This document shows positions 1 to 64,000 of a DNA stretch of 64,000 nt, in pieces (within the stretch, counting starts at the first letter, position 1; every line of letters starts with the position of its first letter). Location of the stretch: the NCBI GenBank assembly GCA_028287235.1, contig JAQBQB010000028.1:310001-374000 (forward strand), given 5' to 3'. Under the pieces are notes generated by a model. It ran no database searches. It was not told the origin of the DNA and worked only from the letters and a program-made list of their open reading frames with translations. This DNA is from Gemmatimonadota bacterium. Its GTDB lineage: Bacteria; Gemmatimonadota; Gemmatimonadetes; Gemmatimonadales; Gemmatimonadaceae. The translations under genes were made by a program, and so were the position numbers.

Positions 1-24
1 CGAGTGACGCGATAGGGCTCGTCG

Positions 25-783
25 TCAGACCATCACCGCACCGCCGGCGACGTCGAGAATGATGCCGGTGAGCCACGACGACTCGCCCGACGCAAGGAAG
101 AGCGCGGCGCGTGCGACGTCGTCGGGCGTGCCGAGTCGCGGAATGGGATGCAACTCGGCGAGCTTCGTCTGAACGGCTTGTGGGATCCGCTCGGCGTTGC
201 GCGCGGTCAGGATCGTTTCGGGCGCGATGCAGTTGGCGCGAATGCCGAAGGGGCCCGCCTGCGCGGCGACGTCCTGGGTGAGTATCTGCACGCCCGCCTT
301 CGCCGCGGCATAGGGAATGGGCGCGTTGGGATGCGGCCGGCGCGCCGCGGCGGACGAGATGGTGATGATGTTGCCGCTGCCGCGCGTCTTCATGCCCGGC
401 AGGAAGCTCTTGAGCGTGAGAAACGTGGCGGTGAGGTTGCCGTCGACGGCGGCGCGCCACGCCTCTTCGCTGGTCTCCTCGAGAGGCCCGGGCGGTGCGG
501 GGCTGCCGCCCGCGTTGGCGACGAGCAGGTCGAGGGCGCCGAATCGTTCCTCGATTTGCCGGCGCATCGCTTCGATCTCAGCGAATTGCGTGACGTCGGC
601 CGTGACGGCCATGGCGGTGCCGCCGTCACGCTCGATCTCGGCGACGACGGCGTCGAGCGCGCGCACGTCTCGGCCGTGCACCGCCACCGCGGCTCCCTGA
701 TGCGCGAACAGGCGCGCGATGGCTTCTCCAATCCCGCGCGAGCTGCCGGTCACGAGCGCGACCTTCCCGTCGAGTGCGGCCAT
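25..783 (-). CDS. SDR family NAD(P)-dependent oxidoreductase
   Basis: A 252-residue classical short-chain dehydrogenase/reductase of normal length. The Rossmann cofactor motif TGSSRGIG lies at residues 12-19, the structural NAG motif at about 90-92, the catalytic Ser at 143/144 and the YxxxK pair at Tyr158/Lys162. The C-terminus has the usual SSWLTG..LDVAGG segment of FabG-like members. It is a cytoplasmic NAD(P)(H)-dependent alcohol/ketone oxidoreductase. The substrate cannot be told from sequence. It is divergent from the small membrane protein starting at 868, and the 84-bp gap holds direct repeats that may be an operator. Confidence 0.93.
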   Translation of the reverse strand: MAALDGKVALVTGSSRGIGEAIARLFAHQGAAVAVHGRDVRALDAVVAEIERDGGTAMAVTADVTQFAEIEAMRRQIEERFGALDLLVANAGGSPAPPGPLEETSEEAWRAAVDGNLTATFLTLKSFLPGMKTRGSGNIITISSAAARRPHPNAPIPYAAAKAGVQILTQDVAAQAGPFGIRANCIAPETILTARNAERIPQAVQTKLAELHPIPRLGTPDDVARAALFLASGESSWLTGIILDVAGGAVMV

Positions 784-797
784 GGATCCTCCGTTGA

Positions 798-851
798 TTT
801 CGTTATACCATCAGTCTACTTTCGTTATACACTAAGTCAACTTCGATATTC
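798..851. promoter_or_regulatory. Direct repeats in a divergent promoter gap
   Basis: The 11-mer tttcgttatac occurs at 798-808 and 820-830, and a degenerate copy (cttcgatattc) sits at 841-851. The start-to-start spacings are 22 and 21 bp, about two helical turns, so the copies lie on one DNA face. They fill the gap between two divergent genes and are much more AT-rich than the surroundings. An operator for a dimeric regulator is the natural reading; the TetR gene at 1514 is a candidate partner. This is inference from position only. Confidence 0.35.
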
Positions 852-867
852 TCGCCCAGGAGCTTCC

Positions 868-1218
868 GTGCCACTCACCCAGCTGCTGCTCATCCTCCTT
901 CGCACACTGGCCGGCGCGCAGGTCGTCGTCGGCATCGGGCTCTGGACGGGCCATTGGTACGGCATCGTCGGCGTGCATCGCACCGTCGGTGTCGCGTTCG
1001 TCGTCACGCTCTGGGTGCTGGCGGGGCTCGCGCTCGCGCGGCGGCGATCGACCGGGGTGGCGGTGGTCGCGATTCTTTGGGGCGTTGGAGTCGCGGCCTT
1101 CGGTTTCATGCAGCAACGCATCTTGCCGGGCGATCTGCATTGGATCGTGCGGGTGGCGCACCTGGCGATCGGTGTCGTGGCCATGCCGATCGCTGCGCTG
1201 TTGGCGCGGGAGTCGTGA
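868..1218 (+). CDS. Small four-helix membrane protein of unknown function
   Basis: A 116-residue, very hydrophobic protein with about four predicted membrane helices separated by short loops rich in Arg and His. The GTG start at 868 is chosen because an AGGAG ribosome site lies at 858-862, five bases upstream. The same frame is open further upstream, but only as antisense of the dehydrogenase. I do not recognise a named family. It resembles short hypothetical inner-membrane proteins in size and layout. It is divergent from the dehydrogenase, and a repeat cluster lies just downstream. Confidence 0.7.
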   Translation: MPLTQLLLILLRTLAGAQVVVGIGLWTGHWYGIVGVHRTVGVAFVVTLWVLAGLALARRRSTGVAVVAILWGVGVAAFGFMQQRILPGDLHWIVRVAHLAIGVVAMPIAALLARES

Positions 1219-1243
1219 GGGTTGGGGCAAGGAGCAGCCTCGT

Positions 1244-1468
1244 CATTCCGAGGAGCAGCGCGACGAGGAATCTGCCGTCGCGTACTCGGGGACGAGTGTT
1301 GGTGCGGTCGAGTAGATCCTTCGCTTCGCTCAGGATGACATCGGCTTCGCTCGGGATGACATCGGCTTCGCTCGGGATGACATCCGCTTCGCTCGGGATG
1401 ACATCCGCTTCGCTCAGGATGACATCGGCTTCGCTCAGGATGACATGGGGCTTCGCTCGGGATGACAT
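1244..1468. repeat. Intergenic repeat: imperfect inverted pair plus seven 21-bp tandem units
   Basis: An imperfect inverted pair (arms 1244-1273 and 1314-1337, beginning cattccgag and ending caggatg) is followed by seven tandem 21-bp units from 1324 to 1468. Each unit carries cttcgctc(a/g)ggatgacat. Units differ only at one or two positions. Any reading frame through them gives a 7-residue repeat such as MTSASLG or ILSEADV, which is not a real protein. Similar 'SEAKDL'-encoding intergenic repeats occur in many environmental bacterial genomes. The right arm seems to have been amplified here by slippage. It lies between the small membrane protein and the TetR gene. Confidence 0.85.
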
Positions 1469-1513
1469 GCGGCGCCGCTCACGCTAGAATCCGGACACGA
1501 TGCCACCCCGCCG

Positions 1514-2152
1514 ATGAGCCCACGGCCCTACACGCCGGTCGAGCGCCAGAAGACCGTGGACGCCGGTCGCGAACGGATTCTCACCGGCGCGCGCGAGTTG
1601 CTGATGGACGACGACGCGGAAGGATTTTCGATCGACGCGGTGGCGCGGCGCGCGGGCGTGTCGCGCATGACGGTCTACAACCAGTTCGAGTCGAAGGCCG
1701 GATTGCTCGAAGCGTTGTTCGACTCGATCGCGGCGCGTGGGCCGTTCGGACAGATGAGCGACGTCTTCGCGCAGAAGGATCCAGTGGCGGCACTGGACGA
1801 TTTCATCGCGCTCTTCGGCCGCTTCTGGACGCACAGCCGCCGTGCGCATCTGCGCCTCCGCGCGGCGGCGGCGAACGATCCGGAGCTCGCGGCGGCGCTC
1901 GAGAGCCGCAACGACCGGCGGCGTCACGGACTCGTGGAGCTCGTGCGCCGGATCTCGAAGAAAGCGAAGCCCGTCGTTCCGCACGACGAGGTCGTGAACG
2001 TGCTGTTCGTGCTGCTCAATTTCGATACGTTCGACGCATTCGCTGGAGCGGATCGTGCGCCGAACGACGTGGTGGCGCTCGTACAACGCCTGGCGCACGC
2101 GGTGCTCGGCCTGCCCAAGAAGCGCGCACGCAAGCGGGTGTCGAAGGCGTAG
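1514..2152 (+). CDS. TetR/AcrR family transcriptional regulator
   Basis: A 212-residue protein with an N-terminal TetR helix-turn-helix at about residues 20-65, including AVARRAGVSRMTVYNQFESKAG, the typical recognition-helix pattern. The C-terminal part is a helical ligand-binding and dimerisation domain with no family-specific signature I can name. The C-terminus is very basic (KKRARKRVSK). It should act as a ligand-controlled repressor. Likely targets are its neighbours, the NimA-like flavin protein just downstream or the divergent promoter at 784-867. The upstream region is the 21-bp tandem repeat cluster, so its own promoter must lie in or beside that repeat. Confidence 0.92.
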   Translation: MSPRPYTPVERQKTVDAGRERILTGARELLMDDDAEGFSIDAVARRAGVSRMTVYNQFESKAGLLEALFDSIAARGPFGQMSDVFAQKDPVAALDDFIALFGRFWTHSRRAHLRLRAAAANDPELAAALESRNDRRRHGLVELVRRISKKAKPVVPHDEVVNVLFVLLNFDTFDAFAGADRAPNDVVALVQRLAHAVLGLPKKRARKRVSKA

Positions 2153-2211
2153 CGCAACGGCCTGAAGCGGCGCGGCGCGTGCCGGGAGAGGATCTTGCAC
2201 TCCGTACCGAG

Positions 2212-2697
2212 ATGACCCAGCTCAATCCGATCATCCGCGCGTTGCGCGGAGACGAAGCGCAAGAGTTCCTCGCGAGCCACCATGTCGGCCGCATCGCGTT
2301 CTCGCTCCACGACCGGGTCGACATCGAGCCGTTGCACTACGTCTACGAGGCGCCGTGGATCTTCGGCCGCACCAGCGCGGGCGCGAAGGTGCTCACGCTG
2401 GCCCACAACCGCTGGTGCGCGCTCGAGGCCGACGAGGTGCTCGGCATGTTCGATTGGAAGAGCGTCGTCGCGAAGGGACCGTTCACGCCACTCGACCCCG
2501 CGTCGGCCGTGGACGACTACGATCGCGCGCTCACGGCCCTCCGCAGGTTTCTTCCGAGCACGCTCACCGACGACGATCCGACGCCGCACCGGAACATCCT
2601 GTTCGCGGTGCATGCGTCGGAGATCTCGGGGCGATGCTCGGTGTCGCACGGCGAGAGCGATGGGAGCGACGAGAACGATGGGCTCGCGACGGCGTAG
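2212..2697 (+). CDS. Pyridoxamine 5'-phosphate oxidase-like (NimA-type) flavin protein
   Basis: A 161-residue protein of the PPOX-like split-barrel family, nearest in pattern to the NimA/nitroimidazole-reductase group. The typical order is seen: FLASHHVGRIAFS, then LHYVYEAPWIFGRTSAGAKV, WCALEADEV, WKSVVAKG, and a C-terminal ASEISGR. Members bind FMN or another flavin and are cytoplasmic; the reaction of this one is unknown. ATG at 2212 is used. A GTG in frame at 2179 would add 11 residues and cannot be excluded, as the purine-rich stretch at about 2184-2191 is far from 2212. It follows the TetR gene by 59 bp in the same direction. Confidence 0.85.
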   Translation: MTQLNPIIRALRGDEAQEFLASHHVGRIAFSLHDRVDIEPLHYVYEAPWIFGRTSAGAKVLTLAHNRWCALEADEVLGMFDWKSVVAKGPFTPLDPASAVDDYDRALTALRRFLPSTLTDDDPTPHRNILFAVHASEISGRCSVSHGESDGSDENDGLATA

Positions 2698-2719
2698 ACA
2701 GACTCTCGCCGAATCGAGA

Positions 2720-3187
2720 TCAGCTCGCCGGCTGAAGCGCCGTCGCTGCATGGCGCGCTGAGCCCCGAGTCTTCTCGGCGATCGGAGCGATGCGCGCACG
2801 GCCATAGGCGACGAAGGCACAGAACAATCCGACGACGAACGGCGCCAATGCGGGTTTGATCGAGCCGCCCGCACCGGCCATCGAGATGCCGATCGCGCCG
2901 CTCATGATGATCACGAGCCCGCCCGCCGCGGCCGGTGTGAGATAGGGACGAACGCGCAACAGCGCCGGGAAGATGAGGCCCAGCCCGCCGGCGAGCTCAC
3001 ACACGCCGATGAAGCGCAGGAACGCGCCAGGGAGTGCCATCTCCTTCGTCATTGCGGCGATCGGCATCACCAGCTTCATCCCGCCGGCGAATACGAAGAT
3101 GAGAGCGAGGAGTACCTGCACGGCCCAGAGTGCCGCGCTCAACTTGGAGTGGTCTTCGTCGTTCCGGCGCAGTGTGTTGGATGGCAT
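2720..3187 (-). CDS. DoxX-like family membrane protein
   Basis: A 155-residue protein with four predicted membrane helices in the DoxX arrangement. The first helix is followed by the FVFAGGMKL segment, the second by LRFIGVCELAGGLGLIFPAL, then two more helices. These are the hallmarks of the DoxX-like family of small inner-membrane proteins, several of which are linked to redox or thiol stress. The start at 3187 has a GAGGAG ribosome site about nine bases upstream. It is convergent with the NimA-like gene and divergent from the truncated haemoglobin, with a 130-bp gap where I see no clear operator. Confidence 0.88.
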   Translation of the reverse strand: MPSNTLRRNDEDHSKLSAALWAVQVLLALIFVFAGGMKLVMPIAAMTKEMALPGAFLRFIGVCELAGGLGLIFPALLRVRPYLTPAAAGGLVIIMSGAIGISMAGAGGSIKPALAPFVVGLFCAFVAYGRARIAPIAEKTRGSARHAATALQPAS

Positions 3188-3317
3188 TGTCGTATCTCCT
3201 CTCGGTCGGGGTGAAGCGAGGCCGCCGGCCGGAGGGGCCGAGCGTGAACCTGCGCTCTACAGAGACGTCGAACGGGCCGGGGCGAAATCGACACCGGGGA
3301 GGGCGTAGATTTCCCTC

Positions 3318-3725
3318 ATGTCTGCTCCTACGCCGACCCCCACTCCATACGAGCTCCTCGGCGGCGACGCCGGAATTCGGCGGCTCGTCGACCGCTTCTA
3401 TGATTTGATGGACAGCGCGCCCGAGGCGGCGAACGTCCGCGCGCTGCACGCCGCCAGCCTCCAGGCGTCGCGCCAAAAGCTGTATCTCTACCTCACCGGG
3501 TGGACCGGCGGCCCGCAATGGTACGTCGAGCAGCGCGGCCACCCGCGCCTACGCATGCGGCATGCGCCCTTCCCCATCGCCACGCGCGAGCGGGACGAGT
3601 GGCTGTGGTGCATGGACCAGGCGTTGAGCGAGCATTCGATGCCCGACGCGCTGCGCGAGAGCCTGCGGCAACAGCTGCACGCGCTGGCGGACCACATGCG
3701 GAACCGCGAGGACGCGGTCGGATAG
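3318..3725 (+). CDS. glbO: Group II truncated haemoglobin
   Basis: A 135-residue 2/2 globin matching the group II (GlbO/trHbO) pattern: YELLGGDAGIRRLVDRFYDLMD, then LYLYLTGWTGGP and the proximal-His segment HPRLRMRHAPFPI. A Trp in the G helix region (EWLWCMDQAL) is the group II signature. The haem iron is held by the His in RMRHAPF. Family members bind O2 and can detoxify NO or peroxides. The N-terminus is a short Pro/Thr tail. It is divergent from DoxX. The downstream ADOP permease starts 72 bp later, so it may share the transcript. Confidence 0.92.
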   Translation: MSAPTPTPTPYELLGGDAGIRRLVDRFYDLMDSAPEAANVRALHAASLQASRQKLYLYLTGWTGGPQWYVEQRGHPRLRMRHAPFPIATRERDEWLWCMDQALSEHSMPDALRESLRQQLHALADHMRNREDAVG

Positions 3726-3797
3726 CTCCAGGGCGGCGACTTGCGGTCGTGCTGAAATTTCACTATGCTTCCACTCACCTGATGACTGGAAGGCGAC

Positions 3798-6479
3798 ATG
3801 GCGCGCAGTCGGTTCGAGAGACCTCGCTTCCTCACACTGCCCTGGCGCTCGCGGGCGGCGATCGCGCGCGACGTCGACGCTGAGCTGAGCTTTCATCTCG
3901 AGATGCGGACGAACGAGCTCATGGCGCAGGGGCTCGGGTCCGACGAAGCGCGACGGCGCGCGACTGAAGAATTCGGCGACATCGAGTTCACGCGCGCCTA
4001 TTGCCGCACGCTCGACCAACGCGGAGACCGTGCAGCGCGCGCCGCCGATTGGCTCGCCGAATGGCGGCAGGACGCGCACTACGCATTCCGTACGCTGCGC
4101 CGCAGCCCAGGCTTCGCCATCGTGTCGCTGGTCACGCTGGCGCTCGCGATCGGCGCGAACAGCGCGATCTTCACCGTCGCGCGCGCCGTGCTCCTGAAGC
4201 CGTTGCCCTACGGCGCGCCCAACGGACTCGTGACGCTGTTCGAGAGTTGGCCGGGACGTCCGTCCGACCACACCCCGGTGTCGCCGGCGAATTTCGTCGA
4301 TTACAAGGCGCAGCAGCATTCGTTCGTCGACATGGCGCCGTACCTGGGATTGGGCTCGGTGACGTGGCGCGCCGAGAACGCCGATCCCGCCGCGGTGAGC
4401 GCGCTCGCCGTCGCGCCCAATCTGTTCGGCGTGCTGCAGGTGCCGGCGCTTCGTGGACGCACGTTCACCGCGGGAGAGGACGCGCCAGGTGCCAATCTCG
4501 TGGTGGTCATATCGTACGCGTTCTGGCAGCGCGCGTTCGGAGGCGACGTCGCGAGCATCGGTCGCCGCATCTCGCTGAACGGGCGGTCGTACGAGCTGAT
4601 CGGCGTCATGCCGCGCGACTTCACGCTCGGCCTGGGCGAAGACCTATGGATGCCGCTCGATCTGAGCGACGCGACGGCCGACCCCGTGCGATCGCGGAAG
4701 CAACATTACCTGCACGTCGTGGGGCGCCTCGCGCCGGGGATGACGATCGACGCCGCGCGCGCGGACTTGCTCGCGGTAGCGCGACGGTTGGCGGCGGAGT
4801 ATCCGGAGGCGAACACCGGCCGGTCCGCCTTGTTGCTGCCGCTGCACGAGGTGATGACCGGCAACCTTCGTCCGGCGCTGCTGCTGTTACAAGGCGCCGC
4901 GGCGATGGTGCTGCTCATCGCCTGCGCGAATCTCGCCAACCTCACCCTCTCGCGCACGTTGGGCCGGCGGCGTGAGCTGGCTCTGCGCGCCGCGCTCGGC
5001 GCCGGCCGCGCGCGGCTCGTTCGACAGTTGATCGCCGAGTCTGTGTTGCTGGCGCTCGCGGGCGGCGCGATTGGAGTTGGCCTCGCCGTGGTCGCGACGC
5101 GCGCGCTGTTGTCGCTCAATCCCGACGCGCTGCCCGCGATGTTCAGCTCCGGCGTCGACGTCGGCGTGCTGGCGTTCAGCCTCGGCCTGTCGGTCGCGAC
5201 CGGTCTGCTGTTCGGGCTGGTGCCCGCCCTCGATGCGGCGCGCGCGAATCTGCACGACGCGCTCAAGGAAGGTGGACGCAGCGCCAGCGGCGGCCGCGGG
5301 CCCGAGCGCGTGCGGCGGGCGCTGGTCGTTGCGCAAGTCGGGTTGGCCGTGATGCTGCTCGTCGGCGCCGGGCTTCTGGTGCGGAGCTTCGGTGAGCTCG
5401 CGCGCGTGCAACTTGGTTTCGATCCCGACCATGTCCTCACCGCGCAGCTCAGGGCGAGCGGCGCACAATATGATTCGTCGTCTGCGATCAACCACTTCTA
5501 CGACGGCGTGCTCGACGACGTGGCACACGCACCGGGCGTCGTCGCCGTCGGTGCGATGACGTTGCTCCCCACCGGCGGCGCCGTCGGCTCGACCGTTCGC
5601 GTGGAGGGCGAGCCGGTGGACGAACGGAATCTGCCGGAGATCGGGTACGTCGCGGTGCGTGGAGAGCTGTTCAAGGCGATGCGCATTCCGATTCTCGCGG
5701 GGCGCGCGTACGATGCGACGGACCTGGCGAGCGGACCGAAGACCACGATCGTCAACGAGGCGGCCGCGAAACGATTCTTTCCGGCGGGTGACGCCGTGGG
5801 CCGGCGAATTCGCATCGGGCCCAACCCCAACGGCGAATGGATGACGATCGTCGGCGTGGCGGGCGACATTCGGAACGAGGGACCGGGCGTTCCGGCGAGA
5901 CCGATGCTGTATGCCAACCACCGGCAGGAGGCGTGGGACCGCTCGCTGGCGGTCGTGGTGCGAACGGCGGGCGATCCGCAGACCGCCGCGCCGGCCCTCC
6001 GCCGAGCCGTGCGGACGATGGACCCGTCGCTCGCGATCCGTGATATCAAAACTCTAAACGACGTCGTGGGCGCGAGCCTGGCGCCGCGCCGGTTCGCTCT
6101 CGGGCTCGCCGCGTGCTTCGCGGCGATCGCGCTGCTGCTGGCGGCGATCGGGATCTACGGCGTGCTCGCGTACATGGTGGCGACGCGCACGCGCGAGCTC
6201 GGCGTGCGAATCGCGCTCGGCGCAACCTGGCAGAACGTGTTGGGGCTCGTGATGCGGCAGGGATTGGGCTGGTCGCTGCTCGGCCTCGTCGTCGGCGTCG
6301 CCGGCTCGATCGCGGGTGGACGCGCGCTCGGCGGCATGTTGTTCGGCGTGAGCCCGCTCGACCTGCCGACGTATGCAACGGTGGCGATCGGGTTGCTGAT
6401 CGTCGTCGGCGTGGCGTGCGCCGTTCCGGCGCGTCGGGCAACGCGCGTCGATCCGCTCACGAGCATGCGCGCGGAGTAG
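3798..6479 (+). CDS. ADOP-type ABC permease (MacB/FtsX family) with N-terminal prefix domain
   Basis: An 893-residue duplicated orphan permease. Residues 1-85 form the cytoplasmic prefix domain ([29 protein letters not shown]). Then come two MacB-like halves, each with a membrane helix, a periplasmic MacB_PCD domain and FtsX helices, with [22 protein letters not shown] and [20 protein letters not shown] as the paired coupling segments. There is no ATPase gene beside it, as is usual for this family, which is expanded in Acidobacteriota and Gemmatimonadota. It probably exports or extrudes an unknown substrate with an ATPase encoded elsewhere. ATG at 3798 has GGAAGG just upstream. Confidence 0.93.
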
Positions 6480-6537
6480 GTGTCCGCGTCGTTCCGACGT
6501 GGGTTGCGCCCAGGCCGGGCGGTGTAGAGTTTCGGAA

Positions 6538-7875
6538 ATGCAAACCTTGCTGATCGAGGACGACTCCGCGGTGTACGGCGCGGCCTCGCCCGCCGGCGAC
6601 CGGCGCGCCAAGATCGGCGCCGTCATTCGCGTGGCGAGCGGCAACTTCCTCGAGATGTACGACTTCATCGTCTACGGCTACTACGCCGGGTACATCGCGA
6701 AGACGTTCTTTCCGGCGAACAGCGAGTTCGCGTCGCTCATGCTGTCGTTGATGACCTTCGGCGTCGGCTACCTCATGCGGCCGGTGGGCGCGATCGTACT
6801 GGGCGCCTACATCGACCGCATGGGTCGACGCAAAGGGCTCATCGTGACACTGGGGCTGATGGCGTTCGGCACGCTGACCATCGCGGTGACCCCGGGGTAC
6901 GCGACGATCGGGCTCGCCGCGCCGATCATCATCGTGGTGGGCCGCCTGCTGCAGGGCCTCTCGGCCGGTGTGGAGCTTGGGGGTGTGTCGGTGTATCTCG
7001 CCGAGATCGCGACGCGCGGGCGGCGCGGCTTCTACTGCTCGTGGCAGTCCGCCAGCCAACAGGTGGCGGTCGTCTTCACCGCGCTGATTGGGCTCGTGCT
7101 CACCGGCATGATCTCCACCGACGAGATGGCATCCTATGGGTGGCGCATTCCGCTGCTCATCGGTTGCCTGATCATTCCCGTCATCCTCTGGCTCCGCGGC
7201 TCGCTCGAGGAAACAGCGGCGTTTCAGAAGATGCAGCAGCACCCGCGGCGGGCCGGCGAGGTGTTTCAGCTCGTCGCGGCGAACTGGCGGCTCGTGCTGA
7301 TCGGCATGATGATGACGGTCTTCACCACGACGTGCTTCTATCTGATCACCGCATACACGCCAACCTTCGGGAAGCAGGCGTTGCATCTCGCGCCGACGCA
7401 GACCTTCGTGGTGACGCTGTGCGTGGGGCTCGCCAACTTTTTCTGGCTCCCCGTGGGCGGCGTCGTCTCCGATCGCGTCGGCCGCCGTCCGCTGCTGTTC
7501 CTCGTCACCATCCTGACGCTGCTCACCGCGTACCCGGCAATGTCGTGGCTGGTCGCGGCGCCGAGCTTTGGACGGCTCCTGGCCGTGGAGCTCTGGTTTT
7601 CGTTCTTCTTCGGCATGTACAACGGTGCCATGGTTCCATTGCTCGTGGAGATCATGCCGGCGAAAGTCCGCACCGCGGCGTTTGCCTTCGCGTACAGTTT
7701 GGCGACGGCCATCTTCGGCGGATTCACGCCGGCCATCTGCACTTACCTGATCGAGGCGACGGGCAACAAGGGCGCGCCCGCGCTCTGGCTCTCGCTCGCG
7801 GCCACCATCAGCCTCGCCGGTGCGGTGCTGTCGAAGCGCGTCGCCCAAGTGGGTGGAAGTGCGGCGATGGAATAG
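6538..7875 (+). CDS. MFS transporter, metabolite:H+ symporter (MHS/citrate-like) family
   Basis: A 445-residue carrier with twelve predicted helices. The MHS subfamily signatures are clear: [24 protein letters not shown] at the first helix, [25 protein letters not shown] in loop 2-3, and [24 protein letters not shown] in helix 5. The pattern resembles citrate/tricarballylate-proton symporters rather than the proline/betaine branch, but the substrate is not proven. ATG at 6538 is used because it starts just before the family N-terminus; a longer frame from 6499 lacks support. It follows the permease by 58 bp and is convergent with the lipoprotein at 7891. Confidence 0.9.
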
Positions 7876-7890
7876 CCACGCGGCAGGCGC

Positions 7891-9048
7891 CTAGCGCTCG
7901 TAGGTCCTGGCGGCCGCATCGAACCCGGCAACCGTCGACGCCCGCAGGCCGGGAAAGAACTCGGCGCGGAGCTGGCGGCCAGCGAGCACTTGCACCGCGA
8001 ACACGCCGGCGATCGGCAAGCTCACACTTGTGCGAACGGAATCGCCGCTCCAGTTCTTGACTTCGTACTTCACCACGCCGCTCGACACCGTGATCGCCGC
8101 CGGATCGGGCGTGTTGCCCTCGACGACCCACTGGCGCGAGCTGCCGTCGGGAAAGGCCATCGAGATCATGACGAGAGCGGGGTCGATGTTGCCGTACGCC
8201 AGCGACAGATGGCCGGTCCAATAGGTGCCGCCGCCCGGACCCGTGCCGCCGTAGCCGTTCGTGCCGACGAGAAACCAGTTCCCCACCGCGGCGCCGTCCA
8301 CGTCGAAGTCGATCTTGCCGCCGCGCGGCAGCGCCTTGCGCCGGTTCAGCGCGTTGAGCTGTCCGCGAAGCGGCTCGTCGAAATAGTCGAGCGCATCCAT
8401 CGAGTGAATCTTCCACGGCTCCGCCACATAGTGCTCGGGTACGAGCAGACCGGGGAGCGTGATGTCGGCGTTCACGGTGCCGAGGTCGAGCGTCTGCCCG
8501 CCGACCTTGCCGATGAGCTGGCCCGCGGTCACGGGAATTCGCACGTATGCGCTGTTGTTCGCGGCCAGGGCGCTTCCGCCGGCGGCAAGGATGCTCGGCT
8601 CGAGCTGCGTGACGAGATCGTAGTACACCCAGTAGGTGCACGAGCCCTCGAACACGATGCGGTAGTCGACCGATCCAACGGGCGCCGTGCCCACGTCGCC
8701 CGCCGCCTTCACGCGAGGCTGGATCAGCACGATGTTGCCGGTGAAGGGGGCGACTACGTTGTACCGCGTTCGGCCGGCGAACAGGTCGAGCGGCAGCAAG
8801 TACTGATGATCGATGGGAGTTACGTGGCCACCGGTCATCACACCGAGTGGGATGAACTGGCCAACGTCGGCGATCGCCATGGGCGACGCGGCGTAGCGAA
8901 CAATGCCGCTTCCCTTGCAAGTGCCATGGCTGAACGCCTGGCGAAGGTCGTTCGTCGGAACGCCGCTTGGCGCGGTAGTCTCTCCGCCGCACGAGCCGCA
9001 GGCGAGCGCGCCGGCGGCGAGCAGGGCGACGCGGAGCCGAGATGTCAT
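7891..9048 (-). CDS. Lipoprotein with a degenerate M23-like fold
   Basis: A 385-residue protein with a lipoprotein signal peptide (MTSRLRVALLAAGALAC, then GSCGGE). Residues about 70-200 carry the layout of an M23/biotin-hybrid beta domain: HVTPIDHQYLLPLD, VVAPFTGNIVLIQPR, then a segment ending VTAGQLIGKVGG. The second-half HxH metal ligands are absent, so peptidase activity is doubtful. The rest is unrecognised and beta-rich. ATG at 9048 is chosen because it overlaps the TPR gene stop as ATGA (9045-9048), which implies coupled translation. Earlier in-frame codons only extend into that gene. Function unknown; probably envelope-associated. Confidence 0.7.
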   Translation of the reverse strand: MTSRLRVALLAAGALACGSCGGETTAPSGVPTNDLRQAFSHGTCKGSGIVRYAASPMAIADVGQFIPLGVMTGGHVTPIDHQYLLPLDLFAGRTRYNVVAPFTGNIVLIQPRVKAAGDVGTAPVGSVDYRIVFEGSCTYWVYYDLVTQLEPSILAAGGSALAANNSAYVRIPVTAGQLIGKVGGQTLDLGTVNADITLPGLLVPEHYVAEPWKIHSMDALDYFDEPLRGQLNALNRRKALPRGGKIDFDVDGAAVGNWFLVGTNGYGGTGPGGGTYWTGHLSLAYGNIDPALVMISMAFPDGSSRQWVVEGNTPDPAAITVSSGVVKYEVKNWSGDSVRTSVSLPIAGVFAVQVLAGRQLRAEFFPGLRASTVAGFDAAARTYER

Positions 9049-9869
9049 CGTCGCCGTGCGAGCTCGACTTCGGACGCGATGAACCCGAACGCGGGCCATC
9101 CACCTGACTTGACCGAACGCTGGAACTGTTGACGCGCTCGCGCGGTGTCTCCACGCACGAGATACCAGTTCCCGAGGCCGAAGCTCAGCGTCGCGACGTC
9201 CACGTCGCCAGTGTCGGACGGGGTGAAGAGCGCCTCGGGTCCGATCTCGCCGCGGTACAGCTTGAGCCGCTTTGCGTAGGCGACTGTCGTCGGCAAGCTG
9301 TCGGGATGGCGAGCGAGCATTGCGACTGCTTCCGCACCGCGGCCGGCGCGCTGCAGCGACATCCAGAGCCAGTCGGTGGACCCAGCCAACTCACCCGCGT
9401 CGGGCGCGCGTGGCTGCGCGCGACGGAAGGCGTCGGCCGCGCCGTTGAAGTCGCCGCGCACGAAGCGCAGCACGCCGAGGTGGTAGAGCATGCCGTAATT
9501 GGTGCTGTCGAGACCATAGCCACGCGTGAGGTCGGCCATGGCTGCGTCGAAGTTGCGCACCGACAAATTCCGATGGCCGCGCCAGCGGTACAACATCGGA
9601 TCGTTCGGCGCGACTTCGAGTGCGCGGGTGAAGTTGTCGACCGCCTCTCGCATCTGGCGCGCGCCCGCGTACGCCACACCGAGCTGTATGAACTTCTGGA
9701 CGTTTCGCGGATCGGTCGCAAGCTCGCGCTTGGCGCGCGCGATCGGCCCCGTGTCGGCCTGCGCACGGTAAGCGACGCCCGCCGGCGAGCGGTATTGCAC
9801 CGACTGGGCGGCGACCATGGGCGCGGCCGCGGCCATGAACGCCGCGGCCAGAAGATACGTGTGACTCAT
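9045..9869 (-). CDS. Secreted TPR-repeat protein
   Basis: A 274-residue protein with a signal peptide (MSHTYLLAAAFMAAAAPMVAAQ) and four or so TPR units between residues 45 and 160, for example NVQKFIQLGVAYAGARQMREAV and APNDPMLYRWRGHRNLSVRN. A further half-repeat lies near the C-terminus. TPRs are protein-protein scaffolds. ATG at 9869 has AAAGGA upstream. An ATG at 9893 in the same frame overlaps the amidohydrolase stop as ATGA and would add eight residues. It sits between the amidohydrolase and the M23-like lipoprotein in one tight unit. Confidence 0.8.
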   Translation of the reverse strand: MSHTYLLAAAFMAAAAPMVAAQSVQYRSPAGVAYRAQADTGPIARAKRELATDPRNVQKFIQLGVAYAGARQMREAVDNFTRALEVAPNDPMLYRWRGHRNLSVRNFDAAMADLTRGYGLDSTNYGMLYHLGVLRFVRGDFNGAADAFRRAQPRAPDAGELAGSTDWLWMSLQRAGRGAEAVAMLARHPDSLPTTVAYAKRLKLYRGEIGPEALFTPSDTGDVDVATLSFGLGNWYLVRGDTARARQQFQRSVKSGGWPAFGFIASEVELARRR

Positions 9870-9889
9870 GATCCTTTCCGTATGGCTTC

Positions 9890-12800
9890 TCATGGTTTCT
9901 TCGGCTTGTCGAACGTGCTCGTCGACTTGGTGTTCTGCTGCAGCACGTCGTCGTTCACCCAGTAGTACGGCCCGAACGGTATCGCCTTGGGCCAGAGCTC
10001 GTCGAGCGACATCGCGTCGTACAGCTTGCCGCCCTTCATGACGTACTTCATGTCGAGCGTGTTCTTGATGTTGTCCAGCGGATTGGAGTTGAGGATCATC
10101 ATGTCGGCGAGCTTGCCGACTTCGATCGAGCCCAGGTCCTTGTCGGCGCCGAGGAAGCGCGCGCCGCCGAGGCTGGCGACTTCGAGCGCGCCGTGATTGC
10201 CGAGGGCGCTCGCGCCCATCCACACTTCCCAGTGCGACGCGATGCCGTGGTGCTCGCCGTGCGAGCCGATCGCGCCGTAGCCGCCCTCGGCGATGATGTC
10301 GGCCATCGCCTGCGCGACGAGCGGATAGTTGTAGTCGGTCTCCGGACGCTGCCAGCGCACACGCGTCTGCGGAACGAGGGCGCGCCAGGGGAACCAGCGG
10401 CGCTGCTTCGGGTCCTTCCACACGTCGCTCTGCTGGAACCAGTACTCGATGTTCCACGTGGAGCCGCCGGCAACGACGAGCGTGGGCGAGTACGTCGCGC
10501 CGGCTTTGCCGAAGAACTTGGCGCCGTCGGAGTACATCGGGATCTCGCCGAAGGCGTGCTCCCATCCCGTCTGGCCGTCCATGATGAAGCCGACGTCCTC
10601 GAGGAAGTGTCCACCTTCGGAGGTTTCGTTGAGCCCAACGGCGCGCGAGGCTTCGGCCATCCACTGCCGCTGGTCGCGGCGCGGTTGGGCGTACTGCTTG
10701 ATCGTGACGGCCCCCCAATCGGCCATCTTGCGCACCGCCGCCAACGCGTCGGCCGGCGTGTTCATCTCGTTGGCGCGCGCCGCGTCGCCGGCGGTGATGT
10801 TGTCGCCGGTGCTGAAGCCGCGCGGGCCGATCAGGTCGCCCGTCTCGATCAGCTCGGCCGTCGGGAACATGTTGACGCTGTACATCGACGGATCGAGCGT
10901 GGTCGTGACACCGTAGGCGAGATAGATCGCCTGCTCGAAGTCGTGCTTCGGCCGCATGCCGCGCCACTCGCGATAGTGGTGGGCGTGCATGTCGACCCAG
11001 CCGGGAATGATCGTCTTGCCCTTGGCGTCGATGACGCGGTCGACACCCGACGTGCTGCACGGGCCGACGCAGGCGATACGGCTTCCCTTCACCACCACCG
11101 TGCCACGGTCGATCACCTTCCGATGGTCGAGCGTGACGATGCGCGCGTTGGTGAGCGCGACGCTTCCCGTCGGAATGTCGCGCGGCACGCTCAACTTGAG
11201 GTTGACGGTATCGGTGCGCCCCGTCTCCATGTGGCGCACGTAGTAGTGCGGGCCGCTGCCATACTCGAGCGTCTTGCTGTCGCGCCAGCGCGGAAAGAGC
11301 CCGCCGTCGCGCGTGAGCTGCATGACGGGGAATTGCCCGCGCCGTTTGTCGATGCGCTGCGCCTCGCCGCCGATGCCACCCGGCGCGAACGGCGCGACGT
11401 AGACGTTGTCGCCCTCCTGAAAGGCGACGTATTGCCCGTCGGGCGACGGCACGATCTCGTCGGCGGCGGGAAAGGTGAGATGCTCCTGCTTGTCGCTGCC
11501 GTCGCTCTTCACCGACATGAGCGCCGTGCCGCCGCGGCCGCCGCCACTGCCAGATACTTCATCGACCCAGAAGACGCGGCCGTCGGGACCGAACGACGGA
11601 CGCACGAGCTCGCGGCGCGACTCGCCGGAGATCGCCGAGCCGGAGGGACGCGAGATCGTGACGAGCGACACGCCCGTGTCGCCGACCGCCGTCGGCATCG
11701 CGGAGAGACGAACCAGGTCGTACCACCCTTCGTGAGTGAGCGTGCGCTGGCGCGCCGTGGCGCCTTCGCCGCGGGCGACGATCACCGAGCGACCGTCGGG
11801 ACTCCAGACCGGATCGACGTAGTCGCCCGCGTCCTTGGTCATGCGTACGGGCGCTCCGCCCGACACCGCCGCTTTCCAGACGTGTCCGCGCCCGGTGTCG
11901 TCCCACGTGACGAACGCGATCGTGCGCCCGTCGGGGCTCCATGCCGGCGCGTACTCGAGCTGGTCGAACGATTTGGGCGTGAGGCGATGCGGTGTGCCGT
12001 TCTCGCGGTCCTGCACGTAGATGTGTCCCACCGCCTGGAAGGCGATCGTCGCGCCATCCTGCGTGGACGTGGGCCAGCGGAAGAACTTCACGTCGACCGG
12101 ACCGTCGGCCACGCGAAATTCATTGCGGGCCATCTGCGATATGGTGCGATGCACCTTCGCGGTGAACGGAATCGTCGCCACGTCGCCGGTCGCGACGTCG
12201 AGCCGGCGCAGCTTGCCGCCCTGGGTGATGAGAATACTCTTATTGTCGCTCGTCCAATGGTATCGCGGCAGCACGCCGAGTGTCTTGCTACCCGACGCGG
12301 ACATCGGCTCGATCGGGTCCATGACCATCCGCTCGGCGCCGGTCTTCATGTCGCGGATCCAGAGCGCGGTGCGCGGACCGTACTTGTGCGTCTTGAATTC
12401 GAGCGTGCCGTCGGGGATCTGCCGCGCGAAGGCGAGCCAGCGTCCGTCGGGTGAGATCTCGGGCGCGGCGCCGCCGCCGCTCGAGAAGCGGCCCGCGGCC
12501 GCGCCGCTGCTCTCACCGGCGGTGACGTCGACCGTCTCGCCCGTCTTGAACTCGAAGCGCCGAAGTTGAAGCGCGCCGGAGAGCGGCTCCTTGTCGGCGA
12601 CGGTCATGGAGCCCTGGTAGTAGAGATAGCGGCCGTCGCCCGACACGGTGGGCCATTGCGGCGCACCGTTCGCACCGGCGCCCGCACCGCCGCGTCCACC
12701 GGCGGCGCCGACGATCGATACGCCCTGGCCGCCGTCCTTGTGGTACATCCAGATTCCGCCCGGCGGCGCGCCGCCGTCACCGCCGCCGCCCCGTCCGCCT

Positions 12801-13303
12801 TTGCGCACGAGGATGTAGTTGCCGTCGGGCGTCCACACGGGCTCGAGTGCCGTGGCGTTCAAGTCGGTGAACACCGCGCGCGGGTTGGAGCCGTCGGCGT
12901 TCATGACGTAGAGATTGTACTGGCCGCGCCGATCGGAGATGAACGCGATGCTCTTGCCGTCGGGCGAGATGCGCGGCTGGAAGTTGAGCGCGACGCCGGA
13001 GCCCTGCGTCAGCACCGTGGCGTCGCCGCCGGCCGCCGGCATTCTGTAGATGTGGCCGAGGAGGTCGAAGACGATCCAGGTGCGATCGGGAGAAAGGTCG
13101 GGCGACATCCACGTGCCCTCGGACGTCGTGAAGTCGACGTCGCGTGTCTTCCCGCGCGCTTGCGTGGCGTCCCACGTGGCGCGGCCGCCGCCGGTCTGGT
13201 CGGCTGCTGCACCTCCGCGGCCCTGGGCGGTGAGAGCGTGTGTCGCGACACAAGAGAGGGCGACGAGAAGATGGCGGCGCGCGGGCAGGTAACGAGACAG
13301 CAT
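9890..13303 (-). CDS. Secreted beta-propeller (TolB-like) amidohydrolase
   Basis: An 1137-residue protein with a signal peptide (MLSRYLPARRHLLVALSCVATHALTAQ, cleaved after LTAQ). Residues about 60-700 contain many PD40/TolB-like propeller strands of the type SPDGKSIAFISDRRG. The last third is a metal-dependent amidohydrolase with the first metal motif in GWVDMHAHHYREW and later His residues in SEGGHFLED and GSHGEHHG. Gly/Ala-rich loops lie within the propeller. Such fusions are common in Gemmatimonadota and Bacteroidota, where they are annotated as Xaa-Pro-dipeptidase-like or imidazolonepropionase-like; the substrate is unknown. ATG at 13303 is used because it starts the signal peptide; the frame is open 54 codons further upstream. 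Confidence 0.88.
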   Translation of the reverse strand: MLSRYLPARRHLLVALSCVATHALTAQGRGGAAADQTGGGRATWDATQARGKTRDVDFTTSEGTWMSPDLSPDRTWIVFDLLGHIYRMPAAGGDATVLTQGSGVALNFQPRISPDGKSIAFISDRRGQYNLYVMNADGSNPRAVFTDLNATALEPVWTPDGNYILVRKGGRGGGGDGGAPPGGIWMYHKDGGQGVSIVGAAGGRGGAGAGANGAPQWPTVSGDGRYLYYQGSMTVADKEPLSGALQLRRFEFKTGETVDVTAGESSGAAAGRFSSGGGAAPEISPDGRWLAFARQIPDGTLEFKTHKYGPRTALWIRDMKTGAERMVMDPIEPMSASGSKTLGVLPRYHWTSDNKSILITQGGKLRRLDVATGDVATIPFTAKVHRTISQMARNEFRVADGPVDVKFFRWPTSTQDGATIAFQAVGHIYVQDRENGTPHRLTPKSFDQLEYAPAWSPDGRTIAFVTWDDTGRGHVWKAAVSGGAPVRMTKDAGDYVDPVWSPDGRSVIVARGEGATARQRTLTHEGWYDLVRLSAMPTAVGDTGVSLVTISRPSGSAISGESRRELVRPSFGPDGRVFWVDEVSGSGGGRGGTALMSVKSDGSDKQEHLTFPAADEIVPSPDGQYVAFQEGDNVYVAPFAPGGIGGEAQRIDKRRGQFPVMQLTRDGGLFPRWRDSKTLEYGSGPHYYVRHMETGRTDTVNLKLSVPRDIPTGSVALTNARIVTLDHRKVIDRGTVVVKGSRIACVGPCSTSGVDRVIDAKGKTIIPGWVDMHAHHYREWRGMRPKHDFEQAIYLAYGVTTTLDPSMYSVNMFPTAELIETGDLIGPRGFSTGDNITAGDAARANEMNTPADALAAVRKMADWGAVTIKQYAQPRRDQRQWMAEASRAVGLNETSEGGHFLEDVGFIMDGQTGWEHAFGEIPMYSDGAKFFGKAGATYSPTLVVAGGSTWNIEYWFQQSDVWKDPKQRRWFPWRALVPQTRVRWQRPETDYNYPLVAQAMADIIAEGGYGAIGSHGEHHGIASHWEVWMGASALGNHGALEVASLGGARFLGADKDLGSIEVGKLADMMILNSNPLDNIKNTLDMKYVMKGGKLYDAMSLDELWPKAIPFGPYYWVNDDVLQQNTKSTSTFDKPKKP

Positions 13304-13510
13304 GGCTCGTGTCCGGAGGTTGGGCTGGGTCCGACGATCGGCGAGGCGGGCGGCGGGCGGCGGGAGGGGGGACGTGCCCACTAACGTGGCTCGAAAGCTC
13401 GTGCGGCGCGAGGGGAACGGGGGGAACGAAGACGAAGGCTCGCCAACCGGGGCGCGACGGCGCATTGTTCATGACTCATCGTGCGTACGCCTACCGGCCG
13501 GAGGTATCTA

Positions 13511-14293
13511 ATGCGATCGTTCGCCAGAGCGCTGCCCGTCGTGGCGCCGTTGCTCTTCACGTCCGCCCTCCTCGCGCAAACTCCCGTGTCGCAAGCCAAG
13601 CCCGCCGACACCGAAGTGTGGACGCCGGTTCCGGCGATCGTCACACCGGGCCGCACGAACGCCGACCCGCCGTCGGACGCCGTGATCCTGATCGACGGCA
13701 AGAATCTCGATCAGTGGGTGACGGCAAAGGACGGATCGCCGGCGCGATGGACGGTGAGCAACGGTGTGGTCACGGTGAACAAGCCGTCGGGCGACATCCG
13801 CACCAAGCGATCGTTCGGCAACTACCAGCTGCATGTGGAGTGGCGCGTGCCCGAGAGCATCACCGGCAGCGATCAGGCGCGCGGCAACAGCGGCGTGTAC
13901 CTCGCCGCGGTGAACGACGGCGGCTACGAGCTACAGGTGCTCGACTCGTATAACAACAAGACCTACGTGAACGGGCAGGCCGGAAGCATCTACAAACAAT
14001 TTCCGCCGCTCGTGAACGCGATGCGCAAACCGGGCGAGTGGCAGGTGTATGACGTGGTGTGGACCGCGCCGACGTTCAAAGCGGATGGGTCGCTGAACAC
14101 GCCGGCGTACGTGACGGCGATTCACAACGGCGTGTTGGTCCAGAACCACGTCGCGCTGAAAGGCGATACCAAGTACATCGGGCAGCCGGAGTACAAGGCG
14201 CACGGACCCGCGCCGATCTTGCTCCAGGCGCACGGCGACCCGAGCCCCCCGATCAGCTTCCGCAACATGTGGCTGCGCGAGCTGCCTCGCTGA
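13511..14293 (+). CDS. DUF1080 (3-keto-disaccharide hydrolase) domain protein
   Basis: A 260-residue protein with a signal peptide (MRSFARALPVVAPLLFTSALLAQ). The rest is one DUF1080 jelly-roll domain: AVILIDGKNLDQWV, ARWTVSNGVVTVN, NYQLHVEWRVPE, GNSGVYLA, YELQVLDSYNNKTY, GEWQVYDVVWTAP, GPILLQ-type end (APILLQAHGDP) and SFRNMWLREL. Related proteins act on 3-keto-glycosides. Secretion suggests a periplasmic or outer role in glycoside breakdown. GGAGGT at 13499-13504 fixes the start at 13511. It is divergent from the propeller-amidohydrolase across 207 bp in which I see no clear site. Confidence 0.9.
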   Translation: MRSFARALPVVAPLLFTSALLAQTPVSQAKPADTEVWTPVPAIVTPGRTNADPPSDAVILIDGKNLDQWVTAKDGSPARWTVSNGVVTVNKPSGDIRTKRSFGNYQLHVEWRVPESITGSDQARGNSGVYLAAVNDGGYELQVLDSYNNKTYVNGQAGSIYKQFPPLVNAMRKPGEWQVYDVVWTAPTFKADGSLNTPAYVTAIHNGVLVQNHVALKGDTKYIGQPEYKAHGPAPILLQAHGDPSPPISFRNMWLRELPR

Positions 14294-14304
14294 AGAGAGC
14301 GTCC

Positions 14305-14880
14305 TTACGGAATCGCGATCATGTAGATGACGCCGATGATCGCGATGCTGCCCACGAGTGCAACCAACCCCAGCTTGCGCCGCCGGGGCAGCGCCCACCA
14401 CATCAGGATTCCGCTCAGTGAGCCGAGGAAGAGGAGAATCGCCGAGAGATCGATGACCGCCGACCAGACGCGGCCGCCGTCCTTTCCGCGGTGAAGATCG
14501 TCGAGACGAACGACGAGCCCTTTTCGCTCGATCGTCACGACGACGGCGCCCGTCCGCCGGTCGATCTCGGCGTCGGTTTGGCGCCCGGGACCCTTGAGCT
14601 CGACGTGCATGGCGGCCGAGTCCACGTCGAACGTCGTCACGGCGCCGACGGCTCCGAAGCCGGCGCGGAGCCGCTCGACGATCATGAGCTTGTCGGGTCC
14701 GGCAAGCAGCGCCGCGGGAAGCACACCGCGCGTCTCGGTGGACTGCGACTCGGCCATGAACGAATCCTCATGGTTCAACAGCACGCCGGTGACGGCGAAG
14801 AACATCATCATGACGAACGCGAACATCGTCAGGTAGATGTGCAGTGTCCTGGCGAGGGACACGACACGCGCGAATGGCAT
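14305..14880 (-). CDS. PepSY-associated transmembrane protein
   Basis: A 191-residue membrane protein. The first helix (TLHIYLTMFAFVMMMFFAVTGVLLNHED) is the PepSY_TM start pattern, followed by a periplasmic PepSY-like domain of about 100 residues and two C-terminal helices with a WWALPRRRK break. PepSY_TM proteins occur with iron-reductase and flavin-transfer genes. It lies 11 bp after the ApbE-DUF2271 stop and closes the four-gene operon, so it is the likely membrane partner of that flavin system. An in-frame ATG at 14910 would overlap ApbE by 19 nt. Neither start has a clear ribosome site. Confidence 0.82.
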   Translation of the reverse strand: MPFARVVSLARTLHIYLTMFAFVMMMFFAVTGVLLNHEDSFMAESQSTETRGVLPAALLAGPDKLMIVERLRAGFGAVGAVTTFDVDSAAMHVELKGPGRQTDAEIDRRTGAVVVTIERKGLVVRLDDLHRGKDGGRVWSAVIDLSAILLFLGSLSGILMWWALPRRRKLGLVALVGSIAIIGVIYMIAIP

Positions 14881-14891
14881 CGACACAGTGG

Positions 14892-16397
14892 TTATCGCGC
14901 CTCGGAGCATTCGGCCGTTGCACCGGCGAATGCCTGCGTCGATGGCATCGTGCCGGTCGCTTTCGTCGGACCGCAGGCGAGCTTGAGCGATTCGGTGCTG
15001 TGCGGTCCGTTCTGGTACGCCACCTCGATCCAGAACGTGTACGCACCGGCGGGAACGGCGTGGCCGTCCTGGTCGGCACCATCCCACTCGAGCGTGTAGG
15101 ACCCGGTGTTGCGCGTTGCGCGGGACACCGCGTCGACGAGACTCTCGTTCCCGCCGACCAGTCTCCACCACGCCGTGAGATCGCGCTGATACTTGAATCG
15201 GTCGCCCCACATCGCGAGCGTTCGCACGTGCTTCCCGGCGGCGTCGGTGATCCAGACGGCGACGTATGGCCGTCGTCGCACCCAGCCTCGCGGCGTGACG
15301 TCGACGGTCATCGTGGCCGCGACGTGCGGCGCGTGTGACACGCTTGGCGCGACAGTCGCGGCGGTTCGCGGCGAATCGACTTCATAGGCGGCGAACCCCG
15401 GGGTTTTCAACAGCTGGCCGTCCGCCGTTACGATGACAGCCTCCGCGCCCGGAATCGTCCGCAGCAAAGTCAGCGCGTCTTCGGGCCGCAGCACGGAGAC
15501 CGTCGTCGCAAGCGCATTCGCGGTCGCATTGTCGCGCGCAATGATCGTCGCCCCCACAACCTGGTCCGCGGGACGCCCGGTCCGCGGATCGATGATGTGC
15601 GAGAAGTGCCGCCCGCCAATCGTGTACCCGCGCGCATACGCGCCGCTGCTCGACACCGCACCCTCGCGAACGCGGAGTCGCGCGAGCGGCGGCGCATTGT
15701 CGGCGGAGCGGCGCGGATCGGCGACGTCGATTCGCCAGCCAAGGCCGTCGCGCGACGGCGCCTCACCCCATGCGTAGATGTCGCCGCCGATGTTGATCAT
15801 CGCACCGCGCAGCGACGGCTCCGCGCTCCGCGCCGCGGACATCGCGCGTCCGATGATGAAACCCTTGCCCAACGAGCTCAGGTCGAGCGAACTGTCGGCG
15901 GCGGTCGTCACGACATCAGTCGCCGCATCGATCTTCCAACCGGGCTGGCGGAGCGACGCGGTCAACTTCGCCAACTCTTCAGGATTTGGGGTGCGGCCCT
16001 GTCGCGCGCCGGCCGACCACGCCGCGCTGAGCGCCCCGACACGCCCGGAGTACGCGTGCTGCGTTCGATCTTCCCAGGCGGAATACTGTTGGAGCACCGC
16101 AATGAGCTCCGGCGATGCGGCGCTGTCTCGGCCGGTGACTCTCAGCCGCCACGCCTCGGACGTGGAGTCGTAGGTACTGAGAATTCGGCGCAGCCGCTCG
16201 ATCTCATCGAGCGCCGCGCGCTCGGCGCGCGCCGCGGCGTCGGGCGACGCAGCGGCAAAGGTCAGGTCGGCCGACGTACCGAGAATGCCTTCGTGGGCGA
16301 ATGCGTAGTAGCCCACCGGCGTGGGGCGCGCCGCATCGCTCGAAGCGGCCACTGCGCACACGCAGGCCGGTAGCATCCAAAGGTGCAATCCGTTCAT
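14892..16397 (-). CDS. apbE: FAD:protein FMN transferase (ApbE) fused to DUF2271
   Basis: A 501-residue protein. After a signal peptide (MNGLHLWMLPACVCAVAASSDA) comes an ApbE domain (about residues 25-330) with LSTYDSTSEAWRL, SSLGKGFIIGRAM, MINIGGDIYAWG and FSHIIDPRTGRPA, the FAD and Mg binding motifs. The C-terminal part, residues 360-500, is a DUF2271 domain (RRRPYVAVWITDAAG, YTLEWDGADQDGHAVPAGAYTFWIE). ApbE attaches FMN covalently to Thr of a target in the periplasm; DUF2271 is often next to or fused with it. Its ATG overlaps the histidine-kinase stop as ATGA (16394-16397), so it is co-translated with the two-component system. Confidence 0.92.
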   Translation of the reverse strand: MNGLHLWMLPACVCAVAASSDAARPTPVGYYAFAHEGILGTSADLTFAAASPDAAARAERAALDEIERLRRILSTYDSTSEAWRLRVTGRDSAASPELIAVLQQYSAWEDRTQHAYSGRVGALSAAWSAGARQGRTPNPEELAKLTASLRQPGWKIDAATDVVTTAADSSLDLSSLGKGFIIGRAMSAARSAEPSLRGAMINIGGDIYAWGEAPSRDGLGWRIDVADPRRSADNAPPLARLRVREGAVSSSGAYARGYTIGGRHFSHIIDPRTGRPADQVVGATIIARDNATANALATTVSVLRPEDALTLLRTIPGAEAVIVTADGQLLKTPGFAAYEVDSPRTAATVAPSVSHAPHVAATMTVDVTPRGWVRRRPYVAVWITDAAGKHVRTLAMWGDRFKYQRDLTAWWRLVGGNESLVDAVSRATRNTGSYTLEWDGADQDGHAVPAGAYTFWIEVAYQNGPHSTESLKLACGPTKATGTMPSTQAFAGATAECSEAR

Positions 16398-17779
16398 GAT
16401 GTCCTGGAAGAGTGTTCATCGGTTGGCAGCGACACGCGCACGGACGTTCCGCCGAGCGTTGACTGGGAGAGCTCGATCGTGCCGCCGCACTGGTCGACAA
16501 TCCACGCCGCGATGGGCAAGCCCAACCCAGTGCCCTCCGGCGCCATGGCGCGCGACGCGGTGCCGCGAAAGAACCGCTCGAACACGCGAGGCAGGTCGTC
16601 GGCGGGAATGCCAATTCCTGAATCGGAGATGGTCAGCACGATGCGCTCGCGCTCCCGCTGAACGTTGGCCGAAACGCGCCCGAGAGCCGGCGTATAGCGC
16701 ACGGCGTTCTCGAACAGAATGTCGACGAGCCGGTGCACCAGCAGCGCATCGGCCAGCACCGGCGTCTCGTGGATCTCGCCCATCTCCAGCACGATACCCC
16801 CGCGCTCGGCGGCGGGTCCCCAGGCGCGGAACGCGTCCATGAGGACGTCGTCGAGAAAGACGCGCTCCACGCGCGGCAGGCGTTCACCGGCGTCGGCTCG
16901 GGCGAGCTGCAGCAATTCGTCGAGCAGGCTGCCCGCGTGTTGCAGATCGCCGGCGATGAGGGTGAGCGACGCGCGGTCGCCGCGTGTGTCGTAGGAAGAC
17001 GACAGCGTCAGCTCGACGAGGCTGGACATGCGAGCGACGGGTGTCCGCAGCTCGTGCGCCGCGTCGGCGAGGAACCGGCGCTGTTGGGAAAGCGCAGCGT
17101 CCAACCGCACCAGCAGCCCGTTGAAGCTGCGGCCGAGACGTCCGATCTCATCGTGCGGGTTGTGAATCGGCAGCCTGGCGGAAGGCTCGGCGGCCGTGAT
17201 TCGTTCGGCGGCGCGCGCCATCGAATCGACGGGTTGAAGCAAGCCGCCGGCGAGCGTCCATCCGACCACGGCCGCAAGCAACGCGATGAATGGCGCGCCG
17301 ATCAGAAACCACCGATCGACCGCGTGCAGCGTTCGTTCCAGGTCGGCGGCGCTCGACACGATGCGAATCGACCACCCCGGCGCGCGCTCGGTATCCAGCG
17401 GAATCGTCAGCGTTCGGATGGGGGGACGCACGAACGTCGGAGCGATCGCCCGCAGGCGACCCAAGCTGTCCGGAACACCTGAAACGGGAACCAGGGAGCT
17501 CTTGTCGGGGCGGATGAATTGAATCGCGCGATCCGGAAAAACGACTTCCGCGACGAGATCCGTCACCGCCTGCTCGACGGTGGGATACTCGATCGCCTCG
17601 ACGTGAAAGAAATGACGGACGAGCGTCGATGAATCCAGCGCATCGTCGTCGAACTCCGAGAGCAGAGTGCGCCGCACCGCCACGCGCAACACCAGTCCGG
17701 CGCCGAGGAACAGGAGCAGGATGGAGCACGCATACCAGAGCGTGAGGCGCGACCGAATCGACAGCCTCCTGCGCGTCAC
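16394..17779 (-). CDS. Sensor histidine kinase
   Basis: A 461-residue inner-membrane sensor. Membrane helices lie at about 15-36 and 157-180, with a periplasmic domain of about 120 residues between them and no named fold. A HAMP linker follows, then the HisKA box with phospho-His242 in AHELRTPVA, and the ATPase motifs ENAVRYTP, DSGIGIP and GTGLGLPIA. The GTG start overlaps the response-regulator stop (GTGA, 17776-17779). The layout matches the OmpR-type partners QseC/CusS/TctE. Its operon with ApbE and PepSY suggests it senses an envelope redox or metal signal, but the ligand is not visible. Confidence 0.94.
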   Translation of the reverse strand: MTRRRLSIRSRLTLWYACSILLLFLGAGLVLRVAVRRTLLSEFDDDALDSSTLVRHFFHVEAIEYPTVEQAVTDLVAEVVFPDRAIQFIRPDKSSLVPVSGVPDSLGRLRAIAPTFVRPPIRTLTIPLDTERAPGWSIRIVSSAADLERTLHAVDRWFLIGAPFIALLAAVVGWTLAGGLLQPVDSMARAAERITAAEPSARLPIHNPHDEIGRLGRSFNGLLVRLDAALSQQRRFLADAAHELRTPVARMSSLVELTLSSSYDTRGDRASLTLIAGDLQHAGSLLDELLQLARADAGERLPRVERVFLDDVLMDAFRAWGPAAERGGIVLEMGEIHETPVLADALLVHRLVDILFENAVRYTPALGRVSANVQRERERIVLTISDSGIGIPADDLPRVFERFFRGTASRAMAPEGTGLGLPIAAWIVDQCGGTIELSQSTLGGTSVRVSLPTDEHSSRTS

Positions 17780-18456
17780 GATTCCGAACGTTCGCCAAAG
17801 CGGTAGCCGGCGCCGCGAACCGAGAGGACGAGCGGTATGTCGGTCGGACCGTCGATCTTCTTGCGCAGCCGCGACAGGTACACGTCCACGACGTTGCTGA
17901 ACGGATCGTAATTCGCGTCCCAGGCGTGCTCGCTGATCTGTTCGCGCGTCAGCACGCGGCCGGGGTTTCGCATGAGGTACTCGAGCACGACGAATTCCTT
18001 CGTCGTCAGCTCGATCGCGCGCGCGCCGCGCGCGGCGCGCCGTGTCGCGGAATCGAGCACCAAGGTGTCGACCTGCAGCTTCGCAGGAATGACCTCGCCC
18101 GGCCGCCGCATCAACGCGCGCAGTCTCGCCACGAGCTCGGAGAGCGCGTACGGCTTCACGATGTAGTCGTCGGCGCCGCTCTCGAGGCCGTAGATCCGCG
18201 CGTCGACGCTGTCGCGCGCCGTGGCCATGAGAATGCGGGGCGCCACGGCACGCGTCCGCATCTCGCGGCACACCTCCACACCGTCCATGTCCGGCAACCC
18301 CAAGTCGAGCACGACGGCGTCGTAGGGAATTACGGCGCACTCCGCGATCGCCCGGCGTCCGGAGTCGACGCGGTCGACCACGAAGCCGGCGGAGCGGAGA
18401 TAGGCCTGAGCCGTCTCGGCCGTGCGTTGATCATCCTCGACGACAAGCACTCGCAT
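17776..18456 (-). CDS. OmpR/PhoB-type response regulator
   Basis: A 226-residue regulator. The receiver domain has the acidic pair in VEDD, phospho-acceptor Asp51 in VVLDLGLPD and the conserved Lys in DDYIVKPYALSEL. The C-terminal winged helix has LTTKEFVVLEYLMRNPGRVLTR and VVDVYLSRLRKKI, typical of OmpR/PhoB. It should bind DNA as a dimer when phosphorylated by the kinase that follows with a 4-nt overlap. Likely targets are its own promoter and the divergent membrane protein/Rieske genes beyond 18457. The 126-bp divergent gap shows no obvious tandem repeat. Confidence 0.95.
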   Translation of the reverse strand: MRVLVVEDDQRTAETAQAYLRSAGFVVDRVDSGRRAIAECAVIPYDAVVLDLGLPDMDGVEVCREMRTRAVAPRILMATARDSVDARIYGLESGADDYIVKPYALSELVARLRALMRRPGEVIPAKLQVDTLVLDSATRRAARGARAIELTTKEFVVLEYLMRNPGRVLTREQISEHAWDANYDPFSNVVDVYLSRLRKKIDGPTDIPLVLSVRGAGYRFGERSES

Positions 18457-18582
18457 CGCGGATAGTATAGCCGCCTCTACGGCGCGGGTACTGGACGTCA
18501 CGCGATTCATCGTGCGTTCATGTTGGCGAATTACGATTGGGCAGTGAAACCATCGTGGCGCGCCGCCATCGAAACTGAGGAC

Positions 18583-19092
18583 ATGATCGACATCCACACG
18601 TTGGCTCGGCCGTTCGAGCCCTGGAATTCGTTGTACAGCCATTCCAAGGTGATCTCCGCCGCGGTGATTACCCTGCATCTGGGTTCCATGTTCATCGGCG
18701 GCGGGCTCGCCGTTGCGGCGGATCGAGCGACACTGCGCGTCGGAGCGGAGCACGCGGACGAGCGCGCACGGCAGCTCACCGAAGTGGCCGACGTGCATCG
18801 GCCAGTACTCATCGGCATCGCGCTGCTCTTCGTCAGCGGCATCGCGATGGCGCTCGCCGATCTGGAGAATTTTCTCGCGTCGCCCGTGTTCTGGGTGAAG
18901 ATCAGCCTGGTCACCCTGCTGCTGATCAACGGCGCATTGCTCCAACGCACCGAATCGGCGCTGCGCGCCGACGCCGATCGCGGGTCCTCCGTGCCGGCCC
19001 AATGGAGGCGGCTGCGGACGTTCACCCTCGCGAGCATCACCCTGTGGATCGCGACGTTCATCGCCGGCTCCATCCTGACGAATGCATCTTGA
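18583..19092 (+). CDS. Four-helix membrane protein, CopD-like/DUF6644-type
   Basis: A 169-residue protein with four predicted helices: HSKVISAAVITLHLGSMFIGGGLAV, VLIGIALLFVSGIAMAL, VFWVKISLVTLLLINGALL and FTLASITLWIATFIAGSIL. His residues at the helix ends (HSK, TLHLG, VHRP) and the helix order resemble small di-haem cytochrome-b-like or CopD-like membrane proteins, but no exact family is certain. ATG at 18583 is chosen; an in-frame ATG at 18520 would add 21 residues, and neither has a good ribosome site. It stops 18 bp before the Rieske protein, so it may be its membrane electron partner. Confidence 0.65.
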   Translation: MIDIHTLARPFEPWNSLYSHSKVISAAVITLHLGSMFIGGGLAVAADRATLRVGAEHADERARQLTEVADVHRPVLIGIALLFVSGIAMALADLENFLASPVFWVKISLVTLLLINGALLQRTESALRADADRGSSVPAQWRRLRTFTLASITLWIATFIAGSILTNAS

Positions 19093-19110
19093 GGGCATCA
19101 TGAGGGCATC

Positions 19111-19581
19111 ATGAAGACCGACGGCACGTGCGCCTGTGGACCGACACTTTCGGGTGACCAGCTGACGGGCGTCGCGCGGCGCACCTTCATCGTTCAGAGT
19201 GCGCTGCTCGCGGCGGCGGCGGCGCTGGCGGCATGCGGTGTTACCGCGGATGCCACCGCGCCGGCGCTACCGAGCTCGGGCAACACGATCAACGTGAGCA
19301 GCTACCCGTCACTGAGCGCCGTGGGCGGTGTCGCGATGCTCAGCATCGGCAACGCGCCCCTGGCCATCGTACGGACCGGCTCATCGTCCTTCGTCGCGCT
19401 GTCGCGCGTGTGCCCGCACCAGGGCGGCATCGTCGATCAGTCGGGGAGCGGCTTTCAGTGTCCGGTGCACGGCGCCCGTTTTTCGCAAACCGGGCAATGG
19501 ACCGGTGGACAAGGCACGTCGAATCTGCACGCGTACGCCACGTCGTATGATGCCGCGACGGGAGTGCTCACCGTCAGCTGA
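19111..19581 (+). CDS. Rieske [2Fe-2S] lipoprotein with Tat-like signal
   Basis: A 156-residue protein. Residues 23-42 form a twin-arginine type signal (RRTFIVQSALLAAAAALAAC) ending in a lipobox Cys at about 42. The Rieske domain follows, with the first cluster box CPHQGG (Cys101, His103) and the second CPVHGA (Cys117, His120). It should carry a high-potential 2Fe-2S cluster, be exported folded and be anchored outside the inner membrane. It follows a four-helix membrane protein by 18 bp and is divergent from the two-component/ApbE operon. A role in an envelope electron chain is inferred from these neighbours. Confidence 0.93.
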   Translation: MKTDGTCACGPTLSGDQLTGVARRTFIVQSALLAAAAALAACGVTADATAPALPSSGNTINVSSYPSLSAVGGVAMLSIGNAPLAIVRTGSSSFVALSRVCPHQGGIVDQSGSGFQCPVHGARFSQTGQWTGGQGTSNLHAYATSYDAATGVLTVS

Positions 19582-19666
19582 CGCGCTGCGGCGAGACCGT
19601 TTCGCCACTTTGTCATCTTCCCGTCAGGTAGCGGCGCCGCGATTTGACGCCCTCGGGGCGGCGGTT

Positions 19667-19690
19667 CAGTATCACAGTCCGTGATTACTG
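19667..19690. promoter_or_regulatory. Imperfect palindrome upstream of the propeller gene
   Basis: The sequence cagtatcac, five bases, then gtgattactg is a near-perfect inverted repeat (one extra t) in the 152-bp gap before the YncE-like gene. A TTGACG hexamer at 19644-19649 lies 17 bp before the left arm, so the palindrome could overlap a -10 region. It may be an operator. The promoter part is weak, as its -10 match is poor. Confidence 0.25.
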
Positions 19691-19733
19691 TACTTGTTCC
19701 GCCTTTCGCGTTCGTCTTCCGAGGAGCTCTGTC

Positions 19734-20849
19734 ATGCGACGGTTTGGTTTCATATCCGCGGTGGCGATCGTGCTGGTTCCGCTGGCGGCAGTTGCCCAAC
19801 AACCCAGCACCGACGGCCCGTACAAGGTGCTCAACCGCGCGCGCGTCGGCGGCGAGGGCGGCTCCGACTACATCTATGCCGACGTCGCCGGACGGCGGTT
19901 GTACATCCCGCGCGGCGGCACGCGCGCCGTACCGCAGACGGACAGCACGCCGGGCAAGGCCGCGATTCCCGGCCGAATCACGGTGTTCGATCTCGAGACG
20001 ATCGCGCCGCTCGGCGAGATTCCCGGCACCGGCGGCAACGGCGTGGCGGTCGATCCCAAGTCGGGCCACGGCTTCTCGAGCAGCAAGCCCGTGTCGATGT
20101 TCGATACGAAAACACTCACGCTCATGAAGTCGATCGACGTGGGTGCCGCGCAGCCCGACGGAATTCTCTTCGACAGCTTCAACGACCGCGTCTACATCTT
20201 CAGCCATCCCACGAAGGACGCCACGGTGATCGACTCCAAGGACGGCACCGTGCTCGGGACGATCGATTTGGGCGGCGTCCCGGAACAGGCCGTCTCCGAC
20301 GGCAAGGGCACGATGTACGTGGTGATGCAGGACGCGGCGGGCAGCGTCACCGTCGTCGACACCAAGACGATGAAAGCGACGGCACACTATCCGCTTGGCG
20401 ACAAGGGCGGATGCAACGGACTCGCGCTCGACGTGAAGAACAAAGTGCTCTTCGCGGCGTGCGCACGATCGGGCAACCCGCCGGCGCAACCCGCGGCGCC
20501 GATGATGGTGATATTGAGCGCGACCGACGGCAAGATTCTCGCGAGCCTGCCGCTCGCCGGCGGCTCGGATGGCGCGGTGTTCAACCCCGCCACGATGGAA
20601 GCGTTCAGCAGCCACGGCAACGGCACGCTGACCGTCGTGAAGGAGACGAGCCCGACGAGCTTCGAAGTCGAAGAGAACTTGCAGACGATGAACGGCGCGC
20701 GCACGCTGACGCTCGACACGAAAACGAACCACATCCTGACGATGAGCGTGGAGCGCGGACCGGCGCCGCCGCCGCCGCCGGGTGGAGGCCGTGGAGCGGG
20801 CGCGCCGGCGATCCCGGGGTCGTTCACGATTCTGGTGATCGGGAAGTAA
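19734..20849 (+). CDS. Secreted YncE-like beta-propeller protein
   Basis: A 371-residue protein with a signal peptide (MRRFGFISAVAIVLVPLAAVAQ) and a seven-bladed YncE/NHL-like propeller. Blades have the repeated form 'ITVFDLETIAPLGEIPGTGGNGVAVDPKSGHGF', seen in at least five copies with FDTKTL, IDSKDGTVLGTIDL and VDTKTMKATAHYPL. The C-terminus has a Pro/Gly-rich loop. Such proteins sit in the periplasm or outside and have no common enzyme activity. GAGGAG at 19721-19726 fixes the ATG at 19734. An ADOP permease starts 72 bp downstream. Confidence 0.85.
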   Translation: MRRFGFISAVAIVLVPLAAVAQQPSTDGPYKVLNRARVGGEGGSDYIYADVAGRRLYIPRGGTRAVPQTDSTPGKAAIPGRITVFDLETIAPLGEIPGTGGNGVAVDPKSGHGFSSSKPVSMFDTKTLTLMKSIDVGAAQPDGILFDSFNDRVYIFSHPTKDATVIDSKDGTVLGTIDLGGVPEQAVSDGKGTMYVVMQDAAGSVTVVDTKTMKATAHYPLGDKGGCNGLALDVKNKVLFAACARSGNPPAQPAAPMMVILSATDGKILASLPLAGGSDGAVFNPATMEAFSSHGNGTLTVVKETSPTSFEVEENLQTMNGARTLTLDTKTNHILTMSVERGPAPPPPPGGGRGAGAPAIPGSFTILVIGK

Positions 20850-20921
20850 CACGGGGCGTCAAACCCTTCAGGCCCGCTGACTGTCTCACTGGCGAACCCT
20901 CCGCACCCTCGAGAGTCGCCA

Positions 20922-23339
20922 GTGCTCCAGGACATCCGATACGCCTTCCGCACGCTGATCAAGAATCCCGCGTTCACCGTTGCCGCCGTGCTCTGTCTCG
21001 CACTCGGCATCGGTGTGAACGCGACGATCTTCAGCTGCGTCCGCGCCCTGCTCCTCCGGCCGTTTCCGTATCGCAGTCCCGACGAGCTCATGGCGATCGG
21101 AGAGTCGAATCCGCAGCGCGGATGGCACATGAACTCCGTGTCCTATCCGAACTTCCGGAGCTGGCAGGCGGACAACCGCACGCTCGAGAGCATGGGCATC
21201 TACGGCGGCGCGTCGTACAACCTCGCGAGCGGCGACGGCGCCGACTACGTGCAGGGCGCCACGGTGTCGTGGACGATGTTCCACACCCTTGGTATTTCGC
21301 CGGCGATCGGACGAGACTTTCGCGAGGACGAAGACCGCGTGGGCGCGCCGCGGGTGATCATCCTGAGCGACCGCATCTGGCGCGACCGGTTCAACGGGCG
21401 CGCCGACGCCGTGGGCCGGCAGATCATGGTGAACGGCGTTCCGCATGCCGTAATCGGCGTGATGCCGCCGAACTTCGAGTTCCCGGCTGCGGCCGGCGCG
21501 TGGACGACCATGCGAATGGACCCGGTCGACAATCGCAGCAATCACTCCTGGCAGGTGATGGGCCGAGTGAAGCCGGGGGTGACGATCGAGCAGGTGCGGG
21601 GCGATCTGGTGCGCATCGCCGCGCAGCTGGAGAGTCAGTATCCCAGCTCGAACACCGGATGGAGCGCGGACGTGCAGACGATTCGCGATCAACAGGTGGG
21701 CGACATCCGGCCCGTGATGAAGATCATGATGGCCTCCGTGGCGTTCGTGCTGTTGATCGCCTGCGCGAACGTCGCCAACCTCCTGCTCGCGCGAGCCGCC
21801 GCACGCTCGAAAGAGATGGCGGTGCGCGTGGCGCTTGGCGCCAACAGCTGGCGGGTGGTGCGTCAGATGCTCACGGAGAGCATTCTCGTGGCGCTCACCG
21901 GTGCCGCGCTCGGGGTGGCGTTCGCCTATGCGTTCCTGCAATGGATCAAAGCCAGCATCCTCGCCGGCATGCCCTTCTGGATGCAATTCACGATCGACGG
22001 CTACGTGCTGCTGTTCACGATCGCCGTGGCCGTGGGAACCGGTCTGCTGTTCGGGCTCGCGCCGGCGCTGCAGTCGGCGCGGCCGAATCTCAACGAGACG
22101 CTGCGCGACGCGGGCGCCCGCGGCTCGAGCGCGGGCCGCTCACGCCAGCGGCTGCGGTCGAGCCTCGTGGTGGGCGAGGTCGCGCTCTCGCTCGTGCTGC
22201 TCGTGGGCGGCGCGCTGCTCATTCGCAGCTTCCTCGGCATGCAGAGTGTGAAGCCGGGGTTCGATCCGAACAACCTGCTCACCATGCGCGTGACGCTCAA
22301 CGGTCCGGCGTACGACTCGATGTACAAGCGCTTCGCGTTTCTCGACCGGTTCCTGACGCGGCTCAACGCGCAGCCGGGCATCGTGTCCGCGTCGATCACG
22401 AACAACATTCCCTTGGGCGGCGGTAACAACAACACCTTCTTCAACGTCGAGGGCCAGGACGCGAAGCTCGGCGCCGAACCGCTGCTGGAGATTCGCTGGG
22501 TGTCGCCGCGCTATCTGGAAACGCTGCGCGTGCCGCTGGTGGCCGGCCGTATGTTCAACCAACAGGAATGGGCGGACAGCGGCGTGACCGGCCGCGTGGC
22601 GGTGATCAACCAGTACATGGCGCAGAAATTCTGGCAGAATCCACAGAATGCACTCGGCAAGCGCTACCGCTTCGGCAGCGCGACGGATACGTCGCGGCGC
22701 TGGATCACGATCGTGGGAGTGGCCGCGGACATCAAGCACAAACAGCTCACGTCTGCTCCCGACCTGCAGGGCTACATGTCCTATCGCCAGGGCGGATGGA
22801 ACTCGACGTCGATCGTCGTGCGGACCACGGGCGAGCCGACGCGTTCCACGGGTACGGTGCTCGCCGTGCTCAAGGCGGGCGACCCGCTGTTACCGACGTA
22901 TCGCGTGTTGAGCATGGACGCGAACATCGAACGGTCGTACTGGCAGCAGGCGCTGTACGGCAAGATGTTCGGCGCCTTCGCGGCCATCGCACTCGTACTG
23001 GCCGGGGTCGGCGTGTACGGTGTGATCTCGTACGCCGTGTCACAGCGGACGCAGGAGATCGGGGTGCGCGTCGCGCTCGGCGCGCAGCGAGGCGACGTGC
23101 TTCGGCTGATCGTGGGACATGGCGCGTTGCTCGGCGCGGTCGGCATTGCGATCGGACTCGTCGGCGCGCTCGCGGTGACGCGCTTCCTGCGGACGATGTT
23201 GTTCGGCGTGTCGCCGTTCGATCCGGCGAGCTTCGTCGGGGTGTCGCTGGTGTTGACGGCGCTTGCGCTGTTGGCGAGCTACATCCCGGCGCGGCGTGCG
23301 GCGCGCGTGGATCCGGTGGAGGCGTTGCGGTACGATTGA
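20922..23339 (+). CDS. ADOP-type ABC permease (MacB/FtsX family), no prefix domain
   Basis: An 805-residue duplicated permease starting directly with MLQDIRYAFRTLIKNPAFTV, the core N-terminus, from a GTG codon at 20922. The first half has [35 protein letters not shown]; the second has QRTQEIGVRVALGAQRGDVL and ends YIPARRAARVDPVEALRYD. Both MacB_PCD periplasmic domains are present. It lacks the cytoplasmic prefix of the permease at 3798. No ATPase gene is adjacent. The conserved ends and coupling segments suggest a working protein with unknown cargo. Confidence 0.93.
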   Translation: MLQDIRYAFRTLIKNPAFTVAAVLCLALGIGVNATIFSCVRALLLRPFPYRSPDELMAIGESNPQRGWHMNSVSYPNFRSWQADNRTLESMGIYGGASYNLASGDGADYVQGATVSWTMFHTLGISPAIGRDFREDEDRVGAPRVIILSDRIWRDRFNGRADAVGRQIMVNGVPHAVIGVMPPNFEFPAAAGAWTTMRMDPVDNRSNHSWQVMGRVKPGVTIEQVRGDLVRIAAQLESQYPSSNTGWSADVQTIRDQQVGDIRPVMKIMMASVAFVLLIACANVANLLLARAAARSKEMAVRVALGANSWRVVRQMLTESILVALTGAALGVAFAYAFLQWIKASILAGMPFWMQFTIDGYVLLFTIAVAVGTGLLFGLAPALQSARPNLNETLRDAGARGSSAGRSRQRLRSSLVVGEVALSLVLLVGGALLIRSFLGMQSVKPGFDPNNLLTMRVTLNGPAYDSMYKRFAFLDRFLTRLNAQPGIVSASITNNIPLGGGNNNTFFNVEGQDAKLGAEPLLEIRWVSPRYLETLRVPLVAGRMFNQQEWADSGVTGRVAVINQYMAQKFWQNPQNALGKRYRFGSATDTSRRWITIVGVAADIKHKQLTSAPDLQGYMSYRQGGWNSTSIVVRTTGEPTRSTGTVLAVLKAGDPLLPTYRVLSMDANIERSYWQQALYGKMFGAFAAIALVLAGVGVYGVISYAVSQRTQEIGVRVALGAQRGDVLRLIVGHGALLGAVGIAIGLVGALAVTRFLRTMLFGVSPFDPASFVGVSLVLTALALLASYIPARRAARVDPVEALRYD

Positions 23340-23350
23340 GACACGATTCG

Positions 23351-24361
23351 CTAGGCCCGCGGAATGACGACGTCGCGATACCCGACCAGTCGCTGCTCCG
23401 TCTCGTCCCACAGCGTCAACCGAAGCGTGCGCACGCTCTGCGCGAGCGTCAGGATGGTGACGCCGTGAAACACCGGGTTCTCATCGTGACACTGCTTGAG
23501 CGCGTAGTTCGGGATGCGCGGTCCGAGGTGATGCACGTGGTGCAACCCGATGCTCCCCGTGAACCACTGGAGGATGGCCGGGAGCTTGAGGTACGAGCTG
23601 CCGTGGATGGCGGCGGTGGCGTAGTCCCACTCGCCATGCTCCTTCCAGTACGTGCCCTCGAACTGGTGCTGCACGTAGAACAGCCAGATACCCGCGGCGG
23701 CGGCGATGTACATCGCCGGCCCGTAGACGAGGAACACGGCGCGCCAGCCAACCCAGAGCGACGCCGCCGCGACGAGTGCGACGATGCCGGCGTTGGTGGA
23801 CCAAACGCTCATGCGCTCGCGTTTGGTCGCCTCCGGACCGCGCGGCGGAATGCGGTTCGTGATCACGAAGTGAATCGGCCCGATGCCGAAGAGCACGAGC
23901 GGATTTCGGAACAGTCGGTAGCGAAGCCGTCCGCCGCGCGAGAGCGCCGCGTACTCCTGCACGGTGAGCGTTTCGACGTCGCCGTGGCCGCGCCGGTCCA
24001 AATCGCCCGACGACGCATGATGCAGCGCGTGACCATGGCGCCACTGGCCAAAGGGCGTCAGCGTCAACACGCCGGTGATCCAGCCGATGATCGAGTTCGC
24101 GCGCTTCGAGGGCAGAAACGAACCGTGCGCGCAGTCGTGCATGATGATGAACGTGCGCACCAGCAGGCCGCCGGCCGGCAGCGCGAGCAGCAGCGTGGTC
24201 CAGTACGGCAGCGCCAGCGAACGGTACATTAGGTAGAACATCCCGGCGAGCGGGATGAGGGTCGTCGCCATCTGCGTGAGCGCCTGCCCCACGTCGGACC
24301 GCTGATATCGTGCGATGACGCCGCGCCACTCGGCGGAGCTCGGTTTGGCTGGGTGGGACAT
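23351..24361 (-). CDS. Membrane fatty acid desaturase
   Basis: A 336-residue integral membrane di-iron desaturase. The three histidine boxes are clear: HDCAHGS, HGHALHH and HHVHH. Helices flank them in the usual 2+2 plan. It inserts a cis double bond into lipid-bound or CoA/ACP-bound acyl chains and so adjusts membrane fluidity; the position of the bond is not evident. A GGAG site lies 8 bases before ATG 24361. A GC-rich hairpin with five T residues ends just upstream of that site, so transcription into the gene may be attenuated or newly started there. Confidence 0.93.
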   Translation of the reverse strand: MSHPAKPSSAEWRGVIARYQRSDVGQALTQMATTLIPLAGMFYLMYRSLALPYWTTLLLALPAGGLLVRTFIIMHDCAHGSFLPSKRANSIIGWITGVLTLTPFGQWRHGHALHHASSGDLDRRGHGDVETLTVQEYAALSRGGRLRYRLFRNPLVLFGIGPIHFVITNRIPPRGPEATKRERMSVWSTNAGIVALVAAASLWVGWRAVFLVYGPAMYIAAAAGIWLFYVQHQFEGTYWKEHGEWDYATAAIHGSSYLKLPAILQWFTGSIGLHHVHHLGPRIPNYALKQCHDENPVFHGVTILTLAQSVRTLRLTLWDETEQRLVGYRDVVIPRA

Positions 24362-24379
24362 TCGGTGCTCCGCGAAATG

Positions 24380-24408
24380 AAAAAGGGCCCGCGCGATACC
24401 GGGCCCTT
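24380..24408 (-). terminator. Rho-independent terminator or leader attenuator before the desaturase
   Basis: On the minus strand aagggcccg, an 8-nt loop and cgggccctt make a perfect 9-bp stem directly followed by a TTTTT run. That is a textbook intrinsic terminator. It lies about 240 bp after the esterase-fusion stop and only 18 bp before the desaturase start codon, so it can end the upstream unit or act in the desaturase leader. Confidence 0.8.
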
Positions 24409-24529
24409 GGATTTGAATATAGCTGGTCTCGTTCCCGACTCAAACTCGTACCCCGAGGCGCTTCGCATGTTCACAGCGCGATGTGCCGCGCTCCGGCCAC
24501 GGCGATCCGGCCTCGGCGGACCTCAATGA

Positions 24530-24583
24530 GTCGACGCGCGGAGGGCCGTTCTCGTCACAGGAGCGAGCAGCGGCATCGGTCGC
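24530..24583 (+). pseudogene. Remnant of an SDR N-terminus
   Basis: The plus-strand frame from 24530 reads VDARRAVLVTGASSGIGRK, a perfect short-chain dehydrogenase cofactor-binding start with the TGASSGIG motif (24557-24580). A stop codon lies just before it (24527-24529). After the motif the reading quickly loses family likeness and runs into the antisense end of the esterase-fusion gene. No start codon or ribosome site is seen. It is best read as a leftover of a deleted dehydrogenase. Chance cannot be fully excluded, as the conserved stretch is only 13 residues. Confidence 0.5.
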
Positions 24584-24645
24584 AAAATCACCCAGCGGAA
24601 TGCTCGACCACGCGTTGGCGTGCAAAGCAGCGGCGGTGAGCGCGA

Positions 24646-26025
24646 CTATCGGAGTGCGTCCGAGAGGGCGCGTTGCTCCAGAGAGTGAAAGATGTTCCCA
24701 TGGGTGAGGTCGGGCCGCGGCTCGTACGTCCAGCGCAACTTTGTCGGCCGCGCCGTCCGCAGCAGCGCGGCGAGTTGGGCGCTCCCATTGGCGGAGGACG
24801 GTTCCTGAGAGCTCGCGAGATACAGCGTGCGCGGTGAGCCGTCGAACTTCGCGATGAGCGGACCCGCCGAGCTCACGAGCGCCCCCTTGTTCCACCAGAC
24901 GCTCGGATCGAGCGCGACATAGTGCGTGAAGAGGTTGGGATCCTCCAGGAACGTCTCGACGACGAAGAGCCCGGCCAGCGACTCCCCGATGATGCCGCGC
25001 TCCCGCGTGGTTCGATAGCGGCGCTCGATCTCGGGCACGAGCTCGTCGCGGAAAAACCGCCGAAAGGCGGCCGAACCTCCGACGTGTGGGGCGACCGCGC
25101 TATCGGATGCGACGCGAGTGGGTCCGGTCAGATCGCGCCGGCGCTCGGTGTTGGGTACGCCCACGACGATCGTCGGCCGAATCACGCCGCGCGCGGCGAG
25201 CGAGTCGACCATGCGAGCGACGTGCGGAAAATCTTCGTCGATTCCGCCGTCGGGCATGTAGAGCACCGGGAATCGCTTGCCGGCCGCTCCTGTCGCCGCG
25301 CGGTACTGCGGCGGCGTGTAGACGTTGATTCGACGCGCCTCGCCGAGTGCCTTCGAGTGCACGGTGAACGTATCGTGCACCGGCACCGAGTCGACCGGCG
25401 GCGACGCAGCGGGCGCGGCGGCCGCCGGCGCGGCGGCCGCCGGCGCAGCGCGCCTGAACGTTCCGACGACAGCGCCCTTGCCGCGCACGTGCCCCGCCAT
25501 CGCCGCGACGACCGCCGCGCGTGTTGCCGCCGGCGCGGCACCGACCGCGGGCACGCCGATCATCGTATCGAGCGCGAACAGTTCGAACACATAGTGATGC
25601 GCCGGTCCGGTGGCCGGCGCGGCGGGGCCGCGATAGTACGGCCCGCTCGCGCTGATCTGCCGCGATCCGTCGGGCCGTTCCCCGCCCTGCGGCACGCCTT
25701 CGGACAGCGACGTTGCGGTCGCGGGAATGTTCCAGACCATCCAATGCAGCATGTCGTCCGAGCCGTTGCCGATCGCGACGTCGACGTCGTGCACGAACAG
25801 CGCGAAGCTCGCCGTTCCCTCGGGCACGCCCGACCATGACAGCGCCGGCGAGACGTCGCGTCCCGGCTGCGCGTTCACGACCGAGATGCTGCCACCGTCC
25901 GTCCAGCCGCGCGGCGTCAGAGTCAACACGTCGATCGGACGCCGGCGGGGAGCCTGCGCGGCGAGCGTGGCGGCGCCGACGAGCGCGATCGCGGGCGCGA
26001 GTCGACGGAGTCTCATGGCGATCAT
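24646..26025 (-). CDS. Secreted PEBP (YbhB-like)-esterase fusion
   Basis: A 459-residue protein in two parts. After a signal peptide (MRLRRLAPAIALVGAATLAAQA), residues 30-190 form a PEBP/YbhB domain with VSPALSWSGVPEGTASFALFVHD and LHWMVWNIPA. An Ala/Pro linker (about 192-215) leads to an Esterase_D/Fes-like alpha/beta-hydrolase, residues 216-459, with FPVLYMPDGG, nucleophile Ser in IIGESLAG and likely catalytic His in LTHGNIFHS. It may hydrolyse a ferric-siderophore-type or other ester outside the cell; no substrate is shown. Its ATG directly follows the DUF1028 stop (TAGATG); an ATG three codons later is equally possible. Confidence 0.85.
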   Translation of the reverse strand: MIAMRLRRLAPAIALVGAATLAAQAPRRRPIDVLTLTPRGWTDGGSISVVNAQPGRDVSPALSWSGVPEGTASFALFVHDVDVAIGNGSDDMLHWMVWNIPATATSLSEGVPQGGERPDGSRQISASGPYYRGPAAPATGPAHHYVFELFALDTMIGVPAVGAAPAATRAAVVAAMAGHVRGKGAVVGTFRRAAPAAAAPAAAAPAASPPVDSVPVHDTFTVHSKALGEARRINVYTPPQYRAATGAAGKRFPVLYMPDGGIDEDFPHVARMVDSLAARGVIRPTIVVGVPNTERRRDLTGPTRVASDSAVAPHVGGSAAFRRFFRDELVPEIERRYRTTRERGIIGESLAGLFVVETFLEDPNLFTHYVALDPSVWWNKGALVSSAGPLIAKFDGSPRTLYLASSQEPSSANGSAQLAALLRTARPTKLRWTYEPRPDLTHGNIFHSLEQRALSDALR

Positions 26026-26895
26026 CTAGCGGTACCCGGCCGGCTGCGTCTTGCGCCAGGCATCGTAGCGCATACGCAGCGTCGTCACGGGATTCAAATT
26101 CTCTCCGGCATGGATTGCATTCGGACCGCCGGACTCCGGCTGCGTCACGGTGAGGTACATGGCGTACTTGCCATCGTTGTGCGACTCGCCGTTCGGATCG
26201 TTTCGCTCGGCCATGAGAATATACGCAACATGCGCGGTCTTTCCCTCGCACGGAATCGCCGGCGGCGGGCTGCCGGCGGGAATCACCGGACAGGTGCAGC
26301 GGCTGTCGCCGCCGTTCGCGCTGGCCGCTTCCATCGCCGCCATCACGCGATCGGTCATGGCGCCGGTCGTGGCCAGGAAGGCGGCGACGGCGTGTGGCAC
26401 GACTTCGCCGGGGCGCAGGATGTTGCCCTGTATGGAATAGAAGATCTGCGTTCCCGGCACGCGGCCCTGGATGTCCTGCGTGACGTAGCCGTTCGTCAGA
26501 CCGGAGTGTCCGGCACTGCGGCCGGTGAGGTCGAGAATGCCGAACTGACGCGATTGGAACGCCGGATCCTCCGACAACAGCTCGATGATGCGCTGCGGCG
26601 CGGTCCCCTTCTGCAGCTCGGCGAAGACGAGCTTCTGATTGGCATGGGTGCCGTCGACGCCGGCCTGACACGCGGCAACGCCCTTCCCCGGCACCACCAC
26701 CGCCTGAATACCCATGAGAAAAGCATCATCACGATTTACACATGTCGCCGAGGCGATGACCACGCGCCCCGTGCTCATGTCGATGGCGATGACCGACCAC
26801 GTAGCGCGGGCCGTAGAGGGAAAACAACAGAGCGCGGCGAAACAGGCAGCGGCAAATCTGAGCATGGGGCCTCGAGGGGGAAACGTGTGACTCAT
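26026..26895 (-). CDS. DUF1028 domain protein, secreted
   Basis: A 289-residue protein with a signal peptide (cleavage near STARA) and a DUF1028 domain: ATWSVIAIDMSTGRVVIASATCV, then GIQAVVVPGKGVAACQAGVD and LLSEDPAFQSRQFGILDLTGR. The family has an Ntn-hydrolase-like look and no settled function. An internal Cys cluster (DSRCTCPVIP) is unusual and may bind metal or form a disulfide. ATG at 26895 is chosen because it overlaps the molybdopterin-protein stop as ATGA (26892-26895). ATG at 26865 would also leave a full signal peptide. Confidence 0.85.
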   Translation of the reverse strand: MSHTFPPRGPMLRFAAACFAALCCFPSTARATWSVIAIDMSTGRVVIASATCVNRDDAFLMGIQAVVVPGKGVAACQAGVDGTHANQKLVFAELQKGTAPQRIIELLSEDPAFQSRQFGILDLTGRSAGHSGLTNGYVTQDIQGRVPGTQIFYSIQGNILRPGEVVPHAVAAFLATTGAMTDRVMAAMEAASANGGDSRCTCPVIPAGSPPPAIPCEGKTAHVAYILMAERNDPNGESHNDGKYAMYLTVTQPESGGPNAIHAGENLNPVTTLRMRYDAWRKTQPAGYR

Positions 26896-27932
26896 ACGTG
26901 GTTCACTTCGCCGCGGGCGTAGTCCGCGCCGCGGTACGGTGGAAAGCGGAACGACGACTCGCGCGTGAGCAGGCCGCCATGTCCGAGCTCGGCCAGCTCG
27001 GCGCGGCCAATGCGGTCTCCGGCGAGGATGCGCGGGAGGATGAGATCCACCACGCTCGCCTGCGTGAGCAGACCGCAGGTGGGCACGCCGAGGATCGGCA
27101 GCGTGCCGTGCCAAGCGATCCAAAACAAACTTCCCGGATGGGCCGGAACGCCGAAGCGCTCCACCGACACACCGAACTGCGTGAGCGCGAGCCAGCATGG
27201 ATCGAGCGGATCCATCGGCTTCGACCCCGCGACGAGCAGGAGCTCGGCACCCTTGTCGATCAGCACGCGCATGCCGGCGACGAGTGCCCCGGCGTTGGGC
27301 GGCACGAACGCCGGCTGGAGGAGCGTCGAGCCGAACCACGCCACTTTCTCCTCGAGCGCCGCGCCGACACGCGCGGCCGCGCCGGCAGCGAGTGACTCGG
27401 CAGCGACCACGCCGATGCGGCGATGTTCAAACGGTCGAACGGAGACGAAGCCCGACGAGCCCCGCGCGATGCGCTCGACCTCGCCGACGGTTCGCTCCGG
27501 CATTACCAGCGGCGCGATCTTCGCCTGCGCGACACGTTCGCCGCTGTCCACGACCCGGCCCGCGAACAGCGTGTAGATGCACACGCCCTCGAGCAGATTT
27601 GAATCGCGCAGCGCGCCAACGGACACGTCGAGAATACCGCGCCGTGTAGCGACGAGCGGCCAATGGCCGGCCGACGGCTCGCGCACCACGACTCCGTCGC
27701 CCGCCGCCGCGGCGGCCAATCGTGGGCCTGCCTCGTCCTCGGTGACGTCGCCGTTTTCGAGCTCGATCAGATGCAGCTCGGTCCACTCCGCGGCGCGCAG
27801 CATTGGCACGTCGCCGCGCTCGAGCTGTTGGCCCTTCCTGAGACGCACGCCGTTCGCGACGACGTCATGGCAGAGGACCATGCCGGCGACGTGATCGACT
27901 GAAGCGCCGCGCACGATACGGTGCGCCTTCAC
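26892..27932 (-). CDS. Molybdopterin-binding protein (MoCF_biosynth domain)
   Basis: A 346-residue protein. The N-terminal part resembles MoeA-type domains (AHRIVRGASVDHVAGMVLCHDV, VRLRKGQQLE); the C-terminal half is a MoCF-binding domain with RRIGVVAAESLA, AELLLVAGSKPMDPLDP and HPGSLFWIAWHGTLPILGVPTCGL. Such proteins take part in molybdenum cofactor handling and are typically coded beside coxE-like genes in molybdenum-hydroxylase clusters. The GTG start overlaps the end of the coxE remnant as GTGA (27929-27932). No molybdenum hydroxylase gene remains in the window. It might now be a decayed-cluster survivor. Confidence 0.82.
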   Translation of the reverse strand: MKAHRIVRGASVDHVAGMVLCHDVVANGVRLRKGQQLERGDVPMLRAAEWTELHLIELENGDVTEDEAGPRLAAAAAGDGVVVREPSAGHWPLVATRRGILDVSVGALRDSNLLEGVCIYTLFAGRVVDSGERVAQAKIAPLVMPERTVGEVERIARGSSGFVSVRPFEHRRIGVVAAESLAAGAAARVGAALEEKVAWFGSTLLQPAFVPPNAGALVAGMRVLIDKGAELLLVAGSKPMDPLDPCWLALTQFGVSVERFGVPAHPGSLFWIAWHGTLPILGVPTCGLLTQASVVDLILPRILAGDRIGRAELAELGHGGLLTRESSFRFPPYRGADYARGEVNHV

Positions 27933-28204
27933 AGGTGGAGGTGTCTCGCCAGTGCTTCGAGGCTCGCCAAATCGTGCACGGGCGCGAAGACGTCGACGTG
28001 CGGCAGTGCGGCTTGCATGCCGCCGGTGAGCGGTTGGTACGTCGGGCTTCCGAGGAGCGGATTGCTCTCGCGACGCAGAGATTCCGTGATGCGCACGAGC
28101 CGGGTGCTGAAGGCGAAGGTTTCGACGCGCGCGAACGCGCGCGGGAGCGCGAAAAGGAATTGTAACAGGAAACGACTGTTCAACTCGATGGAGCCCGTCG
28201 ATCA
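27929..28204 (-). pseudogene. coxE: Remnant of a CoxE-like VWA protein
   Basis: The frame keeps two separated parts of a CoxE-like von Willebrand A protein. First comes SRFLLQFLFALPRAFARVE with FAFSTRLVRIT. Then, without the usual middle (the DWSGGTRIG and ISDGWDRGD segments), it jumps to NPLLGSPTYQPLTGGM and the normal C-terminus LASLEALARHLHL. Upstream codons read stop-S-T-G-S-I-E, a decayed form of the metal-site start DVSGSME, with a TGA in place of Asp (28202-28204). The N-terminal half is gone and the next gene ends at 28223. A short TTG-started reading (28183) might still be made, but it would lack the metal site. Confidence 0.75.
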
Positions 28205-28222
28205 CGAATTTTTCACGGATGC

Positions 28223-30640
28223 TCAGTCCGCCCGCAACGCCTGCACGGGATCGATGCGTGTCGCACGCTGCGCCGGAAGGTATGCCGCAAGGAGCGCCAC
28301 GGCGATCAAGGCAGCCCACACCGCGCCGAGCGTGAGCGGATCGGTGGGACTCACCTCGAAGAGGAGCGACCGGAGCAACCGCGTCGTCATCAGCGCCAGG
28401 GCCAACCCCACGCACGCCCCCGCGCCGGCGACGACGACGGCCCGGCGCATGATGGCGTCCCGGATACGCGTTGGCGTCGCGCCGAGCGCGATGCGGATCC
28501 CGATCTCGCGCGTCTGCTCGCGCACGCCCGACGCGACGACGCCATAGAGGCCGACCGCGGCGAGCACCAGCGCCACCATGCCGAACGCGCTCAAGAGCAG
28601 CGCGCTGAGGCGCGGCTCGGCCAGCGGCCCACTCAGCAGCTCGTCCATCGAGCGCAGGTTGGAGAGTGTGAGTGTGGGATCGGCGTCGTGGAGTGCGCGC
28701 CGCATCGCGGCGGTCATCCCTCGGACGTCGCCGCTCGACCGAACGGCGAAATACCCCTGCCAGCCATATTGCCGCCACGGCAGGTAGACCATGGGCGACG
28801 CGCCGCGCAGCGCGCGAAAGCGTGTGTCCGGAACGACGCCGACGACGGTGCGCCATTCGTAGAGATGCTTCGAAACGTCGATAGTGGCGCGCGAAACCGG
28901 CGGCGTGATCCTGATGCGCTTGCCGAGTGGATCTTGCGCGGGCCAGAAGCGGCGCGCCACCGATTCGCTCACCACCGCAACGAGCGTCGAGCCGTCGCCA
29001 TCGCTGTCGACGAAACCGCGGCCCTCCAGCACCGGCGTGCCGAACGTGCGAAAATAATCGGCCCCACCGATCTCGATGGGGACGTTCGGATTCGACTCGG
29101 CCTCCGCCGCGGTCTGGCCCTCCGCGTCGAATTGCGGATGGGAGACGCCCGTGCCGAGAAAGGGTGGAATGAGGACGGGCGTCACGGCGGTTACGCCCGG
29201 TATGGCGCGCAGCCCCCGGTCGATGTCGCCTGCCCAGCGCATCACGCGATCGCCGGAGCTCGCCTTCACCACGTCGAACGCGGTCGACAGGATCGATAGA
29301 TGCTCCGCGTTGAATCCGAGGTCGAGCCGCTCGAGATGCTGCAGGCTTCGCGCGAGCAAGCCCGCGCCGGCGAGCATGAGAAGGGCGAGCGCCACCTGCG
29401 ACGCGACGAGCCAATCGCGCACGCGACGGCGCCGTCGCGTCTCGGCACCAGAGCGCGCGTCGAATCGCAACGGCGACGCCAGGTTCACACGAGCGCCGGC
29501 GAGAGCGGGCAGCACACCGAAGAGCAGCACTGAAAGCGTCGTGACGCCGACCGCGATGGCGACGAGGTCGCCGTGGAGCCGCACGTTGTCGAGCCCGGGC
29601 AGTTGCGCGGGGGCGAATGCCAAGAGTGCGCGCAACAGCGCCGCGGCACATGCCACGCCGAGCGCACCGCCGCCCGCCGCAAGCAGCGCGCTCTCGACGA
29701 CGAGCTGCCGCACCAGGTCGCCGTAGCCCGCACCGAGCGCGCGCCGCACCGCGAGCTCGCGTGTCCGCGACGCGGCCCGAAGCAGGAATAAATTTCCAAC
29801 GTTCACGCACGCGATGAGGAGCAACAGCGCCACCGCGCCGGTCAGCGCCACGAGGACCGGCCGCACGTCTCCAAGCATGGCCTGGGCGAACGTGCCGCCG
29901 TGCGCGCCGGCGAGCCGCATGTCGGGCTCACGTCGACTGATAATCGAAAAAAATTCCGCGGCCGCCGCGTCGGCGCTTGCGCCAGGAGCGAGGCGCGCGA
30001 CGGCGAGCACCTGCAGCGTCCAGATCTTCGGGATCGGTGTCCAACAGCCGGCGCCGAGGGGATAGTCGAGCCCCGAGGGCGCCACGCCGACGATCGTGTA
30101 CTCGTTGCGCGTGTACGGATCCATCAAACGCCGGCCGACGATCGACAGGCTGCCGCCGAACGTCGTCTGCCAGGTGCCGTAGCTCAGCACCATCACCGGC
30201 GCGGCGCCGGCCAGGTCGTCGTCAGCCCGCAAGAGGCGGCCGAGCGCCGGCCGTGCGCCGAGCACGTCGAAATAGTTCGCCGTGACTTGCGCGTGGCCGA
30301 GCGCCAGCGGCTGGCCGCCGTCGAGATACACCGAGGACACCGCGCCCCAGTGCACCACCCCGGCGACGTCGCGCATCGTGCGGCTCGTTCGCCGCACCTC
30401 GGCGAGGTCGGTCGCGTAGGGAGACAGCTCGGCGGTCGGAACGTGGTACGTCCACAACACCGCGATGCGATCCTGATCTTGCACCGGCAGCCGGCGTAGG
30501 AGAATCGTCTCGAACGTCGTGAACATCGCCACGGCCATGCCGATGCCGAGTCCGAGGATCGCGAGCGATGCGACCGCAAAAGTCGGCGTGCGGCGAAAGC
30601 CGCGAAGGGCGATGCGGATGTCCTGCGCCAGTCGATTCAT
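28223..30640 (-). CDS. ADOP-type ABC permease (MacB/FtsX family)
   Basis: An 805-residue duplicated permease with the usual start MNRLAQDIRIALRGFRRTP, FtsX segments SRTRELAVRRALGAGYGDLV and EQTREIGIRIALGATPTRI, and the end YLPAQRATRIDPVQALRAD. Two MacB_PCD domains are present. GGGAGAA upstream supports ATG 30640; the frame opens 19 codons earlier without support. It is the third such permease in the window, again without an ATPase neighbour. It is divergent from the S51 peptidase and leads a minus-strand unit that runs into the coxE remnant. Confidence 0.92.
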   Translation of the reverse strand: MNRLAQDIRIALRGFRRTPTFAVASLAILGLGIGMAVAMFTTFETILLRRLPVQDQDRIAVLWTYHVPTAELSPYATDLAEVRRTSRTMRDVAGVVHWGAVSSVYLDGGQPLALGHAQVTANYFDVLGARPALGRLLRADDDLAGAAPVMVLSYGTWQTTFGGSLSIVGRRLMDPYTRNEYTIVGVAPSGLDYPLGAGCWTPIPKIWTLQVLAVARLAPGASADAAAAEFFSIISRREPDMRLAGAHGGTFAQAMLGDVRPVLVALTGAVALLLLIACVNVGNLFLLRAASRTRELAVRRALGAGYGDLVRQLVVESALLAAGGGALGVACAAALLRALLAFAPAQLPGLDNVRLHGDLVAIAVGVTTLSVLLFGVLPALAGARVNLASPLRFDARSGAETRRRRRVRDWLVASQVALALLMLAGAGLLARSLQHLERLDLGFNAEHLSILSTAFDVVKASSGDRVMRWAGDIDRGLRAIPGVTAVTPVLIPPFLGTGVSHPQFDAEGQTAAEAESNPNVPIEIGGADYFRTFGTPVLEGRGFVDSDGDGSTLVAVVSESVARRFWPAQDPLGKRIRITPPVSRATIDVSKHLYEWRTVVGVVPDTRFRALRGASPMVYLPWRQYGWQGYFAVRSSGDVRGMTAAMRRALHDADPTLTLSNLRSMDELLSGPLAEPRLSALLLSAFGMVALVLAAVGLYGVVASGVREQTREIGIRIALGATPTRIRDAIMRRAVVVAGAGACVGLALALMTTRLLRSLLFEVSPTDPLTLGAVWAALIAVALLAAYLPAQRATRIDPVQALRAD

Positions 30641-30727
30641 CGGTTCTCCCGCGTCTCGAGCGCGTTGCGATCTCGTCGAGAGTATCGCAGAATTCACCGG
30701 CCACCGACAGCCTCCAGGAGATCAAAC

Positions 30728-31519
30728 GTGAAGCGTAGAGAATTTGTCCGTTCGTCCGCGTTGGGATCGCTCGCATTGTGGGCCGGCCGGCTACCCGGGG
30801 CAGCCCTCGGTCAAACGTCGGGCCGTGCCGCGACGCGAAAGATTCTGATCGCCGGCGGGAACTACAACACGGCGTTCGTCCGCTACATGGCGGAGCTCAC
30901 GGGAAAGGCGCGCCCGAAACTCCTGTTTCTTCCTACCGCGTCGGCCGACCGTGCCGACGGCATCATTGCCTGGTACAAGAGCTGCGCGCCGCTCAACGTC
31001 GAGCCGTTGGTCCAGGAGAGCTTCATCGAGAGCCTCACGCAGACGCGCGGGTGGGACGAGGTGCTGCTGTCGGTGGACGGCATCGTCGCGTCGGGCGGCA
31101 ACACGCTGAATCAACAGGCGATCTGGAAAGCGCAGGGCATCGATCTCGTGCTGCGGCAAGCGTGGGATCGCGGCATCGTCCTCGGCGGCGCCAGCGCCGG
31201 TTCGCTCTGCTGGTTCGAGGAGGGAACGACCGATTCGCGGCCCAAGGAGCTCACGACGGTCCAAGGCCTCGGATTCATCAAGGGCAGCCACTGCCCGCAC
31301 TACGACAAGGAGTCGGGACGCAGACCGCTGTATCACAAGCTGATCGGCTCGGGCGCGATGAAGCCCGGCTACGCGTGCGACAACGACGCGGGCATCTACT
31401 TCGAGGACAACACCGTCAAGCGCGTCGTCTCGACGCGCGCCGAGGCGAAGGTGTACTACGTGAGCCGCGCCGGTGCCGACGTCGTCGAGAAAGTGCTCGA
31501 GCCGGAACGGATCTCGTAG
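30728..31519 (+). CDS. Cyanophycinase-like S51 family peptidase with Tat-like signal
   Basis: A 263-residue protein. The N-terminus KRREFVRSSALGSLALWAG is a twin-arginine type signal. The catalytic domain fits peptidase family S51 (peptidase E/cyanophycinase): KILIAGGNYN, KLLFLPTAS, GIVASGGNTLNQQ and the nucleophile Ser in GGASAGSLCWFE. A His pair follows in GSHCPHYD. S51 enzymes cleave Asp-linked dipeptides or related bonds; this one is closer to the PepE branch by length. The GTG start at 30728 has AGGAG seven bases upstream. It is divergent from the ADOP permease. Confidence 0.9.
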   Translation: MKRREFVRSSALGSLALWAGRLPGAALGQTSGRAATRKILIAGGNYNTAFVRYMAELTGKARPKLLFLPTASADRADGIIAWYKSCAPLNVEPLVQESFIESLTQTRGWDEVLLSVDGIVASGGNTLNQQAIWKAQGIDLVLRQAWDRGIVLGGASAGSLCWFEEGTTDSRPKELTTVQGLGFIKGSHCPHYDKESGRRPLYHKLIGSGAMKPGYACDNDAGIYFEDNTVKRVVSTRAEAKVYYVSRAGADVVEKVLEPERIS

Positions 31520-31529
31520 TCGGCCTCCG

Positions 31530-32135
31530 TCAGACGGGCGGCAGCGCGCCCAGGGTGATCTCGCCGGAGCGCGCCCGGTTTGGATCGTCGAGTGACGCGA
31601 GCATGGTGTCGTAGCATCGCGGACACATCCCGTGCGACAACATGGGCAGCGGCGACTCCTCGAACAGCCCGAGCTCCGGAATGGCGCTTTCGACCTCGAG
31701 CCACTGGTCGGCCGGGATGGGAATTCGCATGCACCAGCCGCAGATCGTGAGCAGCGCGTCGGACCGAGGCGCCTCGGCGTCGAGCAAGCTCACATCTTCC
31801 CGTGCCTGACTGGCGACGAGCCGCGTGTGGAACTCCACCTCGCCCGCGACGGTCGCCGCAAGTTGCATTTCCAGGAGTCGGCGCTGCGTGGGGCCGTCGC
31901 ATCGAAACCGAAAGCGCGCGGGTCCCGTTCCGTTCCTCAGCCGCTTGAGGAGCGCCGCGTACAGCTGGCGGGTGGTCTGATCGGCGATCGACGTCCACAA
32001 CGACTGCCCGAGAATTCCAGGCGGCACGAGATGTTCACCGTCGTTGGCGCGGGCGAAGTGCGACCAAGCATCGTTCACGGCCGTGATGCAGTCGGACGAA
32101 TCGATTCGGTATATTACGTCTTCTGAAATTCTCAA
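31530..32135 (-). CDS. PAS-domain protein with a C-terminal four-Cys motif
   Basis: A 201-residue protein. The N-terminal 110 residues look like a PAS domain (ISEDVIYRIDSSDCITAVNDAWSHFARAN, LRNGTGPARFRFRCD). The C-terminal part has ICGWCMRIP and later LSHGMCPRCYDTML, a CxxC...CxxC pair likely to bind zinc; this tail is known from other small regulators and PAS proteins. No output domain is present, so it is a single-domain sensor or partner. A TTG start at 32135 is chosen because no ATG or GTG is in frame between the kinase stop and the PAS start. It follows the Ser/Thr kinase by 50 bp. Confidence 0.65.
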   Translation of the reverse strand: MRISEDVIYRIDSSDCITAVNDAWSHFARANDGEHLVPPGILGQSLWTSIADQTTRQLYAALLKRLRNGTGPARFRFRCDGPTQRRLLEMQLAATVAGEVEFHTRLVASQAREDVSLLDAEAPRSDALLTICGWCMRIPIPADQWLEVESAIPELGLFEESPLPMLSHGMCPRCYDTMLASLDDPNRARSGEITLGALPPV

Positions 32136-32185
32136 ATTCTCATCTCGTGGCGTTTCCGCATCATAGCGCGCGCCCGGTCGTTCGG

Positions 32186-34612
32186 CTACGGCCAATAGGC
32201 CGGCGGAGGCTGCAGCCCGGCGCGCCTCACAAGGGTCATCAGGCGAGGATCCTTTCGGATCGGGTTTCTGAGCGTTCTCCAATACAGCGACCCAATCCCC
32301 GACGATCCGGCGTTCAACGCGCGCTCGTACCACTGTACCGCGCCCGCGTCGTCGCCGATGAGTGCGTGCATCAGCGCGATGTCGTCCTCGCGCATGTACG
32401 CCTTCTGGCCCGGCGCCGCCGCCTGTGCGTCCACACCGGCAACGATCTTCCGCGCCTCGTCCATTCGCTTGGCCGACACGAGCACCGAGACGTAGTCGAG
32501 TAGGGCGTGCAGCTTTTGTACGCCTGCCTCACCGGCGGCGCGGCGGAACAGCTCGACGGCGCGGTCGGGCCGCTGGACGTCGAGATCCTGCAACGCCGCG
32601 CACCGCTCGCCGGCATGCAGCTCCGCTAGTCGTCCGCAATACTCGCGCGCCTCGCGGGTGTTGCCCGACTGCTGCGCGTACGTCCACGCGGCGAGCAATC
32701 GATCGGGCGACGTGGGGTCGCGGTTCACCGCCTGGCGCAGGAACGCGCTCGCCGAGTCGCGCAGCCCGTTCGCCCAGAGCACCTGCGGATACCACATCGG
32801 GCCGAACGGCAACTCGGGGTTGGCGGCCAACGCCTCCGCCATGTACCGCTGCGCGGCGCTCGTGTTGCGATCGAAGAAATAGGCGATGAGCCCTTTGGTG
32901 AAGCGCAGCTCCGCAACGGTGGAGTCGATCGCCAGCCCGCGCGCCAGGGCGACCCGCATTCGCGGAACGGCCTCCGAGGGCGCGACAAAGTCGTCGCTCA
33001 GCATACCCCACGAGTCGGTGATCCCCGACCACGCCATCGCGTACGTCGAATCCTCTTGGAGGGCCTGTTGAAAGAGGTCGAGCGATTTGCGTAGATCGGG
33101 CTCCGTGTAGCGCGCCTGCATGTAGCGGGCGCGGAGATAGAGATCGTGCGCCTTGGCGCTCGTGGTGCCGCGAGTCGCCAACTGTTGATTCGCGCCGAGC
33201 GTGACCCGCAGCGCGCCGGCGATCGCGCGCGCTACGTCGTCCTGCACCTGGAACGCATCCTTCACTTCGCGCTCGTACGTCTCCGCCCAGAGGATCACGC
33301 CGTCGGACACGTTCGTGAGCTGCGCCGTGAGTCGCATGCGGTCGCCCACACGGCGGATGCGCGACTCGAGCAGCGCGCCGACGTGCAGCCGCTCCCCGAT
33401 CTTTTTCACGTCGCCGCCGTCGGCCAGCACCGCTGCGCTCGTCGCGCTGCGCGACGTCACCCGCACGCCCGGGAGCTTGGCGAGCGTGGACGTGAGCTCG
33501 TCGGTCATCCCGTCGGCGAAGAACTGCGTCGCGGTGTCGGCGGCCGCGTTGACGAGCGGTAGCACGGCGATCGATTTCGCCGGCGCTGCCGCTGTGGCCT
33601 CGGCGTGATCGGAGCGACGCCACACGACGACTCCGGCGACGACGAGCAGCGCCACGACCGCGGACAACGCCAACACGCCGCGATTGCGATAGTACTCCGA
33701 CCGCGCGACTACCGTGTCGCTCTCCAGCGCCGCCAACATGCTGAGCGGCTCGTTCGCGCCGCTCGACACGGTGACGCCATCGAGCGCGCGCACCACCTCC
33801 GCCGCCGACTGCGGACGGTCGGCAGGCCGCTTCTCGAGGCAGCGCATGATGAGCGCGGCCAGCGCCGGTGGCAGGGCGGCCCGTCTCCGCTGGATCGCTT
33901 CCGGCTGCTCGGCGATGTTCGCGGCGAGTTGGCCTTGCATCGACCGGCCGGCGAAGGGCGTCTCGCCGGTGAGCAGCTCGTAGCCGAGCACGCCAAAGGC
34001 GTAGATGTCGGCGCGGTGATCGACGTTCGGGTCGGCGACCGCCTGCTCCGGTGCCATGTACGCCGGCGTTCCGAGGGCGACGCCGACGGAGGTCGTCTCG
34101 GACTCGCCGTCGACCTTGCTCGAGTCCAACAACGCCTTGGCGACTCCGAAGTCCGCCACCATGGCCGAACCGCCGGACACCAGCACGTTGTCAGGCTTGA
34201 TGTCGCGATGCACCACGCCGCGCTCGTGCGCGTAGACCAGCGCGCTCGCCACTTCGCGGAGGATGCGCACCGCCTCGGCGACGGGCAGCTCACCGTGCGC
34301 CGCGAGACGGGCGCGCAGCGACTCGCCCTCGATGAACGGCATCGTGAAGTACGGCACGCCGCCCGCGTCGCCCGCCGACAGCAAAGGCACGATGTGCGGG
34401 TGCTGCAGGCGCGCCGCGAGCATGATCTCACGGTTGAAGCGCGCGATGCTGACGGTGGCGGCGACGTCGTGCGGAAGCACTTTTACGACCACCTGTCGAC
34501 CGAGCGCGGCGTCGGTGGCGACGAAGACGCGCGCCATTCCGCCGCCGCCGAGCTCGCGATCGATGGTGTAGGCGGTGCCGAGCGAATCTTGGAGGGTGTC
34601 GCGGAGGGGCAT
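32186..34612 (-). CDS. Ser/Thr protein kinase with TolB-N/FlgO-like and TPR domains
   Basis: An 808-residue membrane kinase. The kinase domain (about 15-275) has GGGGMARVF, the ATP lysine in VVKVL, HRDIKPDNVLV, DFGVAK and GTPAYMAPEQ, all intact. One membrane helix (ALSAVVALLVVAGVVVWRR) lies near residue 325. Outside it is a TolB-N/FlgO-like region (KSIAVLPLVN, FADGMTDELTSTLAKLPGVRV) and then about six TPR units. This design is frequent in Gemmatimonadota and Acidobacteriota. It should phosphorylate cytoplasmic targets in response to an envelope cue. The PAS protein directly downstream is a possible partner. Confidence 0.94.
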   Translation of the reverse strand: MPLRDTLQDSLGTAYTIDRELGGGGMARVFVATDAALGRQVVVKVLPHDVAATVSIARFNREIMLAARLQHPHIVPLLSAGDAGGVPYFTMPFIEGESLRARLAAHGELPVAEAVRILREVASALVYAHERGVVHRDIKPDNVLVSGGSAMVADFGVAKALLDSSKVDGESETTSVGVALGTPAYMAPEQAVADPNVDHRADIYAFGVLGYELLTGETPFAGRSMQGQLAANIAEQPEAIQRRRAALPPALAALIMRCLEKRPADRPQSAAEVVRALDGVTVSSGANEPLSMLAALESDTVVARSEYYRNRGVLALSAVVALLVVAGVVVWRRSDHAEATAAAPAKSIAVLPLVNAAADTATQFFADGMTDELTSTLAKLPGVRVTSRSATSAAVLADGGDVKKIGERLHVGALLESRIRRVGDRMRLTAQLTNVSDGVILWAETYEREVKDAFQVQDDVARAIAGALRVTLGANQQLATRGTTSAKAHDLYLRARYMQARYTEPDLRKSLDLFQQALQEDSTYAMAWSGITDSWGMLSDDFVAPSEAVPRMRVALARGLAIDSTVAELRFTKGLIAYFFDRNTSAAQRYMAEALAANPELPFGPMWYPQVLWANGLRDSASAFLRQAVNRDPTSPDRLLAAWTYAQQSGNTREAREYCGRLAELHAGERCAALQDLDVQRPDRAVELFRRAAGEAGVQKLHALLDYVSVLVSAKRMDEARKIVAGVDAQAAAPGQKAYMREDDIALMHALIGDDAGAVQWYERALNAGSSGIGSLYWRTLRNPIRKDPRLMTLVRRAGLQPPPAYWP

Positions 34613-34686
34613 GGGCTAACAGTATCGACGGCGCCGACCGTCCCGGTGCGGCAATTGTATGTGACGATGCCGATATCTGAACCTAC

Positions 34687-34866
34687 TCAATGCGCCGGCC
34701 TCGAGGCGACTCGCCACGCCCAAATCGCCAGGCTCGCGGCCAGCGCCGTGACGAGGATGAAGAACGGGTCCTTCGCGAGCTGCGATCCTTCCTCCACGAC
34801 CCGCCAGAGATGGACGACGGCGATCAGACCGAAGACGACGCCGGTGGTGACGACGTACGTTTTCAT
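34687..34866 (-). CDS. Small two-helix membrane protein
   Basis: A 59-residue protein with two predicted helices (TYVVTTGVVFGLIAVVHLW and PFFILVTALAASLAIWAWRVA). ATG at 34866 has a GGAGG site seven bases upstream, which supports real translation; a GTG two codons earlier would be too close to that site. I recognise no family with certainty, though short proteins of this shape are common hypothetical membrane proteins. It is divergent from the secreted protein at 35020. Confidence 0.55.
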   Translation of the reverse strand: MKTYVVTTGVVFGLIAVVHLWRVVEEGSQLAKDPFFILVTALAASLAIWAWRVASRPAH

Positions 34867-35019
34867 GGACACGCCTCCGCTATGAGAGAATGCTCACGAC
34901 CCATCTATCCATCCATTGGCTCGGGTGCTTCCGACGAGCCAAACGCTACGCCAAGAACGGGATCGCGGCGAATGCGGGCCGCGTACTAGATTGACGGACA
35001 TCTCCCCGTCGAGACTATC

Positions 35020-35802
35020 ATGATGCTCCTGCGCTATCGCCTGCCGTCGGCCGCGATCCTGGCGACGCTCACATTCCCGCACACCGCGCGCGCTCAGCAT
35101 TCGGATTCGATCGTCGCGCGGGCTACGGTCGCGATCGCGTCGCTCAAGGACACCGTCGCCCTGCGGAGCGCCGGCTTCTCCGTCATCGGCGTCGCCTATT
35201 CCAAGCGAATTCTCGAGCGGCCGGTGCCCACCGAGCTCGCCGGCACGCCGGCGGAGTGGCATCTCCATGCGATCTGCCGCGGCGTGCCGGGCGAAGGGAT
35301 GGTGCTGGCCGACGGTCGCGACGATTGCGTGGCGCGCGGAGGCACGCCTGCGGGCGCCAACATCGCGATGGTACACGCCTGGACCATCGCGAATCCGGAC
35401 GGCCCGTACGCGCACGACAACCCGGCGCTGCCGTTCGTTGCCACGGGTCTCGAGCCGCCGGCGCACGCCATGGCCGACGAACGCCTCCTTGGCGTGGCGC
35501 TCGGTGAGAGCTATGGAGCGAAGCTCGTCATCGCGCATCGCATCGACGACATGGCGCAACGCGCCGGAAAGAATCAGCCGCTGATCGAAAAACGGGCGGC
35601 GCTGAGGGCGCTGGTGCCGCAGCTCCGGGAGGCCCAGCGTGCCAACGACACGCGCAAGTTCGACGCGCTGCGCAAGAAGACGATCGATGCCTGGAACGCG
35701 CTCGCCGATGAGTATCGCGCCGCCGCGCCCACGCCGGAGATGCGAGCGCGCTTCGACGTCGAGCTCAAAGAAGCGGTCGAGACGATGCACCACCATATGT
35801 GA
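35020..35802 (+). CDS. Secreted protein of unknown function
   Basis: A 260-residue protein with a signal peptide ending in ARAQ (residues 22-25). The mature part has no family I can name. It contains HLHAICRG, a Cys pair (AICRG and DDCVARGG) that may form a disulfide, and a segment AMVHAWTIANPDGPYAHDNPALPF. The C-terminus is helical and ends in HHHM. The repeated His could bind metal. It is flanked by small membrane proteins on the other strand and shows no operon link. Two adjacent ATG codons (35020, 35023) are equal starts. Confidence 0.7.
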   Translation: MMLLRYRLPSAAILATLTFPHTARAQHSDSIVARATVAIASLKDTVALRSAGFSVIGVAYSKRILERPVPTELAGTPAEWHLHAICRGVPGEGMVLADGRDDCVARGGTPAGANIAMVHAWTIANPDGPYAHDNPALPFVATGLEPPAHAMADERLLGVALGESYGAKLVIAHRIDDMAQRAGKNQPLIEKRAALRALVPQLREAQRANDTRKFDALRKKTIDAWNALADEYRAAAPTPEMRARFDVELKEAVETMHHHM

Positions 35803-35821
35803 GCTCGCCACCGCCGGGAAC

Positions 35822-36043
35822 TCAGACCCGCGCTCCATTCCGCGGCGGCCGCGCGACGAGCAGCATGAGCACGCCGAACGCGAGCATCACCACACCCCAC
35901 CAGAGATTGATCTGACCGCCCCTGGTGAATGCCGCGGCCGCCACGCGTGGTTGGAAGAGACCGTACGCCACCAGCAACAATCCCAACAGCGTGAAGAGGC
36001 CGCCGATGGGAACGCGGACATCGAGATCGCCTGTTGCGCTCAT
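35822..36043 (-). CDS. Small two-helix membrane protein after the sodium symporter
   Basis: A 73-residue protein with two predicted helices (VPIGGLFTLLGLLLVAYGLF and INLWWGVVMLAFGVLMLLVA) and a basic tail. It starts four bases after the stop of the sodium/solute symporter, so it is almost certainly co-transcribed and probably translationally coupled. A helper role for the symporter is possible but unproven. I know no family name for it. Confidence 0.65.
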   Translation of the reverse strand: MSATGDLDVRVPIGGLFTLLGLLLVAYGLFQPRVAAAAFTRGGQINLWWGVVMLAFGVLMLLVARPPRNGARV

Positions 36044-36047
36044 GGCT

Positions 36048-37793
36048 CTACGCGAAGATGAGGTTGAGAACGAGGAGGAGCAGCAATGTCACGATGCCGA
36101 GGAACGCCGGTTTCTCCCAAGCGGCGCGCGCCGTGCTGGGCGGACGTGGCGTGAGTGCATAGACTAAGCCGACCAGCTCTTCGTCCTTGCGCGGCCGCGT
36201 TGCGAGGCTGACCAGAATCGTGATGACGAAGCACGTCGTCCACGCGTAGATCGCCGTCCAGAAGGTCTGGCCCATCTCGCTCCGGAAGGTCGTCACCACG
36301 CCGAAGTAGCCGCCCTTCACGCCCGGCACCGCGCCGGCCGGAAGCGTGAGGCCGTGGTGCACCGCCGCAGCGATCGTACCGGACAGCAGCCCCCAGAACG
36401 CGCCGTGTCCCGTGGTGCGCCGCCAGAACATTCCGAGGAAGAAGGTTGCGAACAACGGTGCATTCACGAACGCGAACACGAGCTGGAGCAGCTCCATGAT
36501 GTTGTTGAACGAGGCCGCGACATAGGCGGCGGCAATGGCGAGCAGAATGCCGACAACCGTCGCCACACGGCCGATCCACAGGTAGTGCTGGTCGTCGGCG
36601 TCCTTGCGGACGTAGGTCTGATAGAGGTCGTACGTCCACACGGTATTGAACGCGGTGATGTTTCCCGCCATCCCCGACATGAACGACGCGAGCAACGCCG
36701 CCAGCCCCAACCCCAGCATTCCGTTGGGAAAGAGATGCATCAGCATCGACGGCGTCGCGAGATCGTAGTCGAGCACGACTTTGCCGGCGGCGTCGAGGAG
36801 TGGCGCGCCGCCCGCGCCGATCTTCGCCGGGATGATGCCTTTGCCGCCGATCACGAGCGCGATCATTCCCGGCAGAATGACGAGGAAGGGAAAGACCATC
36901 TTCGGCACGGCGGCGATGAGCGGCGTACGCCGCGCCGAATCCATCGAGTCGGCCGCCATGGCGCGCTGCACCACGAGAAAGTCGGTGCACCAATAGCCGA
37001 ACGAGAGCACGAAACCGAGTCCCATCACCAGGCCGAACCACTCCACGCCGATGAGGTTGTGCGCGGGCGAATCCATTCCCTGCCACGCGTGGGTGTACGC
37101 GCCGGCGGGGTGCCCCTGCGCCACGGCCAGGGCCGAGAGCTTCGCCGTGAGCCCCGACCACCCGCCGACCTCGTTGAGTCCCACGATGACCAGCGGCGCA
37201 AAGCCGAACACGATGAGAAAGAACTGCAACACCTCGTTGTAGATCGCGCTCGTCAGTCCGCCCAGCAGGATGTACGTGAGGACGATCGCCGCCGACACGA
37301 ACACACTCACGTTGAAGCTCCACCCGAGCAGCAAGTGCATCAGCGCGCCCATGGCGTACATCGACACGCCCGATGAGAACACCGTCATCACGGCAAACGA
37401 CACGGCGTTGAAGGCGCGCGTCTTCTCGTCGAAGCGCAGCCGCAGATACTCGGGTACCGACCGCGCTCGCGACCCGTAGTAGAACGGCATCATGAACAGG
37501 CCGACGAAGAGCATCGCCGGCACCGCGCCGATCCAGTAGAAATGGCTCGTCGAGATGCCGTACTTCGCCCCGGACGCCCCCATCCCGATCACTTCCTGCG
37601 CGCCGAGATTGGCCGAGAGAAAGGCGAGGCCGGTGATCCACGCGGGAAGCGAGCGTCCCGACAGGAAGAAGTCGGTGCTGGTTCGCATCGCTCGGCGCAG
37701 CTGCCAGCCGATGCCGAGGACGAACGCGAAGTAGATGCCGATGATCGTATAGTCGATCCACCGAAGACCGACACCAGTCAGGACGGGCGCCAT
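36048..37793 (-). CDS. Sodium:solute symporter (SSS family)
   Basis: A 581-residue carrier with thirteen or more predicted helices. The SSS signatures are seen: RWIDYTIIGIYFAFVLGIGW, STDFFLSGRSLPAWITGLAFLSANLGAQEVIG and the GLALAALLASFMSGMAG sodium-site region (as LGLAALLASFMSGMAGNI). The pattern is close to SglT-like sugar carriers. It would import a sugar or similar solute with Na+. GGAGG lies about nine bases before ATG. It follows the ABC sugar operon by 109 bp in the same direction, so both may serve the same mannoside pathway. Confidence 0.92.
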   Translation of the reverse strand: MAPVLTGVGLRWIDYTIIGIYFAFVLGIGWQLRRAMRTSTDFFLSGRSLPAWITGLAFLSANLGAQEVIGMGASGAKYGISTSHFYWIGAVPAMLFVGLFMMPFYYGSRARSVPEYLRLRFDEKTRAFNAVSFAVMTVFSSGVSMYAMGALMHLLLGWSFNVSVFVSAAIVLTYILLGGLTSAIYNEVLQFFLIVFGFAPLVIVGLNEVGGWSGLTAKLSALAVAQGHPAGAYTHAWQGMDSPAHNLIGVEWFGLVMGLGFVLSFGYWCTDFLVVQRAMAADSMDSARRTPLIAAVPKMVFPFLVILPGMIALVIGGKGIIPAKIGAGGAPLLDAAGKVVLDYDLATPSMLMHLFPNGMLGLGLAALLASFMSGMAGNITAFNTVWTYDLYQTYVRKDADDQHYLWIGRVATVVGILLAIAAAYVAASFNNIMELLQLVFAFVNAPLFATFFLGMFWRRTTGHGAFWGLLSGTIAAAVHHGLTLPAGAVPGVKGGYFGVVTTFRSEMGQTFWTAIYAWTTCFVITILVSLATRPRKDEELVGLVYALTPRPPSTARAAWEKPAFLGIVTLLLLLVLNLIFA

Positions 37794-37902
37794 CTACACG
37801 AGCCTCCTACGAGAGGGGGACAGGGGCGTCAGAGCGGAATTAGGGTATCACTCACGAGGGCCGCGGTCAAATGGCATCTCTCCTCACGCCGCGTCGCGTC
37901 GT

Positions 37903-38988
<1,086 letters not shown>

Positions 38989-38991
38989 CGG

Positions 38992-39807
38992 TTATCCTTT
39001 CACTCCGGCGCCCGCCATGCTTTCGATGAAGTAGCGCTGGAGGAACATGTAGGCGGCGACCACCGGCACCACGAGCACCATCGCGGCCGCGAGCGACACG
39101 CCGAGCGTACCGGCGCCGCCGCCGAGCGCGAAGACGGTGAGGAGCTGCGGCAGCGTCATGATGTGCTGGTCGCGCACCACGAGCAGCGGCCAGAGCACTT
39201 CGTTCCACGACCCCATGAAGGTGAAGATCGCAACGATCGCCAGCGCCGGCCGGGCGAGCGGCCAGAAGATGGTGAACAGGATGCGCAGCTCGCCCATACC
39301 GTCCATACGCGCCGAGTCGATGAGCGACTGTGGGATCTGGAGGAAGAATTGGCGGAGCATGAGAATCGCCGTGGCGTTGAAGAGATAGGGAACGATGAGC
39401 GCCGCGTACGTGTCGATCCACCCGAGCTGCACGATGAGCGTGTAGAGCGGAATGAGCGTGAGCTGGCCTGGGACGAGGAGCACGGCCATCGTCGCGGCGT
39501 TGAGCGCGCGCTTGCCCGGAAAGGTGAGCCGCGCCATGGCGTAGGCGGTGATCGAGCCGAAGATGAGCACCGCGATGGTCACGGTGCTCGCGACGAGCAC
39601 GCTGTTCAAGAGCGCACGTCCGAACGGTGCCCTGCCCCACATGATGCGATAGTTGTCGAGTGTCGCCCGGTCGGGGATCAGGGCGAGCGATCCCACCTCG
39701 CCCGGCGGCTTGAGCGTGCTCGACGCCATCCACAGAAAGGGATAGATGAACGTCAGCGCCGCCAGCGCGAGTCCAACATAGAGGATCGCCCGTATGAATT
39801 TGCTCAT
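38992..39807 (-). CDS. Carbohydrate ABC permease, MalG type
   Basis: A 271-residue inner-membrane permease with six helices. The EAA loop for ATPase docking is in QIPQSLIDSARMDGMGELRILFTIFWPLARPAL. The N-terminus has the family segment TFIYPFLWMASSTLKPPGEV. It pairs with the MalF-type permease, whose stop it overlaps as ATGA (39804-39807). It forms the second half of the import channel for the sugar bound by the fusion lipoprotein upstream. Confidence 0.93.
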   Translation of the reverse strand: MSKFIRAILYVGLALAALTFIYPFLWMASSTLKPPGEVGSLALIPDRATLDNYRIMWGRAPFGRALLNSVLVASTVTIAVLIFGSITAYAMARLTFPGKRALNAATMAVLLVPGQLTLIPLYTLIVQLGWIDTYAALIVPYLFNATAILMLRQFFLQIPQSLIDSARMDGMGELRILFTIFWPLARPALAIVAIFTFMGSWNEVLWPLLVVRDQHIMTLPQLLTVFALGGGAGTLGVSLAAAMVLVVPVVAAYMFLQRYFIESMAGAGVKG

Positions 39808-40667
39808 AGCGCCTCCGCCGTGCCGACGACTTTGCGCTGGATCGCCACCACCGTGCCGATGATCATCGCCAGCGCCACACCGATCGTGGCGGCGTAGCCC
39901 ATCTTCTGGTACGAGAAGGCGTTGGTGTACATGTAGAGCACCACCGAGAACGTCCGCCGCAGTGGTCCGCCGCCCGTCATGACGTATGGCTCGATGAACA
40001 GTTGAAAGCCATTGATCGTGGAAAGTGTCAGCACGAGAATCGTCTGCGGGAGCAGCAGCGGCAGCGTGAGATGGCGGAAGCGCTGCCACGCAGTTGCGCC
40101 GTCGAGCTCGATCGCTTCCTGGCAGCTTCGCGGGATGTACTGCAGGCCGGCGAGATAGATGATCACGTAGAAGCCGACGTTTTTCCACGTGACCATCACG
40201 GCGATCGCCGCCATGGCAACGCGCGGATCCGTGAGCCAGGGAACGGGCGCGATACCAGCCTTCACGAGCAGCGCGTTGATGAGGCCGACGTCGGTGGCGT
40301 AGAGCGCGTTCCAGAGTATCGCGACCACCGCGCCCGAGATCACGACGGGCAGAAAAAACGCGGCGCGCCAGAAGGCGCGGAACATCATCGGGCGGTTGAG
40401 CGCGACCGCGAGTGCGAGCGCGGTCACGATCTGCAGCGGCAGGTGCAGCCCTAGGAACACGAAGGTGTTGCCGACGGCCTGCCAGAAGCGCGTGTCGGTC
40501 GCGAGGAGCTTGACGTTGTCGAGCCCCGCGAACGACGGCGTCGTGACGAGGTCCCAATGCATCAGCACGAGCGCGAGGGCGAACGCCACGGGGTACGCGG
40601 CGAACGCCAGCAGGAACAGCACGTACGGCGCCGAGAGCAACGTGCCCGACCGAGCTTCAGCGCGCAT
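39804..40667 (-). CDS. Carbohydrate ABC permease, MalF type
   Basis: A 287-residue permease with six predicted helices and the EAA loop in IPRSCQEAIELDGATAWQRFRHLTLPLLLP. The first helix lies in LSAPYVLFLLAFAAYPVAFALALVL, as in UgpA/MsmF-type partners. Its start overlaps the solute-binding fusion stop by 11 nt, and its stop overlaps the MalG-type start by 4 nt. This fits a fixed ratio of the channel subunits. Confidence 0.93.
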   Translation of the reverse strand: MRAEARSGTLLSAPYVLFLLAFAAYPVAFALALVLMHWDLVTTPSFAGLDNVKLLATDTRFWQAVGNTFVFLGLHLPLQIVTALALAVALNRPMMFRAFWRAAFFLPVVISGAVVAILWNALYATDVGLINALLVKAGIAPVPWLTDPRVAMAAIAVMVTWKNVGFYVIIYLAGLQYIPRSCQEAIELDGATAWQRFRHLTLPLLLPQTILVLTLSTINGFQLFIEPYVMTGGGPLRRTFSVVLYMYTNAFSYQKMGYAATIGVALAMIIGTVVAIQRKVVGTAEAL

Positions 40668-43236
40668 CGAGCACCTTTTTCGCCTCGGCCGCCGCCTTCG
40701 CCAGCGCCTTCCTCACTGGGGTGACAGCATAGATCGCCGCGGCTTCGTACGCCTCCGAGACGATGTCGAAGATCTCGACGATGTCGGGATCGATGTCGAT
40801 GTCGCGGGTGTGCTCGACCAGGCGGGCGTATGCGGGCAGCGCCGGCGATTGCGCGAGCGTCGCCGTAAAGCGCTCGTCCGTCGCGAGTCCGCGCCGGTAC
40901 GGCAGTTGGCTCGCCTCGATCAGCAGCCGATCCGCCTCGGGCGACGTGAGGTAGGCGACGAACCGCGCCGCCGCGTCCACGTGCTTCGTCGTCGCGAAGA
41001 TGGCGATGCTGCGCAGATCGGCGAAGGCGTACGCGTCGCCCGGCGCCGCGCCGTCCGCGGAGGGAACCGGAGCGACGCCGTAACGGAGCCCCGCTGGCTT
41101 CGACGCATCCAGTTCCTTGAGGAACCACGGGCCGATGATCTTCATCGCGACCGTTCCGTCGATGAACGGATCGCGACCGAGCGCAAAGTTTGCCTTCGGC
41201 AGCAGATTGCGCGCGAAGCCCGTTCGCAGCACGTCCATCGCCGACGCGGCCGCGGCATTGTCGAACTGCACTCTTCCGTTCGACACGAGCGTACGCCCGC
41301 CCGAGCTCGCGAGGTACAGCGGATAGAAATCGTAGAAGCGCTCGAACCAGGTCGTCTTGAGCGACGCCCACATCGCCCACTTGTCCAGCCGGCCGTCGCC
41401 GTCGGTGTCTCTTGCCAACTTCTGGAACGCCGCGAGCAGCTCGGTGTGATTCCGCGGCGGACTGATGCCGGCGCGAGCCAGTAAGTCCACATTGTACAGC
41501 AGCATTTCGGGATTCGTCTTCCACGGAAAGGAATAGATCCCTCCGTCCGGCAACCGAAGCGGCGCGAGCATCGCCGGCGTCGTTCGCTCGGCCAGTCGCG
41601 CCGCCGCGGGCGTGAGGTTGTCGAGCCGCACCACGCCATTCGCACGCACGAGCCGCGAGAGCAGCGCCGACGACACGTTGGAGCAGACGTCCGGCGTGGC
41701 GCGCGCGACGATGGCGGCGAGCAGCACCTCCTCGGTCGATCGCCCCGCGGGCAGCGGCTGCACGCGCACCTGCACGTCGGAGTGCTCGCGGTTCCAGTGG
41801 TCCGCGAGCAGCATCGCGAGCTTCACCTCGGGCGGATTGGCCGCGGGCCAGTAGGTGAGCGTGATCGGCCCCGTCGCTCCATGGACCTCGCTGAGCGCGA
41901 GGCGTTGCCCGTGTTGCTCGAGGACGACTTTGCCTCCGTCAGGGCCCGCATACTCTCGTTTGACCGGCAGCTCGGCGAGCGAAGCCGACGCGCCGCCCGC
42001 GGGCTTGTAGCGGAGATACTCCACGGCATCCGCGTTGCTCGTCACGGCCTGCAGCGCAAGCAGCGACTCGATCGTCGACTCGGCGCCGGAGTTGCGATTC
42101 ACTTGCGCCGCCGACGCTCCGTCGATGCCGTCGAAGGTGCGGCCCGTCTTCTCGTCGTACATCGCGACGCCGGCGGGATTGGCGCCGACGAGCCACGCCG
42201 CGGTGAGGCCGCCCATCACCGCGTACCGGCGATCGTTTGTCGCGTCCGCGATCGCGACGAAACCCTCAGCGATGGGACCCACGCCGTAGGCGATCTGCGG
42301 AAACCACTTCGGCGTGCCGTTTGGTGCGATCTCAGAGGGTATTCGGCCGGCCAACAGGAAGCGGCTCCAGAGCGCGTCCGCTTCTCCCTTCGCGGCAACG
42401 AGGAATTCCGGATGGCCGAGCACCACGGACGCTTCGGCCAGCGCCGCGACCGAGCGCGAGCCCCAGGCGTGCCACGCAGACGTGGGAGCGTCCACGCGCG
42501 CGCTCCACGGTGCCTGCGACGCACCGCCGGCCGCGAGCGGAACGAGCAGTCGCGCCATGCGCACGGCCAACTCCCCGCGCGCCGGCGATGGCTCGGCGCG
42601 CTGCAACGCCAGCACTCCGAGCAACGCCTCCGACGTCGCCGTCACCGAGCCGCCGATCAATCGCTCCGCATCGACGTCGCGCGCCATGCGTGCAACGGCG
42701 CGGTCGAGCGGCGCGTCGAGCCCCCGTAGTCCGGCAGGATACGCGCGGCCGAAGACGCGATGCGCCTCGCCGAGCGCCCAGATGCCGCGCGCCGCCCAGT
42801 ACGACATGCTCTTCCGGCTGCTGGGGGCACTCGTGTTCGGACGGCCAGTCGTGTCGACGAAGTTGAGGAACTCGCCGTCGCCCTGCTCCATTGCCGCGAC
42901 GAAGTGGAGCAGCCCTCGCGCCTCATCTCTCGCGAGCGTGTCGCCGGTTTGTTCGAAGGCGCGGAGATAGAGCACGGCGGCGCGGGCGGCATCGTCGACG
43001 CTGGCGATTCCCTCGAACCCGTCGCGCGCCGGCGATCCGGCGGGGCGGTAGTCCGGTGCGTTGGAGTACAGCGCCACGACGCGTACCGGCTTCGACGCGA
43101 CGACCGCACTCCGCGTGAGATGCCGTAGATGGTCGTAGTTCAGCACGAGCGGCGGCGGCGCGGCGCTTGTGGGCACCGGCGGTGCGCCGTGACAGGCAAG
43201 TGTCGAGAGGGCCGCGGCGCAACACAAAACTCTCAT
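40657..43236 (-). CDS. Lipoprotein fusing an (alpha/alpha)6-barrel-like domain to an ABC sugar-binding protein
   Basis: An 859-residue lipoprotein (MRVLCCAAALSTLAC, Cys15). Residues about 34-410 resemble a six-hairpin glycosidase-like barrel (DGFEGIASVDDAARAAVLYLRAFE, repeated paired helices, NRNSGAESTIESLLALQA). From about 457 to the end it is a family 1 sugar-binding protein: ITLTYWPAANPPEVKLAMLLADHWN, YSFPWKTNPEMLLYNVDLL, AMKIIGPWFLKEL, YAFADLRSIAIF. The two parts are normally separate proteins. The N-domain might cleave or hold the glycan before import. Its ATG overlaps the GH130 stop (43233-43236) and its stop overlaps MalF. I cannot name catalytic residues in the barrel. Confidence 0.82.
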   Translation of the reverse strand: MRVLCCAAALSTLACHGAPPVPTSAAPPPLVLNYDHLRHLTRSAVVASKPVRVVALYSNAPDYRPAGSPARDGFEGIASVDDAARAAVLYLRAFEQTGDTLARDEARGLLHFVAAMEQGDGEFLNFVDTTGRPNTSAPSSRKSMSYWAARGIWALGEAHRVFGRAYPAGLRGLDAPLDRAVARMARDVDAERLIGGSVTATSEALLGVLALQRAEPSPARGELAVRMARLLVPLAAGGASQAPWSARVDAPTSAWHAWGSRSVAALAEASVVLGHPEFLVAAKGEADALWSRFLLAGRIPSEIAPNGTPKWFPQIAYGVGPIAEGFVAIADATNDRRYAVMGGLTAAWLVGANPAGVAMYDEKTGRTFDGIDGASAAQVNRNSGAESTIESLLALQAVTSNADAVEYLRYKPAGGASASLAELPVKREYAGPDGGKVVLEQHGQRLALSEVHGATGPITLTYWPAANPPEVKLAMLLADHWNREHSDVQVRVQPLPAGRSTEEVLLAAIVARATPDVCSNVSSALLSRLVRANGVVRLDNLTPAAARLAERTTPAMLAPLRLPDGGIYSFPWKTNPEMLLYNVDLLARAGISPPRNHTELLAAFQKLARDTDGDGRLDKWAMWASLKTTWFERFYDFYPLYLASSGGRTLVSNGRVQFDNAAAASAMDVLRTGFARNLLPKANFALGRDPFIDGTVAMKIIGPWFLKELDASKPAGLRYGVAPVPSADGAAPGDAYAFADLRSIAIFATTKHVDAAARFVAYLTSPEADRLLIEASQLPYRRGLATDERFTATLAQSPALPAYARLVEHTRDIDIDPDIVEIFDIVSEAYEAAAIYAVTPVRKALAKAAAEAKKVLDAR

Positions 43237-44201
43237 CGCCAACCCATCTCCGCCTCGATCGACGCGAGCAGCGCTTCCCTGTTCACGCGCGCGCCGGCGA
43301 CGGAGACGTCGGCGGCGCCATAGTACACGATGAGATCGTCGCCGCGCTCCACCAAGCCTTGCGGAAAGACGACGCGCACGCCGGTCGGGAAGTTCGCCAT
43401 GTCCACCTGCGGGATTGGCCCGGCGTCGATCTCGTACGGTGCCTCCGGCGTGAGCGCGGGGGCGTCGGACACATAGAGAACCTTTTCCGGCGCATCGCGG
43501 TCGAGCAGGCACCATCCCATGGAGTACACGTTGCCTTCGGCGATCGTGGTCGCGCCGTGAAACGGCAGCAGCCATCCCAACCGCGTCTCGATCGGAGGCG
43601 CACCCGCTCCGACGCGCGAGCTGCGCCAGCTATTCGGTTTGGGGCCGAGCACCTCGGCACCCATCGTCGGCCATTCCTCGTCGAGCCGGTCCACGCGCAC
43701 GCAGACGATGTGCGGCATGGGGCGGTGCAAGATCACGTACTGCCCTCCGACCTTCCGCGGAAAGATCACACAATTCTTATTGTCGCCGGCGAGGCGCGGG
43801 CCGTGCCGAACGTACTGTGCGGGATCGAGCAAGTCGCCGGTGGTAATGAGGCAGACGCGCGGACCCGCCGCCGAGTAGCCGGTATAGGTGATCGCGTATC
43901 GCCCCTCCTCCTCGAGCCAGGTGATTCGCGCGTCCTCTACGCCCCATTCCTCGTACGCCGCCTCGCGCGCGACCGCCGGCCGCGGCCAGATCTCGTCGAC
44001 GCTCATCCCGTCGCTCGAGAGCGCCATGGCGAGACACGACCGCCGCGTGTCGTCCTCGAACACTCGCACCAGGAGAGCGACACGTCCGCTCGCGCGGTCG
44101 ACGCACGCGCCGGGGTTGAACGCGCCGCTCGCCCGCGTGAACGCGATCTGCGACGGGCGGACGAGGGGGTTGGCGGCGAGCCGCTCGAGAGGCTCGATCA
44201 T
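43233..44201 (-). CDS. GH130 family mannoside hydrolase/phosphorylase (second copy in operon)
   Basis: A 322-residue five-bladed propeller enzyme of GH130. Key segments are NPLVRPS, FNPGACVDRASGRVALLVRV, WGVEDARITWLEEEGRYAITYTGYS, NKNCVIFPRKVGGQYVILHRPMP and YYGAADVSVA. GH130 enzymes act on beta-mannosides, by phosphorolysis or hydrolysis. No secretion signal is seen, so it works in the cytoplasm on imported sugar. ATG at 44201 is chosen since it overlaps the GH5-like stop (ATGA, 44198-44201); an in-frame start 18 bases earlier is less likely. Confidence 0.92.
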   Translation of the reverse strand: MIEPLERLAANPLVRPSQIAFTRASGAFNPGACVDRASGRVALLVRVFEDDTRRSCLAMALSSDGMSVDEIWPRPAVAREAAYEEWGVEDARITWLEEEGRYAITYTGYSAAGPRVCLITTGDLLDPAQYVRHGPRLAGDNKNCVIFPRKVGGQYVILHRPMPHIVCVRVDRLDEEWPTMGAEVLGPKPNSWRSSRVGAGAPPIETRLGWLLPFHGATTIAEGNVYSMGWCLLDRDAPEKVLYVSDAPALTPEAPYEIDAGPIPQVDMANFPTGVRVVFPQGLVERGDDLIVYYGAADVSVAGARVNREALLASIEAEMGWR

Positions 44202-45394
44202 GCGCGCTCCGCGACCCACTTGGCGTACAGCCGCTCGAAGTGCGCGGCGGGAGCGCCGTAGTATTCGTCCGCGCTCACGTCCAGAACGTGGGGAACGGCG
44301 CCGCGAACGAGGTCGCCGCGGTCGATCCGTTGCCTGAGCTCGCGAGAGATCGCTGCCGCAGGCTTCTCGCTGCCGTCGGCGCGCACGAGTCCGAACGTAC
44401 GCTCACGAATCGCCCGGTCGAAGGGCGGGCGCGTGAACAGCGCCGGATCATAGTCGGCGTAGCACCACGCGTACGCGCCCGCGGCGCCGGTCCGCGCGAG
44501 CCCACTCACGACCGACTTGTAGTACGCCGCGCCCTCTTCCTCCGAGGCGAGATACTGCGTGCGCGGTTGCCCGAGAAACTCGTCGGTGATCGAGCCTCCC
44601 GGCTCCCCCTTGGGCGCCGTGCACAATCCGAATTCCTGCATCAGCGGTGCACGCTGCCGTCCCGACAATCCGGCCGTGAGCGCGCACGAAAATGGAACGA
44701 GCTCCGGGTCGAGAAAGGACCGCGCGAACTGTGAATACAGCGGATACGCGTGCATCACGTCTTCGTCGAGCTCCGCCGCGAGATCGTCGATGCGCATGTG
44801 ATTCACCGTCGTCAGCGACGGCAGGTGCGCGCCGATCCGCACCGCGCTGCCCGGCGCCGCCGCGCGGATGGCGCCGGCGATCGCCGACGTCCAGGTCCGA
44901 GCGTCCTCACGCGTCGTGGGGCGCTGGGCATCGTCGATCTCGTTCGCGATGTCGAACGCGCGAACGGACGCGTCTCCCGCCAGCGCGCTCGCACACGCAT
45001 AGGCGAGCAGCACCTGCGACCGCACGACCGCAGGATCGGAATAGAGATTCGCCGGCGCGCCATCCGCGGCAAGCATCCAGCGCGGCCACCAGATGGCGCC
45101 GCTCATGTTGATGACGACGAGCGTGGGCACAATCGAGAGGCCGGCCTCCTTCGCCACCCGTGCCACCTCCACGAGCCGGCTCACCATCCGTGCGTCGACA
45201 CACTCGCGCTCCGGGAGAAAATCCTGCGCGAGCGCGAAGAGCCGCACCGTCTCGAACCCCATGTCGGCGATGTGCGCGAGCTCGTCGCGCACTTCGCCCA
45301 CGTCGAGCTCGCGCCACATGTACATCGCTCGGCGCCGGGGCCAGTAGTTGATGCCCAGCTCGAATGGCGCGAGTGCCGGCGCGCGGGCAGTCAA
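44198..45394 (-). CDS. GH5-like glycoside hydrolase (mannanase/mannosidase-like)
   Basis: A 398-residue TIM-barrel hydrolase. FELGINYWPRRRAMYMW and ADMGFETVRLFALAQDF form the barrel start. The likely acid/base Glu is in FDIANEIDD, and the nucleophile Glu in PLMQEFGLCT. Related GH5-type proteins act on beta-mannans. No signal peptide is seen. A TTG start at 45394 is chosen because it overlaps the upstream GH130 stop as TTGA (45391-45394) and leaves a complete barrel, whereas the first ATG would remove the first strand. It lies between two GH130 genes, which supports a mannoside role. Confidence 0.85.
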   Translation of the reverse strand: MTARAPALAPFELGINYWPRRRAMYMWRELDVGEVRDELAHIADMGFETVRLFALAQDFLPERECVDARMVSRLVEVARVAKEAGLSIVPTLVVINMSGAIWWPRWMLAADGAPANLYSDPAVVRSQVLLAYACASALAGDASVRAFDIANEIDDAQRPTTREDARTWTSAIAGAIRAAAPGSAVRIGAHLPSLTTVNHMRIDDLAAELDEDVMHAYPLYSQFARSFLDPELVPFSCALTAGLSGRQRAPLMQEFGLCTAPKGEPGGSITDEFLGQPRTQYLASEEEGAAYYKSVVSGLARTGAAGAYAWCYADYDPALFTRPPFDRAIRERTFGLVRADGSEKPAAAISRELRQRIDRGDLVRGAVPHVLDVSADEYYGAPAAHFERLYAKWVAERA

Positions 45395-46443
45395 ATCAGC
45401 CCGCCGAGGATCTCGGTCAACGACAGATCGGCGACGGCCGTTACGCCGTCCGCCGCGCCATAGTACACACGAACGTTGTCGCCCTCGGCCACCAGGCCGC
45501 AGGTGAACACGACGCCCGGAAAGAATCCGTGGCGCTCGTACGGCATCTCCGGCGTGAGGATCGGCTCGCGCGAGCGCGCGATGACGACCGAGGGGTCGTT
45601 CGCGTCGAGCAGCAGCGCGCCCAGCGCATATTCCGTGGCGGATTTGCTCACGCCGTGATAGACGGCGAGCCAGCCGCCTGGCACTCGGAATGGCACTGCA
45701 CCGCCGCCGATCTTCGCGTCGTCCCACGCGCCCGGCCTCGCTTTGGCGACGAACTTGTGCTCGCCCCACGCCGCGAGGTCCGACGACGTCGCACTCCAGA
45801 TGGCGGGTTCGCCGATGCCCTCGGGCATCGGACGATGCAGCGCGACGTACCGTCCGCCGATCTTCTCCGGGAAGATCGTGACGTCGCGATTGTTCGGCGG
45901 AAAGATGACGCCGTGCCGCTCGAAGCGTCGAAAGTCCGTGGTCGACGCGAGCGCGGTTGCGATGCCGAGCGGCGAGACAGCGGTGTAGTTGATCCAGTAG
46001 CGGCCGTCGATGAGCGTGATGCGCGCATCCTCGACGCCGAACGACTCGAGCTCCGTCGCCGGCGCGAGGGCGGGGTGCGGCTCGACGTCGAAGTGGATGC
46101 CGTCGGTCGAGCGTGCGACGCGCAGGTGCGAAATCGAGGTCAACCAACTGCGGCCGTCGAGGACGATCACACGCGGATCGCTGGCGTCGAGCCCCGGCGT
46201 ATTCGTCGGCCAGCGTTTGATCTCGAGTTGGCCAGTCCTCGCGTCGAACACCGGCGCGGCGACCTCGGACTCCGACCGCCCGCCCAACGGAGGCGCCTCG
46301 GCCACGCGCAGCAGGAGCACGACGTCGCCCCTGTGACGAACGGCGGCCGGATTGAACACGCCGACGACGTCGAGATCCGAGCGCGACGGTCGAACCATGG
46401 CCGGCGTGAGTATCGGATTCTCGGGGGCGCGTCGTGGGGTCAT
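45391..46443 (-). CDS. GH130 family mannoside hydrolase/phosphorylase (first gene of operon)
   Basis: A 350-residue GH130 propeller. Motifs parallel the other copy: NPILTPAMVRPS, GVFNPAAVRHRGDVVLLLRVAE, FGVEDARITLIDGRYWINYTAVSP, NNRDVTIFPEKIGGRYVALHRPMP, AKIGGGAVPFRVPGGWLAVYHGV and YYGAADGVTAVADLS. The two copies are clearly different, so they may split hydrolysis and phosphorolysis or act on different chain lengths. ATG at 46443 is used; an in-frame TTG at 46470 is possible. It begins the mannoside operon and is divergent from the selenoprotein gene at 46554. Confidence 0.9.
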   Translation of the reverse strand: MTPRRAPENPILTPAMVRPSRSDLDVVGVFNPAAVRHRGDVVLLLRVAEAPPLGGRSESEVAAPVFDARTGQLEIKRWPTNTPGLDASDPRVIVLDGRSWLTSISHLRVARSTDGIHFDVEPHPALAPATELESFGVEDARITLIDGRYWINYTAVSPLGIATALASTTDFRRFERHGVIFPPNNRDVTIFPEKIGGRYVALHRPMPEGIGEPAIWSATSSDLAAWGEHKFVAKARPGAWDDAKIGGGAVPFRVPGGWLAVYHGVSKSATEYALGALLLDANDPSVVIARSREPILTPEMPYERHGFFPGVVFTCGLVAEGDNVRVYYGAADGVTAVADLSLTEILGGLI

Positions 46444-46553
46444 GCCTTCCGGGTGGCGAGGAGCGGTCAACTATACAGCGCCGCGGGCGTGCGCGCGAAA
46501 CGGTTGCCTCGCCGCGCGCTGGACCGTATCGTCTGTCGACCAAGGAGGCGCCG

Positions 46554-47150
46554 ATGAAGCCGATGTACTTGCCGGAGGTGGAAGCGCACCGAGGCACCGG
46601 TCCGCGTGCCGCGGCGATCGAGCAGATGCGGGCTGCGGGAATTCCGATTCCCCAGATCATGCACCTTTTCGCCTACAAGCCCGACCGTACCGACCATCTC
46701 GCCGCGTTCACCCAAGGCGTGATGCGAGGCCCGTCACCGCTCCCGCCGGGCCAGCGCGAGCTGATCGCGGCGCTGACGTCCAAGCTCAATCAGTGCCTCT
46801 TCTGAATTGGCTCCCACGCCGCGGTCGCGGCGGAGCTGCTGGGAGATCGTGAGCTCGTCCAGGGCGTGCTGACCGATCTCGACACCGCGCCGGTCTCCGG
46901 CAAGGACCGTGCGTTGTACGCGTTCGTGAAGAAGATGGTCGCCGACTCCCTCTCGATCGGCGAAGCCGACGCCGAGGCCGTGCGCGCCGCCGGGTGGACC
47001 GACGAGGCGCTGTACGACGCGATCAGCGTGGTGGCATTGTTCCAGTTCTATAATGCGTGGATCGACGCGACCGGTGTGGGCGACCTGCCGGCGATGGGGT
47101 ACGAAATGTCGGGCAAGCGCCTCGCGACGCAGGGGTACGTGATGGGTTGA
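46554..47150 (+). CDS. AhpD/carboxymuconolactone-decarboxylase family selenoprotein (TGA = Sec)
   Basis: Reading through one in-frame TGA (46803-46805) gives a single 198-residue protein. The first 83 residues (from MKPMYLPEVEAHRG) and the 114 residues after the TGA both match the AhpD/CMD peroxidase-related fold. The TGA stands exactly at the second Cys of the active-site CxxC: N-Q-C81-L-F-U84-I-G-S-H88, where family members have C-x-x-C-x-x-x-H. The frame stays open with conserved sequence (AAVAAELLG, ALYDAISVVALFQFYNAWIDATG). AAGGAGG five bases before ATG 46554 is an excellent ribosome site. The enzyme should be a thiol/selenol peroxidase-like or decarboxylase-like reductase. SelA/B/C/D are not in the window. 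A plain nonsense mutation is the alternative. Confidence 0.88.
46810..46836 (+). promoter_or_regulatory. SECIS-like hairpin directly after the TGA
   Basis: Stem cgccgc (46817-46822), loop ggtc (46823-46826), stem gcggcg (46827-46832) is a perfect six-pair GC stem. Lower pairs gctc/gagc (46810-46813 with 46833-46836) extend it past a three-base bulge (cca). The GGU of the loop begins 18 bases after the TGA. The E. coli fdhF element has the same GGU loop core 19 bases after its UGA. This matches the known bacterial SECIS layout bound by SelB. The hairpin lies inside the coding sequence, as expected for bacteria. Confidence 0.8.
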
Positions 47151-47174
47151 GGGGCCGCGTCTCGTAACTCGCTC

Positions 47175-47302
47175 CTCGTACCTTGACCCTCGAACCTGGG
47201 CTGGCTCGGCGACGTCGAGATGCTGGGCCATCATATCGTAGCGGCTCGAGTCGATATCTCGACATCGCTGAACGAGCCCAGGTTCGAGGCTCAAGGCGCG
47301 AG
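47175..47302. repeat. Long imperfect palindrome between convergent genes
   Basis: Two 47-bp arms, 47175-47221 and 47256-47302, are inverted copies of each other with few mismatches. The core ctcgaacctgggct pairs with agcccaggttcgag. A 34-bp loop lies between. It sits between the selenoprotein gene and the convergent MFS gene, 24 bp from one stop and 18 bp from the other. It could work as a two-way terminator or be a mobile palindromic element. A T-rich tail is missing, so classic intrinsic termination is not shown. Confidence 0.75.
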
Positions 47303-47320
47303 TCACCAGGCGCGAGGTTG

Positions 47321-48733
47321 CTACACCCGGCCCCCGGGCCCGCTGCTCGGCACCGGCTGCGCCGACTCGGGCAGAATGAACGGCTCGTGCGCATCGCCCT
47401 CGATCACCGCCCGGAACGGCACATCCCGCTCGCCGACGTCGCGCACGAACGTCACGCACGCCGCGGCCGTCAGCAAACAGGCGCCGCCCATCATCACCAC
47501 GTAGAGCGGCGCATTCGGATTGTCGACACCGAACAACAGACGGATGAGCGGGCCGAAGCCGAGCGACGCGATGATCTCGGGAATGACGATGAAGAAGTTG
47601 AAGACGCCCATGTACACACCCATCCGCTTCGCGGGCAGCGCCGTGGAGAGCATCGCGTAGGGCATCGACAGGATCGACGCCCACGCGATGCCGACGCCGA
47701 CCATGCTGAGCAGCAACACGTACTTGTCGTGAATCAGGTAGACGGAGAGGAGCGAGGCGCCGCCGCAGATCAGGGCACCGGCGTGCACCGTCTTGCGGCT
47801 CGTCGCGGCCGCGAGCTTCGGGAGCGCGAGCGCGACGACGAAGCACGTCATCGAGTAGAAGGCGAACGCAAACCCGCCCCACTCGATGCCGCTCGTGTAC
47901 AGGACGGACTTGGGATCGCTCGCGACGAACACGTGCCGGGCAGTGGCCGGTACGAAGAAGAGCCACATGCAGAAGAGGCCGAGCCAGGTGAATACCTGCA
48001 CGACGGCGAGCTGCCGCATCGTGACCGGCATCTCGCGCAGCGCCGCGCCGACTTCGCGCAGCACGTCGCCAATCCCGTGCCGGTTCTGCTTCTCTCGCTC
48101 GAACGCTTCCAGGTCCTCCGGGGGGTATTCTCCCGTGGTGAAGACCGTCCAGAGCACGGCGGCAAGAAAGACGAGCGCTCCGAACTGGAAAGAGTACTTC
48201 ACCGAGAGCGGAATCCCGCTCGTCGTATTCCCTTTGACGCCCATCCAGCTAAGGAAGAGCGGCAGCGCGTTCGCCATGCTCGCGCCCAGACCGATGAAGA
48301 ACGACTGCATCACGTAGCCGGCCGTGCGCTGCGACGTGTTGAGCTTGTCCGCCACGAAGGCGCGGAACGGCTCCATCGACACGTTGACCGATGCGTCGAG
48401 AATCCAGAGGAGTCCCGCCGCCATCCACAGGGCGCTCGACGTCGGCATGAAGAAGAGCGCGACGGAGGCGAGGAGCGCACCGGCGAGGAAGTACGGTCGG
48501 CGCCGGCCGAGGCGGCCCCACGTTCGGTCGCTCATCGCGCCGATGATCGGCTGGATCAGTAAGCCCGTTACCGGCGCCGCGAGCCAGAGGAGCGGCACCT
48601 GATCGGGGCGCGCTCCCAGCTTCTCGTACACCGCCGACATGTTCGCGAGCTGGAGGCCCCACCCGAACTGGATACCGAGGAAGCCAAAGCTCATGTTGAA
48701 GAGCTGCCAGAAGCTCAGACGTGGCTTTTCCAT
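47321..48733 (-). CDS. MFS sugar transporter (glucoside/disaccharide type)
   Basis: A 470-residue carrier with twelve helices. The segments FNMSFGFLGIQFGWGLQLANMSAVYEKLG and LIQPIIGAMSDRTWGRLGRRRPYFLAG match the sucrose/maltose-type MFS/GPH-like carriers, and WILDASVNVSMEPFRAFVADKL is the helix-5 pattern of the same group. It probably imports an alpha-glucoside released by the GH13 enzyme coded divergently. ATG at 48733 is used; ATG at 48745 would overlap the divergent gene start. Only about ten bases separate the two start codons. Confidence 0.9.
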   Translation of the reverse strand: MEKPRLSFWQLFNMSFGFLGIQFGWGLQLANMSAVYEKLGARPDQVPLLWLAAPVTGLLIQPIIGAMSDRTWGRLGRRRPYFLAGALLASVALFFMPTSSALWMAAGLLWILDASVNVSMEPFRAFVADKLNTSQRTAGYVMQSFFIGLGASMANALPLFLSWMGVKGNTTSGIPLSVKYSFQFGALVFLAAVLWTVFTTGEYPPEDLEAFEREKQNRHGIGDVLREVGAALREMPVTMRQLAVVQVFTWLGLFCMWLFFVPATARHVFVASDPKSVLYTSGIEWGGFAFAFYSMTCFVVALALPKLAAATSRKTVHAGALICGGASLLSVYLIHDKYVLLLSMVGVGIAWASILSMPYAMLSTALPAKRMGVYMGVFNFFIVIPEIIASLGFGPLIRLLFGVDNPNAPLYVVMMGGACLLTAAACVTFVRDVGERDVPFRAVIEGDAHEPFILPESAQPVPSSGPGGRV

Positions 48734-48743
48734 GGGAGAGAAC

Positions 48744-50360
48744 ATGCTCCGGAATTCGAGTTTGGTAAGATGCGGCACCGCCGTCGCCGCAATTCTGGTG
48801 CTTTGCGCAGCCGCGCGCGAGCCCGCTCCCCCGGACTGGAAACGCGGCGCCGTGTGCTACGAGATCTTCGTCCGCTCCTTCTACGACAGCGACGGCGACG
48901 GCATTGGAGATCTCAACGGAGTCACGCAGAAGCTCGACTACATCAACGACGGCAACCCGAGCTCCACGCGCGCCCTCGGCGCCCGCTGCATCTGGTTGAT
49001 GCCCGTCGACGCGTCGCCGAGCTATCACGGCTACGACGTGAAGAACTACTATCGCGTGAATCCGGAGTACGGAACGAATGCCGACTTCAAGCGCCTCATG
49101 GCCGCCGCGCACCAGCGCGGCATCCACGTACTCGTCGACCTCGTGCTCAATCACGCGTCGAGCGAGCACCCCTATTTCAAGGAAGCGCTGCACGACCCCG
49201 CGTCGCCGCACCGCAATTGGTTCCGCTTCTCGCCAACCAAGCCGGACATCAAAGGGCCGTGGGGGCAGGAAGTGTGGCACAAGTCGCCCGAGCGCGACGA
49301 GTACTACTATGGTCTGTTCACCGCCGAGATGCCCGACTTGAACTATGAGAATCCCGCGGTGAAGCAGGAAGCGACCAACGTCGCCCGTTTCTGGCTGGAC
49401 AGCATGGGCGTCGACGGCTTTCGTCTCGACGCGGTGCCGTATCTCGTGGAGGAGGGCACGAAGCTCGATCACACCGCCGGAACGCATGCCGTGCTGCGCG
49501 ACTTCGCGCGGGACGTACGCACGATCTCGCCGGCCGCGTACACGATCGGCGAGGTGTGGGACAGCATCGGTGCGCAGCTACCGTACTATCCCGACCAGCT
49601 CGACGCCTACTTCACCTTTGAAGCCTCGGACGCCATTCTCGACGCCGTGCGATCGGGCTTGCCGAACAAGCTGCTCGCGCCGTTCGTGAGAATGCAGCGC
49701 ACGCTCCCCGCCGATCGGTGGTCGCCCTTTCTGCGCAACCACGACCAGACGCGCACGATGACGGCGCTGGGCGGCGACATGGCACGCGCAAAGTTGGCCG
49801 CCACGCTGCTGCTCACGCTTCCCGGATTGCCGTACGTCTACTACGGCGAGGAGCTTGGCATGACGGGCGACAAGCCCGACCCGCGGCTCCGCACTCCCAT
49901 GCAGTGGACCGCTGGACGCGCCGCCGGTTTCTCGCGCGGCGCGGTGTGGGAGCCGCTCCAGTCCGATTCGCTCACGGCGAACGTCGCCGTGGAGACGGCC
50001 GACCGCGGCTCCCTGCTTAACCTCTATCGACGACTCATTCACTTGCGGTCGTCGAACGGCGCGCTCGGCGAGGGTGAGCTGATTCCGGTGACCGCGAGCA
50101 GCGACGCTGTCACCGCGTACCTTCGGCGCGACGGCACCCATGTCGTGCTCGTGGTGGCCAACTTGGGCGCCGCGCCGCTGCAAGGTGTCACGATCTCGTC
50201 GGGCGACGGCCTGTTGCCGCCGGCGCGGTACAGGGCGACGGACCTGCTCGGCGGTGGCGCCGCGGCGGCGCTCGACGTTGGCGCGGGAGGAGCCATGCGA
50301 GCCTACACACCGCTCGGCACACTCGCGCCGATGCACGCGTACGTGCTCGAGATTCGCTGA
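48744..50360 (+). CDS. GH13 alpha-amylase family enzyme, exported
   Basis: A 538-residue enzyme with an N-terminal signal-type segment (MLRNSSLVRCGTAVAAILVLCAA). The four GH13 regions are intact: DLVLNHASS, GFRLDAVPYL with nucleophile Asp229, TIGEVWD with Glu270 and FLRNHDQTR with His333/Asp334. The early GDGIGDLNG and the C-terminal beta domain place it near oligo-1,6-glucosidase/alpha-amylase-type hydrolases. It should cut alpha-glucans in the periplasm. GGAG five bases before ATG 48744 supports the start. It is divergent from the sugar carrier across about ten bases. Confidence 0.9.
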   Translation: MLRNSSLVRCGTAVAAILVLCAAAREPAPPDWKRGAVCYEIFVRSFYDSDGDGIGDLNGVTQKLDYINDGNPSSTRALGARCIWLMPVDASPSYHGYDVKNYYRVNPEYGTNADFKRLMAAAHQRGIHVLVDLVLNHASSEHPYFKEALHDPASPHRNWFRFSPTKPDIKGPWGQEVWHKSPERDEYYYGLFTAEMPDLNYENPAVKQEATNVARFWLDSMGVDGFRLDAVPYLVEEGTKLDHTAGTHAVLRDFARDVRTISPAAYTIGEVWDSIGAQLPYYPDQLDAYFTFEASDAILDAVRSGLPNKLLAPFVRMQRTLPADRWSPFLRNHDQTRTMTALGGDMARAKLAATLLLTLPGLPYVYYGEELGMTGDKPDPRLRTPMQWTAGRAAGFSRGAVWEPLQSDSLTANVAVETADRGSLLNLYRRLIHLRSSNGALGEGELIPVTASSDAVTAYLRRDGTHVVLVVANLGAAPLQGVTISSGDGLLPPARYRATDLLGGGAAAALDVGAGGAMRAYTPLGTLAPMHAYVLEIR

Positions 50361-50410
50361 CTCATCGCCGCGGGGGAGAAAGCACAGGCCGTCGTCTCGC
50401 GCGATGACGA

Positions 50411-51553
50411 CTAATACCGCTCGGTCCCCGGCTGGAACGTCCGCCAGCTGTGCCAGAACTCTTGACTCGCATCGAGCGCCTCGAGCCGGCCATACGTCCC
50501 ATTGCCGCCGAGCGAATACGCGTGCCCGTCGGCCACGAGTGAATCGCCACGCAGCGCAAAGCGCGTCGCCGTGCTCGGTCGTACGAACGCGAAGTAGCTC
50601 GCATCGTCCGAGTCGAGCACGACCACCACCGGCGTGCCGCCGACGTCGTCGTTCACGACGCGCTCGCGCCGCAGCCGATTCCAGTCGTACGCCTTGCTGC
50701 GCCCGTTGAGGGACACGCCCACCACCCACGACTTGTCGTGCCACGACGCGGTGTCGGTGCCGGTGAGCGATTTTCGGCTGAAGCCGCGCTCGTACGCGTA
50801 GCCTTTTCCGTACTCCACCGTGAATGCCGGGTCGCCCTGCATGACGAGACTCGCGGGGTGCAGCGCGAGCCACTGCTCGAGCGTCACCTGCACGTGCGGG
50901 ATCTCGGGGAGCAGCATGCCCTTCCGTGCTCCGGTGATCGCTTCGCCGTTGGCCTGCCGCCACCAGCTTCCGGTGCTGCGGTCCTCGAGCATCGCGTTGA
51001 AGTGATCCATGCCGACGAGACGGAAGGTCTCGTGCCGGCCGCCCACCACCGGCGCATACACGCGTCCCGTGCGACAGACGGTGCAGTAAGTGACCAGCAC
51101 GTTCTTTCCGCCCACGCTGTCGCGCACCTGATGGTGGTAGCCGATGAACTGGAGCGGATACGCGCGGGCGTCGCCGTCGATGTCCACACCCACGACGAGA
51201 CGATTCAGCTTCACCGTGTTTCGCGCCGCGGGTTGCATGTTCAGCGCGGTCGGCTGGAGGAACATGTGATCGGCCGACATGCGGAAGTTGAGCGCGTACA
51301 TCACGAGTCCAGCGAGCGCGATCGACGCCGGTGCGAGCCACCGCCGCCAACCGGCCGCGCGCCAAACGGCCGGCGTTCCGATCGCGAGCAGCGCGCCGAA
51401 GGCGATTCGCAGCGGCCAGCGCCAGCGGTAGACGGCGTACGCCGCGTCGACGCTGCGCATGCCCTGGCTGCCCGGCATCGGCATGATGAAGTACACATTG
51501 GCCAGCTCGATCAGAATCAATCCAATGACGCCGGCCGCGAAGAGTTTCTTCAT
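50411..51553 (-). CDS. DUF3179 domain membrane-anchored protein
   Basis: A 380-residue protein. Three or four helices at the N-terminus (KKLFAAGVIGLILIELANVYF, LRIAFGALLAIGTPAVW, WLAPASIALAGLVMYAL) anchor a DUF3179 domain: RLVVGVDIDGDARAYPLQFIGYHHQV, VTYCTVCRTGRVYAPVV and GSWWRQANGEAITGARKGMLL. The CxxC in TYCTVC is the family mark. Its function is unknown. ATG at 51553 has GGAG about nine bases upstream. It follows trehalase by 16 bp in one unit. Confidence 0.9.
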   Translation of the reverse strand: MKKLFAAGVIGLILIELANVYFIMPMPGSQGMRSVDAAYAVYRWRWPLRIAFGALLAIGTPAVWRAAGWRRWLAPASIALAGLVMYALNFRMSADHMFLQPTALNMQPAARNTVKLNRLVVGVDIDGDARAYPLQFIGYHHQVRDSVGGKNVLVTYCTVCRTGRVYAPVVGGRHETFRLVGMDHFNAMLEDRSTGSWWRQANGEAITGARKGMLLPEIPHVQVTLEQWLALHPASLVMQGDPAFTVEYGKGYAYERGFSRKSLTGTDTASWHDKSWVVGVSLNGRSKAYDWNRLRRERVVNDDVGGTPVVVVLDSDDASYFAFVRPSTATRFALRGDSLVADGHAYSLGGNGTYGRLEALDASQEFWHSWRTFQPGTERY

Positions 51554-51569
51554 TGGGACGTCTCCGGGA

Positions 51570-53234
51570 TCAAGGCCGAACGGGAACGGCGGTGGCACGC
51601 GCGCGCTCCTGCGCCGCCATGGCTTGCGCGACGCCGTTCGTCCAGCCGAATCCGTCTTGCGTGGGATACTCGCCGCCTCCGGCGCGCTTGCTCAGGTCCG
51701 TGACGTCGTACTTCTCCGTCATCTTCCCCGTCACGCGATAGGTGCGGCGATTGAGTGCGAGCCAGCGGCTCTGCGCGTCGTCGGCGATGTCGGCGCGTCC
51801 ATAGGCGCGAACCGCCTGCGCGCCGAGCCATTGCAGCGGCGGCCAGCCGTTGGGCGAGTCCCATTGCTGTCCCGAAGCGGTCAGCGTCGTCACGAAGCCG
51901 CCAGGCTTGAGGAAGTCGCGTCCCAGGCGCGCGGCCACGGCGCGCCCCTGCTCCGCCGTCGCAAGGCCGAAGTAGAGGGGAGCGGCGGCGGCCATCGTCG
52001 GGCGGTCGGTCACACGCTCGCCCGTGCGCCAGCGAACATCATAGAAGTAGCCCAGTGCCGGATCATAGGCGGCGCCCACGAGCGCGCGGCGCCGGCTCTC
52101 GGCCGCGACGGCATACTTCACCGCGACCTTGGCATCGCCCGGACGCGCTCGAAAGCGCCGGAGCGCCGCAATCGTCCGCTCGGCGTGATACAACAGGCTG
52201 TTCAGGTCGACGGGAAGGAGCTCCGTGGTCTCGAGCGTCCGGAGATCTGCCGGGTCGCGCATCCATCGACTGGAGAAGTCCCACCCGCTCTCCGCCGCCG
52301 CGCGGATGTTGCGATACAACGCGGTGCGCTGGGCTTCAGGCACGCGCTGGGCGAGCTCGAAGTCCTCGCGGTAGGATTCCGGCCGCGGCTCCGGTCGATC
52401 GTCCCAATAGCGGTTCAGGAGCGAGCCGTCGCGCAGGCGGACCACGCGGCGCGCCGCGCTTCCCGGCGCGACCGCGTCCGCCCCCGCCATCCAGAACGCG
52501 TACTCCGCCTCGATTGCGTCGAGAAACGGAAGCGCATGGGCGGTGTCCGTCGCCGTCGCGTACGCTCCGACCATTGCGGCGAAGTACGGCGGCTGGCTCC
52601 GGCTCAGATAGTAGGTGCGATTCCCATTCGGCACATGACCAACCGTTCGCACCAGGTAGGCGAAGTTGTCGAGCATGTCCTCCACCAGGTCGACCCGCTT
52701 GTCCTCGATGAGGCCGAGCATCGTGAAGTACGAGTCCCAGTAGTAGACCTCGCGAAAGCGTCCGCCGGGCACGACGTACGGGCCGGGCAGCGGAATGAGC
52801 GACGACCGGGGATCGACCGGATCGGCCGGGCGCGTGAGCGCAGGCCAGAGGGCGCGGATGTGCGCTTCCATCGACTGTAACGTGTCCGAGCGAATGCCTT
52901 CTCCAGCGGCGCGCGGCGCCTCGAAGTGTTGATCGACGAAGGCGCGAAGGTCGAAGCCGGGCGACGTCTTCGCCGCCGCATAGCGCGCGGCAACGTCCGA
53001 CGGCGCCGAGCGCGGCTTCGAGTCGACGAACGTCTTCGAGTCGGTGAACACTCTGGCCATCTGTACGTCGTGGAAGAGCGGGCCGAGATCGCGTGACGGG
53101 TCGTAGAGCGCCGACGTCGCGGCCGACGGCGCCGCGACAATTGCCGCCGTCTGCCTTCGGCAACCGGTCGCGACGGCGAAGGTCGCAAGGACGCCGAGGG
53201 CAACGAAGCGTCTCACCGACAAGGACGAAGCCAT
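51570..53234 (-). CDS. treA: Trehalase, GH37 lipoprotein
   Basis: A 554-residue protein with a lipoprotein signal ending in ATGC (Cys25). Both GH37 signatures are clear: PGGRFREVYYWDSYF and QQWDSPNGWPPLQW. GGGEYPTQDGFGWTNGVA at the C-terminus is also typical. It splits alpha,alpha-trehalose into two glucose units by an inverting mechanism, here in the envelope. It lies 30 bp after the ASPIC/UnbV protein and 16 bp before DUF3179 in one transcription unit. With the GH13 enzyme and MFS carrier it suggests alpha-glucoside use. Confidence 0.95.
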   Translation of the reverse strand: MASSLSVRRFVALGVLATFAVATGCRRQTAAIVAAPSAATSALYDPSRDLGPLFHDVQMARVFTDSKTFVDSKPRSAPSDVAARYAAAKTSPGFDLRAFVDQHFEAPRAAGEGIRSDTLQSMEAHIRALWPALTRPADPVDPRSSLIPLPGPYVVPGGRFREVYYWDSYFTMLGLIEDKRVDLVEDMLDNFAYLVRTVGHVPNGNRTYYLSRSQPPYFAAMVGAYATATDTAHALPFLDAIEAEYAFWMAGADAVAPGSAARRVVRLRDGSLLNRYWDDRPEPRPESYREDFELAQRVPEAQRTALYRNIRAAAESGWDFSSRWMRDPADLRTLETTELLPVDLNSLLYHAERTIAALRRFRARPGDAKVAVKYAVAAESRRRALVGAAYDPALGYFYDVRWRTGERVTDRPTMAAAAPLYFGLATAEQGRAVAARLGRDFLKPGGFVTTLTASGQQWDSPNGWPPLQWLGAQAVRAYGRADIADDAQSRWLALNRRTYRVTGKMTEKYDVTDLSKRAGGGEYPTQDGFGWTNGVAQAMAAQERARATAVPVRP

Positions 53235-53264
53235 GTTCGAATTACCTCTCGATGTATTGTCGCT

Positions 53265-56200
53265 TCATTTGCCCGCGTCGGGCGCCGCGATTTGCGCAGA
53301 CCCCGCCGGCGCACGCAACACCTGCATAATTTGCAACCGGTCGTTGTTGCGTGCCGCCACGACGAGCTGCGCGCCGTTCGCCGCGCGAAGCATGGCCAGG
53401 TGCCGCACCTGTCCCTCGAGCACGAGGTGGCTCGCCGCCATCTCGACACTCTTGAACGAGCCGCCGCCGGTGGCGCGCAGCAGCAATCCGTAGCTCGCGT
53501 CGTAGCGCCCGAGCACCGGTGGAACGCCGTACAGGTTGCCGCCTACGATCAGGTCCGTGCGCCCCTGGCCTTCAAAGTCGCCGGCCAGGATCGCTCGGAT
53601 GGGCGCCAACTGCGCTTCCACCGGCAGGGGCGCGAGCGTGAATCGGCCATGCCCGTCGTTCACCGCCACTGAGCTCGCGAACGTGTGGGCTTGCAGCATT
53701 CTCGCCGCGCGGAGATCCGCCGCGGGAAAGATGTCCTCGACGCGGCTGGCCCCGAACGCCGCGTACGACGGATACTTGCTGCGCAACGCGGGCACGAGCT
53801 TCACGAGCTCGTCGCGGCCGGCGATCGGGTAGCTCACGCCATGTTTATAGAAGGTGATGATCTGCTCGAGCGTGCCGTTGTGCGCGAAATCGCCGACGTA
53901 CATTCTCGCCGGTTCCGCCGCGGACGCCGTGATGTATGAATTGAGCCCGAGGTTGCCCAGCACGAGATCGCGCCGGCCGCGTCCCGTGAGATCCGCGACG
54001 CTGACGCTGTTCCACCACCCTTCCGTGCCCGCGAATCCCGCCTCGGTCGTGCGCTCGACGAACTTTCTGTTCTCCTGGTGGAACACGCGCACCGGTGTCC
54101 ACTCGCCCACGACGACGAGATCCTGCTTCCCGTCTCCGTCGTAGTCGATCCATGCGGCGGCGGTCACCATTCCCGCCGTGTCGAGCCCGGGCGCCAGCGC
54201 CTGCGTGACGTCGGTGAACTTCCCATGCCCGTCGTTGTGGAGCAGATGACTCGTGGGGCCCAAGCCGTATTTGCCCCCCACCACGCGGCTGCCGATAAAC
54301 AGGTCCGCATGGCCGTCGCCGTCGAAGTCCCCCGCAACGACGCACGAGGCGTTCTCGAAGATCGCCGGCAGCGCATCCGGCGGCGCGCGGTGAAACGCAC
54401 CCATACCGTCGTTGAGGTAGAGTCGCGGCCGCAACGCGTCAGCTTTGCCCGTGAACTCGTTCCCGCCGCTCACCACCAGCAGATCCGGGTGACCGTCGCC
54501 GTTCGCGTCGAAGAACACGGCGTCGACGTCTTCCGCCAGGCTATCCGCGGCAATCGCCGGCTGTTCGGCGGCACGGAACGACCCATTTGGCTGTTGCAGC
54601 AAAATGCGCCCGGGCTGCCACTTGCCGCCCCCCACGAACATGTCGTCCAACCCGTCTCCGTTCACGTCGGCCACGGCGAGGGCCGGCCCTTCGGTGGAGA
54701 GGAGATGCGGCATCAGCGGCTCGCGGTCGAAGTCGCTGATCGAGTTCTCGACGTGCTTATAGGGTACAGCCAGGCTCGATGTGAGATCTTTGAACAGCGG
54801 CCGAGGGGGGATCGCCTCGTTCGTCTTCAAGTGCGACGCGCCGTAGTCCCACCGGCCGCTTGCGTCGCGCTGCGACAGGGTGAGCATCCGGTTGCCGGCC
54901 ACGTGGGTCAGCACCTGATACCGGCGGTCGGGCCAGATGACCGTGAGCGAATCCACCACCGAGTCGCGCCCGAGCCCGAAGTGCAGCCGCGGGTCGACCG
55001 ACGAGAGGAAGCCGCGGGTCGGCATCTGCTCCAGCAGCTGCGTCCTCGACCCCTGGCGAACCAGCACCTTGGCGCCGATGCCTTGCGTATTCGCGCCGGC
55101 CCCGCGCAACGCCACGCCGAGATACGCGTTGCCGTTGAGCGTCCGCGCGCGATTGCGATAGACGGCCGCGGGCCCGTTGAGCGTGCTCACGACGAGATCC
55201 AGCGCGCCACTGTTGTTGATATCCACGTACACCGCGCCGTTCGAAAATCCCGGCGCGCCAAGCCCCCACGCGTCGGACAGGTCGGAGAAGGTCAGGTTGC
55301 CATTGTTGTGATACGCATGGTTTCGAACCGGCACCTGCGGCATGTGTTGCAGCACCGCCAGATCGGCCTTGGCTCCGCCGCGGGCCATCGACGCCTGCAC
55401 GGTCTCGTTGCCGACGTAGTTGATGTAGTCGAGGTCGTTCGGCCGCCGGTAGATGCCGCTCGTGATGAACAGGTCCTTCTGGCCGTCGTTGTCGAGGTCC
55501 GCGAACAACGGCGCCCAGCTCCAGTCGGTGGCGTACACGCCGCCCAGATACCCGATCTCGCTGAACCGCCCGTCGCCGCGGTTCAGCTGCAGCGTATTGC
55601 GCGCGTACTGCGCATGGTAGCCGGCATTGAGCCGCGCGTTGAACAAGTTGAAGCTCTCCGAACCCGCCGACGTCTTGAGAATTTCCTCACGCTCGGGCAT
55701 CATGTCGGCCACGAAGACGTCGGGCCGGCCGTCGTTGTTCATGTCGGCGGCGTCGACGCCCATGGAAAACCGGCTCGTGTGCGCGGTGGCTCTGGCGATG
55801 GTCTCCGTGAACGTGCCGTTGCAGTTGTTGTGGTAGAGGTAGTCGTTTTCCTGGAAGTCGTTGGCGACGTAGAGGTCCGGACATCCGTCGCCATCGAGAT
55901 CGCTCGCCACTACGCCGAGGCCAAATCCTTCGGCGCCGGCGAAGATGCCGGCCTGCGCGCTCACGTCGGTGAAGTGTCCGCCGTCGTTGCGGAAGAGCCG
56001 TCCGCCGGTGCGCGGGTTGCGAGCGTCGCGGGTCGATGCCGACCCGATCGCTCGCTCGGTGTGCGTCGAGTGGCTCTGCAGATAGAGATCGAGATCCCCG
56101 TCGCCGTCATAGTCGAAGAAGACGGCCTGCGTGGCGTAGCCGGCGTAGTCGAGCCCGAGCTCGTGCGTCCGATCGGTGAACGTGCCGTCGCCGTTGTTGA

Positions 56201-56684
56201 TGTACAGCACGTTGTGTCCGCGCATCGTGAGATAGTCCACGGCGGAGACATAGATGTCCGGTCGCCCATCGCCGTTCACGTCGGCCATCGTGACGCCGGT
56301 CTTCCACCCCGGCGGCCCGGCCACTCCCGCGCGCGCGGTCACGTCTTCGAAGCGGTAGTTGCCCTTGTTCAGGTAGAGGTGGTTCGGGCCGCTGTTCGAC
56401 GAGAAGTAGAGATCTGGCAAGCCGTCGCCATTCACGTCGCCCACCGCAACGCCGGCGCCGTTGTAGTAGTACAGATAGCTCACGATGTTGAACGCGCCGG
56501 TGTCGGGAACGGCGTTCACGAACGTGATGCCCGTCGCGTCGGGCGGCAGGCGTTCGAACATTGGCATGGGCTTCGGTGCGCTCGCGCACGCGGCAAACGA
56601 CAGCCCCGCGAGCACGCGGAGGGTTTGGTGTTGCGCGAAGTACCGGGCACGACGTATGCTCGGTCTTTCTGCTGACGCCGTCAC
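53265..56684 (-). CDS. CRTAC1-like FG-GAP/VCBS and ASPIC/UnbV lipoprotein (copy 1)
   Basis: An 1139-residue protein with a lipoprotein-type signal (LAGLSFAAC). Many FG-GAP/VCBS units of the form DVNGDGLPDLYF and DFDGDGHADLFIG form one or two calcium-binding propellers. An ASPIC/UnbV module (GAKVLVRQG, GFLSSVDPRLHFGLG, SLTVIWPDRRYQVL) is in the middle. It should sit on the outside of the cell; its ligand is unknown. The GTG start at 56684 is only 20 bp from the divergent plug-lipoprotein gene. It heads the unit with trehalase and DUF3179, and a second copy lies at 58555. Confidence 0.92.
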   Translation of the reverse strand: MTASAERPSIRRARYFAQHQTLRVLAGLSFAACASAPKPMPMFERLPPDATGITFVNAVPDTGAFNIVSYLYYYNGAGVAVGDVNGDGLPDLYFSSNSGPNHLYLNKGNYRFEDVTARAGVAGPPGWKTGVTMADVNGDGRPDIYVSAVDYLTMRGHNVLYINNGDGTFTDRTHELGLDYAGYATQAVFFDYDGDGDLDLYLQSHSTHTERAIGSASTRDARNPRTGGRLFRNDGGHFTDVSAQAGIFAGAEGFGLGVVASDLDGDGCPDLYVANDFQENDYLYHNNCNGTFTETIARATAHTSRFSMGVDAADMNNDGRPDVFVADMMPEREEILKTSAGSESFNLFNARLNAGYHAQYARNTLQLNRGDGRFSEIGYLGGVYATDWSWAPLFADLDNDGQKDLFITSGIYRRPNDLDYINYVGNETVQASMARGGAKADLAVLQHMPQVPVRNHAYHNNGNLTFSDLSDAWGLGAPGFSNGAVYVDINNSGALDLVVSTLNGPAAVYRNRARTLNGNAYLGVALRGAGANTQGIGAKVLVRQGSRTQLLEQMPTRGFLSSVDPRLHFGLGRDSVVDSLTVIWPDRRYQVLTHVAGNRMLTLSQRDASGRWDYGASHLKTNEAIPPRPLFKDLTSSLAVPYKHVENSISDFDREPLMPHLLSTEGPALAVADVNGDGLDDMFVGGGKWQPGRILLQQPNGSFRAAEQPAIAADSLAEDVDAVFFDANGDGHPDLLVVSGGNEFTGKADALRPRLYLNDGMGAFHRAPPDALPAIFENASCVVAGDFDGDGHADLFIGSRVVGGKYGLGPTSHLLHNDGHGKFTDVTQALAPGLDTAGMVTAAAWIDYDGDGKQDLVVVGEWTPVRVFHQENRKFVERTTEAGFAGTEGWWNSVSVADLTGRGRRDLVLGNLGLNSYITASAAEPARMYVGDFAHNGTLEQIITFYKHGVSYPIAGRDELVKLVPALRSKYPSYAAFGASRVEDIFPAADLRAARMLQAHTFASSVAVNDGHGRFTLAPLPVEAQLAPIRAILAGDFEGQGRTDLIVGGNLYGVPPVLGRYDASYGLLLRATGGGSFKSVEMAASHLVLEGQVRHLAMLRAANGAQLVVAARNNDRLQIMQVLRAPAGSAQIAAPDAGK

Positions 56685-56704
56685 ACACCCACCCAGGTGT
56701 TCAT

Positions 56705-57163
56705 ATGTCGGAACAGAGACGCATCATCCATTGCGGTGGCCTCATTCTCATCGGACTGGTGAGCGCGTGCGGTCGAGCTCCACGCACGGCGCAGAACCCG
56801 TCTGCCACCGCCGGCCCCGACACCAGCGTGACCGTCAGCGCCGACGACATTCGCCAGAACCCCACCGGTGACCCACTGCAACTGCTGATGAGCCGTTCGC
56901 CCGGCGTCCAGGTGAGTCGTTCTCCGAGCGGAGGCATCGCCGTGCGGATCCGCGGCGGAAGCTCGCTCAATGGAAACAACGAGCCGCTCTACATCGTCGA
57001 CGGGTCGCCATTTCAACCCGCGCTGGATGGCACGCTCACCGGGATCAGCCCGAACGACATCGCCTCCATCAAAGTGCTCAAGAACCCTGCCGACTTGACG
57101 ATGTACGGCGCGCGCGGGGCGAACGGTGTGATCGTCATCAAAACGAAAAAGCCGGATCAATGA
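56705..57163 (+). CDS. Lone TonB-receptor plug lipoprotein
   Basis: A 152-residue protein with a lipoprotein signal (CGGLILIGLVSAC) and only a TonB-dependent receptor plug domain: DPLQLLMSRSPGVQVSRSPSGGIAVRIRGGSS, NEPLYIVDGSPF and SIKVLKNPADLTMYGARGANGVIVI. The SusC-type beta barrel is missing. Stand-alone plug lipoproteins of this kind recur in Gemmatimonadota. Its role is unknown; it may help the SusC at the right end or act as a decoy or adaptor. It ends overlapping the haloperoxidase gene by seven bases. Confidence 0.85.
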   Translation: MSEQRRIIHCGGLILIGLVSACGRAPRTAQNPSATAGPDTSVTVSADDIRQNPTGDPLQLLMSRSPGVQVSRSPSGGIAVRIRGGSSLNGNNEPLYIVDGSPFQPALDGTLTGISPNDIASIKVLKNPADLTMYGARGANGVIVIKTKKPDQ

Positions 57164-58551
57164 ATCGTGCCCGGCGCCGCGCTCGCGACCACGCCCGGCG
57201 TCACGCGCGTCGAGACACGTGCAACGACGAGCGCGCCGACGCGGCGTCCCAGCACCACACCTTGCTCGATCGCCGGCCGATAGTGGATCCCACCATACAA
57301 CCGGCTGATCGCCGCTTCCGACGCCGCCGCCTCGAACGACGGAAACGTCCGCACGGGAAGACCGAATTGCAGCTCGGCGGAATCGGCAAACGCGAACGGT
57401 GAGCCGAACTCGTTGGCGAGGACCGCGGCCACCGCCGTGGATACCACGCTATGTCCGCTCGGATACTCGGGAAACGGCGGCGTTTGCAGGAGCGGCTGCC
57501 AGCGCTCGTCGATGTATTTGTTGATGACCGTCTCGGGGCGGATCACGGCGCTGCGGTACTTCTCGTCCCACGTGCCGATGAACGCGTCGGCCATCGTGAT
57601 CGACGCGCGCGCGTACGCTTCCGCCGATCGCATGATATCGGCGTGCGCCCGCCGCGACGCGAGGCCCACGATGCCCATCCAGTGGCCCCCCGGGCTGATC
57701 TTCTTCGTGGCGAACATCGCGTGACCGGTCACGTTCATGACGTACGGATTGCAATCCCAGAACGCCGCGATGGCCCGCTGCTCCTCCGTCAGATTCACGC
57801 CCACGTCGTGCACCTCTTTCGCGGACTTGTAGAACTCGCTGCCCGGTAGCGTGTCGAAGCGCGGCGGCGCGATCGGACGAAACTGGCTCGCCGAGTCGAG
57901 AACGAAGGGACGCAGCTCGCGCCAGTTGGCTTCCACCGCGTCCATGTACGCGGGCGGCGTGGGCACCCAGCGACCAAGCGCAGACGTGACGCTGAACTTC
58001 GGATAGCCCCGCGTCTGAAGGAAGTGATCGGCCGCCGACCATTTGAGAATGTGCGCCGCGATGCTGTCGCCGTAGGCGATCGAGCGCGCGAACACCGGCG
58101 CGGCCACACCGCGGCGCCGCGCCTCCTCCTGCATGACGGTGCGCAACGAGTCCATGCGCTGCCGCGAAAAGGTCATCGCCCGCCCCACCGTCATGAAGGC
58201 CTCCACACCCGCCAGCGGCCAATCGTATTGCACCCCGGGCTGCGGCTCAGCCGCGGGCTCGAGTCCATTCAGCTGCCCGGCGAGCGAGCGATATTCGGGG
58301 TGGCCGTGCCGAAGCGTCTCGTACGCCGCCACGCTCGAGTACGCATATACGCGGCTCGATTGCGGGGGACTCATGATATCGTACACGATGACGCTCGACA
58401 GGCGCTGCACGGCGGTGTGCAGCGGGTCTGCCGCATCGGGCGACAGTCGTGACTGCGCAGTGCTGCGCGCGGCGATGGCGTAGCTCCCGCCCGCGCCCAG
58501 GGCAACGACGGCGATCGCCGCGACCGTCAGCATGATGGTTCGCTTCTTCAT
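57157..58551 (-). CDS. Vanadium-type haloperoxidase/PAP2-like phosphatase
   Basis: A 464-residue exported protein (signal with SYAIAARS). The vanadate/phosphate site motifs are present: Lys and Arg-Pro in EKYRSAVIRPET, PEYPSGHSVVS and SRLYGGIHYRPAIEQG. This fits the bacterial VCPO/PAP2 superfamily. Such proteins oxidise halides with peroxide or hydrolyse phosphate esters; sequence alone does not decide. It starts three bases before the stop end of the second ASPIC/UnbV gene (gap 3 bp), so both are in one operon with SusD/SusC. Confidence 0.9.
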   Translation of the reverse strand: MKKRTIMLTVAAIAVVALGAGGSYAIAARSTAQSRLSPDAADPLHTAVQRLSSVIVYDIMSPPQSSRVYAYSSVAAYETLRHGHPEYRSLAGQLNGLEPAAEPQPGVQYDWPLAGVEAFMTVGRAMTFSRQRMDSLRTVMQEEARRRGVAAPVFARSIAYGDSIAAHILKWSAADHFLQTRGYPKFSVTSALGRWVPTPPAYMDAVEANWRELRPFVLDSASQFRPIAPPRFDTLPGSEFYKSAKEVHDVGVNLTEEQRAIAAFWDCNPYVMNVTGHAMFATKKISPGGHWMGIVGLASRRAHADIMRSAEAYARASITMADAFIGTWDEKYRSAVIRPETVINKYIDERWQPLLQTPPFPEYPSGHSVVSTAVAAVLANEFGSPFAFADSAELQFGLPVRTFPSFEAAASEAAISRLYGGIHYRPAIEQGVVLGRRVGALVVARVSTRVTPGVVASAAPGTIH

Positions 58552-58554
58552 GTC

Positions 58555-61500
58555 CTACCTCCTCGCACCTGCATAACGTGTTACCGGCGACGCACGAAAG
58601 ACCAGCGGCCGGTCATTGTTGCGCGCCACCACGATCAGATCGCCGTTCGCGGTGCGAACGCGCTGGATGTCACGAACCTGCCCCGGAACGGAGAAGCCGC
58701 TCTCGGGAGCGCGCAGCGGCGTGAACGAGCCGTCGCCCTTGCTCTCGCGGCGAAGCACCAAGCCGTAGCTGGCGGTCATCGCGCCGATCGCCGGCTTGAA
58801 TCCCTCGAAGTTCCCGCCCATCACGAGATCGGTGTGTCCGTCGCGATCGATGTCCGTGGCGAGAATGCCGTACACCGGCGCGAGCTGCGCCTCGTCCGGC
58901 AACGGCATCACCGTGAACGAGCCGTCGCCGTTGTTCCGCACCAGCGAGCTCGCGAACGTATACGCGGTCTTCACCACGGCGTCCGACAGCTCCTTCGGTG
59001 TGAAGATGTCGGCCACCGTGCGGCGGGCGTAGTCCTTGTAGCTGCGATACCGCGGCTTGAGCAGCGGAATGGCTTTGAGCAATTCGTCTCGCAACGCCAG
59101 CGGATAGCTCGCCCCGCCGTCGAAGCAGGAGACGATCTGCTCCACCGCGCCGCTGCCGGCGAAGTCTTTCGCGTACATCGTCACGGGCTCCGTCGCCGAG
59201 GCGTGCAGGCGGCCGTTGAGCCCAAGGTTTCCGACGATGAAGTCCGTGCGCCCGTGGCCGGTGAAGTCGCCGGCCACGATCCTGTTCCACCAGCCGTTGC
59301 TCTTCTCGAGGCCGGGCACGTCCATCTTCTTCAACCGGCCACCACCCATGTTTCGGAACACGGTGATCGGCATCCACTCGCCCACGACGACGAGATCGAG
59401 CCGGCCGTCTCCGTCCACGTCGCGCCACACGGCGTCCGTAACCATGCCCACGTGCTGAAGCTCCGGCGCCAGCTTGGCGGTGACGTCGGTGAAATGCCCA
59501 TGGCCGTCGTTCTTCAACAGCATACTGGCCGGATCGAGTCCGTACTTCCACGGCACCACGCGCCCGCCCACGAACAGGTCGATTGCCCCATCGCCATCGT
59601 AGTCCGCCGCCACGGCGCGCGAGCCGCTGTTCGATTCATCGGGCAGTGCGCCAATGGCCTTCTTGAAATGGCCGTGGCCGTCGTTGAGATACAACCGGTC
59701 CTGGAGCGCGGGTGCGCCTTCCGAGTATTCGGTGCCACCGCTCACGACGTACAGGTCGGGAAAGCCGTCCCCGTTCGCGTCGAAGAATACGGCGCCCACG
59801 TCCTCCGAGATCGCATCCCGCGCGAACAGCGCCGAGTCGCTGACGACGAAGCGACCATCCTTCTGCTGCAGCAGCAGCGTGCCACCCTGGTCCTTTGCCC
59901 CGCCGAAGTAAATGTCGTCGAGACCGTCGCCGTTGACGTCGGCCACCGCCATGATCGGGCCTTCGGTGGACACCAGCTTGGGCATCAACGGCTCGCGATC
60001 GAAATCGACGAACTCGTTCTCGTGATGTTGGAACGGAAGGCCCGCGGTCGCGGTGACATCGGCCAGCAGCGTTGCGCGGAGTGGTGCGGGTCGCGACGCC
60101 GGCCGCGGAACCGACGCGGCGTGGTGCACTGTCACCAACGAATTCGCCGCAACGTTGCGCTGAAGACTCACGCGGGTGTCGGGCCAGTCCACGCGCAACG
60201 AGTCGACAGCGGCATGCGGGCCGAGGCCGAAGTCGAGCACGTAGTCCATGCTCGACTGAAAGCCGCGAGTTGGCGACTCCTCCTGCATGAACATGCCGCC
60301 GCCGGCATAGAGCGTCACGCGTGCGCCGACGCCGAACCGGTTCCCGCCCTCTCCATCCAGCTTGACGCGCAGAAAATGGTTTTCCGGATGGAGCGCGCGC
60401 GCATTGTTCCGATAGACGAACGCTTCGTCATTGACGTTGTTGACGATCAGATCCAGCGCGCCGTCGCCATTCAGGTCGCCGTACGCCGCCCCGTTGGAAA
60501 AGCTGGGCGTGTCGAGTCCCCACGACCGTGCCTCGTTCACGAAGTGCAGTCCGCCCACGTTGTGGAACGCGTAGTTCGAGATGCGCGTGGAGGTCAGGGC
60601 CTTGGTGAGGCGTCCGAAGTCCACCTTGGAGCGGCCACCGTTCGTCACCGACTTCATCGTTTCCTCATTGGCCAGGAAAGCGATGTAATCCTGCGACGTG
60701 ATGTCTTTCGCCAGGCCATTCGAGACGAAGATGTCCTTGTTGCCGTCGAGATCGAAATCGGCGATCAACGCGCTCCAGCTCCAGTCGGTGCGCGCCACGC
60801 CTCCCATCCAGGCCACGTCGCTGAACGTGCCGTCGCGGTTGTTCCGCTGCAGCATGTTCCGCATGAGCTGATGGTGGTAGCCGTTGCGGATCTTCGCCTG
60901 GTAGGTGTCCCAGCCTTCGAACTGAGTCGTGGTCTTGAGGCGGTAATCGTCCTCGGGCAGCATGTCGGTCGTGTAGACGTCCGGCCACCCGTCGTTGTCG
61001 AGATCCGCCGCGTCGAGCCCCATCGAGAACGCGCTGATCACCGGCATCTGCCGATCGAGCACTTCGGCGAACGTGCCGTCGCCCTTGTTGACGTAGAGGT
61101 AGTCGCGCTCGAAGAAGTCGTTCGAGACGTAGATGTCGGGCTTGCCGTCGTTGTTCACGTCGGCCACCACCACGCCGAGGCCGAACGCGTTTTCCGGGCT
61201 GTAGATGCCCGCCGCGACGCTGACGTCGGTGAAGTGACCGCCGTCGTTGTGGTACAGCTTGGCGCCGCCGAATTCGTCGCGAATGTGCCGCGTGTTGCGC
61301 AGGCCAAAGCTGTTCGCTGGACGCGGCGAGTTGCGCACGAGGAACAGGTCCAGCCGGCCGTCGCCGTCGTAGTCGAAGAACACGGCCTGCGTCGAATACC
61401 CGCCGTCGGCGAGCCCGTACTGCTCGGCCATCTCCTTGAACGTGGGCACGCCCGCGGCATTGACGCCCTGATTGATCCACAGCTCGTTCGCGCGGCTCGC

Positions 61501-61986
61501 CTTGTCGCCCGGTCCGGCGTGACAGAGGTAGATATCGAGCAATCCGTCGCCGTTCACGTCGGCGATGGTCACGCCGGTGGTCCACGCGTTCTTGCGGGTC
61601 TTGATGCCCGACGCATCCGTGACGTCGCGAAAGTGGAAGTTGCCCTGGTTCAAGTACAATCGCGCGCCGCCCTGATTGGACGTGAGCACGACTTCGGGCA
61701 GCCCGTCGCCCGTCATGTCGCCCACGCCCACGCCACCGCCGTTGTAGAAGTTGCGGTAGGTGAAGACGTTCAGCTCCGGCGTCTCCTCGAGCCGGTTGGC
61801 GAACTGAATTCCGGTGACGCTCGACGACAGGCGCGTGAAGAGCGTGGTGCCGGCGTCCGGCGTATGGCCCGCCTGCACGACGTCGGCGCTGTGAGACGGT
61901 GCGCTGCAGGCGAGTACGCCCGCGGCCAAACCTACCGCAGCGCGACAGCGGCAGGCGCGAGCAGTGTCGACCAGTCGGGAAATCAT
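58555..61986 (-). CDS. CRTAC1-like FG-GAP/VCBS and ASPIC/UnbV lipoprotein (copy 2)
   Basis: An 1143-residue lipoprotein (GVLACSAP signal end). It has the same layout as copy 1: FG-GAP units (DVNGDGLLDIYL, DLDNDGWPDVYT), an ASPIC/UnbV segment (GARVTLYAGGG, GFQSSMDYVLDFGLG, SLRVDWPDTRVSL) and further FG-GAP units. Clear but distant likeness to copy 1 suggests an old duplication. It lies between SusD and the haloperoxidase in one minus-strand operon. Calcium-bound surface adhesion or substrate capture is likely from the fold but not shown. Confidence 0.93.
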   Translation of the reverse strand: MISRLVDTARACRCRAAVGLAAGVLACSAPSHSADVVQAGHTPDAGTTLFTRLSSSVTGIQFANRLEETPELNVFTYRNFYNGGGVGVGDMTGDGLPEVVLTSNQGGARLYLNQGNFHFRDVTDASGIKTRKNAWTTGVTIADVNGDGLLDIYLCHAGPGDKASRANELWINQGVNAAGVPTFKEMAEQYGLADGGYSTQAVFFDYDGDGRLDLFLVRNSPRPANSFGLRNTRHIRDEFGGAKLYHNDGGHFTDVSVAAGIYSPENAFGLGVVVADVNNDGKPDIYVSNDFFERDYLYVNKGDGTFAEVLDRQMPVISAFSMGLDAADLDNDGWPDVYTTDMLPEDDYRLKTTTQFEGWDTYQAKIRNGYHHQLMRNMLQRNNRDGTFSDVAWMGGVARTDWSWSALIADFDLDGNKDIFVSNGLAKDITSQDYIAFLANEETMKSVTNGGRSKVDFGRLTKALTSTRISNYAFHNVGGLHFVNEARSWGLDTPSFSNGAAYGDLNGDGALDLIVNNVNDEAFVYRNNARALHPENHFLRVKLDGEGGNRFGVGARVTLYAGGGMFMQEESPTRGFQSSMDYVLDFGLGPHAAVDSLRVDWPDTRVSLQRNVAANSLVTVHHAASVPRPASRPAPLRATLLADVTATAGLPFQHHENEFVDFDREPLMPKLVSTEGPIMAVADVNGDGLDDIYFGGAKDQGGTLLLQQKDGRFVVSDSALFARDAISEDVGAVFFDANGDGFPDLYVVSGGTEYSEGAPALQDRLYLNDGHGHFKKAIGALPDESNSGSRAVAADYDGDGAIDLFVGGRVVPWKYGLDPASMLLKNDGHGHFTDVTAKLAPELQHVGMVTDAVWRDVDGDGRLDLVVVGEWMPITVFRNMGGGRLKKMDVPGLEKSNGWWNRIVAGDFTGHGRTDFIVGNLGLNGRLHASATEPVTMYAKDFAGSGAVEQIVSCFDGGASYPLALRDELLKAIPLLKPRYRSYKDYARRTVADIFTPKELSDAVVKTAYTFASSLVRNNGDGSFTVMPLPDEAQLAPVYGILATDIDRDGHTDLVMGGNFEGFKPAIGAMTASYGLVLRRESKGDGSFTPLRAPESGFSVPGQVRDIQRVRTANGDLIVVARNNDRPLVFRASPVTRYAGARR

Positions 61987-62026
61987 ACGGCGAGGCGGGA
62001 GCAGCAGGGGGCTACATGGCGAACTA

Positions 62027-62059
62027 CCGGAGCCTGTCCGAACTGCGAACAGGCCCCGG
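62027..62059. terminator. Hairpin between SusD and the ASPIC/UnbV gene
   Basis: Ccgg/ccgg and gcctgt/acaggc make a ten-pair stem with one a/c mismatch and an 11-base loop in the 113-bp gap after SusD. No T-run follows on the minus strand. It may partly stop transcription or stabilise the SusCD message, lowering output of the genes beyond it. Confidence 0.4.
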
Positions 62060-62099
62060 CAGTGAGACTTTTCAACCCATCCCGGCGTTTCAGGCTAGT

Positions 62100-63701
62100 T
62101 CAGTAGCCGGGATTCTGCGACAGCGTCGGGTTCGAAGCGATCTGAGGCGCAGGAATCGGGAACAGAATGCGGAACGTTTCGGCGCTCTTGTCGGTCTTGC
62201 CATGCGCCATCGTGGTGGACCACTGCTTCAGGAACCCGCCGAACCGAATCAGATCGGTGCGGCGCTTGCCTTCGCCGGTGAGCTCCAGCAACCGCTCCTG
62301 CAAGATGGCGGTGCGCACGTTTCCGGTGACCGGATGCGTCGGATTGTGCAAGTTGTGAATCCGGTTCAGCTCCGTCATCGCGGCGGCCGTCTGTCCGAGC
62401 TCGTTCAGCGCCTCGGCCTTGATCAGGTACATCTCGGCGAGACGGAAGAACGTGAAGTCGTTCGGTTGGCCGGCTCCCAGCGATGGGCTGGGAATGGGGT
62501 TGAACTTGTTGAACCGGACGCCCACACCTTCACCGGCCTGGTTGGCGTCTGGAATCGCGACTGTGAACACCAGCGGATTTCCCTGGCGGTCCGTCGTCGG
62601 TGCATTCGTCTCGAAGCTCTTCTGCGGACCCACCAGCCACATCTTGCTTCTGTCATCGGCCGGATCGAACTGATTGTACGTTTCCGCCAGCGTGGCGAAG
62701 CCGTTCCACGGACCACCCTGGCCGGTCGCGAGCTGGTTGTAGTGCAGCGTGCGCATGGGGAAGCTACCGCCCAGCCCCTGCTGCGCGCTGTGCACGATGA
62801 CGAAAATGTTCTCGGGTGAGCTCTTGTTGTCGGGCGCGAAGTTCTGGAACCAGTTGGCGTTCAACGTGTACGTGCCGGAATTGATGACGGCATTTGCCGC
62901 GTCGATGGCCGCTTGGCACCCCGTTGCGCCGCCGGTCACTGTGGCGGTACACGAGTTGTACGCGTTGGCGTTGACCCCGGCGTCTTTGTTGAACACGCCG
63001 GAGTTCAGGTACAGACTCGCGAGAATGGCGTTGGCTGCGCCTTTCGTCACGCGACCCTGGAACGCCGCCGGCCACTTGTCCGGAAGGTTCGTCCGTGACG
63101 CGAGCAGCTCCTTCTCGATGAACGCGAACACCTGCGAGCGCGTGGATCGCGGATACTGTTGCAGCGCGGTCGACGTGACGAGCGGAACGCCGCCGAACAT
63201 GTCCTGCAGCATGTAGTAGTACCACGCCCGCAACGTCCGCAGCTCGGCGAGCGAGCTGTCCTTGCTCGCCTGTGTCGCCGAGGAGCTGCTGATCACGTCG
63301 ATCATCAAGTTGGCCTTGGCCACGCCGCTGAACAGGTCGTTCCAGGCTCCGTTGATGAACGCCAGCGTGCCGGCACTGTTCGGCGTCCACGTCTGCCGGT
63401 GCAGGTCCAGCCATTGGCCGTTGTCGTACCAATCGCTTCCGCGAGTCGGGACGATCATGGCGTCGGTCGTCAACTCGTTAACGGTGAGGTAGCCCACCCA
63501 CTCGATGTTTCGCAGGTTCGCGTAGACGCCGGCCACCCCGGCCAACACCTCGGCCGGCGTGTGGAACGCGTTCGAGGTCGTCAGCGCGTCGTGCGGCACT
63601 TCGCTGAGGTTCGTGCAGGTTTCGCCGATCACGACGAGCGATGCGAACAGAAGCGTTCGCCGTCCGGCGCGGACCACCCGTTCTCTATTGAAAGTCATCA
63701 T
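62100..63701 (-). CDS. RagB/SusD family outer-membrane nutrient-binding protein
   Basis: A 533-residue SusD-like protein. The signal (TLLFASLVVIGETCTNL) ends near a Cys. TPR-rich SusD parts are seen: AFHTPAEVLAGVAGVYANLR, AELRTLRAWYYYMLQDMFGGVPLVT and the C-terminal RLAEMYLIKAEALNELGQ, LLELTGEGKRRTDLIRFG. SusD binds glycans or other ligands at the cell surface and caps the SusC channel. It starts 46 bp after the SusC stop. Two ATG codons (63701, 63698) are adjacent. Ligand unknown. Confidence 0.93.
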   Translation of the reverse strand: MMTFNRERVVRAGRRTLLFASLVVIGETCTNLSEVPHDALTTSNAFHTPAEVLAGVAGVYANLRNIEWVGYLTVNELTTDAMIVPTRGSDWYDNGQWLDLHRQTWTPNSAGTLAFINGAWNDLFSGVAKANLMIDVISSSSATQASKDSSLAELRTLRAWYYYMLQDMFGGVPLVTSTALQQYPRSTRSQVFAFIEKELLASRTNLPDKWPAAFQGRVTKGAANAILASLYLNSGVFNKDAGVNANAYNSCTATVTGGATGCQAAIDAANAVINSGTYTLNANWFQNFAPDNKSSPENIFVIVHSAQQGLGGSFPMRTLHYNQLATGQGGPWNGFATLAETYNQFDPADDRSKMWLVGPQKSFETNAPTTDRQGNPLVFTVAIPDANQAGEGVGVRFNKFNPIPSPSLGAGQPNDFTFFRLAEMYLIKAEALNELGQTAAAMTELNRIHNLHNPTHPVTGNVRTAILQERLLELTGEGKRRTDLIRFGGFLKQWSTTMAHGKTDKSAETFRILFPIPAPQIASNPTLSQNPGY

Positions 63702-63747
63702 ACGCTCGACACCCGGATTGGGAGAAGGGTCCTTGTGGTTGTCGCCA

Positions 63748-64000
63748 TCAGAACTTGACGCGCGCGCCCAGCGTGAACGTCCGCGCCCGAGGATACGTGA
63801 GGTAGTCGACACCGCGCGTCGCGATGCCGCCATAGGCCGTGAACACTTCGGGATCGTAGCCGCTGTAATGGGTGAACAGCAGCAGGTTGTCGCCTGAGAC
63901 GTACAGCCGCGTCGCCCGTCCGGCCGTCAGCCGCGGCGCCACGTTGTATCCGACCGTGACGTTCTGCAACCGCACGAACGTCCGATCCTCGATCCACCGC
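63748..64000 (-). CDS. SusC/RagA TonB-dependent receptor, C-terminal end (partial)
   Basis: Only the last 83 residues are in the window; the gene continues beyond base 64000. They read RWIEDRTFVRLQNVTVGYNV, then a typical last SusC barrel strand set (ATRLYVSGDNLLLFTHYSGYDPEV and RARTFTLGARVKF). The final Phe is the usual outer-membrane barrel end. It is the channel partner of the SusD coded 46 bp downstream. The substrate cannot be judged from this piece. Confidence 0.9.
   Translation of the reverse strand, partial: RWIEDRTFVRLQNVTVGYNVAPRLTAGRATRLYVSGDNLLLFTHYSGYDPEVFTAYGGIATRGVDYLTYPRARTFTLGARVKF

Follow-up and report, generated by a model that had tools for sequence, protein, structure and literature searches.

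An in-frame TGA in an AhpD-like gene

The locus described here raises the question of whether two adjacent open frames in the same phase, separated by a single TGA, are two fragments or one gene in which the TGA is read as selenocysteine (Sec). The frames lie in a stretch of 64,000 nucleotides on contig JAQBQB010000028.1 of a Gemmatimonadota bacterium, hereafter called the window. An earlier note on this DNA had proposed a selenoprotein of the AhpD/CMD family. At the level of sequence analysis, this reading is supported by the Sec machinery of the genome, by a site that holds only TGA or Cys codons, by coding constraint, and by a conserved hairpin.

Read through the TGA, the locus gives a single gene of 198 codons (MKPMYL...NQCLFUIGSHAAVAAELL...GYVMG; Table 1), in which codon 84 is the second of the two redox positions in a CxxC/CxxU motif, C81-L-F-U84-I-G-S-H88. 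Coordinates, phase, length and motif were all exact in the earlier note, which had also anticipated that a standard annotation would split the gene: the expected output of a standard gene caller is a fragment that stops after codon 83, followed by a separate frame that begins only at the GTG at 46866. The gene is also overlapped by open antisense frames 410 and 820 codons long, and because long frames of this kind occur in GC-rich DNA, open frames by themselves are poor evidence. The TGA-containing frame is not a product of chance, since both the TGA codon and a low dN/dS are conserved across homologous loci.

Table 1. Sequence features of the AhpD-like gene and its surroundings (window coordinates)
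Feature	Position	Strand	Basis and remarks
Shine-Dalgarno-like AAGGAGG	46542..46548	+	sequence; upstream of ATG at 46554
Gene of the AhpD-like selenoprotein (198 residues including Sec84)	46554..47150	+	TIGR01926, homologues, structure model; TGA stop 47148-47150
Glu69 codon	46758..46760	+	invariant in alignment A1; spaced like relay Glu118 of AhpD, with first Cys 12 residues further on
Cys81 codon (TGC), first redox residue	46794..46796	+	invariant in alignment
In-frame TGA as Sec84 codon (second redox residue)	46803..46805	+	frame and homologous loci
Bacterial SECIS hairpin, predicted	46809..46837	+	conserved upper part 46817-46832; apical loop GGUC 46823-46826, 17 nt after UGA
His88 codon	46815..46817	+	invariant; aligns with AhpD relay His137

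Family assignment and predicted structure

Two profile matches span the TGA, namely CMD in Pfam (PF02627, 40.6 bits) and the peroxidase-related enzyme family TIGR01926 in NCBIfam (99.6 bits, cut-off 81.8). We take TIGR01926 and COG2128 to be the same family. Also present is the CxxC-type motif of TIGR01926 together with the Glu and the His of the relay, E69, C81, U84 (Cys in the Cys forms) and H88 being invariant in alignment A1. NF041238 (AhpD_rel_CFYUT, alkylhydroperoxidase-related (seleno)protein) has an AhpD core with CxxU in common with the query, but at 45.5 bits the query lies far below its cut-off of 175 and is not a member. With Cys in place of Sec, the prediction for the read-through protein is a single helical domain (pLDDT 95, pTM 0.92) without a dip at the TGA, and both this model and its PDB matches are of the AhpD-type helical fold. 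Foldseek ranked four 'peroxidase-related' proteins at the top, 3c1l (Mlr4105 of Mesorhizobium), 2prr, 6k40 and 2pfx, with a query TM of 0.69–0.79 and about 25% identity. These are the closest solved structures, and in the three alignments compared (2pfx, 2prr and 6k40) they have Cys where the query has Sec. Mycobacterium tuberculosis AhpD (1knc, 1gu9; TM about 0.43–0.48 in the better matches) shares the helical hairpin and the spacing of the Glu, Cys, Cys/Sec and His relay; it differs in having Cys133 instead of Sec, and the query gene is not located beside ahpC. The relay of that enzyme comprises Glu118, Cys130, His132, Cys133 and His137 (PMC3141380); E69, C81, U84 and H88 of the query are spaced in the same way, and position 132 corresponds to Phe83.

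Selenoproteins of this kind have a longer record. CxxU AhpD-like proteins were found in Sargasso Sea data (PMC1088965), bacterial genomes yielded a selenoprotein 'AhpD-like (COG2128)' (PMC1794560), 299 'AhpD-like 1' selenoprotein sequences were reported from ocean data (PMC2398784), and a 2026 review lists the CxxU forms under TIGR01926, without mentioning Gemmatimonadota (PMC13188914). The suggestion that CxxU is a recurrent pattern and that AhpD-like selenoproteins are known from other bacteria can be made more specific: it is this very family, TIGR01926/COG2128, that has been catalogued since 2005. The catalogued proteins and the one described here agree in family, in the CxxU arrangement and in a bacterial SECIS immediately downstream, and we found no difference in kind. 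The Gemmatimonadota gene is a new member of this family; a literature search of partial coverage returned no paper centred on selenoproteins in Gemmatimonadota.

Codon 84 and coding constraint in relatives

When 394 genomes of the class were searched at the protein level, 59 had a match at E 1e-20 or better. Scanning of genome contigs yielded 21 loci, most of them with a Gemmatimonadota label and others labelled Acidobacteria, Planctomycetota, Deltaproteobacteria or Bacteroidetes. Codon 84 is TGA in 49 of the 50 loci with an extractable motif and TGT (Cys) in one (L072, Bryobacter), a count in which some loci represent one genome present in two collections and from which L051 was left out. All nine stop-free homologues retrieved from the class carry CxxC at the site. 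In the alignment with Cys-containing relatives, only TGA or Cys codons occur at this position, i.e., the in-frame UGA stands opposite a Cys of the homologues, as is expected of a selenoprotein and as claimed earlier for the second active-site Cys. Within the class, TIGR01926 as a whole is divided in the same way into TGA and stop-free forms, and most of the matches listed contain one TGA. Three genomes of the same genus had no match at the E 1e-20 threshold, and the AhpD-like gene is therefore dispensable within the genus.

Three Planctomycetota loci contain two tandem AhpD-like genes each, L065 (3241, 3843), L066 (3241, 3848) and L067 (3235, 3903), and both copies carry TGA in a CxxU motif. 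In the flanks of these loci the automatic motif scan took the second tandem copy in place of the matched gene.

Compared with locus L053, the dN/dS values were 0.066/1.14 upstream of the TGA and 0.121/1.21 downstream; compared with L054 they were 0.091/1.14 and 0.116/0.85, respectively. Since dN is low relative to dS downstream as well, the sequence beyond the TGA is under selection as protein. Residues without variation occur on either side of this codon, among them E69, C81, C/U84, H88, D139, G147 and Y195. Amino-acid identity and low dN/dS thus persist beyond the TGA together with the profile matches, in agreement with the observation that family-like sequence runs on without a break.

A conserved SECIS-like hairpin

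The loop of the hairpin CGCCGC-GGUC-GCGGCG begins 17 nt after the UGA. According to the published model, a bacterial SECIS has a loop of 3–9 nt with a G among its first two nucleotides, an upper stem of 4–16 bp, a UGA-to-loop distance of 16–37 nt and an MFE of -7.5 or lower (PMC13188914). The predicted element conforms to this model with a 4-nt loop (GGUC), a stem of 5–6 bp, a spacing of 17 nt and -18.8 kcal/mol. Its folding energy was unremarkable against dinucleotide shuffles (z -1.2 to -1.65) and, for the window gene, against synonymous recoding (z -1.36), and a control offset elsewhere in the gene gave a similar mean z. Energy was therefore dropped as evidence for a SECIS, and conservation and pairing were used instead.

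Among 45 distinct TGA rows of the alignment, 97.8% of the stem cells are paired, compared with a maximum of 80.4% when the 3′ arm is slid, and every row has G as the second nucleotide of the loop. At the third stem pair, 38 rows have C-G and 6 have G-U, so that both sides have changed with pairing kept, at the price of two amino acid replacements (Ala to Gly and Ala to Ser); no two-sided change was seen in the other five of the six conserved stem pairs. Codons +4 to +9 are each represented by one codon in 92–100% of rows, and the top-codon share over the hairpin reaches 0.97 versus a mean of 0.67 at comparably conserved positions elsewhere. This codon series is absent from the Cys homologue L072. 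Searches against the RFAM database returned no family for the hairpin, only chance matches. The SECIS-like hairpin proposed in the earlier note is therefore present, with a sequence and a pairing that are kept far more strictly than coding would require.

Selenocysteine machinery of the genome

The host genome (G000; 31 contigs totalling 5.73 Mb, completeness and contamination estimated at 100% and 3.6%) encodes tRNA-Sec, SelA, SelB and SelD, the set expected to accompany a selenoprotein, all scoring above curated cut-offs. The tRNA-Sec gene is located at C21:165207-165300 (73.7 bits, cut-off 47; called tRNA-SeC with anticodon TCA by ARAGORN). About 100 bases separate it from selD, which lies upstream (C21:164189-165109; 378 bits). 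This contig also carries selB (C21:98823-100649; 345 bits joined), and selA lies at C11:161680-163008 (531 bits). The sel genes are thus on other contigs, which accounts for their reported absence from the window. As selA and tRNA-Sec were present in three of three sampled genomes of the same genus, contamination or a binning artefact is an unlikely source of the machinery.

A second candidate selenoprotein gene of this genome is formate dehydrogenase-like (FdhA-like; L087, G000:C23:191558-193453, minus strand), with the TGA in SCNRT-U-HAPSVVG. The TGA is followed by a hairpin of -24.0 kcal/mol whose loop begins with GGUC, as in the AhpD-like gene. This putative gene and its hairpin support a working Sec decoding in the organism.

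Within the class, the in-frame TGA form occurs in 52 of the 59 matched genomes and only stop-free forms in the remaining seven. Among the TGA genomes, 47 of 52 have selA and the other five (G242, G188, G382, G132 and G173) all have tRNA-Sec, so that selA or tRNA-Sec is found in 52/52. The genomes with only stop-free forms lack tRNA-Sec in 7/7 and selA in 6/7 cases. Fisher tests gave p = 6.6e-5 for selA and p = 2.9e-9 for the combined comparison, values that overstate the evidence because the combined test compares 'selA or tRNA-Sec' with tRNA-Sec and because the genomes are related. The one stop-free genome with a SelA match (G264, E 1.2e-124) lacks tRNA-Sec and encodes the enzyme in a Cys form; the match may be a SelA relic, a SelA paralogue or the result of an incomplete assembly.

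Sec insertion versus other readings of the TGA

The TGA does interrupt an otherwise normal gene of a Cys family, as it would if a nonsense mutation or a sequencing error had split a Cys gene and left a pseudogene. This reading is refuted by the conservation of the TGA across relatives, the same codon being found in 49 loci from many genera and under several phylum labels; the dN/dS of the downstream part, which is well below 1, the frozen hairpin and the strict co-occurrence of the TGA form with the Sec machinery speak against it as well, and we give it practically no chance. Decoding of the UGA as Trp or Cys, by recoding or by a near-cognate tRNA and without selenium, would agree with the frame, which is open under any sense reading of the codon. 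It appears very improbable, too, as TGA-form genomes have the Sec machinery, genomes with only stop-free forms are devoid of tRNA-Sec, and stop-free homologues have Cys at position 84. Moreover, the terminal stop of the gene is itself a TGA, and TGA is therefore not simply reassigned. Judged from its sequence, the region is one putative selenoprotein gene and not two fragments, a reading that holds. The earlier note had named two findings that would refute it, a complete genome devoid of selA, selB or tRNA-Sec and close relatives with a codon other than Cys or TGA at the site; both were looked for, and neither was encountered. Insertion of Sec at position 84 of this AhpD-like redox protein, inferred from the machinery and the signals, is almost certain.

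Possible mechanism and function

SelB carrying Sec-tRNA(Sec) would bind the SECIS hairpin just downstream of UGA codon 84, and the ribosome would insert Sec and continue to the stop at 47148. The predicted product is an all-helical 'peroxidase-related' protein of the AhpD fold (TIGR01926/COG2128), with Cys81 and Sec84 beside Glu69 and His88. By homology, the Sec84 selenolate would most likely act as the fast nucleophile and reduce peroxide or another electrophilic substrate, Cys81 would resolve the resulting selenenic acid to a selenenylsulfide, and a cellular thiol donor would reduce the latter again.

Our analysis favours, with some reservation, peroxide as the main substrate, in line with the nearest structures and the family name, both of which are peroxidase-related. 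The Sec enzyme might instead act chiefly as a selenol-dependent reductase of some other electrophile, e.g., a Bmp8-like dehalogenase, or as a disulfide oxidoreductase or adaptor, which we regard as possible though rather unlikely. Structural matches of the AhpD fold include, from rank 28 on, the debrominase Bmp8, but as a weaker match with 16% identity; M. tuberculosis AhpD functions as an adaptor for AhpC (PMC3141380). In the window, the neighbours of the gene encode a GH130 protein and an MFS transporter, and ahpC is not beside it. No neighbouring gene is conserved across the family in the loci compared, where shared neighbours are restricted to small groups of loci, so that the neighbourhood points to no particular donor or substrate. 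A more far-reaching proposal combines three statements: that in Gemmatimonadota the Sec form is the rule, that Cys forms mark lineages without tRNA-Sec, and that the selenol acts on a non-peroxide substrate, for example in Bmp8-like reductive dehalogenation. Taken together, these appear improbable.

The surroundings of the gene (window 43233-50360) form a carbohydrate gene cluster with two GH130 genes, the MFS transporter and an alpha-amylase. Just after the gene, the intergenic region 47175-47302 contains an inverted repeat with 47-nt arms that are 85% complementary and 34 nt apart; contigs C19 and C20 of the genome carry partial copies.

The analysis corrects a gene model that would be split on annotation, and this Gemmatimonadota genome has the full machinery for decoding UGA as selenocysteine together with at least two candidate genes that would use it. 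Across the class, the division between 52 TGA-form genomes with machinery and stop-free genomes with tRNA-Sec in 0/7 offers a clean natural comparison of the Sec and Cys versions of the enzyme.
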